Below are positions 1 through 36,210 of a stretch of DNA of 36,210 nucleotides, piece by piece. This DNA is from Streptomyces agglomeratus (lineage in GTDB: Bacteria; Actinomycetota; Actinomycetes; Streptomycetales; Streptomycetaceae). The number at the start of each line of letters is the position of its first letter. The stretch's first letter is position 1. A program made the translations under genes and the position numbers. The stretch covers positions 1-36,210 of the forward strand of contig NZ_MEHJ01000003.1 of NCBI RefSeq assembly GCF_001746415.1, in the 5' to 3' direction. A model generated the notes under the pieces. The model did no database searches. It was not told the DNA's origin and saw only the letters and a program-made list of their open reading frames with translations.

Positions 1-70
1 AAGGCGAAGAGATACGTTTTGCGGCCATCGATCTCGCCGCTGTCACGGCACAGGCGTCTGCCTCATTCGC

Positions 71-230
71 TTACACGATGAAGGCCAGGCGCTCACGCGC
101 GGCACGTTCCTGCTGCACGGCACAGTACAGATACCAGAGGGTCACGGCGGGAAGCAGGCCGCCAAGCCGGGCGGCTGCCCTCAGGTCCTCGACCGCCGCG
201 GTCAGCTCTGCTCTGACCGTGCGGCCCGCC
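71..230 (-). pseudogene. C-terminal fragment of an unrecognised protein
   Basis: The minus strand reads a helical, natural-looking C-terminus of about 50 residues (VRAELTAAVEDLRAAARLGG, then LLPAVTLWYLYCAVQQERAA, ending RERLAFIV) and stops at position 71. At about 235 this protein-like reading ends exactly where a plus-strand transposase fragment begins, so the 5' part of the gene appears to have been replaced. I do not recognise the family. Bases 1-70 hold nothing I can assign. Confidence 0.35.
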
Positions 231-237
231 CTGGACG

Positions 238-477
238 GCTCCGACCTACGCCTCCTGGGCCAACCCCATCGAGGCCCATTTCGGGCCGCTGCGGCAGTTC
301 GCCCTCGCCAACTCCCACCACCCCAACCACACCGTGCAGACCCGGGCCCTGCACGCCTACCTGCGCTGGCGCAACAACCACCCCGACGTCCTGGCCGCAC
401 AACGACGCGAACGAGCCCGCATCCGCAGCGAGAAAGCCATCCGCTGGGGCGGCAGAGCCGTCCAGGCTGCGACCTGA
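238..477 (+). pseudogene. IS630-type transposase, C-terminal remnant
   Basis: Plus-strand codons 238-477 read the last 79 residues of a DDE transposase, with YASWANPIEAHFGPL, NHPNHTVQTRALHAYLRW and a final ARIRSEKAIRWGG segment. The NPIEAHF motif carries the third acidic residue of IS630-family DDE enzymes, which is family knowledge. The first two acidic motifs and the N-terminus are absent, and there is no start codon or RBS in this frame, so it cannot make an active enzyme. It abuts a truncated minus-strand gene on its left and the aldehyde dehydrogenase terminus on its right. Confidence 0.7.
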
Positions 478-495
478 CCACCGGACCCTTCCCGG

Positions 496-1953
496 TCACA
501 GCACCACGTCGCCCGGCAAATTGATCGTCTTGTACTCCAGGAACGAGCTGAGGCCCTCGGGCCCGAACTCGCGGCCGACCCCGGATTCCTTGTATCCGCC
601 GAAGGGGGCGGCGAACTCGATCCGGTACCCGTTCAGCGTCAAGGTCCCCGTGCGCACCTGGCGAGCGATGCTCATGGCCCGGTCCAGGTCGTTGGTCCAG
701 ACGCTTCCCGACAGGCCGTACTTCGAGTCGTTCGCGATACGGACCGCGTCGTTGTCGTCGTCGAATGGGATGACGACGAGCACGGGGCCAAAGATCTCCT
801 CCTGCGCGATGCGCATGGAGCTGTCGACGTCTGCGAAGACCGTCGGTTCGACGTACCAGCCCTTCGACTGGCTCGCGGGCCGGCCGCCGCCGACCGTGAT
901 CGTCGCGCCGTCCTTCCGCCCGCCGGCGATGTAATCCTCGACCCGCCGCCGCTGGCGCTCGGCCACCAGGGGGCCGACCTCGGTCAAGGGGTCATCCGGA
1001 TCGCCGACCCGCAGCGCAGCAGCTGATTGCGAGATCGCGTCCACAACCTGCTGGTAGCGGCTGCGATGAGCGAGGATCCGGGTCTGTGCCAGGCAGTGCT
1101 GGCCGGACATCATGATCGCGTACGGCATGAGGGCGGGCACGACGCTGTCGATGTCGGCGTCCTCGAGGATGATGGCGGGCGACTTCCCGCCGCACTCGAG
1201 GGTGACGCGCTTGAACTGCTCGCCGCACAGCGCGCCGACCCGCCGTCCTACGGCGGAGCTGCCCGTGAAGCTGATCTTGTCTACCAGCGGGTGCCGCACG
1301 AGCGCCTCACTGTTCTCCCGGTCGGCGGGCACGATGTTGAGGACACCCGGGGGCAGACCGGCCTCCATGGCAGCGTCGGCGAGCAGGTACGCGTCCAGCG
1401 GGGTCTCCGGCGCGGGCTTCAGCACGACGGTGCAGCCGGCGATCAGGGCGGGAGCAAGATTCACCATCGTCAGGATGAGCGGCGCGTTCCACGGCACGAT
1501 CTGCCCCACGACGCCCACAGGCTCCCGAAGGATCCGCGCGGGACCGCTGAGGCCTGCTCGATCCTGCTCGAAGGGGAACGTCGCGGCAAGTTGCCGGTAG
1601 TAGTCCAGAACCATCACGGGAACCGGTGCCTGGAGTTGGTTTGAGAAGCTGATCGGTGAGCCCATCTCTGTGGTGATGAGCTGTGCGATCTCGGGGACAC
1701 GGGCGCGCAGGTACTCGCCGAACGGCCCCAGCGCGTCCGCCCGCTCCTGTGGAGACATGCGGGGCCAGGGACCATCGTCGAAGGCAGCGCGCGCCGCGCG
1801 CACTGCACGGTCGATATCGGCAGGCGTCGATGAGGGAGCCGTACCGATCCGCTCCTCCGTGACCGGAGAGATGACCCCGATCACCTCTTCCGAGACCGGC
1901 GCGACCATGTCCCCGCCAATGAACAGCCGATCCTGAACCATGCGGCTGGTCAT
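496..1953 (-). CDS. NAD(P)-dependent aldehyde dehydrogenase
   Basis: A full-length 485-residue member of the aldehyde dehydrogenase superfamily, which oxidises aldehydes to carboxylates in the cytoplasm. The oxyanion asparagine is in VPWNAPL (N156), the general base in TLECGGKSP (E253), the coenzyme-loop motif is FTGSSAVGR, and the nucleophile is in GQHCLAQ (C287). The C-terminal PFGGYKESGVGREFG signature is complete. The ATG at 1953 is preceded by AAAGGAG at good spacing. The substrate cannot be read from the sequence. No pathway partner adjoins it; it sits between IS630 and IS3 transposase remnants, so it may have lost its operon context. All catalytic residues are present. Confidence 0.93.
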   Translation of the reverse strand: MTSRMVQDRLFIGGDMVAPVSEEVIGVISPVTEERIGTAPSSTPADIDRAVRAARAAFDDGPWPRMSPQERADALGPFGEYLRARVPEIAQLITTEMGSPISFSNQLQAPVPVMVLDYYRQLAATFPFEQDRAGLSGPARILREPVGVVGQIVPWNAPLILTMVNLAPALIAGCTVVLKPAPETPLDAYLLADAAMEAGLPPGVLNIVPADRENSEALVRHPLVDKISFTGSSAVGRRVGALCGEQFKRVTLECGGKSPAIILEDADIDSVVPALMPYAIMMSGQHCLAQTRILAHRSRYQQVVDAISQSAAALRVGDPDDPLTEVGPLVAERQRRRVEDYIAGGRKDGATITVGGGRPASQSKGWYVEPTVFADVDSSMRIAQEEIFGPVLVVIPFDDDNDAVRIANDSKYGLSGSVWTNDLDRAMSIARQVRTGTLTLNGYRIEFAAPFGGYKESGVGREFGPEGLSSFLEYKTINLPGDVVL

Positions 1954-2130
1954 GGCCGCTCCTTTCGCCGTGCCAAGACGCGCACACGTGGATGGACATC
2001 GGTGAGCGAGGCCAAGCCGTCACCGCGTGATGCTGCCTTCAGCCGACCACGTCCGGGCCTCGGCCGCGCGCGGGCTTCCACCAGGCGGAGGACCGATGCC
2101 GTGGCGCCCCGCGAGCAGCAATCCGGCGAG

Positions 2131-2542
2131 TCAAGCCGCGGTCTCGTAGGCGATCGGTGATCGTTGTCCGAGGCCGGAGTGGCGGCGGCGGGTGTTGTAG
2201 CGGCCGGCCCAGCGGAAGGTGTCGAGGCGGGCCTGACGGGCCGTGGGCCAGGCCTTGGCGCCCTGGAGTGTCCCTTTTCAGCGACGCGTTGAAGCTTTCC
2301 GCGGCAGCGTTGTCCGCGCTGCTGCCGACGGCGCTCATGCTCCTTCTCACGCCCGCATTCGCGCAGGCGTCGGCGAACGCGGCGGACGTATATTGCGAGC
2401 CGTGATCGCAGTGAAAGACCGCCCCGGCGAGGCTCCCGCGGGTGCGTTCGGCGGCGGCCAGGGCGTCGATGACGAGCTCGGCTCGCATCGCAATGGTCGG
2501 GCGTTCTGGGATGAGACAGGCGTAAGCCACACCCCGCCCCAT
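2131..2542 (-). pseudogene. IS3-family transposase (OrfB) remnant with frameshift
   Basis: The minus strand carries the C-terminal half of an IS3-type integrase. VFHCDHGSQYTSAAF holds the second catalytic Asp, and NAAAESFNASLK holds the catalytic Glu. Just after LKRDT (near 2265) the frame breaks: the expected continuation, LQGAKAWPTARQARLDTF followed by RWAGRYNTRRRHSGLGQRSP and IAYETAA, is found in another frame and stops at 2131. The N-terminal domain, orfA and terminal repeats are not visible. An in-frame stop lies just upstream of 2542. It is a dead fragment. Confidence 0.8.
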
Positions 2543-2689
2543 CTGTCACCCCATCCGGCCAGCAGACCTCAACTGCACCCTCAGCCTCACCATCACCACA
2601 ACCCCGCACACCGAAAATTGGCAGATACGCGGGCATCCCAGATGAAAACGACTTTCAGACCGCGTTTGAGATCTGCCGTACCCCGGCGC

Positions 2690-3082
2690 CTACGACCAGA
2701 ACTCGTCGTACGCCTGCGGATCAGCCGTCAGCACCCAACCCTCGGTGATCTTGTCGTCCCTGATGTGGAGGACGAGGGTGTAGTCCATATCGAGCTGCTT
2801 GCCTTCACGTGACGCCGTAACGTGCAGCAGCGCAACTGTGTGGTCATCGTTGGCGAGCACATCATGGAGCTGCGGCCGGTACGTGCCGCCTGTCAGCTGA
2901 AACTCCCGACCGAACACCGCGAATGTGTCCTCGCGTCCCCGGTACTCTCCCGCCAGCGGGTTGCTGCCCCCGATATGCCACACCACCTCGGGGTGAAAGG
3001 TCTTCGCCAGCGCGTCCATGTCGCCTGCCGCGAAGGCAGCCATGGTGCGATGGAACGCAGCGATGTTCGGGTGATCGGTCAT
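2690..3082 (-). CDS. SnoaL/NTF2-like protein
   Basis: A 130-residue protein with the look of the SnoaL-like branch of the NTF2 superfamily: an N-terminal helix (NIAAFHRTMAAFAAGDMDAL), then FHPEVVWHIGGSNPLAGEY, then the strands of a curved sheet ending in TEGWVLTADPQAYDEFW. Such proteins form cone-shaped dimers and act as small isomerases, cyclases or ligand-binding proteins. No specific substrate follows from the sequence. I chose the ATG at 3082 over an upstream in-frame start because it has GGAGG at ideal spacing. It stands alone between the IS3 remnant and a gene-free interval. Confidence 0.8.
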   Translation of the reverse strand: MTDHPNIAAFHRTMAAFAAGDMDALAKTFHPEVVWHIGGSNPLAGEYRGREDTFAVFGREFQLTGGTYRPQLHDVLANDDHTVALLHVTASREGKQLDMDYTLVLHIRDDKITEGWVLTADPQAYDEFWS

Positions 3083-3475
3083 CAGTGCCTCCGTCGGCCC
3101 CCTACGGACCATACGTCGCGCGAGACACCGTGGCTCAGCGTCGTTAGGCCATCAGGCCGAGCGGCACACGGTCGAGCGGCGCGGCCGCTGAGACCGCTTC
3201 GGGGTCTCTCCGGTTGGTGTGCGAGAGAGGTTTTGGGCCTGGGCGGCTTGCTGGTCGACCTTGAGTCAGTCGGCGGACTTGGCCACCGCGGTCTCGACTT
3301 CGTGGCGGGCCGACTGGCCGTACCGCGATGGACTGCCATCGAGCGGATACGCGATACGGGAGGACCTCCGGGCGTGAACCCTCCTCCGCCGGTCAGAGCC
3401 GGGATCGCCGATCGCGGAGCACCTTGGCGCGGCTTAGCCTGAGATAGGGGCCTTCAAGCGGAAGGGAACCTCGAG
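3083..3475. other. Intergenic interval with a possible gene remnant
   Basis: No convincing intact gene. A short minus-strand reading ending near 3270 (SRIAYPLDGSPSRYGQSARH, then EVETAVAKSAD and a stop) looks protein-like, but it has no start or RBS and I do not recognise it. The rest is probably the promoter region of the divergent genes at 3082 (minus) and 3476 (plus). Confidence 0.3.
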
Positions 3476-3790
3476 ATGCATTTCGTCCTGATCGCGACCC
3501 ACACTCCGGAAACCTGTCCGACCTCCAACGCGACAACGCGCGACCTGTTGCTGAAGATCGGTCCTGACGTGCCGGACCTCGCCCAGAAGGCAGGCGTCGA
3601 AATCGTGTCCGGTCCCTTCGTCAACCGTGAACACACGATTGTTGTGGTCGTACAGTCCGACAAGGTCGAGAATGTCGACCGCTTCCTGATGGAGGCTCGT
3701 CTCCCCCACTGGAACCGCGTCCGCGTGCTGCCGTCGCTGACCATGGAGGATGCGCTCACCGAAGTCCAAGCGCAAACGCCGATCTTCTGA
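3476..3790 (+). CDS. Small DUF3303/GYD-like protein
   Basis: A 104-residue protein starting MHFVLIATHTPETCPTSN. It alternates strands and helices (VEIVSGPFVNREHTIVVVV, VENVDRFLMEARLP, VRVLPSLTMEDAL) in the pattern of small dimeric alpha+beta-barrel proteins such as DUF3303 or GYD-type domains. The conserved-looking PF.NREH and LPHWN.V motifs suggest a real family rather than a chance frame. The biochemical role is unknown. The ATG lies behind a weak purine run (GGGAACCTCGAG). The assignment to DUF3303 is by resemblance only. Confidence 0.7.
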   Translation: MHFVLIATHTPETCPTSNATTRDLLLKIGPDVPDLAQKAGVEIVSGPFVNREHTIVVVVQSDKVENVDRFLMEARLPHWNRVRVLPSLTMEDALTEVQAQTPIF

Positions 3791-4029
3791 CCCACCCGCT
3801 CAGGCACGCGGCCGGTGCTTCGGTGCGGGCGCCGAGATGCGCCATCGCCCGCCCCCATCAGCGCGGACGAACGTCACAGTCTGCCCCGCCTCGCCCCTGC
3901 GCGCGGTGATCAACTCCGTGGTGTTCCGCTACTCCGGCCAGGACCTCACCACCGTTGGCACCTACACCGAAAAGACCTTCCCGCCTGGCTCGAAGCAGAG
4001 CAGATCCCAACGCCGCGCGGCAGGGCCTC

Positions 4030-4881
4030 TCACGTCTCCGACGGCCGCGGCTGCTCCGGCGGAACCGAGCTCTCGGCAGCCGCCATCCACTGGTCCAGGT
4101 CGGCCTGGGTGAACTCTGCCCACGGTGGGATTTCGGGGAGCTGGCGGAGGAGGTCGTAGGCCTCGGGGATCTGGGGGCCGCGGAGGACCGGGCAGTGGCA
4201 GCCGGCGATCACCTCGGCGTTCAGGTGTTGGAAGTCGGTGACGACCGTCCGGAACTTTTGGGCATCCACCAGGGCGACCCAGGGGGAGACCAGACTTCCG
4301 CCGAAGAACTGGCCGTCGCGGAATTCGTCTGGGGCCAGCGCTGCCATTTCGGGCATGGGGGTCGGCACGTTCGTGGCGAAGGTGTCGACGGCCCAAAGGA
4401 CGTTGGTCTTCGGGTCGAAGAGGGCGCGGGTTGTGGGGTTGTCGTACAGGGGCGGTCGTTTGGCGACCAAAGTGCGGTCGCCCGCGTCGATCGTGTCGCC
4501 GTCGGTCATGAAGCGGCACCGGTTGATGGGCGTCTCCCACTCCTCGGCCATGCGGCCGATGGAAAACCATGTCGTCAGCAGGGTCGCGTTCGGGCATTCG
4601 GCGAGGACCGGCAGAAGGTTGCCGGCGTGGTCGCGGTCATCGTGGGTGAGGAAGATCCACCGGACATCCAGTGGATCCACGACGGACCAGGCTGCCTCCA
4701 GCCACTGGGAGCGCACTGCGGGCGCCCCGGTGTCCACGAGGACCGGTTCGGCTCCCCGGATCACCATCGAGTTCATCGGGAAGTGGCCGACCGGCGGGGC
4801 CTCGAGAGCCCACGGGATGACGAACGTCTCCTCGGCGATCTTGTACGGCTGCAGAAGGTTGAACGTTTCCATGGTTGTCAT
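4030..4881 (-). CDS. Metallo-beta-lactamase-fold hydrolase, flavodiiron-like core
   Basis: A 283-residue metallo-beta-lactamase-fold protein. The first metal motif reads THDDRDHAGN, i.e. H-x-D-x-D-H, where classic hydrolases have H-x-H-x-D-H; flavodiiron proteins have H-x-E-x-D-H at the same place. Further family marks are VLVDTGAPAVRSQW near the start, FDPKTNVLWAVDTFAT (bridging Asp) and a late IAGCHCPVLRG (terminal His). The position that often supplies another His reads RPPLYDNP. There is no flavodoxin domain, so it is not a complete flavodiiron protein. The ATG at 4881 has GGGGAG upstream; a longer in-frame extension to 5040 is low-complexity and unlikely to be translated. Di-iron or altered di-zinc chemistry is inference. 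Confidence 0.8.
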   Translation of the reverse strand: MTTMETFNLLQPYKIAEETFVIPWALEAPPVGHFPMNSMVIRGAEPVLVDTGAPAVRSQWLEAAWSVVDPLDVRWIFLTHDDRDHAGNLLPVLAECPNATLLTTWFSIGRMAEEWETPINRCRFMTDGDTIDAGDRTLVAKRPPLYDNPTTRALFDPKTNVLWAVDTFATNVPTPMPEMAALAPDEFRDGQFFGGSLVSPWVALVDAQKFRTVVTDFQHLNAEVIAGCHCPVLRGPQIPEAYDLLRQLPEIPPWAEFTQADLDQWMAAAESSVPPEQPRPSET

Positions 4882-5218
4882 CGCTGCTCCCCGGGACGGA
4901 GTCGCCTCAGCGTCCATGAGTCCAGTGCAGCCCCGTGCCGGGCCGTCGTCAAACGCAGAACTCGTGACGGTCGGCTTCGGTGAGCAACGATGGGTGCGCG
5001 GTCGGCGCTGGCAGGCTCCAGCTTTGGCGCTCGCGCTCATGCTCCGTGTGCTCGCGCTCGCCCTGGCGCGCGGACGCCGACCGCGCGGCGCATGCAGTGG
5101 GAGCCTGCGCGCTGGAGCGCCGGCCAGATTTTGAACGTGGTCCTTCCCCCTGGGAGGGGCCGTGCAGGGTTACACCTCCGAAGCGTTGATTCGTCACGGG
5201 CCCATGCCCAGGCGGCCG
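4882..5218. other. Intergenic interval, no gene seen
   Basis: About 340 bases of very GC-rich sequence with several short near-palindromic GCGC-rich runs around 5030-5130. Frames on both strands are arginine/alanine-rich and lack RBS. It presumably holds the promoter of the hydrolase gene starting at 4881. I see no further feature. Confidence 0.4.
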
Positions 5219-5500
5219 TTACGGGATCAGAGCGTTGTAGACCTCGACCACTTTCGACTCGAACGGTGGTGCCCCGAGTTCCTGTGCGGCCGGCTTGACC
5301 TGCTCTTCCATGAAGCGCCGGAACGCGTCTTCCGACTCCCATACGTCAATGACCTGCCAGCCGCCCGCCTCGCCGGGCGCCCCGAAGTGGGCGATGAGCC
5401 CGGCGGGCGGATTCGTACGGTCCGGGATCGCCCGGTCGAAGGTCGCCTGGTAGAGCTCCTGGTTCCAGCCCGCAGCCTGGTTGAGCACCAGAATCGCCAT
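5219..5500 (-). CDS. Small ABM-superfamily-like protein
   Basis: A 93-residue protein beginning MAILVLNQAAGWNQELYQ, with GLIAHFGAPGEAGGWQVIDV and WESEDAFRRFMEEQVKPA motifs. This is the pattern of small dimeric ferredoxin-like proteins of the antibiotic-biosynthesis-monooxygenase superfamily, in which a W-x-S-x-D/E-x-F-x-x-F segment is common. Many members have no known activity. The start at 5500 is chosen because GAGGAACC lies just upstream; a start six codons earlier would bury that RBS. It is monocistronic as far as can be seen. Confidence 0.75.
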   Translation of the reverse strand: MAILVLNQAAGWNQELYQATFDRAIPDRTNPPAGLIAHFGAPGEAGGWQVIDVWESEDAFRRFMEEQVKPAAQELGAPPFESKVVEVYNALIP

Positions 5501-5847
5501 CTCGGTTCCTCGTTTCACGTGCGAAGACAGATGTGAACGACGCTAGATCCAAGTGCGGGCGACCGCGAGCAGCGGGGATGACTGCTGCGCCGTCCGAGGG
5601 AGTGCGGCCGCAACGGGGATGTCAGCGCCCCGACCACGCCCCTACGCGGGGGTGACCTGCACGAATTTCAGGACGCTATGAAGGCCCGCGCAACATCTAC
5701 CGCAACACCCAGTGCAACAGCTTGGCGCACCAGTTAGCGCAACTGACGCCGCAACCCCTGGGGCCAGGGCTGTTGCAAAGTCCCGGTGAGCGCATGAGTC
5801 CGCAGGTCTTGGCGGGATGAGGGGCGGGGGTCGGCCCGTCACGTACG
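5501..5847. other. Gene-poor interval with GTTGC iterations
   Basis: No convincing gene. Between 5690 and 5755 the plus strand carries GCAAC at 5690, 5702, 5714, 5739 and 5751, i.e. GTTGC on the minus strand spaced 12 bases apart with one degenerate unit (GCGCAC) in the middle. Another GTTGC lies on the plus strand near 5774. The regular spacing looks like a small iteron or operator array. No minus-strand gene reads convincingly through it. Confidence 0.4.
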
Positions 5848-5911
5848 CATCGAAGCTCCGGTTGAACGGAGTGACCTTCCCAAGTCGCCTCGCACCGCCG
5901 GAGCTTCGATG
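5848..5911. repeat. 14-bp perfect inverted repeat
   Basis: CATCGAAGCTCCGG at 5848-5861 is repeated exactly in inverted orientation as CCGGAGCTTCGATG at 5898-5911, with 36 bases between. It could be a long-loop hairpin, a regulator-binding pair or the end of a mobile element. It lies just at the start of the uncertain plus-strand frame at 5909. Confidence 0.6.
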
Positions 5912-6235
5912 TGCCGCCAGTCTGCCACCGTCTGTCTGATCAAGTCGCCTTCTCTGGCCGGTGTGGCGGGATTGTCGCTGGTGGAGCGGTTGCGGCTGCT
6001 GCCCGTTCCGCTCAACCGCCGCGACCGCGTCACTCGCCGCCTGCGCATAGTCGGCGCTCGTCTTCGTGCGCTGGCGTGGAAGGCGGTTCGGCTCAGCACC
6101 TGGCAGTTTCTGAAGGGCTTCGGATACACGGTCGGCGCCTGGGCGGCGGCGGAGCTCCTCGGGGCCTCACGCAGTGACACGCTGGCCGGTCTCCCGACGT
6201 TGACTGGAACTTGGGCGCACTGCTTCACGGCGTAA
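5909..6235 (+). CDS. Uncertain 108-codon frame, possible transposase remnant
   Basis: An open frame of 108 codons whose first half (AGLSLVERLRLLPVPLNRRD) faintly resembles the N-terminal helper domain of ISAs1-type transposases (LLE.L..IPDPR.RRG). The second half (RLSTWQFLKGFGYTVGAWAA) does not follow that family. Its ATG lies inside the right arm of an inverted repeat and has no clear RBS. It may be a decayed insertion sequence or not a gene at all. Confidence 0.25.
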   Translation: MCRQSATVCLIKSPSLAGVAGLSLVERLRLLPVPLNRRDRVTRRLRIVGARLRALAWKAVRLSTWQFLKGFGYTVGAWAAAELLGASRSDTLAGLPTLTGTWAHCFTA

Positions 6236-6363
6236 AACTGGCTGCGGTCACAGGCTCAGAGTTGCCAGTTCACCCGATCGTGCCTTCTTCAGTCAGGGAC
6301 GTACGCTTCACCGTCTGCGACTACAAGGACGGGCGCAACTACCCCGGTAATTACGTGACATAG
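6178..6363 (+). pseudogene. Unrecognised protein C-terminal fragment
   Basis: After a stop at 6175 the plus strand reads about 60 protein-like residues without a start codon: DVDWNLGALLHGVKLAAVTG, then SELPVHPIVPSSVRDVRFTV and CDYKDGRNYPGNYVT, followed by a stop at 6361. The composition is much less arginine-rich than a shadow frame. I do not recognise it; it could be the end of a gene broken upstream. From 6364 to 6549 I see no supported gene. Confidence 0.3.
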
Positions 6364-6549
6364 CCACACCATCTATATCTGCCATCGATGACCGCGCACC
6401 CATCCACGCGGTGGATGTGTATCAGTTGAGCGAACGCGTTGCCGTTGAACGGCTTTACGCTCCGGCTCGGCCCACGATCCGCGCTGTAGAAGACCGCGGC
6501 CGGGAAGCAGTCGCCAGTCACCGCGTGGAATGCCCGCGACGGCGCGGCA

Positions 6550-7029
6550 TCACGCCGGGGCCAGCCGGTGGAAGGCGCGCCCGTAATACACCATCGGCTC
6601 CCCGTCACCGGCGGCCGCAATCCCTACCTCACCGATGAGAATCAGGTGGTCTCCCGCCTCATGGCGGTCGTAGACCGCGCACTCCAGCGTGCACAGGGCA
6701 TCTGGCACGACGGGCAGACCCCCGAGCGTGTGCGCGGCCCAGCCTCCGCCGAATTTGTCGGCGCTCTTGGAGGCGAAACGCCGAGCCACCTCCTCGTGCC
6801 ACGGGCGCAGCACGCTGACCGCGAAATGGCCGCAGTGAAGGAACACCGGGAAGGAGTCCGCCGTTCGGGCCAGGCAGACGAGCACGAGCGGCGGATCCAA
6901 CGAGACCGAGCAGAATGAGCTCGCGGTGAAGCCGCGCGGCCTGTCCCGGTCGTCCCGGGTGGTCACCACAGTGACGCCGGAGGGGAAGCAGGCCAGCGCC
7001 GCGCGGAGCTCGGACGGCGTGGCGGTCAC
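6550..7029 (-). CDS. Flavin reductase-like FMN-binding protein
   Basis: A 159-residue split-barrel flavin reductase, the family that supplies reduced FMN/FAD to two-component monooxygenases. Visible marks are the N-terminal LRAALACFPSGVTVVTTRD, the flavin-binding GFTASSFCSVSLDPPLVLVC, CGHFAVSVL, and GDHLILIGEV near the end (the GDH motif binding NADH in this family), followed by MVYYGRAFHRL. The start is a GTG at 7029 that overlaps the upstream stop as GTGA, so translation is coupled to the SRPBCC-PDZ gene. It is the last gene of the operon. The monooxygenase partner is not evident nearby; it may act elsewhere or reduce flavin for another operon product. Confidence 0.88.
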   Translation of the reverse strand: MTATPSELRAALACFPSGVTVVTTRDDRDRPRGFTASSFCSVSLDPPLVLVCLARTADSFPVFLHCGHFAVSVLRPWHEEVARRFASKSADKFGGGWAAHTLGGLPVVPDALCTLECAVYDRHEAGDHLILIGEVGIAAAGDGEPMVYYGRAFHRLAPA

Positions 7030-7730
7030 GCCGTGAATGGCCGGAGCGTGAGTTCGACGGCGCGGTCCTTGAGAGCGAGTACCGCCACCTGGCCCGCGAC
7101 GGCTTCGTCGAGCCACCGGTGGAAGTCCTCCATCTCCTTCAGAACAGCTCCGTCGATGGCCCGGATCTCGTCTCCTGCCTTCAGTCCCGCGGCCTCCGCG
7201 GCGGAGTTGACGACGACGTCCTGAACCACCATCCCCGTCTCCGCCGTGACGCCGAGTGGGATGATGCCGGTCTTCGGCGGGGTCAGAGTCTTGTGGAACT
7301 GGAAAGGCCGGTGCTCCAGGTACGCGCCGAGCCGCTCCAGGTAGTGCCACCAGTGGTGGTCGTAACCGTCGAACTCGAGGCGCGATCGGAGCGACTCGCC
7401 GAAGCCCGTATGACGGACCGCGATCTTGGTTCGGGAGTCGTCCAGGCAGGTGAAGTCCACCTTCACCTGGGTGGGAGTGTCATTCCCCGGTACGTCCCAG
7501 TCGTACTCACAGGAGACCTGAGGGGTAATCGCACTGAGCCGGGCGTTGAAGACCAGCTCCACCCGTCCGCGCCGGTTGAAGGACCAGCACAGCCGCTCAC
7601 CGACCTGCAGCGGGATCTCGGCGCTGTGCAGCGCGAGCCAGGCACGCACCTCCCTCGGGTCGGTCCATGCCTGCCAGGTCCGGGCCCGGGTCGCGTGGAT
7701 CAGGTGCTCGGTCGAAGTCTCGAGTACCAC
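7026..7730 (-). CDS. SRPBCC domain fused to PDZ domain
   Basis: A 234-residue two-domain protein. Residues 1-140 form an SRPBCC/AHSA1-like domain: TEHLIHATRARTWQAWTDP, FNARLSAITPQVSCEYDW, and WWHYLERLGAYLEHRPF as the C-terminal helix closing a hydrophobic pocket. From about 150 a PDZ domain follows (GIIPLGVTAETGMVVQDVVV, NSAAEAAGLKAGDEIRAIDG). SRPBCC domains bind lipids, polyketides or other hydrophobic ligands; PDZ domains bind peptide C-termini. The joining of the two in a peptide-gene operon is notable. AGGAGG is best spaced for GTG at 7730; a TTG two codons earlier (7736) is possible. The 3' end overlaps the flavin reductase start by four bases. Confidence 0.8.
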   Translation of the reverse strand: MVLETSTEHLIHATRARTWQAWTDPREVRAWLALHSAEIPLQVGERLCWSFNRRGRVELVFNARLSAITPQVSCEYDWDVPGNDTPTQVKVDFTCLDDSRTKIAVRHTGFGESLRSRLEFDGYDHHWWHYLERLGAYLEHRPFQFHKTLTPPKTGIIPLGVTAETGMVVQDVVVNSAAEAAGLKAGDEIRAIDGAVLKEMEDFHRWLDEAVAGQVAVLALKDRAVELTLRPFTA

Positions 7731-7764
7731 GTTCAACCTCCTGCTGGTGAATACCGCTCGGTGA

Positions 7765-9108
7765 TCACTGTTCTTCGGCCGCGTGCAGGGCCTTCTCGAC
7801 GGCGCTGTTCGACAGGGTGAGCAAGCCGATGAGCGCGACGCCCGCCCCGAACAGGCCGCCGATGCTGTAGACGGCGCTCAGCCCCAGATGAGAGGCGATT
7901 ACGCCGGAGGCCAGGATGCCCACGGGCATCAGACCGAACGTCACCAGTCGGTTCACACCGCTGATACGGCCGGTGAGATGCTTCGGCACCATGGCTTGCC
8001 GCAGGGAGACCGTCGTGACGTTCCAGGTCATGCTCGTATAACCGGTGATTCCGAGTCCGAGCGCCACGAGCGCGATGTCGTCGGTGAAGCCCAGGATGGT
8101 GAAACCCAGCGCCCCGGCCACCGACCCCCCGAGACTCGCGTGCGCGGGCCCCAGCCTGTGCGTGAATTTCCTGCAGGTGAGTCCCGCCGTCACGCTGCCG
8201 ACCGCGACGGACGACAGGAGCAGCCCGTACCCGACGTTGCTGATACCCAAGATCTGGCGGGCGTAGAGCACCAGCATGGCGAGTTGGCCGGCCGTGCACA
8301 TGTTCTTGAGGCCGGCGACCACCGTGAACACGCGGAGCACCCGGTGGCGAGCGAGCCAGCAGATGCCTTCCACGATTTCGCCGCGCATGGACGGACGGTG
8401 GCCGGCCCCCGTGGTCGCGGTCTTCCGGTCCGCCTGGGTCCCGTGGTAGTCACCGCGCATGAGGAAGGAGCAGACGGCACTGAGGCCGAACGAAACGGAG
8501 TCGGTAAGAGCGGGTACGGCACGGCCGAGGGAGTAGAGCACGCCTCCGCCCGCAGGGCCGAGGAACTTGAGGGCCGCTGTGTTGGCGCTCATCAATCTGC
8601 TGTTCGCGCGTTCGAGAGCATCCCGGTCCCGGGACACGACCATGGGCAGGATGGACTGCCGTGAACTGTCGTAGACCGTCTCGATCGCCGTGATGCTGAA
8701 CGCGACGGCCATCAGGAGCGGGATCGACACCCAACCAGCGAGCACCGTGGCGAACAGAACCGCCAGGATGCAGCACCGGATGGCGTCCGATACCCACAGC
8801 ACCCTCCGGCGGTCCCAGCGGTCGGAGAACGCCCCTCCCATCAGGGCCAGCACCAGCCACGGAAGTCTGTCCGCGAAACCCACCAGCGACAGACGGGTGG
8901 GGTCGCTGGTGATGTCGGCTGCCAGTAGCGGCAGAGCGGTAACGGTCAGCCCGTTGCCGGCGCTGGATATCGTCCAGCCGACCCAGAGAAGGGAGAAGTC
9001 ACGGCCAAGTCCGCCTGAGAAGGTCGTTCGGAGCCGTCTCAGCCCGCGTGTCGGCGGTTCCGCCCCCTGGCCCGGTTCGCCGCCCGTGTGCTCGGCCTGC
9101 TTCGTCAT
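7765..9108 (-). CDS. MFS exporter
   Basis: A 447-residue major facilitator of the drug-efflux type with about 12 hydrophobic segments. After a soluble N-terminal stretch come DFSLLWVGWTISSAGNGL, then the loop 2-3 motif A variant GGAFSDRWDRRRVLWVSD, and a central loop with GDYHGTQADRKTATT between the two six-helix halves. The family exports small amphipathic molecules or siderophores using the proton gradient. The ATG overlaps the upstream stop as ATGA, so it is coupled to the TPR-like gene. Its position makes export of, or self-resistance to, the product of this locus the natural role, by inference. Confidence 0.88.
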   Translation of the reverse strand: MTKQAEHTGGEPGQGAEPPTRGLRRLRTTFSGGLGRDFSLLWVGWTISSAGNGLTVTALPLLAADITSDPTRLSLVGFADRLPWLVLALMGGAFSDRWDRRRVLWVSDAIRCCILAVLFATVLAGWVSIPLLMAVAFSITAIETVYDSSRQSILPMVVSRDRDALERANSRLMSANTAALKFLGPAGGGVLYSLGRAVPALTDSVSFGLSAVCSFLMRGDYHGTQADRKTATTGAGHRPSMRGEIVEGICWLARHRVLRVFTVVAGLKNMCTAGQLAMLVLYARQILGISNVGYGLLLSSVAVGSVTAGLTCRKFTHRLGPAHASLGGSVAGALGFTILGFTDDIALVALGLGITGYTSMTWNVTTVSLRQAMVPKHLTGRISGVNRLVTFGLMPVGILASGVIASHLGLSAVYSIGGLFGAGVALIGLLTLSNSAVEKALHAAEEQ

Positions 9109-10385
9109 CCCTGTCCGCTTCCCTGACCGGAGGCCGGGGCCCCGGCCGGTCCGCGTGCCGGTACGTGGTCGGGTTCCCTCGGCGAGTGTGCTGCTGGATC
9201 GAGATCGAACAGCAGGTGTGCGGCGCGATCGGCCCTGTGGTCGTCACCCAGCTCCTCCCAGCACCGCACTGCCCGGTAGGCAGCTGTCGCTCCCCGCAAC
9301 GTTCCGGCCTGCGCTCCTCGCTCGAACTCCTCCGCAGCCGCCCGCACATCACCGCCTCGCTGGGCGAGAGCCGCCACGTGGAACCTGGACGAGGCCTCAG
9401 CCCCGTCCAGGCGGAGCAGTGTGTCGGCGGCCGCTTGCACGCGCCCGGGCGGTGACAGCCGGGTTCCGGCCTTGACCGTCACATCGGCGAGCAGCCGGCG
9501 GTTCTCCCGCGCGCAGTGCCGCTGCTGCGGGTTCTCGGCGAGGCGCTCGGTGTCGGCGTCCGCGGCATAGGCCTCCTCGAGAGCCTGCCGCGCGCCCTCC
9601 ACGTTTTTGTCGCCGAACCGCTGGAAGGCCGCCGCCCTCAAGAACCGGCTCTCGGTGAGTGCTCGGAGCCAGGGCTCCGTGTCCGACAGTCCGCTGAGGA
9701 GTCCTTCTCCGTACACCGCCCAGTCGCGGTCGCTGTCCGGGGCGTACCGGTCGCGACGGAGGATCGAGATGAGCTGGGCGCAGGAGAGCACGCGCAGCGC
9801 CGGAACGGTCCCCTCCGTGGCCAGCCGGGCGAAGACTTGGGCGGGGGCGTCCGAGGCACGACGGTGCTGGCGAAGAGCACGGGCGGCCTCGTACGCCAGA
9901 TACTGCCCCGGCCCGTCAGCGGGGCGGCCGATCTCGCCCACCAGACGCACCGCGAGTCCGTAGAACCCGAGTTGGGTGAGGACACAGACAAGGACGGCTC
10001 TGCGCTGCGTCGGCTGCTCGTTCCAGCAGTCCACCTGCCCCGCAAGGAAATGCCAGCCCTCGATGCCTGTGGAGACAGCCACGTCCCGAGGCGTACTGCC
10101 AAGGAAGGTGTCGTGCCTCGACTGCCTGGCCAGTCGCGACCGTGCGTCGGCCGCCAGGATCAGCGCGCAGTACGGTGGGGGCGGCTCTCCCGTGCTGTCG
10201 CGCAGCAGATCGAGGAGGAGCGGTGTGCTCTCGGCGCATATGGGGCCGGCCGGGGCATGGGTCAATTCGAACCAGGCGCTCCAGGTCTGCCGGAGCCGCA
10301 AGGTGTCGAGAACGCGCGCGCGACCGAATTCCAATTCGGCCCAGGCGACATGGTTTTTCCGGGTGTAGGGAAGTCCGTTTGCCAT
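9105..10385 (-). CDS. TPR-like helical-repeat protein of unknown function
   Basis: A 426-residue, largely helical, soluble protein. From about residue 120 onward it reads as degenerate tetratricopeptide-type helix pairs (YLAYEAARALRQHRRASDA, LRALTESRFLRAAAFQRFGD, VEGARQALEEAYAADADTER, AVRCWEELGDDHRADRAAHL), ending in a Pro/Gly-rich tail. The first 100 residues (NHVAWAELEFGRARVLDTLR) match no domain I can name. I see no HExxH, radical-SAM CxxxCxxC or ATP-grasp motif. The ATG at 10385 has GGAGGG upstream. It directly follows the 16-codon gene and hairpin and overlaps the MFS start by four bases. A scaffold or peptide-binding role is inference. Confidence 0.7.
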   Translation of the reverse strand: MANGLPYTRKNHVAWAELEFGRARVLDTLRLRQTWSAWFELTHAPAGPICAESTPLLLDLLRDSTGEPPPPYCALILAADARSRLARQSRHDTFLGSTPRDVAVSTGIEGWHFLAGQVDCWNEQPTQRRAVLVCVLTQLGFYGLAVRLVGEIGRPADGPGQYLAYEAARALRQHRRASDAPAQVFARLATEGTVPALRVLSCAQLISILRRDRYAPDSDRDWAVYGEGLLSGLSDTEPWLRALTESRFLRAAAFQRFGDKNVEGARQALEEAYAADADTERLAENPQQRHCARENRRLLADVTVKAGTRLSPPGRVQAAADTLLRLDGAEASSRFHVAALAQRGGDVRAAAEEFERGAQAGTLRGATAAYRAVRCWEELGDDHRADRAAHLLFDLDPAAHSPREPDHVPARGPAGAPASGQGSGQG

Positions 10386-10436
10386 TCCGCCGCCCTCCGG
10401 CTTACATCGGTGATTTCACGACACGCGTTCCAAGAG

Positions 10437-10471
10437 GGATGGGGAAGGAGATCGGATCTCCTTCCCCATCC
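10437..10471 (-). terminator. 16-bp perfect hairpin after the short peptide gene
   Basis: GGATGGGGAAGGAGAT (10437-10452) and its exact complement ATCTCCTTCCCCATCC (10456-10471) flank a 3-base loop. It sits 19 bases past the stop of the 16-codon gene and 52 bases before the TPR-like gene, within one minus-strand transcript. There is no T-run after it, so partial termination, attenuation or 3'-end protection of a short transcript are all possible. Confidence 0.85.
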
Positions 10472-10489
10472 GCGTCCCGAGCCCTGGGC

Positions 10490-10540
10490 TCAGTAGTCCT
10501 CGCTCATCAGGACATCGAAGTCCTTGTTGGCCTCAGTCAT
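10490..10540 (-). CDS. 16-residue peptide, candidate RiPP precursor or leader peptide
   Basis: A 17-codon gene encoding MTEANKDFDVLMSEDY. The ATG at 10540 is preceded by GAGGGGAGG with five bases of spacing, one of the strongest RBS in the window, and the frame closes with TGA at 10490. The peptide is acidic (E3, D7, D9, E14, D15) and ends in Tyr, with no Cys and one Ser and one Thr. A 16-bp hairpin follows and the operon of TPR-like, MFS, SRPBCC-PDZ and flavin reductase genes continues downstream. Such an arrangement is usual for precursor peptides of ribosomally made natural products, where a hairpin lets the precursor be made in excess. It could instead be an attenuator leader peptide, although no single amino acid is enriched. 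I know of no described family with this sequence. Confidence 0.6.
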   Translation of the reverse strand: MTEANKDFDVLMSEDY

Positions 10541-10814
10541 GGCAGCCTCCCCTCGCAGCAGGTCCGATCGGTCGACTTCCGACCTGCAGCGAGAATGACC
10601 TGACGTGGTTTCAGTGCGGTGTCTCCGTGGTGTCTCCGGCGGATGCGCACGCTGCGGCAGATACGGTGACCTGCGGTTTCCTCGGCCAAAATCAATCCGC
10701 TGACAATGCGTAGCCTTCAACGAACGTCCGTCCCGGGGCAAAGGTGAACCCGCCCTGGCCCGGTCTCGAGCACATCGGAGCGGCACGATCTCCGATTGGC
10801 TAGGGTCTTTGGCC
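10541..10814. promoter_or_regulatory. Divergent control region between peptide operon and aldo/keto reductase
   Basis: Two hundred and seventy bases separate the minus-strand peptide gene from the plus-strand aldo/keto reductase start. No ORF with an RBS is visible. It must hold both promoters and is the likely site of action of the nearby SARP, but I could not identify a clear pair of heptameric direct repeats or confident -10/-35 boxes. Confidence 0.4.
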
Positions 10815-10943
10815 ATGGAGCATCGTTCACTCGGCCGTAGTGGCCTGATGATCAGCGAGATAGCCTTCAGAAATTGGCTCACTCACGGCGAGTCGGTCGA
10901 CAGGGTCAGTGCCCTGTCATGTGTACGGGCCGCGCTGGAGGCT
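10815..10943 (+). pseudogene. Aldo/keto reductase, 5' part (split by IS607 element)
   Basis: The first 43 codons of an aldo/keto reductase: MEHRSLGRSGLMISEIAFRN, WLTHGESVDR, then a helix ending CVRAALEA. This is the N-terminal beta hairpin and first strand typical of the Kv-beta/YghZ-like branch. The frame is cut after GAGGCT at 10943 by foreign DNA. Its continuation, beginning GITSFDTADVYA, lies at 13553 in the same phase. Codons 10815-10943 plus 13553-14449 give an uninterrupted protein of 341 residues. The split gene faces away from the peptide operon and shares its control region. Confidence 0.9.
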
Positions 10944-10990
10944 CACCAACTTCATCAGTCATCCCTAGTGTTGTGCATAGAGTTGTGCGC

Positions 10991-11616
10991 ATGGAGTTGC
11001 TGCGTATGTCCAAAGCCGCGAAGCGCCTGGGGGTCCACCCGATGACGCTGCGCCAGTGGGCGTTGGAAGGCAAGATTCCGTTCTCCTGGTAGGGCATGAG
11101 CGCCGGTTTTCCTCGGCCGATGTGGAGAACATGAAGCGTGGCAGCGACTCCGCAACTTCCCGGCCCCGGCTGGAGGTTCTGTACGTGCGCGTCTCAGGCT
11201 CGTCCGGACAGGAATCGTCGCTGGCCGCGCAGGAAGAAGAGCTGCGGGCCACGTCCACCGGCACGGTGGTGAAGGTCGTCAAGGACCGTGGTTCCGGCCT
11301 GCGGGAGAACCGGCCTGGCCTCAATAGGATGTTGGCGATGGCCTGCGACGGCAGCGTGAGCGTAGTGAGGGTGACGCATGAGGACCGCCTCGCCCGGTTC
11401 GGTGTCGGCTGGCTCAAGCGCCTGTTCGCCTTTCACGGCGTCACCCTCGAAGTCCCGCACCCGAAGAAGTCCGGCGGCCGGGATGAACTCCTCGAAGACT
11501 TCGTCTCCCTGGTCACCACCTTCGCGGGCCGTCTGTACGGCATGAGGTCGGCGGAAGCCCGCAAGCGGCTGCTCGCCGAAACCGGCCAATGCACCACTGG
11601 GGATCGTGCCGAGTGA
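10991..11616 (+). pseudogene. tnpA: IS607-family serine recombinase TnpA, frameshifted
   Basis: The reading begins MELLRMSKAAKRLGVHPMTL, a MerR-like helix-turn-helix, and runs to GKIPFSW, where a TAG follows at 11090. One missing G there (TGG-TAGGGCATGAG instead of TGG-GTAGGGCATGAG) would restore VGHERRFSSADVENMKR and the catalytic domain in the next frame. That domain has the serine-recombinase YVRVSGSSGQES motif with the nucleophilic Ser after RV, then VVKDRGSGLRENRPGLNRML and a C-terminal helix ending GMRSAEARKRLL. The stop at 11614 overlaps the tnpB GTG. As written, only a DNA-binding fragment could be made from the natural start. Confidence 0.87.
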
Positions 11617-13541
11617 GCCGGAAACTCCAGATCGCCGAGGGCGAAACCTCCCGCACCGCCTGCGCCCGCGCCATGCTGCGCACGGGCGTAGATGAGAAGA
11701 CCGACGAACTCCTGCCCGTCTCCGTGCTGGCGGAACGGGTCGGCTGGACCGTGGATCTGGTGTCCGGCATGGTCGGCGCGCTGACTGCCGAGCACTGGAA
11801 TGCCGCCGATGTGGACGTGCTGGCCTCCGGGGAGGATGCCGGGGGCCGCAAGCTGCCGTCGAACGCGTGGATGGCGCTGCGTCGTTTGGGCTGGACCGTC
11901 GCCGCTTTGGAGGGCGTCAAAGTCAATGACCGGATCGTGCGCATGGCCCAGGAACAGGCCGGGCGCACTCTGCGGTCGGCGAAGTGGCGGGCCGACCTCA
12001 CCGCTGGGGTCCTGGCGGCCTGGCCCGCTGATCCGGCCAAGCGCACCGTGGGCGAGTGGGACGCGGTGCGTGATGCGGTACCCGGCGGGCAGCATCTGCC
12101 GTCGAATGAGCATGACCGGATGCCGGTCGATGTGTTCGAGGTGGAGTCCGCGCCCAAGGCAGCGCGGATGCTGCTGCTGTCGGCGTGCGACGGGCAGCAG
12201 GCCGCCATCGAACGCGGCGACGAACCCGGCCGGGCGCTGCTGCGGTTGCAGCTCCCCACCCGCCCCGACCCGGCCTCGTACCGGGACTGGACGTGGGTCG
12301 CCTGCCCGATCACGCTGCCGCCCACGATCCCCGCCGGCGCGGTGCTGCACCTGCCGACCCTGCGCATCCACCAGGGCAAGGTGCGGGCTGATCTCGCTTA
12401 CACCCACGTCGTCCCCAAGACCCAGCGGACCGGGCACACGGTCGCGCTCGGCGCGGACTGGGGCCTGAACACCCTCCTCAGCGCAGGCGCGGCCCGGCTC
12501 CACCACGACGGACGGATCACCGTTCTCGGGGCTGGGGGCATGTTCCGCGCGGACGGTGTCCTCGCGAAACAGCACCGGCTGCGCCGCGAGAGCGAGTAGC
12601 TGCACGCCAAGGCAGACCACTATCAGCGACTCATCGGTGGGGCCGAGCGACACGCGTTGGCCGCCAAGCACGTGGTCCTGCGGGATGAGATCCAATGTGT
12701 GTCCGACCGGCGTTCGCACCTCAACGACGCCCTTGCCCGGGCTGCCGCCCTGTGGGCCGTCGATCAGGCCATCGCCGCCTCGGCGACCGTGATCTATGTC
12801 GAAGACCTCCGCTCGATGGAGACCAAGGGCATGGGCCGCAGCGTCAACACGCGCATGTCCCAGCAGGTACGTGGGGAGATCGTGGACCGGATGCGACACC
12901 TGGCCGCCGAGGCGGGTATCGCCGTCGTGACAGTCCCGGCCCGGAACACCTCCAAGCACTGCCCGCAGTGTCTTGTACCGCTGCGGCACCGCAAAGCCCC
13001 CGACCGCCCCACCACGCCGGGCTGGAAGTGGGCCATCTGCCCGTCCTGCCGCTGGCAGGGAGACCGTGATCAGGGCGCCTGGCGGCGCATCGCCGCACGC
13101 GGCCTCACCCACCAAGCGAAGACCATGACCGACCGCGTCAGCGGTTCCATGGCCATCCGCAGCGTGGTGGACAAACTCGAAGCCAAAGCCGTGGTCACCC
13201 CGACCACCGCGAAGACCCGCCGGGACCGGTCCAAGACCGGACTCACCCGGCGACAGAACACACGCCCCGCGCCCAGGCGACGCAGGGCACCCTCCCCCAC
13301 CGGACCTTCGGGTCCGGCGGGCAAGCGTCCGGAGGGACACGCTCACACGGGCCGGACCCGGCTGCCCCGCGCAGCCCACCGGCACCAGGGCGTGACAACG
13401 ATCAGCACACCCACCACGGTCGGTCACCGGCCACGCGGAGCAGCGCTGGGCGCGGGCTTCCACCTGCACGCTCACGCTACCCCTCCACAGTGGGCAGATC
13501 CCGTGCCAGACACTACGTCTGACATGGGATCGCTTAGCTGA
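11613..13541 (+). pseudogene. tnpB: TnpB RNA-guided nuclease with internal amber stop
   Basis: Starts with GTG at 11613, overlapping the tnpA stop as GTGA. A TAG at 12597 interrupts the frame between HRLRRESE and LHAKADHYQ; downstream reading resumes in the same frame. The RuvC catalytic residues are in LGADWGLN (Asp, before the stop), IYVEDLRSM (Glu) and GDRDQGAW (Asp), the latter two after it, with a CPQC...CPSC zinc ribbon between. So neither half alone has the full active site. With the stop read through the protein would be 642 residues, long for TnpB because of an N-terminal addition and a Pro/Arg-rich C-terminal tail from about 13195. That tail overlaps the place where the guide (omega) RNA is normally encoded and ends 11 bases before the element end. 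Confidence 0.88.
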
Positions 13542-13552
13542 TTAGAGACGCT

Positions 13553-14449
13553 GGCATCACGTCGTTCGACACGGCCGATGTGTACGCACAGGGCGCTGCC
13601 GAGCAACTGCTCGGCGAGGCACTGGCCGATGTACGCCGCTCCTCCGTGGAGATCGCCACCAAGGTGTACCTGCCGACCGGCACGGGACCGAACGACCGTG
13701 GGCTGTCCCGCAAGCACATCGTGGAGTCGTGCCATGCCTCGCTGCGCCGACTGGGGACCGACTACGTCGACCTGTACCAGGCGCACCGTTTCGACAGCCG
13801 CGTCCGACTCGAAGAGACCCTCGTCGCCTTCGACGACCTGGTGCGGCAGGGCAAGGTCTTGTACCTGGGCGTCTCGGAGTGGACCGCGCTGCGGCTCGCC
13901 GGTGAGCTGGGCCTGCGCAGCCGGATCGTGTCGAATCAGCCGCAGTACAACATGCTGTGGCGGGTCATTGAGCCTGATGTGCTGCCACTGTGCCGCAAGG
14001 AGGGGATCGGCCAACTCGCCTTCCAGCCGCTGGCACAGGGCGTGCTGACCGGGAAGTATCGTCCGCGAAGGACTCCCCCACCGGGTTCCCGGGCGGCCGC
14101 CGGAGGCCGTGCCCCGAAGTTCATCGGCAGGGTGCTCGGAACCGAGCTGGTGGAGCGGGTGCAGGGGCTCCGTCCGATCGCGGATGCGGCGGGGTTGTCC
14201 ATGGCGCAGCTCGCGATCGCGTGGACGCTGCAGCAGCCCGGTGTCTCGGCCGCGATCACCGGCGCCTCCCGTCCCGAGCAGGTGACGGAGAACGCCGAGG
14301 CGGCCGGCCGGCACCTGGACGCCGAAGTGCTGCAGCGCATCGACGACCTGCTCGGCGGTCTGATCGACCGCGATCCGTCGAAGACCGCCCGGATGATGGC
14401 GGTCGAGCCCAGCTGGCAGTCCACACCGCCGCCACCGCAACCGGGATGA
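13553..14449 (+). pseudogene. Aldo/keto reductase, 3' part
   Basis: Two hundred and ninety-eight codons that continue the gene begun at 10815. The catalytic tetrad of aldo/keto reductases is visible: Asp and Tyr in FDTADVYA, Lys in EIATKVYLP, His in LYQAHRFD. The C-terminal cofactor motif AAITGASRPEQVTEN is also present. These enzymes reduce carbonyls with NADPH in the cytoplasm. Without the 5' part it lacks the first strand and has no proper start. It ends convergent with the SARP gene, 124 bases away. Before the insertion it would have been a tailoring-enzyme candidate for this locus. Confidence 0.9.
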
Positions 14450-14573
14450 CACCCGTCCGGGCGGCTCCAGCCGATACGGACGGCCGGCTGCCACGGCTGT
14501 CGACGGACCCGGGACCAGCGACACCGGCTTTCCGCCGCTGCCTGGTGCAGGGGTCGGATCACCGCGATCGGCA

Positions 14574-15482
14574 TCACACCTCTGGCGGCCTCACCCGATT
14601 CCGGTGACAAGGCGTCAAGCAGGCGACGTGCGAGGCGCGACCGCCGACGGACTCCATGGTCTTCAAGAACTGACGGGACGGGGGCCGGCCTGGCCGACCG
14701 GCCACAGCCGGTCCGCTCGGTAGGACCGCGGGCCGCGGCTCGAGACCCGGATCGGCCCTGAGTATCCGCTCGTGGAGAGCCAGTAGCCCGGGCCTGGGCT
14801 CGATGCCCAGCTCCTCGCGGAGCATCCGACGTGTGCTCCGGTAGACCTCAAGCGCCTCCCTACGGCGGCCGGTTCGGTACAGCGCGAGCATCAGCTGGGC
14901 TCGCAGCTCCTCGCGGTACGGGTGTGCCGCGACCAGCGCATCAAGCTCCGGCACCAGCCCGGAGTGCCAGCCGAGCTCCAGGTCGACACCGATGCGCTCC
15001 TCCTGCAGCGCCAGGCGTGCTTCCTCCAGGCGGCGCACCTCCTCGTCGACCAGCCCTGCCTCCGCCACATCCGCGTAGGGCGCACCGCGCCACAGCGAGA
15101 GGGCGCCGGTGAACAACTGGCTCGCCTGCTCCGGTTCACCAGCGTGCCGCGCATGGCGTCCTTGAGCCACCAGGTCCTCGAACCGCTGCGCGTCGAGCTC
15201 ACCGGGACCGACCACGACGGCATAACCTCCGGCGTGGCGGCGGATCCGCATCGCGTCGCCGAGGGCCTGACGCAGCCGCAGGATGTACACCTGCAGGGTC
15301 TTATGGGAGTTCTGAGGCCGTTCGCCCTGCCACAAGGCATCAATCAGGGTGCTGACCGGTACCGGATGACCGGCCCGGGTCAACAGCACGGCGAGCAGCC
15401 GTCGGACCATCGGGGCTTTCAGGCCGACCTCCAGGCGATCGACACGAACGGTCAGTTCACCGAGGACACCGAGTTCGATCAT
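14574..15482 (-). CDS. SARP-family transcriptional activator
   Basis: A 302-residue SARP. Residues 1-95 form the OmpR-type winged helix (MIELGVLGELTVRVDRLEVG, MVRRLLAVLLTRAGHPVPVS, LIDALWQGERPQNSHKTLQV, YILRLRQALG, HAGGYAVVV). Residues 98-245 form the bacterial transcriptional activator domain (YREELRAQLMLALYRTGRRR, EALEVYRSTRRMLREELGIE). SARPs bind heptameric direct repeats and switch on secondary-metabolite clusters. The ATG at 15482 has GGGGGAG upstream; an extension to 15704 would overlap the divergent promoter and is unlikely. It is the only pathway-type regulator near the peptide operon. Confidence 0.92.
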   Translation of the reverse strand: MIELGVLGELTVRVDRLEVGLKAPMVRRLLAVLLTRAGHPVPVSTLIDALWQGERPQNSHKTLQVYILRLRQALGDAMRIRRHAGGYAVVVGPGELDAQRFEDLVAQGRHARHAGEPEQASQLFTGALSLWRGAPYADVAEAGLVDEEVRRLEEARLALQEERIGVDLELGWHSGLVPELDALVAAHPYREELRAQLMLALYRTGRRREALEVYRSTRRMLREELGIEPRPGLLALHERILRADPGLEPRPAVLPSGPAVAGRPGRPPSRQFLKTMESVGGRASHVACLTPCHRNRVRPPEV

Positions 15483-15693
15483 TTGAGCACTCCCCCTCCT
15501 CGTGCAAGACACGGGCCCCGGGTCCGATTCGACGTTGCAACCGTCCCGCCGCGTCGGCCCCCGGTGACGGCCCGTCATCTGCTCGACTGTGGTGGTCCCG
15601 GGGATTGTCCGAAACCGCAGGTACATCGGATAGACAATGCGAACAATCGTGGGGGCCCGGCGTGTGCCGGGGGATCCGGCCGGAGGTGGCGGT

Positions 15694-18600
15694 GTGACAG
15701 GCACGGACGGGTCGCGGAGGAAATCACGTGCGGGCAGGCCGCAGCGGCCTGTGGATCCCGAGGCGGGGCCGGTGCAGCGGTTGGCGTGGGAGTTGCGGCA
15801 CTTGCGGGAGAAGGCCGGAGAGCCGAGCTACCGCTCCTTGGCTAAGAAGGCCCACTACTCGGCCAGCACGTTGGCGGAAGCCGCGAAGGGTGATCGTCTG
15901 CCGACGCTGGAGGTCACGCTCGCCTACGTCAAGGCATGCGGCGGGGACATGACTCATTGGGAGGCGAGATGGCAGGCTGCGTCCGCGGCGCTGGTGCCGT
16001 CCGAGGACGACCGGCTTCCGGCCGGGCAGAGCCCGCCATGCCCGTATCCCGGGCTGGCCGCATTCGGTACCGAGGACGCCGAGATGTTCTTCGGTCGCGA
16101 CGATCTGGTCAAGGATCTGCTCGAACAGATCGATCACACAGCGCGCACCGCACTCATAGCTCTCTTCGGAGCGTCGGGCAGTGGGAAATCTTCGCTGCTC
16201 CGAGCCGGTTTGCTCCCCGCATTGCCGCCGAACGTTCGGGTACTGCCGCTGACCGCCGGGGCGCACCCGCTGACCGCACTCGCTGCCGCCGTGTCCGACG
16301 CGACCGGCAGCGCGGCAGACACTCTGCGCAGCCGGCTGTCCGGCGATCGGCAGACCCTGGAAGTCGCCTTGAGAACCTGGCTCGCCGCCCAGCCGGAGGG
16401 GACGCAGGCCGTGTTGGTGGTCGACCAGTTCGAAGAGGTCTTCACCCTGTGCACCGACGCGGCCGAACGAGACGCCTTTCTCACCGCCGTCGCGGATCTG
16501 GCCTGCACCTCCGACGAGCGGATCCGCACCCTCATAGCGGTACGGGCCGACTTCTACTCCCACTGCTCCGCCCATCCGGAGCTGGTGGCAGCGCTACGCC
16601 AGGGTGTGCAGCTGCCGGTCGGTCCTCCGACCCATCAAGAACTGCGGGACATCGTCGTACGGCCGGCAGCCCGCGCGGGCGTGAGTGTCGACTCCGACCT
16701 GGTCGCCACGGTGCTCGCCGCGGCGGCCAACCAGCCCGGGGCTCTGCCGTTGCTCGCCCACGTCCTCAGGGAAACCTGGGACCGCCGCGAAGGCTCCCTC
16801 CTTCGGCTGGCGGATTACCACGCCAGCGGCGGCATGCGCGGGGCTGTCGCGCAGACCGCCGAGCGCGCGTACGGGGACCTTCCCGGCGAGCAGCAGAAGG
16901 CCGCTCGCAAGATATTTCTCCGGCTCACCGCACTGGGAGTTGGCACCGACGACACCCGGCGGCCCATCTCCCGCGGTGAACTCGACGGCATCGCCGGTGA
17001 GGCTGTCATCTCCGACGTCCTCAACCATCTCGCGGATGCGCGCCTGATCGTCCTGGACGAGGAGCGGGTCGAGGTCGCCCATGAGGCACTGATCCGTGCC
17101 TGGCCCCGTCTGCATCGCTGGCTCACCGATGATCGGTCGAGCCTGTTCGTTCACCGGCGGCTCACCGAGGCCGCCCGCACATGGGAGTCGTTGGAGCGTG
17201 ACGGCGGGGCCGTGTACCGGGGGGCGCAGCTGGCCGCCGCCCGGTCCTGGGCCGACGATCACACCGGGGAGTTGAACCAGCTCGAAAGCTCGTTCCTGGA
17301 CGCCGGCACGACCGCGGAGGCGGCCGAGCGTGACAGTACGCGGCGTCGTGCCCGTCTGCTAAAACGTCTCGTCGCCGGGATGTCGGTCCTGCTGCTGCTG
17401 GCCCTCCTCGGCGGCGGCATCGCCGTGCGGCAGCGACAGGACGCCCACCGGCAGGAGCTGATAGCCCTGTCCGAACAGTTGTCCCTGCAATCCCGCTCCC
17501 TGCTGTCCACGGATCCCGACCTGGCCGGGCTGCTGGCCGTGGAGGCAGATCATCTGCACCCTGCTGCCGAATCCCGGGGCGCAGTCCTGAGTGCGGCGTC
17601 CGCCCGCCGCCGTACCGAGCTCAATACCGGAGGCCCGGCTGTCTACGCCGTCGCGTTCAGCCCCGACCATTCACTGCTTGCCTCCGCTGCCGGTGACGGG
17701 ACGATCGGTCTCTGGGATCCGGAGCGAGGCACTCGGATCGCCTCCCTTCCCGGCCGAGCCGAACGGGCCAGGGGCGTGGGGTTCAGCGGCGACGGGAAAC
17801 TGCTCGCCGCCACGGGCAACAGCGGAACCACCGGGTCGATCACCGTGTGGGATGCGCGAACACGCCGTCAGGTGGCCTCGATGACGGAAAAAGAGATGGC
17901 GTTGGGTATGGCGTTGAGCCCCGACGGCAGAATGATCGCCGTCGGTGTCGGAGCGCACGGTGATATCGCCGTGCGTGATCTGTCCACCGGATCTCGCCGC
18001 CTCCTGCACGGTCAGGGAGGAGCTGTCCGGTCCCTGACATTCAGCCACGACAGCAAGTTGCTGGTGTCGGCCGACGGCAGTTCCGATCCGGTCGCCTGGC
18101 ACCTGTCCACCGGAAGGCCGTTCGCCCGGCTGCCGGCCGAGCACGTCGCATCGGTGGTCTTCGGACCTTCGGAGCCCGTCCTGGCGGGAGCGGCGGATGA
18201 CGGAGGAGTCCACCTGTGGGACCTCCGCAGCGACCCGCCCGTCGCACTCCCGACGCTGCCTTTGCAGGGCTCCTACGGCTGGACGGTGTCCGCACCCGTC
18301 GGTGACCGGATCGCAGTGGCCGATGAGAACGGCACAGTCACCCTATGGGACCTGCGTCACCGCCAACGCCTGCAGACCTTGCTGGACCGCGGCCGTACCG
18401 AGACGGCCTCCCTTGCCCTCAGCCAGGACGGAGCGATGCTTGCCACCGCCGGCTTCAACGGCACCATCGTTCTTCACGACCTGCGGAACACGCCTTTCAG
18501 CGGATTCGACGCGCCGGTGAACGACCTCAAGGTCAGTCCCGACGGTGCTCTGATCGCTTCTGCCGGCAACGACGGAGTCGTGCGGCTCTGGGACGTCCGA

Positions 18601-19476
18601 GGGCATCAGATAGCCGCACTCACCGGCCACCCGGACCGGGTTCAGGCGGTCGCGTTCAGCCCCGACGGGCGGCTGCTCGCCTCGGTGACACGGAACAACG
18701 TGGTCACCCTGTGGAATGTGCGACACCGGCGACACGAGACGAAACCCTTTCCGACCACCGGGCTTGGCGCCTCCACCGATATCGCCTTCGATCCCGGCGG
18801 CCGCTACCTTGCGGCCGCTACTCTCGGCCCGTTCGTCTGGGATGTGCGCGACGTCGCGTCACCCTCCCCCTTGACACCCAAGTACTCCGCCCGGCTCGTC
18901 ACGTCGTTGACCTTCAGCCGTGACGGGCGGCGCCTGGTGACCAGTAGTCCAGGGGGCTACATCAATGAGTGGGACGTCACCGGCGGCACGCTCGTCGACA
19001 GGACCGACACACACCAGGGTGCGGTTCAGGATCTCGCCCTCAGCCCTGACGGCTCGCTCATCGCGACGGCGGGCGACAGCCGGACGGTGGCGTTGTGGGA
19101 TGCCGCGACCCATCGGCAGACCGCCGTGCTGAACGGGCACACAGCACCCGTTCAGGTTCTCGCCTTCAGCCGTGACGGCCGCCTCCTCGCCTCCGCGGGC
19201 GACGACCACACGATCATCGTCTGGGACGTCATCAGCCAGAACCGCGTCGCCGAACTCGCCGGTCACAGCGGCAGAGTCCGCGGACTGGATTTCACCTCTG
19301 ACGGCGTGCTCCTCTCCGGCGGCGAGGACGGCAAAATCATCAGCTGGTCCCTCGACCTGAGCACCGCCCGGGCCGATATCTGCGCGAGGGCGGGCCGCAC
19401 CCTGACCCGCCAGGAATGGGCCGCCTACCTTCCCTCCGTTCCGTATCAGCCGCGTTGTGGCGGAAAGCGCTCGTGA
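15694..19476 (+). CDS. HTH-nSTAND1-TM-WD40 repeat protein
   Basis: A 1260-residue multidomain protein. Residues 26-85 are an XRE-like helix-turn-helix (SYRSLAKKAHYSASTLAEAA). From about 115 an nSTAND1 P-loop NTPase follows: PYPGLAAFGTEDAEMFFGRD, Walker A GASGSGKSSLL (K165), Walker B AVLVVDQFEEVF near 243, and the helical ARC-like region ending VAHEALIRAWPRL. One strong transmembrane helix (LVAGMSVLLLLALLGGGIAV) lies near 560-580. Residues 640-1220 hold about 13-14 WD40 repeats (AFSPDGRLLAS...LWDV). STAND proteins are ligand-gated switches; WD40 parts sense or scaffold. The TM helix would put sensor and NTPase on opposite sides of the membrane, or near it. GTG at 15694 is chosen for the GGAGG seven bases upstream; an ATG at 15637 lacks one. 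Confidence 0.9.
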   Translation: MTGTDGSRRKSRAGRPQRPVDPEAGPVQRLAWELRHLREKAGEPSYRSLAKKAHYSASTLAEAAKGDRLPTLEVTLAYVKACGGDMTHWEARWQAASAALVPSEDDRLPAGQSPPCPYPGLAAFGTEDAEMFFGRDDLVKDLLEQIDHTARTALIALFGASGSGKSSLLRAGLLPALPPNVRVLPLTAGAHPLTALAAAVSDATGSAADTLRSRLSGDRQTLEVALRTWLAAQPEGTQAVLVVDQFEEVFTLCTDAAERDAFLTAVADLACTSDERIRTLIAVRADFYSHCSAHPELVAALRQGVQLPVGPPTHQELRDIVVRPAARAGVSVDSDLVATVLAAAANQPGALPLLAHVLRETWDRREGSLLRLADYHASGGMRGAVAQTAERAYGDLPGEQQKAARKIFLRLTALGVGTDDTRRPISRGELDGIAGEAVISDVLNHLADARLIVLDEERVEVAHEALIRAWPRLHRWLTDDRSSLFVHRRLTEAARTWESLERDGGAVYRGAQLAAARSWADDHTGELNQLESSFLDAGTTAEAAERDSTRRRARLLKRLVAGMSVLLLLALLGGGIAVRQRQDAHRQELIALSEQLSLQSRSLLSTDPDLAGLLAVEADHLHPAAESRGAVLSAASARRRTELNTGGPAVYAVAFSPDHSLLASAAGDGTIGLWDPERGTRIASLPGRAERARGVGFSGDGKLLAATGNSGTTGSITVWDARTRRQVASMTEKEMALGMALSPDGRMIAVGVGAHGDIAVRDLSTGSRRLLHGQGGAVRSLTFSHDSKLLVSADGSSDPVAWHLSTGRPFARLPAEHVASVVFGPSEPVLAGAADDGGVHLWDLRSDPPVALPTLPLQGSYGWTVSAPVGDRIAVADENGTVTLWDLRHRQRLQTLLDRGRTETASLALSQDGAMLATAGFNGTIVLHDLRNTPFSGFDAPVNDLKVSPDGALIASAGNDGVVRLWDVRGHQIAALTGHPDRVQAVAFSPDGRLLASVTRNNVVTLWNVRHRRHETKPFPTTGLGASTDIAFDPGGRYLAAATLGPFVWDVRDVASPSPLTPKYSARLVTSLTFSRDGRRLVTSSPGGYINEWDVTGGTLVDRTDTHQGAVQDLALSPDGSLIATAGDSRTVALWDAATHRQTAVLNGHTAPVQVLAFSRDGRLLASAGDDHTIIVWDVISQNRVAELAGHSGRVRGLDFTSDGVLLSGGEDGKIISWSLDLSTARADICARAGRTLTRQEWAAYLPSVPYQPRCGGKRS

Positions 19477-20314
19477 GGGTCATCTCCAGGCTGATCGGCA
19501 GCTCGGACCTGCCTCCGCCCCCACTCCGGGAGCGACTGCCACTGCACTCGCCGGACGGAGCCGGACAGCCCCGCCCGCGAAGCGGGCTGCTGAGCTGGAG
19601 GAGCTCGGGATCGTGTGGGAGCCCGCTGATGAGGCGTGGGAGAAGAACTTGGGGGCGGCGACGGCGTACTTCGAGACGTACGGGACGCTGGCTGCGCCGG
19701 TCACGGCGGCGATGATGGAGCGGCCTGTGGGCCAGTTCCTCGCGAACGCGCGGAAGAAGAACGGTCTGGGCAAAGACCGGCGGCGTGCCGACCGGCGTGC
19801 GGCGCTGCTGGCCGCGATCGACCTGGACTGGAACCCTGACTGGCCCATCGACTGGCATCGCGCCTACGCCACCCTGGCCCAACTCGCGGCGCCGGGAGGC
19901 GCGCTGGCCCATGTGGAGCCCGGGACGGTCGTGCACGGCATCGACCTGGGGCGGTGGCTGGCCACCCAGCGGCGCGACTGGCACCTGCTGCAGGACGGGC
20001 AGCGTGAGCGCCTGGCGGCGCTCGGGGTCGGCCCCGCGGAAAAGCCGGCGGTCCCCGCCCAGGCCCGCCGGGCCGCAGGCCGGGCCTCGGGTCGGGCCTC
20101 GGGTGGGGCGTTCGAGCGAGGCATCGCCGCGCTCGCCCAGTACAAAGCGCGGGAAGGGAAGGCCGTCGTTCCCCGGGGGCATGTCGAGGAGTTGCCGGAC
20201 GGTACCTCGGTCCGGCTCGGGGTGTGGCTGTCCAACAACCGCAGCAGACGCGCCGGGCTGAGCCAGGGACAGCGCGAGCAACTCGCCGGGCTGGGACTCG
20301 ACTGGGCGGTATAA
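19457..20314 (+). pseudogene. C-terminal piece of a helicase with helicase-associated repeats
   Basis: The frame overlaps the end of the WD40 gene by 20 bases. Its first 40 residues are unlike any domain, then three helicase-associated (HA) repeats follow: WEKNLGAATAYFETYGTLAA, HRAYATLAQLAAPGGALAHV with LGRWLATQRRDW, and FERGIAALAQYKAREGKAVV with RLGVWLSNNRSRRAGLS, ending GLGLDWAV. In Streptomyces such repeats form the C-terminus of large DEAD/DEAH-type helicases common on arms and linear plasmids. No helicase motor is present upstream, so this is probably a 3' remnant joined to the WD40 gene by recombination. A short expressed protein is possible but unsupported. Confidence 0.7.
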
Positions 20315-20340
20315 CCGGGCATTCTCCGTGCCTGGCCAGC

Positions 20341-20507
20341 ACAGCGTGGTGCGGGAACAAGGATGGACGGACGGGCCCTGGCCCCGCACCACGTCTGCCG
20401 GCGCCACCACGGGCACCTGCTCGTCAGCATGCCCCACCCCCAAGAACCCTGCCCTCACCGAGACGGCACCGCCCACCACACTTCACCCGGCCGGACCCGT
20501 GACCCGG
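20341..20507. repeat. Dispersed repeat R1, copy A
   Basis: This 167-base segment is closely similar to 35917-36079, in the same orientation, with small gaps. Shared blocks include ACAGCGTGGTGCG, GGCCCCGCACCACG, GGCGCCACCAC, GCACCTGCTCGTCAGCATGC and CACCGCCCACCAC/CGCCGCCCACCAC. It follows directly on the helicase-repeat remnant, so it may be the native 3' flank of that gene family. No RBS-preceded frame is conserved that I would call a gene. Confidence 0.75.
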
Positions 20508-20557
20508 AAAGTGCAGCAGTCAGGTCTCTCCAAGGTCACCGGCTGACGCCACTCGAA

Positions 20558-20587
20558 GCCCCCTGGCAGACATCACTGCCAGGGGGC
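20558..20587. terminator. Strong hairpin, probable terminator
   Basis: GCCCCCTGGCAG (20558-20569) pairs perfectly with CTGCCAGGGGGC (20576-20587) around a 6-base loop, followed by a modestly AT-rich AATCTCAATTGGCTTT on the plus strand. It fits an intrinsic terminator for plus-strand transcription from the helicase remnant. Confidence 0.8.
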
Positions 20588-20917
20588 AATCTCAATTGGC
20601 TTTGTCAGTGACAACTGGCTCCGTCAGCCGGCCAGAAGAGCGGTCGTGCGCTGCGGGTCTGAGGCCACCGTCGGCTCCTTCCAGCGGGCTTCACCGGGGT
20701 CCGCGCCCTCGGGGTGGCGCGGGCCCCGGCATGGGGGCAGCAGCCCGTAGGCTGCTCTCCCTGTCTACGGGTCCCTCCGCGTCGGCGCGACCGGCGGCAG
20801 GCAGCGCGCTTACCGCGATCACTCGTTCGGGGGCGCGGCGTGGCGCAACCCTTGCCGGCCCCCGGAGTGCGACGGCCCCACGGCGTTGACGTTATGCCGT
20901 GGATTCCCTACCGGGGA
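20588..20917. other. Gene-free interval
   Basis: About 330 bases with no supported gene, RNA or repeat. Open frames here are proline/arginine-rich and lack RBS. Confidence 0.4.
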
Positions 20918-21138
20918 AGGCGAAGCACGCCGGTCCGCCCTGTAGAGCACTGCTCTGCACTGGGCGCCACCGAACGGCAAATTACATCGTCACAATCCAT
21001 TCGTGCCCCCCGCCGAATCCGGCGGCACGGCGCATGATCAACTGCCGGTGCTCCATGCCAACCTGCTGGCACGCACAGTGGCTTGGAGCTGGAGGTAGAC
21101 CGCCCATGACGACGCACAACAACCCCACCGTCAGGGGA
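20918..21138 (+). repeat. Duplicated 5' region of XRE/DUF5753 locus, copy A
   Basis: These 221 bases recur almost unchanged at 31469-31688. They include the presumed promoter and leader (GTAGAGCACTGCTCTGC imperfect palindrome, AAATTACATCGTCACAATCC), the GGAGCTGGAGG RBS and the first 11 codons of the regulator gene. Conservation of the leader as well as the codons points to duplication of the whole locus. Confidence 0.9.
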
Positions 21139-22017
21139 CAACGACTGGGAGCGGAGCTGCGTCGGCTTCGTATGGCCAGCGGCCTGACCGGTACGCAGGT
21201 GGCGGCGCATCTGCTGGTTTCCCAGGCCAAGGTCAGTCACATGGAGACCGGCCGCCGTGCCGTCAGCCCCCGCGACGTGCGCGACCTGTGCAACCTCTAC
21301 AGCGTCACCGACCAGCAGGCCGTCGACTCTCTGGTGGAGCTGGCCAGGGAGTCGAGCCGGCAAGGCTGGTGGCACGCCTACGGCGACATCCCCCACAGCG
21401 TGTACGTCGGCCTGGAGACGGAAGCCGCCTCCATCCATACCTACGAGCCCATGGTGATCCCCGCCCTGCTGCAGACTCCCGCCTACGCGGCCGCGGTCAT
21501 CGAGGAAACGATTCCCCCGGTCACTGTCGAACAAGCCGCCGGGCGTCTGAGGGTGCGGCTTCGCCGTCAGCACCGGATCTACGACCCCGCCCGCCGCCTT
21601 CACCTGTGGGTCGTTCTGGACGAATCAGCCCTGCGGCGCGTCATCGGCAGCCGGGAGATCATGCGCGAGCAACTGCAGCACCTGCACACCCTGAGCACCG
21701 AGCCGCACATCACCGTGCAGGTCCTCCCCCACACGGCGGGCGCTCACCCGGGACTCTCCGGACAGTTCTCCCTCCTGCAGCTCCCCGACAGCCGCGAGGC
21801 AGTGGTGTACCTGGAGAGGTTCACCAGCGGCCTCTGCCTGGAAAGGCCGGCCGACGTCCAGCAGTACAGCGCGCTGTACACGCACCTGCAGGCCCAGGCC
21901 CACAGCCCCGACCACACCCAGCACTTCATCACCGACACCATCAAGCTCTACACATCGTCAGCGATGGCTACCGAGCCGAGCCGCGACAACGACACCCGCC
22001 CCCGCCGCCGCGCATGA
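21106..22017 (+). CDS. XRE-family regulator with DUF5753 domain
   Basis: A 303-residue protein. Residues 12-75 are an XRE helix-turn-helix (RLGAELRRLRMASGLTGTQV, LVSQAKVSHMETGRRAVSP). From about 100 the DUF5753 domain follows: SIHTYEPMVIPALLQTPAYA, RQHRIYDPARRLHLWVVLDE, ALRRVIGSREIMREQLQHL, VQVLPHTAGAHPGLSGQFSL, and AVVYLERFTSGLCLE. This is one of the most common Streptomyces regulator families (WhiJ/BldB-associated type), usually followed by a small DUF397 gene. Here no DUF397 frame follows. GGAGG lies 12 bases upstream of the ATG. A shortened relative lies at 31656. Confidence 0.93.
   Translation: MTTHNNPTVRGQRLGAELRRLRMASGLTGTQVAAHLLVSQAKVSHMETGRRAVSPRDVRDLCNLYSVTDQQAVDSLVELARESSRQGWWHAYGDIPHSVYVGLETEAASIHTYEPMVIPALLQTPAYAAAVIEETIPPVTVEQAAGRLRVRLRRQHRIYDPARRLHLWVVLDESALRRVIGSREIMREQLQHLHTLSTEPHITVQVLPHTAGAHPGLSGQFSLLQLPDSREAVVYLERFTSGLCLERPADVQQYSALYTHLQAQAHSPDHTQHFITDTIKLYTSSAMATEPSRDNDTRPRRRA
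21799..22002 (+). repeat. Duplicated 3' region of XRE/DUF5753 locus, copy A
   Basis: The last 68 or so codons of the regulator gene recur at 31689-31892 with few differences. In the second copy this block is joined directly to the first block of the duplication, 660 bases having been lost between them. Confidence 0.9.
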
Positions 22018-22404
22018 ACCGGGGTAAGCGCCTGCGCACATCGAGACGGTCAGCGGTTCAAGCGCGCAACAAGGTGCCTGGCTGCACGGCCAGGGGCCGG
22101 CCCCACCGCGGCCGACCCCTGGAGACCGTGGTCACGCCCACTCACACCCTGGGCGCCCACAAGACACGCCCTCTAACAACCCGAGACTCACCACGCTCGG
22201 AGGCAGGGCATCCGGGCAGACCGTGACCGTGACGCCCTGGTGGTCGTTGTTCCGCCGACGCGTGTTTGCATATCCGTCCCCCACGGACCCGCGTTGTGAG
22301 GGCCCTGCTCAAGCCCCTCAGGGCCCTCACCCCTACCAGCCGGCAGGCGCGCGTGGTTCTCGCGCCCCCTGCCCGGCCGGGCTCACGGGGAGCACCATGG
22401 AGCT
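22018..22404. other. Gene-free interval with short inverted copy
   Basis: No gene is supported. The first bases (about 22003-22042, CGCCGCCGCGCATGAACCGG then GGTAAGCGCCTGCGCACATC) reappear in inverted orientation right after the second copy of the regulator locus (about 31893-31935). GAGGGCCCTGCTC...GAGGGCCCTCA-type repeats near 22300-22330 may form a weak hairpin. Confidence 0.4.
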
Positions 22405-22973
22405 GTGGCTTCCTCGGATGAGCAGGGTCAGGGTGCGGGGCTGGAGCCGGTGGGCCGGGTACATGCGGTCCGGCTGACCGAGCAGCTGCGGGCGGCGATC
22501 GGCGAAGCGCGGCGGGCGGCTGTGGTGCTGGCGCAGCGGGTGCGCGACGCGCACCGGGCGCGGGTGTGGGTGGCGCTGGGCTACGGGGGTGGGGTGAGTA
22601 CGCGCAGGCCGAGCTGGGGATCAGCCGGGCGCAGGCGTACCGGCTGATCGACATCGCGGAATCCGCCGAAGGACTGAGCAGGGCGATCGGCGCGGCCGGC
22701 GTCCTGACCGAGGTGCCACCCGCGGGTGACACGGATGCGGCCGGGCTGGTGGATCTGGGAAGCGTTTCGGCGTCCTCGGGTGTGGCCCACTCCGAGCAGC
22801 AGCGTGGCGCACAGCTGAGGGCACAGGCCGGTCAGGAGCCTTCCCGCCGGTCGCTTCCCCCAGGGCGGCGGCCAGCTCCCGCTGTCAGCGGATGTTGGCC
22901 GGGTGGTCGATGTGGCAGGCGTTGTCCTTGCTGTTCGTCCACAGCACCCGCTGCCTACGAGGCTGTGCAGTGA
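22405..22973 (+). pseudogene. Helix-turn-helix protein, frameshifted
   Basis: The first frame reads VRLTEQLRAAIGEARRAAVV, LAQRVRDAHRARVWVALGYG and then loses sense. One base off, the expected continuation WGEYAQAELGISRAQAYRLI, DIAESAEGLSRAIGAAGVL appears. The break is in a G-run near 22588-22592. The family is a streptomycete DNA-binding protein with an ELGISRAQAYRL helix-turn-helix, often found in mobile or accessory DNA. After LVDLG (about 22755) the reading again departs from what I would expect, so a second lesion is possible. The GTG start is uncertain. Confidence 0.7.
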
Positions 22974-23011
22974 TCAAGGCGACGTCGCTCTCGGTGTCCG
23001 CGCCTGAATGG

Positions 23012-23665
23012 TCAGGCACTCGTGCCCGAGGCAGTCGCTTCCGTCGGCAGACCGCGGGTCGTTACGAGTCGCGCGCTGCCGTCGGCCAGCCGGTAGGACA
23101 GGCCCACCACGGCCGTGTGTCCTGCTGTGACCTGGTCAGCGAGCACCCGGGAGCGGTCCAGGAGGAGGTCGACGGTGTGCCGGATGTGCTCGTCGATGAT
23201 CTCGTCGTTCCCGGTGAGCCCGGCCGCGCGGGCGGCCAGAACGCTGGGTGTGACGCGCTCGATCACGTCGCGCACGTATCCGGTAGTGCTGCCCAAGCCG
23301 TCGGCCAGGGCAGCGCGGGTGGCCGCGACCGCGCCGCACGAGTCGTGGCCCAGCACCACTACCAGCGGGCAGTCCAGCACGCTCACGCCGTACTCAATGC
23401 TGCCCAGCACCTCCGACCCCGCCACGTGGCCCGCAGTCCGGACGACGAACAGGTCCCCCAGGCCCCGGTCGAAGATGATCTCGGCGGCCAGGCGGGAGTC
23501 AGAACAGCCGAAGAGCACCGCGAACGGACGCTGGCCCGGGGCAGTCTCGGCGCGGCGCGCGGCGTCCTGGTTCGGGTGCTGCGGCGTACCCGCGACGAAA
23601 CGCTGGTTGCCGGCCAGCAGCAGCTCGAAGGCTTCGGACGGAGTCGGGGACGTGGCATCAGTCAT
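23012..23665 (-). CDS. Beta-class carbonic anhydrase
   Basis: A 217-residue beta-carbonic anhydrase that interconverts CO2 and bicarbonate in the cytoplasm. The zinc ligands are in GCSDSR (C54, with the D56-R58 dyad) and GHDSCGAV (H107, C110). FDRGLGDLFVVRTAGHVAG and LGSIEYGVSVLDCPLVVVLG are family-typical. The ATG at 23665 is preferred because homology begins there (SEAFELLLAGNQRFVAG); its RBS is weak. It is intact, unlike its neighbours on both sides, and is transcribed away from the YrdC remnant's promoter side. No transporter partner adjoins it. Confidence 0.93.
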   Translation of the reverse strand: MTDATSPTPSEAFELLLAGNQRFVAGTPQHPNQDAARRAETAPGQRPFAVLFGCSDSRLAAEIIFDRGLGDLFVVRTAGHVAGSEVLGSIEYGVSVLDCPLVVVLGHDSCGAVAATRAALADGLGSTTGYVRDVIERVTPSVLAARAAGLTGNDEIIDEHIRHTVDLLLDRSRVLADQVTAGHTAVVGLSYRLADGSARLVTTRGLPTEATASGTSA

Positions 23666-24002
23666 GAGCCGTAGGTTACGACAGCCCAGCTCGCTACAGC
23701 GCGGGGGTCTGCCAAAGGCGGCACGGGTGCGTCGGCCGAGGACTGAGCACCTTCGTGTCGCCGGGCATCCCCAGCCGCGAGGTGACGGCGGCCTCCAGCC
23801 GAAGCCGAAGCTCACGGCGCACCCGCTCCGTCCGGTAGGGCCGGTCACCGGGCACCTGGGCAGTGTCCGGCGCGCTGCCGGGAACGCGCTGTTCACCGTG
23901 TACCGCCACACAGTCCCCAACGACGCCATCGCGATCAGGACTGCCGCCGAACGGGTGGCTGCAGCGGCGGGCTTCGCCGCCGTGGGCCGTCGGCGCGCCG
24001 GG

Positions 24003-24604
24003 TCACGGCTTCTGGAGGTCGGGTGCCACCGTGCGCAGGCGCTCGGCGCTGATCGCGCCCGCGTGCTTCAGGACGGGAACGGCGCCGGTGAGCTCCACGA
24101 TCGAGGAGGCGACGGCGGCCTGGGTGGGCCCGCCGTCCAAGTAGACCGACCGAGTCCCCGAGCATGTCGTGGGCGGCATCGCAGTCCTGTGGGGACGGTT
24201 GTCCCGTCAGGTTGGCGCTGGAGACCGCCATCGGGCCGGTCTCGGTGAGCAGGTCGAGAGCAACTGGGTGGGACGGCAGCCGGACCGCGACCGTGCCGTG
24301 GGCCTCCCCGAGATCCCAGGTCAGTGACGGTTGGTGGCGGGCGACCAGGGTCGGCCCGCCCGGCCAGAACGCCTCCACCAGCGCGCAACCCTGCAGAGGG
24401 AAGTCGGCAACCAGCTCCTTGAGGGCATCGGGGGAGGCGACCAGCACTGGCGACGGCATGGCCCTGCCCCTTTGCCCGCAGTAGACCGGCCACCGCCTCG
24501 CGGTTGAACGCGTCGGCGCCGATGCCGTACACGGTGTCCGTGGGCAGCACCACCAGCTCGCCGTCGCGCACCGCCACGGCGGCGTCAGTGCTCCCGCGCT
24601 CCAC
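24003..24604 (-). pseudogene. YrdC/Sua5-family threonylcarbamoyl-AMP synthase, two frameshifts
   Basis: Three consecutive pieces in three frames rebuild one YrdC/Sua5 protein. Piece 1 (GTG at 24604): DAAVAVRDGELVVLPTDTVY, GIGADAFNREAVAGLLRAKG. Piece 2: PSPVLVASPDALKELVADFP and AVSSANLTGQPSP, carrying the KR.. nucleotide pocket and SSAN motif. Piece 3: VYLDGGPTQAAVASSIVELT, GAVPVLKHAGAISAERLRTV, stopping at 24003. Breaks lie near 24468 (a GGGG run) and 24150. The enzyme makes the threonylcarbamoyl-adenylate used for t6A37 in tRNA. That function is essential, so an intact copy should exist elsewhere, or the breaks are sequencing errors. Confidence 0.87.
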
Positions 24605-24717
24605 CGGCTCACCGGACGCTGACCAGGCCAGACGCCCGCGAATTCCCCGCCCGGTGCGGGGGACTGCTCGGCGAATGCGTCCGGTTCCCCCCTTGGCAGG
24701 GCCAGCTGATACGAAAG

Positions 24718-25050
24718 TCAGGCTGGCCAAAGCTCCGAGACGGGGAGCACCGACCAGTCCCATGCGCCGTTGGCGTCCGTGTCGGCGAGGAGCACCAGGT
24801 CCTCCTCGCTCACGCGGGCCCGCCCGCGGGCCACGGCGAGCTTGGCCAGGTAGGCGAGGTGGAAGTCGTCGGGGAGGTCTCTGCCGCCCTGGGTGGCCCG
24901 GTGAACCAAGACGACAGTGTCGTCCGATCCGACGCGGGCCGCGACAAGCTCCTCGGCGGACGTGCTGAGGTAGGTGATGGCGTCGGAACGGATCAGACGG
25001 CTTTTCTCCGGCTCGCTGTGACTTGGACTGAGCACCCAGACGTCGGCCAT
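24718..25050 (-). CDS. Hypothetical protein, 110 residues
   Basis: A soluble 110-residue protein: MADVWVLSPSHSEPEKSRLI, RSDAITYLSTSAEELVAARV, then VVLVHRATQGGRDLPDDFHL, AYLAKLAVARGRARVSEEDL and DANGAWDWSVLPVSELW. It has balanced composition and GGGAGGGG just before the ATG at 25050, so it is very likely real. I do not recognise the family. It is divergent from the Ku gene with a 280-base control region between. Confidence 0.75.
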   Translation of the reverse strand: MADVWVLSPSHSEPEKSRLIRSDAITYLSTSAEELVAARVGSDDTVVLVHRATQGGRDLPDDFHLAYLAKLAVARGRARVSEEDLVLLADTDANGAWDWSVLPVSELWPA

Positions 25051-25330
25051 GGTCCCCTCCCGAGGGTCAGCGGTGATCATCAAGACCCATCCTCCACCCG
25101 GCCGGAGCTAACGACAGGACGACACCGGGGGTGATCGACGACGACTCGCGCACCTTCGCCCTCGTGCAAACCGGAATCGGGGTAGTGGGCCTCTGCGGAG
25201 ACCCGCTCGTCGTCGCCTCGCCCGGTGAGAGCGACCACCCGACGTTTCACCCGGCGGAGTGTCCGGGCCCGCCCCCACGCCCACTGCGGTGTCCGTTTTA
25301 GGCCGATACCCCCACCGCTGGAGGCCCGCC

Positions 25331-26176
25331 ATGCCACGCCCCATCTGGAGTGGAGCCATCTCGTTCGGCCTAGTGACCATCCCTTGTCGCGTCCTGAGCG
25401 CCACCGAGAACCACAGCATCGCCTTCCGTCAGTTCCATGAGGCCGATGGCGGTCGGATCCGGTACCAGAAGGTCTGCGAGCTGGACGGGCAAGTCGTGCA
25501 CCAGGGCGAGATCGGGCGCGGCTACGAGATCTCCCGCGACACGATCATCGAGGTCACGGACGCCGAGCTCGACGCCATGCCGCTGCCCACCGCGAAGGCC
25601 ATCGAGATCGTCGCCTTCGTGCCGGCCGAGTCCATCGACCCTGTACGCATCGGCGACTCCTACTATCTGGCAGCCGACGGCGCCGTCGCAGCGAAGCCCT
25701 ACGTCCTGCTCCGCCAGGCCCTGGAGCGCTCCAGCAAGGTCGCCGTCGCCAAGTACGCGTGGCACAACCGGGAGCGCCTCGGGCTGCTGCGGATCAAGGA
25801 GGACGCGATCGTCCTGCACAGCCTGAAGTGGCCGGACGAGATCCGCTCCCCTGAGTCCTTGCTCCCCAAGCCTGTGCCCGTGGCCGACGAGGAGATCGAG
25901 GCGGCCGTCGACCTCATGGAGGCCATGGCCGTTGAGGACCTCAGTGGTTTCCGTGATCATTACCGCGCAGCCCTGGAAGATCTGATCCGCGCCAAGGCCG
26001 AGGGTGCGAAGCCCGAAGGGGCTCAGCCCGAGCCGGCCGCGGCTCCCGTCGTCGACCTCATGTCCGCACTGCTCGAATCCGTGAGTCCGCACGCCAGGCC
26101 CGCGGCGAGGTCCAGGGCCGCGCGGGCGGCGCGGGCGGCGATGATGCGAGCGTCCATGACATGGCCGGGCACGTAG
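25331..26176 (+). CDS. ku: Ku protein (bacterial NHEJ), C-terminal tail frameshifted
   Basis: A bacterial Ku homologue; Ku rings bind DNA ends and recruit LigD for non-homologous end joining. MPRPIWSGAISFGLVTIPCR is the standard N-terminus, with ENHSIAFRQFHEADGGRIRY, VCELDGQVVHQGEIGRGYEI, KPYVLLRQALERSSKVAVAK and LHSLKWPDEIRSPESLLP following. The core is complete to about residue 250. Near 26083 the frame slips: after LLESV the expected ARQARGEVQGRAG and a Lys/Ala-rich tail (ERKAANAPAKKAAKAPGKK, AAKKTTGRKSSA) are found in another frame, ending at 26274. As written the protein has a 30-residue arginine-rich alternative tail and stops at 26176. Lys-rich tails are known to modulate DNA binding in actinobacterial Ku. 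RBS GGAGG is 7 bases before the ATG. No ligD is in the window. Confidence 0.92.
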   Translation: MPRPIWSGAISFGLVTIPCRVLSATENHSIAFRQFHEADGGRIRYQKVCELDGQVVHQGEIGRGYEISRDTIIEVTDAELDAMPLPTAKAIEIVAFVPAESIDPVRIGDSYYLAADGAVAAKPYVLLRQALERSSKVAVAKYAWHNRERLGLLRIKEDAIVLHSLKWPDEIRSPESLLPKPVPVADEEIEAAVDLMEAMAVEDLSGFRDHYRAALEDLIRAKAEGAKPEGAQPEPAAAPVVDLMSALLESVSPHARPAARSRAARAARAAMMRASMTWPGT

Positions 26177-26285
26177 AACGCAAAGCCGCGAACGCGCCCG
26201 CCAAGAAGGCGGCCAAGGCCCCGGGCAAGAAGTCGGCGGCAAAGAAGACGACGGGGCGTAAGTCCAGCGCCTAGGTCAGCCCGTC

Positions 26286-26630
26286 TTACTCGAGGATGCC
26301 CAGTTCCGTGTCCGGGCGGCACAGGGTGCAGGCGCTGACCCCGTCGTGCAGGGCCTGGATCGCGTCCTGCCGGCTGATCGCCTTGCTGCGGACCTCGCTT
26401 CCGCCCATGGAACACGCGCCGACGTGCACGGCGACGGGCGTGTGCCCGTTGATGCTGATCTGCACCGTCCACTCCGGCGGCGGCTTCTGCCGCTCGATCT
26501 TCTCGTGGATGACAGCCTGCTGCTCCAGGTGCCGGATCCGCTCCCGCACCCGGGCCAGGATCGCGAGCAGGAAGGTCTCCAGCACGCGCAGGCGCGACAG
26601 GTCCGGTGGGAGATCAAACGGTGCGGACAT
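26286..26630 (-). CDS. DUF6233-like protein
   Basis: A 114-residue protein with an N-terminal helical stretch (LSRLRVLETFLLAILARVRE, RIRHLEQQAVIHEKIERQKP), then PPPEWTVQISINGHTPVAVH, VGACSMGGSEVRSKAISRQD, and the ending ACTLCRPDTELGILE. Helix, PPPDW, H.G.C and C..CRPD.ELG.L are the marks of DUF6233, a small actinobacterial family of unknown function common in accessory DNA. The two late Cys with the earlier His/Cys may bind a metal, by inference. It ends convergent with Ku. Confidence 0.8.
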   Translation of the reverse strand: MSAPFDLPPDLSRLRVLETFLLAILARVRERIRHLEQQAVIHEKIERQKPPPEWTVQISINGHTPVAVHVGACSMGGSEVRSKAISRQDAIQALHDGVSACTLCRPDTELGILE

Positions 26631-26645
26631 GGCGGTGCCCCGCCT

Positions 26646-26854
26646 TCAGGTCAATCGGTAGGAGCGCCAGCGGCTGCCACTGCGCGAGATCACGCCCTGC
26701 TGCTCAAGCCGCTTGAGCTGGTACTGCACGGACGAGGTGCTGGACAGGCCGACCCGGTGACCGATCTCGCGAACCGTCGGCCCCTCCCGTGCTCGTAGAT
26801 CCACTCCCGGATACAGGCCAGAACTTGCTCCTGCCTCACGGTCAGGTGACCCAT
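26646..26854 (-). pseudogene. LexA-like winged-helix protein, frameshifted
   Basis: From the ATG at 26854 the frame reads MGHLTVRQEQVLACIREWIY, EHGRG, then shifts. One base off, PTVREIGHRVGLSSTSSVQY, QLKRLEQQGVISRSGSRWRS, YRLT completes a LexA N-terminal DNA-binding domain (wing included) without the protease domain. The shift is at a GGGAGGGG stretch near 26788. Short LexA-DNA-binding-domain proteins are common in Streptomyces; targets are unknown. As written, an alternative 164-codon frame (from 27140) joins an unrelated upstream protein to the recognition half of the domain. Confidence 0.75.
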
Positions 26855-26859
26855 CACGG

Positions 26860-27140
26860 CGCATCCCTCCCTCGTTTGTGGGCGCGTACCGGCTGGGACA
26901 GGGCGGCCCGGGCGGCGGTCGATGTCCGGCCGGGGTGGACCAGAAGGGATGCCAGAAGAGCCGGTTGGAGAGGTGCAGCAAGCGACGCCGCAGCGCCGTG
27001 GTGCCGCGTGGGTGGGCAGCGGCAAGCGCGGTGTACGTACGGCCCCAGTCGTACTGCGCCTGCGCCAGGTCGTCGGGAGCGTGGAATGCGCCATGACTCA
27101 AATTAGACCATGCGTTCGATTTTGGAGTCACGCTCACCAC
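26860..27140 (-). CDS. Hypothetical small protein reading into the winged-helix gene
   Basis: A protein-like stretch: SHGAFHAPDDLAQAQYDWGR, TYTALAAAHPRGTTALRRRL, LHLSNRLFWHPFWST, followed by a Pro-rich part. The alternation and the RRRLLHLS..L.WHPFW motif look like a genuine small streptomycete family, though I cannot name it. The start is unclear (GTG near 27138 or TTG at 27101). Because of the frameshift in the next gene its frame continues without a stop into the LexA-like domain and ends at 26646. Confidence 0.45.
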
Positions 27141-27288
27141 GCAGGCGCGAGAGTGGCGGTGTGGTCGGGCACGCTAGTTGGCCGCTCTGGGCTCGCCAGG
27201 TGGCCGCGCACGTGAGCGTTTACCCGCCCCATCGCTGCAATCGCGCTCAACCGGTGCGGCTCTGCGATGACGGGGGCAAGCTCCGGAA

Positions 27289-27828
27289 GTGACTACCTTC
27301 CTCAGTCAACTGCCAGCACTCATCGGTGTCATCGTCGGCGCCTTCGGAACGCTCCTCACAACCCGCCTCAATGACAGAGCGCAGTGGACGCGAGCCCTTT
27401 CAGTACGGTGGGACGAGCGACGATTGGATGCCTACTCCGAGTACGCTCGCGCACTCAAAGAGGTCCACTTACTTGCGCACCGCATAACGGCGCCGTCCCG
27501 GCCCTCGTCACGGGCGCATCCGATCGATCGGACCACCGGACTTGAGCTGCTGGCCGAAGCGGATGCCCAGCGGACCAAAGCGTGGGAGGGGGTGCTCTTG
27601 CTGGGTGATGCTGACACGGTGGCTGCCGCGCGCGAATGGCGGTGGGCGGTCCTGCAGCTGGAACGGGCGGCACGGGATCTCGCCGAACCTGACTTCGACT
27701 GGGTGGCTGCCGTGCGTCGGGCCGACGACGGTCGGGACCGTTTTTACACCGCCGCCAGAGCTGGCCTGACCGTGGGAAGCGACGACGTGGCACAGTCCCG
27801 ATGGCTCGCCGATCGACAGCTGAACTAG
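27289..27828 (+). CDS. Membrane-anchored hypothetical protein
   Basis: A 179-residue protein with one N-terminal transmembrane helix (LSQLPALIGVIVGAFGTLLT) followed by a cytoplasmic, highly charged helical domain: LNDRAQWTRALSVRWDERRL, DAYSEYARALKEVHLLAHR, WRWAVLQLERAARDLAEPDF, AVRRADDGRDRFYTAARAGL. This is a frequent architecture in Streptomyces whose function is unknown. The GTG at 27289 fits the start of the hydrophobic segment; the RBS (GGGGCAAG) is distant and weak. It has no clear operon partner. Confidence 0.75.
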   Translation: MTTFLSQLPALIGVIVGAFGTLLTTRLNDRAQWTRALSVRWDERRLDAYSEYARALKEVHLLAHRITAPSRPSSRAHPIDRTTGLELLAEADAQRTKAWEGVLLLGDADTVAAAREWRWAVLQLERAARDLAEPDFDWVAAVRRADDGRDRFYTAARAGLTVGSDDVAQSRWLADRQLN

Positions 27829-27914
27829 CGACGTCGGTGGCCCCTGGGCTGGGGTACGGCCGCGCGCCGCCTGAGTATCAGGTGGCCAACTGAAGCGCAC
27901 AATGGCCAACTACA

Positions 27915-28070
27915 AGTAGCGATCGTCGCGGCGATGGCCCGCTCGTGCGCACGCTCGATGATCCGCCGCGTCTTGTCGTCCCCCAGGGCCCATACCACCA
28001 CCAGGCTCGCCTGCGGCCGGAAGACGAAGTCGACGGCGAGCAGCGGGTGACGGAGGCCACCGGCCGACCG
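27915..28070 (-). pseudogene. MobF/TrwC-type relaxase fragment
   Basis: The minus strand reads RHPLLAVDFVFRPQASLVVV, WALGDDKTRRIIERAHERAI, AATIA. This matches the region of MobF/TraA relaxases in which V.G.D..F..PKS.S.LWAL.D is followed by the helix ..I..AH..A (family knowledge). Only about 45 residues remain, without catalytic tyrosines or metal-binding histidines, and there is no start. It is a trace of an integrated conjugative element or plasmid. Confidence 0.65.
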
Positions 28071-28163
28071 AGGACGGTGGCCCGCCGCGCCCGGGACGCT
28101 GGCCCGGCCCTTCGCCGGCAGCCCGGGGGCCGGGGTGGGGCCCTCTCCGGGCACAGAGATCAA

Positions 28164-28194
28164 GGTCTGGCCGCGATGCCGTCGCGGCCAGACC
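28164..28194. terminator. 13-bp perfect hairpin near the relaxase fragment
   Basis: GGTCTGGCCGCGA (28164-28176) pairs exactly with TCGCGGCCAGACC (28182-28194) around a 5-base loop. No T-run follows on either strand. It may be a terminator or a leftover transfer-origin palindrome, given the relaxase fragment 100 bases away. Confidence 0.65.
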
Positions 28195-28734
28195 TGCGCG
28201 TCGCAGGCTCTTCGCGGCCTCTGTCGCGGCCCGCGAGGACCTGAACGCACGTGCGCGCGTAAGGGGGTCCAGAGAGTCCACCCCGGCTCACTGACCTGCC
28301 TCTGCATGCGCCGTACTGGCAGGCGCACTCTGGTCAACAGCGTCAATGGGACGAGGCTTGAGCAACGTCAGCCGTACTGAGAGCTGGCGGACTGCCCGGC
28401 ACAAGGCTCCGGTCTTTACAGTGGCAGCGTTATGCCGAGCTCTTGCATGGCGGAAGAGGGCGGGCCGCCCTCCGAGCGTTCGGTCTTGCGCCCCTTACTG
28501 GTGGGGGTAAGGGTGCGGGGGTCGATCGCTTCGGCGGGCGCCGGTGGAGTACACGCCGTCGGGGTCTCTGTCGCGGTCATGCGGCAGCAGGACAACGACC
28601 TGCGCGTCTACCGCCCGACGACAGTAGGGAACGCCCCCGATCTCTCACCTCGGACAGCGCGACACGCCCGCCCGAGCCCGCTCTTCAGCTCTGACCAGGG
28701 CCTCGGCATGCGGCGGCTGTCCGGGTACCCGTGC
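28195..28734. other. Gene-poor interval
   Basis: No frame here has both an RBS and natural composition. A plus-strand frame from 28432 reads through but becomes antisense to the HD-domain gene and is unlike a protein. Remnants of the relaxase locus are possible but not demonstrable. Confidence 0.35.
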
Positions 28735-29409
28735 TCACGCCTTCGGTTGGTAGCCGTCGTAGTCATTCCAACTGGGGGATTGAGTCATCAGTTGTTTCCA
28801 GGTAGGCCAGACCTCCTGGGTCTGCTGGCGAACCAGTTCGCCGGGCATGCTGAATGGTGGGGCCTTGTGCGGTTTGTCGAGTGCTTGACCGACGATCGTG
28901 TCGTAGAGCACGGGCGCGGCGTGGAGGCGGGGCAGCGAGGCATGGATGCGGTCTGCGTAGCCGGCCGGGAGGGTGTGGGGCCCCTCGGGGCCAAGGTCGA
29001 ATCCGGCGCCGGCCGTCACCAACGCGATCTCGGGACGTTTGCGTATGGCGATTTCGTAGTGCAGGTGCAGGGCGATCGCATCCCATATGACCTCGACCCT
29101 CTCGGGTGACACCCCCTGGTCGGTGAGGAAGCGGGCGGCCAGGTCGGCGCCGTCAATATCGAAGGGCTGATCGCCGTTGCCCTCGGGGCTGAGTCCGGCG
29201 TCGTGCAGAAGGCAACCCAGAAACAGCAGTTCGTCGTCATAGTCGCGGCCGGGTTGCAGGCCTTGCTGCTCTCCGAGGAAGCGCCCGTAAAGATAGCTGC
29301 GCATGCTGTGGTTGAAGATTGCTGGGTCCTCGATGCCTTTCACGAAGCGCATCGCGCTCAGTGCTACGCCGGTACGAGGAAAGAGCAGTTCAGCGTATGC
29401 GTTGTCCAT
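28735..29409 (-). CDS. HD-domain phosphohydrolase-like protein
   Basis: A 224-residue HD-superfamily protein. The metal site is visible as NHSMRSYLYGRFLGEQ (first His), LLFLGCLLHDAGLSPE (HD pair) and a later helix IWDAIALHLHYEIA. The C-terminus ends in a W-rich helix (EVWPTWKQLMTQSPSWNDY). Related proteins include cyanamide-hydratase-like enzymes and other small-molecule hydrolases; the substrate here is unknown. ATG at 29409 with GGAAGGG upstream. It is the third gene of an operon, four bases after the DUF3817-like gene, opposite a PadR repressor. Confidence 0.85.
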   Translation of the reverse strand: MDNAYAELLFPRTGVALSAMRFVKGIEDPAIFNHSMRSYLYGRFLGEQQGLQPGRDYDDELLFLGCLLHDAGLSPEGNGDQPFDIDGADLAARFLTDQGVSPERVEVIWDAIALHLHYEIAIRKRPEIALVTAGAGFDLGPEGPHTLPAGYADRIHASLPRLHAAPVLYDTIVGQALDKPHKAPPFSMPGELVRQQTQEVWPTWKQLMTQSPSWNDYDGYQPKA

Positions 29410-29413
29410 CACG

Positions 29414-29710
29414 TCACCCTTCCTGGGCATTGCGTGTAAGAGGTTGGCTTCCCTGGGTACGAATGTTGATCCGCCGTAGGGCAAGCAGTCCGCCGACTCC
29501 CGGGATGGCGGAGCGCCATCGGGCGCCCGTCGAGGCGGCAGACGGGGCCATCGAAGTGGCCGCGATGACGACGAGGTAGGCCGTGCCGTGCAGCGGGCCG
29601 ACGAGCGTCGTGATCGCTTGCGTGTGTGTGGTGAGCAGGTTGCCCAGCAGAACCGCGAAGGAGGCGGTCTCGGCACCGGCCGCGATCCGCAACATGTGCA
29701 CGGGGATCAC
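29414..29710 (-). CDS. Small membrane protein, DUF3817-like
   Basis: A 98-residue integral membrane protein: MLRIAAGAETASFAVLLGNL with a conserved-looking Glu in the first helix, LVGPLHGTAYLVVIAATSMA with the GP.HG motif, and IPGVGGLLALRRI. E..SF..LL and GP.HG are characteristic of DUF3817/YdzA-type proteins. The GTG at 29710 overlaps the preceding stop as GTGA. Its function is unknown; tight coupling suggests it works with the membrane protein before it. Confidence 0.75.
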   Translation of the reverse strand: MIPVHMLRIAAGAETASFAVLLGNLLTTHTQAITTLVGPLHGTAYLVVIAATSMAPSAASTGARWRSAIPGVGGLLALRRINIRTQGSQPLTRNAQEG

Positions 29711-30180
29711 GCTCCCGTGGTCGAGCCAGGACGGACGATCATCAGGATGACGACGATCGCCCAGAGGACGTTGAAGATGCCGGTGAGCATGGTCAGCCGG
29801 GTCGCCGCGGGACGCTGCCCGTCCTGGGGCGCTGAGTCCTGGGTCAACGCGAGCAGGCGCTGCTGGCCGGGCAGGATGGCCATGGCGAGGATGGCCGCGG
29901 CGATCACGGTCAACGCGAGCGATGCGATCAGCCAGGCGTCGGTGAGGACGCCGAGCAGGGCTCCGGTGGCGAGCCCGAAGACCGGCACGGCGAGACCGGC
30001 GAGAGCGTAGCCGCGGCAGATCCGGTGCAGGAGTGCGGCGATCCCGGCGGCTCGCCCGTCCGGATCCTGGCCGCCAGATGCCTGCAGCGCGTAGCGGGGG
30101 AACATGGACGCGGCCACCGTGATCGATCCGACCGCCAGAATCGCCGCGAGGACATGTACGGACAGCAGCACCTTGGTCAC
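29707..30180 (-). CDS. Integral membrane protein, DUF2269-like
   Basis: A 157-residue protein with four transmembrane helices: VLLSVHVLAAILAVGSITVA, YALAGLAVPVFGLATGALLG, WLIASLALTVIAAAILAMAI and MLTGIFNVLWAIVVILMIVR. A helix-1 His (SVHVLAA) is typical of DUF2269-type proteins, some of which may bind haem; that is only a resemblance. It is the first gene of the operon controlled from the PadR-facing intergenic region. Confidence 0.75.
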   Translation of the reverse strand: MTKVLLSVHVLAAILAVGSITVAASMFPRYALQASGGQDPDGRAAGIAALLHRICRGYALAGLAVPVFGLATGALLGVLTDAWLIASLALTVIAAAILAMAILPGQQRLLALTQDSAPQDGQRPAATRLTMLTGIFNVLWAIVVILMIVRPGSTTGA

Positions 30181-30213
30181 TGCGGATTCCTCCGAGCAGA
30201 AGCGTTAAATATG

Positions 30214-30264
30214 TTGGCTGCCAATACATACACTGCCTACAGCAATTTTGGGTAGGCTGCCTAC
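30214..30264. promoter_or_regulatory. Probable PadR operators between divergent genes
   Basis: The 86-base divergent spacer holds TTGGC-T-GCCAA (30214-30224), itself inside ATGT...ACAT (30211-30229), and a second repeat GTAGGC-T-GCCTAC (30252-30264) with a half-site TGCCTAC at 30234. ATGT/ACAT-bounded palindromes are the usual targets of PadR proteins. The second repeat lies right at the padR start, so autorepression is likely. Confidence 0.65.
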
Positions 30265-30266
30265 TC

Positions 30267-30608
30267 ATGAGGGCAGACGCGGTGCGAGGGCACCTGGACG
30301 GACTGTTGCTGGCCGTGCTTGAACCAGGCCCGCTGCACGGCTACGCGATCATCGCCGCGGTCCAACACCGCAGCAGGGGCGCACTTGAGCTGCGCACGGG
30401 CACGATCTACCCGGCCTTGAACCGGCTGGAGCGGCTCGGGCTGCTGAGCAGCAGCTGGCAATCTTCTGGTGAACGGCGACGGCGATGCTACGAACTCACC
30501 GACGCCGGACGGCACACCCTGGCCAGCGAGCGCACCGCGTGGAGCGAGTTCACCACAGCGATCGGCTCGGTCCTGAACCCCGCCGCACCGCCCGGGTTTG
30601 CCACATGA
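30267..30608 (+). CDS. PadR-family transcriptional regulator
   Basis: A 113-residue PadR protein, essentially a winged helix plus one C-terminal dimer helix: HLDGLLLAVLEPGPLHGYAI, LELRTGTIYPALNRLERLGL, GERRRRCYELTDAGRHTLAS. The G.IYPAL.RLE..GL and R..Y.LT..G signatures are complete. PadR proteins repress adjacent genes and release DNA on binding small hydrophobic ligands. The stop overlaps the next start as ATGA. It is divergent from the three-gene membrane/HD operon, which it probably controls. Confidence 0.92.
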   Translation: MRADAVRGHLDGLLLAVLEPGPLHGYAIIAAVQHRSRGALELRTGTIYPALNRLERLGLLSSSWQSSGERRRRCYELTDAGRHTLASERTAWSEFTTAIGSVLNPAAPPGFAT

Positions 30609-31276
30609 GCGCCACCAGTCGGCAAGCCGACCCCATCGAGGATTACATCGCGGCCCTTACAGCCGCCCTGCACGGCCCGGCCCGAATCAAGGCCCGGATG
30701 ATCGAGGAGATACACGACGGCCTCGCGGACACGGTAGAGGCGCACACCCGCGAAGGAATGGCCTACCAGCGCGCCGCCCACCAAGCAGTGGGAGAGTTCG
30801 GGACCCTCGACGAACTCGTGCCGAGCTGCCAACGGGAACTGACCATCACCCAGGCCCGGCACACCGCCCGGGCCGTCGCCCTCACCGCCCCCTTCCTGGT
30901 CGCCTGCTGGTACCTGGCCTGGACCACCGACCACGATCAGCCCTGGCAGCTGCCACGCACGGCTCAGCTACTGGCCGTTCATCTGGCCGGTGTTGCCAGC
31001 GTCGCAGCACTACTCGCCGCGGCGACGCTGGCCACCACCGGCACCCTCGCCCGCTGGCTGCCCATTCCGCACCAGCTGCCCCTCGCGGTCGCATGGACCG
31101 GTACTACCGCCAGCGTTGCCATGGCGGTCGCGACGCTCGCGCTCGCCACCGCCTCCGTCCTGGCCACGAACTGGCCACTGCTCGCGTTCGCCGGCGCACT
31201 CGCAGCCGCGTCGCACGCCGTGGTGGCAGCCTCGGCCCGCGCCTGCCGCCAATGCGCGCGCCTGCCGGCCACGTGA
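30605..31276 (+). CDS. Permease-prefix-domain membrane protein
   Basis: A 223-residue protein. Residues 1-80 form a soluble helical domain (DPIEDYIAALTAALHGPARI, MIEEIHDGLADTVEAHTREG, AAHQAVGEFGTLDELVPS) of the permease-prefix type that typically follows padR genes. Then come about four hydrophobic helices (ALTAPFLVACWYLAW, LLAVHLAGVASVAALLAAAT, LAVAWTGTTASVAMAVATLA, LLAFAGALAAASHAVVAASA). Its role is unknown; related two-gene units act as envelope-stress or drug-response modules. Translation is coupled to padR by an ATGA overlap. Confidence 0.85.
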   Translation: MSATSRQADPIEDYIAALTAALHGPARIKARMIEEIHDGLADTVEAHTREGMAYQRAAHQAVGEFGTLDELVPSCQRELTITQARHTARAVALTAPFLVACWYLAWTTDHDQPWQLPRTAQLLAVHLAGVASVAALLAAATLATTGTLARWLPIPHQLPLAVAWTGTTASVAMAVATLALATASVLATNWPLLAFAGALAAASHAVVAASARACRQCARLPAT

Positions 31277-31468
31277 CCCACCGCCTCTCGGCTGCGCGGC
31301 TGACGTACCCTCGGACACGTCAACGGGCCATCAGCCACTGGATCAAGATCACCTACGTAATCGCAGGTAGTTACCCGTGTGCGGCTGGCTGCCCGCCGTC
31401 GGCGGCCACTGGTGCGCGAAGGCCTGGCATGGTGACCGCGGCGAGGTCCAGGCGGCAACAGCGCGAAG
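31277..31468. other. Intergenic interval before the second regulator copy
   Basis: No gene supported. The stretch ends where the duplicated leader begins (31469). Confidence 0.4.
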
Positions 31469-31688
31469 AGGCGAAGCACGCCGGTCCGCCCTGTAGAGCA
31501 CTGCTCTGCACTGGGCGCCACCGAACGGCAAATTACATCGTCACAATCCATTCGTGCCCCCGCCGAATCCGGCGGCACGGCGCGTGATCAACTGCCGGTG
31601 CTCCATGCCAACCTGCTGGCACGCGCAGTGGCTTGGAGCTGGAGGTAGACCGCCCATGGCGGCGAACAACGACCCCACCGTCAGGGGA
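31469..31688 (+). repeat. Duplicated 5' region of XRE/DUF5753 locus, copy B
   Basis: Near-identical to 20918-21138, including leader, RBS and first codons (MAANNDPTVRG versus MTTHNNPTVRG). It is followed without a gap by the block homologous to 21799-22002. Confidence 0.9.
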
Positions 31689-32018
31689 GCAGTGGTGTAC
31701 CTGGAGAGGTTCACCAGCGGCCTCTGCCTGGAAAGGCCGGCCGACGTCCAGCAGTACAGCGCGCTGTACACGCACCTGCAGGCCCAGGCCCACAGCCCGG
31801 ACCACACCCAGCACCTCATCACCGACACCAACAAGCTCTACACATCGTCAGCGTTGGCTGCCGAGCCGAGCCGCGACAACGACACCCGCCCCATGGTGAC
31901 GTGCGCAGGCGGTTACCCCGGTTCATGCGGGGCGGCGGATGGCACCGAGGACGGCGAAACTGCCGTCGCGACTGGAGCGGGCGAAGGCCAGTCAGATCAG
32001 ACTGCGGGGAGGCCCTGA
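31656..32018 (+). pseudogene. Internally deleted XRE/DUF5753 regulator
   Basis: A 120-codon frame with the full-length regulator's RBS and first codons fused in frame to its last part: PTVRG is joined to AVVYLERFTSGLCLERPADV, QQYSALYTHLQAQAHSP and so on to SRDNDTRP. The deletion removes 660 bases (220 codons), i.e. the whole helix-turn-helix and most of DUF5753, and preserves frame. After RPMVTCAGG the 3' end is new sequence (ETAVATGAGEGQSDQTAGRP). It cannot bind DNA. Whether it is expressed as a short protein, for instance as a decoy partner for the full copy, is open. Confidence 0.85.
31689..31892 (+). repeat. Duplicated 3' region of XRE/DUF5753 locus, copy B
   Basis: Matches 21799-22002 closely (differences include F to L, I to N and M to L codons). 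Homology in direct orientation ends at GACACCCGCCCC; the next 40 bases match the flank of copy A in inverted orientation. Confidence 0.9.
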
Positions 32019-32368
32019 ACTCCAGACTGCCCTACGTGGGCTGGTCCTTGTGGCGCGAGTGCCGCTGCAACGGCCGCGTCCAGCTTCTGCCCCACCGGCT
32101 GTGGCAGCGGCTGCCCCAGCGCCCAGTCGATCACCGATTCTGCGACCGTGTGCAGCTTGGTATTGGTGCGCTGGGACACCTCGCGCAGCACCTCGAACCC
32201 GGCGGCCGGCGGTATCCGGTGGGTGGCGATGAGGACACCGATGGCCTGGTCGACCGTCGCGTGGGAGTCGACGGCATGCTGCAGCTGGGTGTTCTCCTGC
32301 TGAAGGCGGTCCGCCGTGGCGTCACGCGTGTCGTCGGGCAGGGGCCGCTGTACGCGGGAAGTCGTCAT
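31997..32368 (-). CDS. ANTAR-domain protein
   Basis: A 123-residue protein consisting of a short coiled coil (ATADRLQQENTQLQHAVDSH) and an ANTAR three-helix domain (ATVDQAIGVLIATHRIPPAA, GFEVLREVSQRTNTKLHTVA, ESVIDWALG). ANTAR domains bind twin hexaloop RNA hairpins and act as antiterminators. No GAF or receiver domain is attached, so its activity must be controlled by a partner or by level. ATG at 32368 with GGGAG upstream. Its 3' end overlaps that of the deleted regulator frame on the other strand by 22 bases. Confidence 0.88.
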   Translation of the reverse strand: MTTSRVQRPLPDDTRDATADRLQQENTQLQHAVDSHATVDQAIGVLIATHRIPPAAGFEVLREVSQRTNTKLHTVAESVIDWALGQPLPQPVGQKLDAAVAAALAPQGPAHVGQSGVQGLPAV

Positions 32369-32465
32369 GACCGGTCTCCCTACAGAGGCGAGGTTTCCAG
32401 TACGCCTGCCCCGGACGGGAACAGCAAGACACTTTCAGGGCGGCGCGAAGAGCATAGATGCGAGA

Positions 32466-32499
32466 GGGCTCTTCGCCGACCATGGTCGGCGAAGAGCCC
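32466..32499. terminator. 16-bp palindromic hairpin
   Basis: GGGCTCTTCGCCGACC (32466-32481) and GGTCGGCGAAGAGCCC (32484-32499) are perfect complements separated by AT. No T-run follows. It lies about 100 bases upstream of the ANTAR start, and may insulate that gene from minus-strand transcription to its right. The rest of 32369-32723 shows no gene. Confidence 0.75.
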
Positions 32500-32723
32500 G
32501 AGAGGCTGTCTTCCCAACCTCTCCCCTGCCGAGTCACCACTGCGTGCTCGCTTACACATGTACTCCGTCGCGGCCAGCAGGGCTCCGGCCCGTCCGGGGA
32601 GCGACGGGGGCCCTGCTCCGGTGTCCGGGGGTGTGGCCTTCTAGCCTGCGGCCACGGAACCCACCCCCATGCCCGAGCCGTTGCGCGGCGCGGTTCACCT
32701 GCTTGTCTCGGGAGGTTTGCGCC

Positions 32724-32930
32724 GTGCGGAAGATGAGAAGGGCCGCAAGGCGGGCCACCCTGCGCGACCTTCGGAACCTCGCATCCACGGCGTTTGAAGA
32801 CAGCGGCCACCTGACAGTCCGGCAGCATGCGGCAAGGATCACCGTCAACGCGCAGCAGGCCCTGGGCTGGAGCAGTGTGCGCTCGCCCACCAAGACAGGG
32901 AAGAACGTTTTCTTTTCAGCCTTCGACTGA
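32724..32930 (+). CDS. Small basic hypothetical protein
   Basis: Sixty-eight codons from a GTG with GGAGG eight bases upstream: VRKMRRAARRATLRDLRNLA, STAFEDSGHLTVRQHAARIT, VNAQQALGWSSVRSPTKTGK. The N-terminus is strongly basic and the middle helical. Good RBS and natural composition support a real gene; I do not know the family. Confidence 0.5.
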   Translation: MRKMRRAARRATLRDLRNLASTAFEDSGHLTVRQHAARITVNAQQALGWSSVRSPTKTGKNVFFSAFD

Positions 32931-32981
32931 GGAATTCGACGGACGCGGACAAAGCCGAGCGACGACGTATCGGTGATGACT

Positions 32982-33299
32982 TCAATCGTGGGCAGCTGCA
33001 AAGGCCCTGCGCCTCAGATTTTCGTCTTCGAGTTGCTTGAGCGCGGCTCGTTGGACGTCCAGGGCAGCACAGCGAGCGGCGATGTCCGCAGCCTCGGCAG
33101 CGAGGACCTCCGCCAGTGCCTGCAGTGGCTTGCCCGTGGGGATCCTGTTTTCGCGATACTCGGCGTCCGGCCCGAACCCTCGCCCGGTGCCCGACCCCAA
33201 TTCGCGGTATCTGTCAGCGATCCCGTGCATCGCACCCATGAGGTACGACATCGCAAGGTCGATATCTCCGCGCAATGCGGCCGCCGCTTCATCGCTCAT
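32982..33299 (-). CDS. Hypothetical helical protein
   Basis: A 105-residue, mainly helical protein: MSDEAAAALRGDIDLAMSYL, MGAMHGIADRYRELGSG, and a long C-terminal coiled-coil-like helix (LQALAEVLAAEAADIAARCA, ALDVQRAALKQLEDENLRRR). Balanced composition supports it; the RBS is weak (GGTGG). No family recognised. It ends opposite the small basic protein gene. Confidence 0.55.
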   Translation of the reverse strand: MSDEAAAALRGDIDLAMSYLMGAMHGIADRYRELGSGTGRGFGPDAEYRENRIPTGKPLQALAEVLAAEAADIAARCAALDVQRAALKQLEDENLRRRAFAAAHD

Positions 33300-33585
33300 G
33301 ACGCCACCGTTCCACGCTGTGAGCCTTGCTCACGTCTGATCCACCAGGTTTCGCGCCGGGACACTCCCGGACCGAGAGCGACACGACGCGCCTGCTGCCA
33401 ACCTCATGGCCGGGTACAACCAGACGTAAGCAGGCGCCCCTCGGCGGCCCGCCCGCGCGCCGGCAGGCCATGGGCCCCTACCTGTGCAGGGATTCGAGGC
33501 TCCCGAGACACACCTCGTCACGGCCTTGCGGCGCATGGGCAGCGCTCAGCTCTTGGTCAGCGACGCCTGGCCCACCGTGTGCGGG

Positions 33586-33969
33586 TCAGCGGCACCACGG
33601 GATGTAGTCCAGGTTCTTGACGTAGCGGGCGGTGACCCAGCCGCTGCGGTGGTCCAGCTTGTACCAGATGTGGTTGCCGTCGACGTTTTGGCCGTACACC
33701 TTGCAGGCCAGGGCGATCTTGGCCCCTGAATGGAAGCTGCCCAGCACCCCGGAGTAAGTGGTTGCCCTGCTGCGGATCTTGACTCCGGTACTCGCGATGA
33801 CCCTGCCGTACTTGGTATAGGCCGCCGCCCCACTTGCCTGATCCGCCGTGGCACCGGCAACTGGGGTCCCGATCTGGTCGGCCGCAGTTGCCGGAGTGGC
33901 GGCGCCGAGCAGCCCCAACGCCAGGCCTCCGACGGTCAGCGCCAGTGTGGTTTTCACGGAATTGAGCAC
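33586..33969 (-). CDS. Secreted SH3-domain protein
   Basis: A 127-residue exported protein. A signal peptide (NSVKTTLALTVGGLALGLLG, cleavage after ATPATA) is followed by a bacterial SH3-type domain: VIASTGVKIRSRATTYSGVL, GSFHSGAKIALACKVYGQNV, HIWYKLDHRSGWVTARYVKN, ending LDYIPWCR. Two Cys could pair. Such domains bind cell-wall peptides or act as secreted modulators. The GTG at 33969 has AAAGGAG at good spacing; the longer ATG frame is not needed. It is monocistronic. Confidence 0.88.
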   Translation of the reverse strand: MLNSVKTTLALTVGGLALGLLGAATPATAADQIGTPVAGATADQASGAAAYTKYGRVIASTGVKIRSRATTYSGVLGSFHSGAKIALACKVYGQNVDGNHIWYKLDHRSGWVTARYVKNLDYIPWCR

Positions 33970-34514
33970 AGCAGTCTCCTTTGGATCCGTTGACGCGGTG
34001 CGCCACGACCCGGGACGCAATCAGCACATATCAGGAGCATGAGCAGTGAAAACCGAGGACTGCGGCTGCCATGCCGCTCACTCACCCAATGAGCTCACTC
34101 TCCGGACCGCAGCGCCCGTTGACGGCGCCAGACCGACTCCGGGCCCGGTCCTCCGAGGAGAATGCCGGGGACCCGGGGTGACAGCCCTGCTGCGGGCCTG
34201 GCAGGACTTTGATGTCCTCGGGGCGTTCTCCCTCGTACCCGTTGCCGTCTTCGGACCAGCGAGTGAACGGCTCGCCGAGTCTTTCCCGGTCCCGCCTGCG
34301 GCCGTCAGAGGGATACATCAGTAACAAGAGCCCGTGCGGTCTGCGTGTCGGGAGCCGGCGGGTGATGATCGTTTGATGCCAGCTTCTGGGGCGCGAGGAC
34401 CATGGATGCCTCGGACAGGTGATCGGCAGCCCACGGGCACGCCAGAGGGAGCGGTTGTGGCGGACGGTGAGCGGTGGGCTGATCATCGCGGGGTGGATCG
34501 GTCGGAGGGGTTCG
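33970..34514. other. Intergenic interval with uncertain short frames
   Basis: No firmly supported gene. A minus-strand frame at 34082-34318 (GRRRDRERLGEPFTRWSEDG, NGYEGERPEDIKVLPGPQQG) has protein-like hydrophilic composition but no RBS. A plus-strand frame at 34046-34324 overlaps it. The promoter of the phosphatase gene should lie near 34400-34500. Confidence 0.35.
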
Positions 34515-35693
34515 GTGAGCGGCTATTTGGGGGTGTTGCTGGATCGGGCGCACGAGATGCCGCCGCAGTTGATCGCTCCGCTGATCGCGGAGGAAGTGGC
34601 CATGGTGGGTGGCCGCGGGGTCTCGATCCTTCTGCAGGACTATGCGCAGGAACTGCTCGTGCCGCTGCCGGGCAAGAGGCTGATCGTGGGTGAGCCCGAG
34701 GTGATCGCTGATTCGCCGGCCGGGACCGCCTTCCTGCGTGCCACCGCTGTCGAGGTGCGGCAGGCCGACGGCGTGCGGGTGTATCTGCCGTTGCTGGACG
34801 GCAGCGACGAGGTGGGCGTCATGGCCCTCACCCTGGACACCGTCGATGACGACGACCGGCGCCTGCTGCGCAGACTCGCCGGCCTGGTCGCCGACATGCT
34901 GGTCACCAAGCACGCGTATACCGACCGGTTCTTCCAGGCCCGGCGCCGCGAACCGATGAGCGTGGCCGCGGAGATGCAGTGGTCCCTGCTGCCGCCATTG
35001 ACGATGTCCGTACCGCAGGTCGCCGTGTCCGGGGCCCTCGAACCCGCCTACAACATCGCCGGCGACAGCTTCGACTACGCCCTCAACGACAACATCCTGC
35101 ACGCGGCCGTCATCGACGCGATGGGCCATGGGCTGGACGCCGCCACCATGGCGACCGTCGCCGTCGGCGCCTATCGCCACGCCAGACGCTCCGGCATCGA
35201 CCTGGCCCAGAAGTACGCGTTCATGGACCGGGCCATCGCCGAGCAGTTCGGGCCCGATCATTTTGTCACCGCGCAGATGATGGACCTGGACGTCATCACC
35301 GGCCGCCTGCAGTGGGTCAACGCCGGCCATCCCGCACCGATACTGATCCGCAACCATGAGGTCGCCCGGCAGCTGGAAGGCCCCACCACCCTGCCGGTCG
35401 GCTTCGGCGGCGAACTCCCTACGATCACCCAGTACCAACTCCAGCGCGGCGACCGGGTTCTCTGCTACACCGACGGCATCATCGAGGAACGCGACGCCGA
35501 CGGCGAACCCTTCGGCGAAGAACGCCTCATCCGCTGCATCAACGCACACCCGGACCAAGAAATCCGCGCCGCAGCTCTGTTTCTCTCCCGCGCCCTCAAA
35601 CAAGAACGCGGCCAACGCACCAGCGACGACGCAACCATCTTCCTGATCGAATGGCGCGGCGCCTCCGCCGACCACCTCGCCGTCCTCGAATAA
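34515..35693 (+). CDS. GAF-PP2C (SpoIIE-type) serine phosphatase
   Basis: A 392-residue protein. The first 150 residues have the shape of a degenerate GAF-type sensor (VAMVGGRGVSILLQDYAQEL, VYLPLLDGSDEVGVMALTLD). A linker helix with AAEMQWSLLPPLTM leads into the SpoIIE-like PP2C domain: YNIAGDSFDYALNDN (metal Asp), VIDAMGHGLDAATMATVAVG (metal Asp-Gly), LQWVNAGHPAPILIRN, DRVLCYTDGIIEERDADG, and TSDDATIFLIEW. All acidic metal ligands are present. In actinomycetes such enzymes dephosphorylate anti-anti-sigma factors in partner-switching pathways. No STAS or RsbW-type kinase gene adjoins. GTG at 34515 is chosen for GGAGGGG just upstream. Confidence 0.9.
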   Translation: MSGYLGVLLDRAHEMPPQLIAPLIAEEVAMVGGRGVSILLQDYAQELLVPLPGKRLIVGEPEVIADSPAGTAFLRATAVEVRQADGVRVYLPLLDGSDEVGVMALTLDTVDDDDRRLLRRLAGLVADMLVTKHAYTDRFFQARRREPMSVAAEMQWSLLPPLTMSVPQVAVSGALEPAYNIAGDSFDYALNDNILHAAVIDAMGHGLDAATMATVAVGAYRHARRSGIDLAQKYAFMDRAIAEQFGPDHFVTAQMMDLDVITGRLQWVNAGHPAPILIRNHEVARQLEGPTTLPVGFGGELPTITQYQLQRGDRVLCYTDGIIEERDADGEPFGEERLIRCINAHPDQEIRAAALFLSRALKQERGQRTSDDATIFLIEWRGASADHLAVLE

Positions 35694-35916
35694 CTCCTCG
35701 TGCCGAACTGCCCGCTGCCCCACACCGCGAGCACCCAAGGCGAACAGCGTCCGCACGATGCTCTGCTTCTCAACGTGGCCGACCCGGGGTTCTCCGCCTA
35801 CCGGGGCCGGCTCACCGGGCCTTCGTACTTGCCCACCCTCGACCCGCCAAGACATCACGGTGCCCAAAGCGCCCACATCATCCGGATGCAGCCGTGGTAC
35901 GGGAGCACCGGCCCGT

Positions 35917-36079
35917 ACAGCGTGGTGCGAGGACGGAGGGTGGAGGGATGGCCCCGCACCACGCTGGCCTGCCGGCGCCACCACAGGCACCTGCTCGTCA
36001 GCATGCCCCACCCCAACGACCCTGCCCCGACCGAAACGGCGCCGCCCACCACGCTTCACCCGACCGGCCCGTAACCCGG
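35917..36079. repeat. Dispersed repeat R1, copy B
   Basis: Direct-orientation copy of 20341-20507. Here it follows the phosphatase gene rather than a helicase remnant, so the repeat is not tied to a single neighbour. Nothing else is supported in 35694-36140. Confidence 0.75.
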
Positions 36080-36140
36080 GACCCACCCTCGATGTTGAGC
36101 CGGTCGAAGCGTGCCATTCGCGGATTTCGGATTGCGCGCT

Positions 36141-36170
36141 GTGGGGGCCCCAACGGAGCGGGGCCCCCAC
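36141..36170. terminator. Strong GC hairpin
   Basis: GTGGGGGCCCC (36141-36151) pairs with GGGGCCCCCAC (36160-36170) across an 8-base loop. It is a probable terminator for plus-strand transcription from the phosphatase region. Confidence 0.8.
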
Positions 36171-36210
36171 CCCAAGCCGCCCCACCCCAGAGCCGGGTAA
36201 CCCGGATGCC

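Follow-up and report, generated by a model that had tools for sequence, protein, structure and literature searches.

The window analyzed here is a stretch of 36,210 nucleotides from Streptomyces agglomeratus, whose genome comprises 9.13 Mb in 5 contigs. Within it, a proposed precursor gene on the reverse strand (10490-10540) encodes MTEANKDFDVLMSEDY, a product of 16 residues, followed by a stop codon. Its ribosome-binding site, GAGGGGAGG (10546-10554, reverse strand), can be read directly from the sequence. This short gene is real: both it and its ribosome-binding site, as proposed in an earlier note on this DNA, were borne out, since the same layout is kept in two other genomes, and homologues are found in other loci. 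After the short gene, on the same strand, folding and shuffling identified a perfect hairpin with a 1-nt loop (10437-10471), which had been described as 16 bp long and in fact measures 17 bp. Four genes then follow on the reverse strand, and their close coupling, claimed previously, holds. They encode a TPR superhelix protein of 426 amino acids (9105-10385, from sequence matches and a predicted structure), an MFS exporter (7765-9108; PF05977 and PF07690), a fusion of an SRPBCC (AHSA1-type) with a PDZ domain (7026-7736, from Pfam, sequence matches and a model) and a flavin reductase (6550-7029; PF01613, 1.8e-41). The TPR and MFS genes overlap by 4 nt, as do the SRPBCC-PDZ and flavin reductase genes. 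The SARP regulator that had been assigned to the locus is also present (14574-15482, reverse strand, 302 amino acids; PF03704 and PF00486).

An aldo/keto reductase (AKR) gene, likewise expected at the locus, was found divergent from the short-gene operon, but it is not whole. Matches to the AKRs of relatives place its first 43 codons at 10815-10943 and the remaining part at 13547-14449, both on the forward strand. The insertion that separates them (10944-13546, forward strand, ends approximate) contains a resolvase-type gene (11056-11616) and a TnpB-like frame (11589-13541) with an in-frame TAG at 12597-12599, a gene pair that we take to be an IS607-type element. Because this element splits the gene, the AKR copy of the window strain may be defective, and its AKR step has probably been lost.

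Among the window genes scanned (6550-19476), there was no match to a known primary RiPP maturase, in agreement with the earlier note, nor to a leader protease or an RRE; relatives do carry RiPP enzymes. In these genes, neither Pfam nor NCBIfam returned an RRE (PqqD-like) domain, YcaO was absent and no PEARL (LanB-type ligase) was matched. A search of NCBIfam with six precursors matched no family.

The complete locus, composed of mini-gene, hairpin of 13-17 bp, TPR, MFS, SRPBCC-PDZ, flavin reductase, AKR and SARP, also occurs in Streptacidiphilus (genome G448, locus L027) and in S. swartbergensis (L004). Identity to the window proteins in Streptacidiphilus and S. swartbergensis, respectively, is 62% and 56% for TPR, 69% and 68% for MFS, 74% and 70% for SRPBCC-PDZ, 69% and 49% for the flavin reductase, 73% and 71% for AKR, and 54% and 38% for SARP. 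The mini-gene products are MAENKDFDVLMSEDY in Streptacidiphilus, where the counterpart of the ribosome-binding site reads CGGAGGGGAGGCT, and MSEVYNFSEVY in S. swartbergensis. The last 13 codons of the window and Streptacidiphilus mini-genes, stop included, are identical except for one synonymous change, and the pair is therefore too similar for a test of selection.

Overall, the TPR protein could be traced to 20 loci for which flanks were taken; they belong to Streptomycetaceae and Streptosporangiaceae. Eight Streptosporangiaceae loci have a gene of 25-26 residues whose product ends in FDVL-x4-Y, such as MEISWDLGQVDEEAQEFDVLGNKSY, followed by YcaO, TPR, a JmjC protein (in six of the eight), MFS, SRPBCC-PDZ and an alpha/beta hydrolase. 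Other loci, from the family of genome G991, combine the TPR protein with different enzymes: two nitroreductases, an S9 peptidase and a MatE exporter in L050 and L051 (the latter partly by tblastn); YcaO, a methyltransferase, an FAD protein and a flavin reductase in L052; ThiF, two aKG-HExxH hydroxylases and a halogenase-type protein in L077; and ThiF, a cupin, a B12-radical SAM and a P450 in L080. Gene order, protein starts and precursor grouped L079, L078 and L081 with L077 and L080. Of the 20 loci, 11 contain SRPBCC-PDZ; a flavin reductase is present in 7, with 13 showing none. The TPR protein can thus serve as the marker of a broader set of clusters of this kind.

For each operon, we then counted mini-genes in the 350 nt that precede its lead gene, defining them as ORFs with a Shine-Dalgarno sequence and an ATG start, a length of 10-65 residues and a Tyr in the last six. 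The earlier note had asked for a search of TPR homologues for an upstream short gene, and such a gene, fitting this rule, is present in all 20 TPR operons for which flanking sequence was retrieved and scanned. Fifteen of the 20 products end in Tyr, and 14 carry [DE][FYW]x[VTIL][LM] before the tail; a shared [DE]FxVL and a varying Tyr tail, which may represent leader and core, are seen in 14 out of 20 loci, and the motif is missing in S. swartbergensis. The mini-gene of L053 (MIREESRDLTAMLYKACA) is a weak case. As controls, we used the stretches that precede the remaining called genes of these loci, where a Tyr mini-gene occurred in 2 of 355 cases (2 of 232 when limited to intergenic gaps of at least 100 nt), the motif in 1 of 355 and any such ORF, irrespective of Tyr, in 56 of 355. 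One of the two control matches, in L050, precedes L050:17628, which has a nucleotide-binding-type start by eye and after which a further TPR gene (L076) begins; from this arrangement it is probably a precursor itself. The other, in L007, is probably due to chance. Because Tyr entered the rule only once the mini-genes were known, so that the rule was not blind, and because the loci are related, eight of them being close YcaO-type relatives, we read the contrast between 20 of 20 and 2 of 355 as strong and give it no P-value. Lead genes were chosen manually. Duplicates were left out of the count (L029, L043 and L047-L049, which equal L007, L006, L005, L009 and L008, respectively), and further TPR matches lie outside it, namely L003, L012-L026 (mostly partial matches in long frames) and L074.

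The window short gene is conserved across genomes in its position and in its C-terminal part. The FDVL-x4-Y tail is common to the mini-genes of the window, Streptacidiphilus and the eight Streptosporangiaceae loci. The earlier note had named homologous operons that lack the short gene, or that have it with no conserved residues, as evidence against its reading, and this check did not overturn it: the gene occurs in every operon searched and the tail recurs in these ten loci, while S. swartbergensis has the gene without FDVL. In the YcaO-type mini-genes, pS exceeded pN in 21 out of 21 pairs, although these pairs are related and offer few sites; the comparison used the seven of equal length among the eight and left out L008, which is one codon longer. 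Precursors of the window type and the YcaO type range from 11 to 26 residues, and those of other relatives reach up to 60. On sequence grounds, the 16-residue gene very probably encodes a RiPP precursor.

The region around the short gene also carries candidate regulatory features. When the 104-nt gap was shuffled 100 times, none of the shuffles reached the 17 bp of the window hairpin, and the 155 nt that run from the short gene up to the TPR gene have a folding z of -3.66. The hairpin was dropped as a classical terminator because a T-run on its 3' side was looked for and is absent. The corresponding hairpins measure 13 bp in Streptacidiphilus and 14 bp in S. swartbergensis. In a shuffle test covering 14 of the 20 loci, the hairpin after the mini-gene was matched by 0 of 100 shuffles in five (window, L027, L004, L050 and L051), by 1 of 100 in L008 and L045, and by 6-79 of 100 in the other seven. 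An Rfam scan of 6000-16000 gave no match up to E 0.5. Direct repeats spaced by 11 bp are typical of SARP operators. Three 8-mers with this spacing are found at 10605-10636 (reverse strand; 0 of 200 shuffles in the window), which we assume to be of the SARP-operator-like type, and Streptacidiphilus has three copies of GGGAAACC at the same spacing (0 of 200 shuffles). A candidate set in S. swartbergensis was rejected, as 153 of 200 shuffles match its best score, and those in L050 and L051 (3 and 11 of 200 shuffles) are suggestive only.

A short, ribosomally encoded candidate precursor adjoins enzymes and an exporter and is kept between genomes, as expected of a RiPP cluster. We consider it likely that the locus is a RiPP-type cluster, probably under its own SARP. 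This reading, already put forward in the earlier note, gains support from the mini-genes of all 20 TPR operons and from the RiPP enzymes of the relatives (YcaO, ThiF, HExxH hydroxylases, B12-radical SAM and nitroreductases). Since the window genes scanned include none of the known primary maturases, we can only infer the modifier of the peptide. In the proposed mechanism, the hairpin would let the precursor mRNA accumulate above the enzyme mRNA. The TPR superhelix would hold the acidic leader, in the [DE]FxVL region, and present the short Tyr-ended tail, while the free C-terminus of the precursor may be bound by the PDZ domain. SRPBCC, flavin reductase and AKR would act on the tail by redox or ring-type chemistry, and the MFS protein would export the product. 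A broader proposal, which we put forward tentatively and regard as possible but doubtful, is a RiPP superfamily in which the TPR superhelix would replace the RRE as the leader-binding module. In the window type, with precursors of 11-16 residues, PDZ would read the free Tyr C-terminus and pass it to the fused SRPBCC domain, which would be the maturase. PDZ is unnecessary for the Tyr end itself, as L050, L051, L078 and L080 have Tyr-ended precursors with no adjoining PDZ protein. The TPR model is a single all-helical superhelix (pLDDT 91.8) that is matched, among others, by peptide-binding TPR proteins. The SRPBCC-PDZ model was inspected mainly over residues 1-144, and the PDZ assignment thus rests on Pfam and on matches to DegP-type and other PDZ chains.

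A serious rival is a catalytic TPR protein. Here the TPR protein would carry out the maturation itself, hydroxylating the C-terminal Tyr in a flavin-dependent reaction that draws on the flavin reductase. The precedent comes from the pearlins, in which, as far as the available descriptions go, Trp is added by a tRNA-dependent ligase and BhaC1, an FMN-dependent enzyme with a TPR domain, acts on the C-terminal Trp (PMC11002830, PMC12424672). The likeness to BhaC1 is drawn from the description of that enzyme. Flavin reductase accompanies 7 of the 20 TPR loci, and Tyr lies in the last six residues in all 20; however, the 13 loci with no visible flavin reductase speak against this rival, as does the predicted structure, which is one all-helical superhelix and has no separate flavin domain. 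We judge it unlikely. Alternatively, the peptide could act as a signal that the TPR protein receives, on the model of RRNPP systems such as Rap-Phr, with the other genes tailoring or exporting the signal; we judge this quite improbable. RRNPP receptors such as Rap and NprR pair a TPR superhelix with an adjoining short peptide gene; in the window, an exporter and redox enzymes share the operon. The mini-gene might also be a regulatory leader peptide, with the strong hairpin that follows it as part of an attenuator. There is neither a T-run nor a stretch of a single repeated codon, the FDVL-x4-Y tail occurs also in loci with no clear hairpin, and mini-genes of relatives encode up to 60 residues, which makes an attenuator highly improbable.

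The RiPP reading can be compared with known systems. In the published passages on the streptamidine network, a standalone YcaO lies near a small precursor gene, as in the Streptosporangiaceae relatives, and precursors have 31-89 residues and an ALV motif; the window, instead, has no YcaO among the genes scanned and a precursor of 16 residues, and those passages name no TPR or PDZ (PMC8442711). Pearlins (BhaC1, AmmC2) resemble the proposed reading of the locus in that the C-terminal aromatic residue of a carrier peptide is modified and TPR proteins occur in the cluster, as described in the excerpts (PMC11002830, PMC12424672). They differ in that the window Tyr is gene-encoded and no LanB-type protein was matched among the window genes scanned. 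TPR-type proteins are also described in biphenomycin-type pbs clusters, as a TPR-containing arginase (PMC12257519), and in some Bacteroidales RiPP clusters, as a possible regulator or interaction protein (PMC10352776). The cacaoidin cluster has an SRPBCC-superfamily protein whose role is given as unknown; cacaoidin is a lanthidin-type RiPP, and the passages on it mention no PDZ fusion (PMC8068269). TPR and SRPBCC proteins are therefore already known singly in RiPP clusters (PMC11002830, PMC12257519, PMC10352776, PMC8068269). Within the open-licence literature consulted, neither this TPR protein nor a PDZ domain was seen to mark any RiPP family, nor did TPR proteins come up as partners of Tyr-ended precursors across a whole family. 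Since precursors of 11-26 residues fall below the 31-89 given in the passages on the streptamidine network (PMC8442711), length cut-offs can miss such clusters, for which the TPR protein together with a Tyr-ended mini-gene provides a sequence handle. TPR and PDZ are two testable candidates for precursor recognition.

Close relatives of the TPR protein are few. Within the 8000 best candidates that each search covered, a cut-off of E <= 0.001 gave 17 clusters, counting its own, and a profile search gave 21 at E <= 1e-10. A tblastn search of a plasmid collection gave no match to it, and no relative was found in viral contigs. In the genus, 3 of 392 genomes have a match (its own genome and two weaker ones), and in the class 2 of 394 do (E <= 1e-20). 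A profile search of a draw from the family matched 16 of 394 genomes, with scores above 600 bits only in its own genome and G448 and at most 75 bits in the others. Finally, the family of G991 has matches in 11 of 341 genomes (E <= 1e-20), which increase to 16 of 341 with a wider profile (E <= 1e-15).

The aldo/keto reductase gene of the window is split by an insertion at 10944-13546 (ends approximate), which, judging by its gene pair, we take to be of the IS607 type. Its TnpB-like frame contains a Cas12f1-like TNB domain and carries an in-frame TAG at 12597-12599. In addition to the split, the reductase (13547-14449) is missing six residues compared to both relatives.

The SARP regulator of the window (14574-15482) is 302 aa long, while its counterparts reach 451 aa in the Streptacidiphilus locus (L027:6260-7615) and 669 aa in the S. 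swartbergensis locus (L004:15344-17353). The extra length goes with matches to AAA or NB-ARC models, some weak and some good, so the AAA/NB-ARC-type part is missing from the window SARP. The neighboring gene (15637-19476) encodes a large protein that combines WD40 repeats with an nSTAND1 NTPase domain.

The more distant loci L050, L051, L077 and L079 harbor two or three TPR genes each and the window one; by eye, a motif of the [aromatic]-[D or other]-V/L type occurs twice in their precursors and once in that of the window. L050 also hosts a second mini-gene, MDELRNGVELPESEEALLADFGVLVAAEYDYSLGG, which is similar to the precursors of L077 and L079 and lies upstream of the gene start at L050:17628, preceding another TPR gene.
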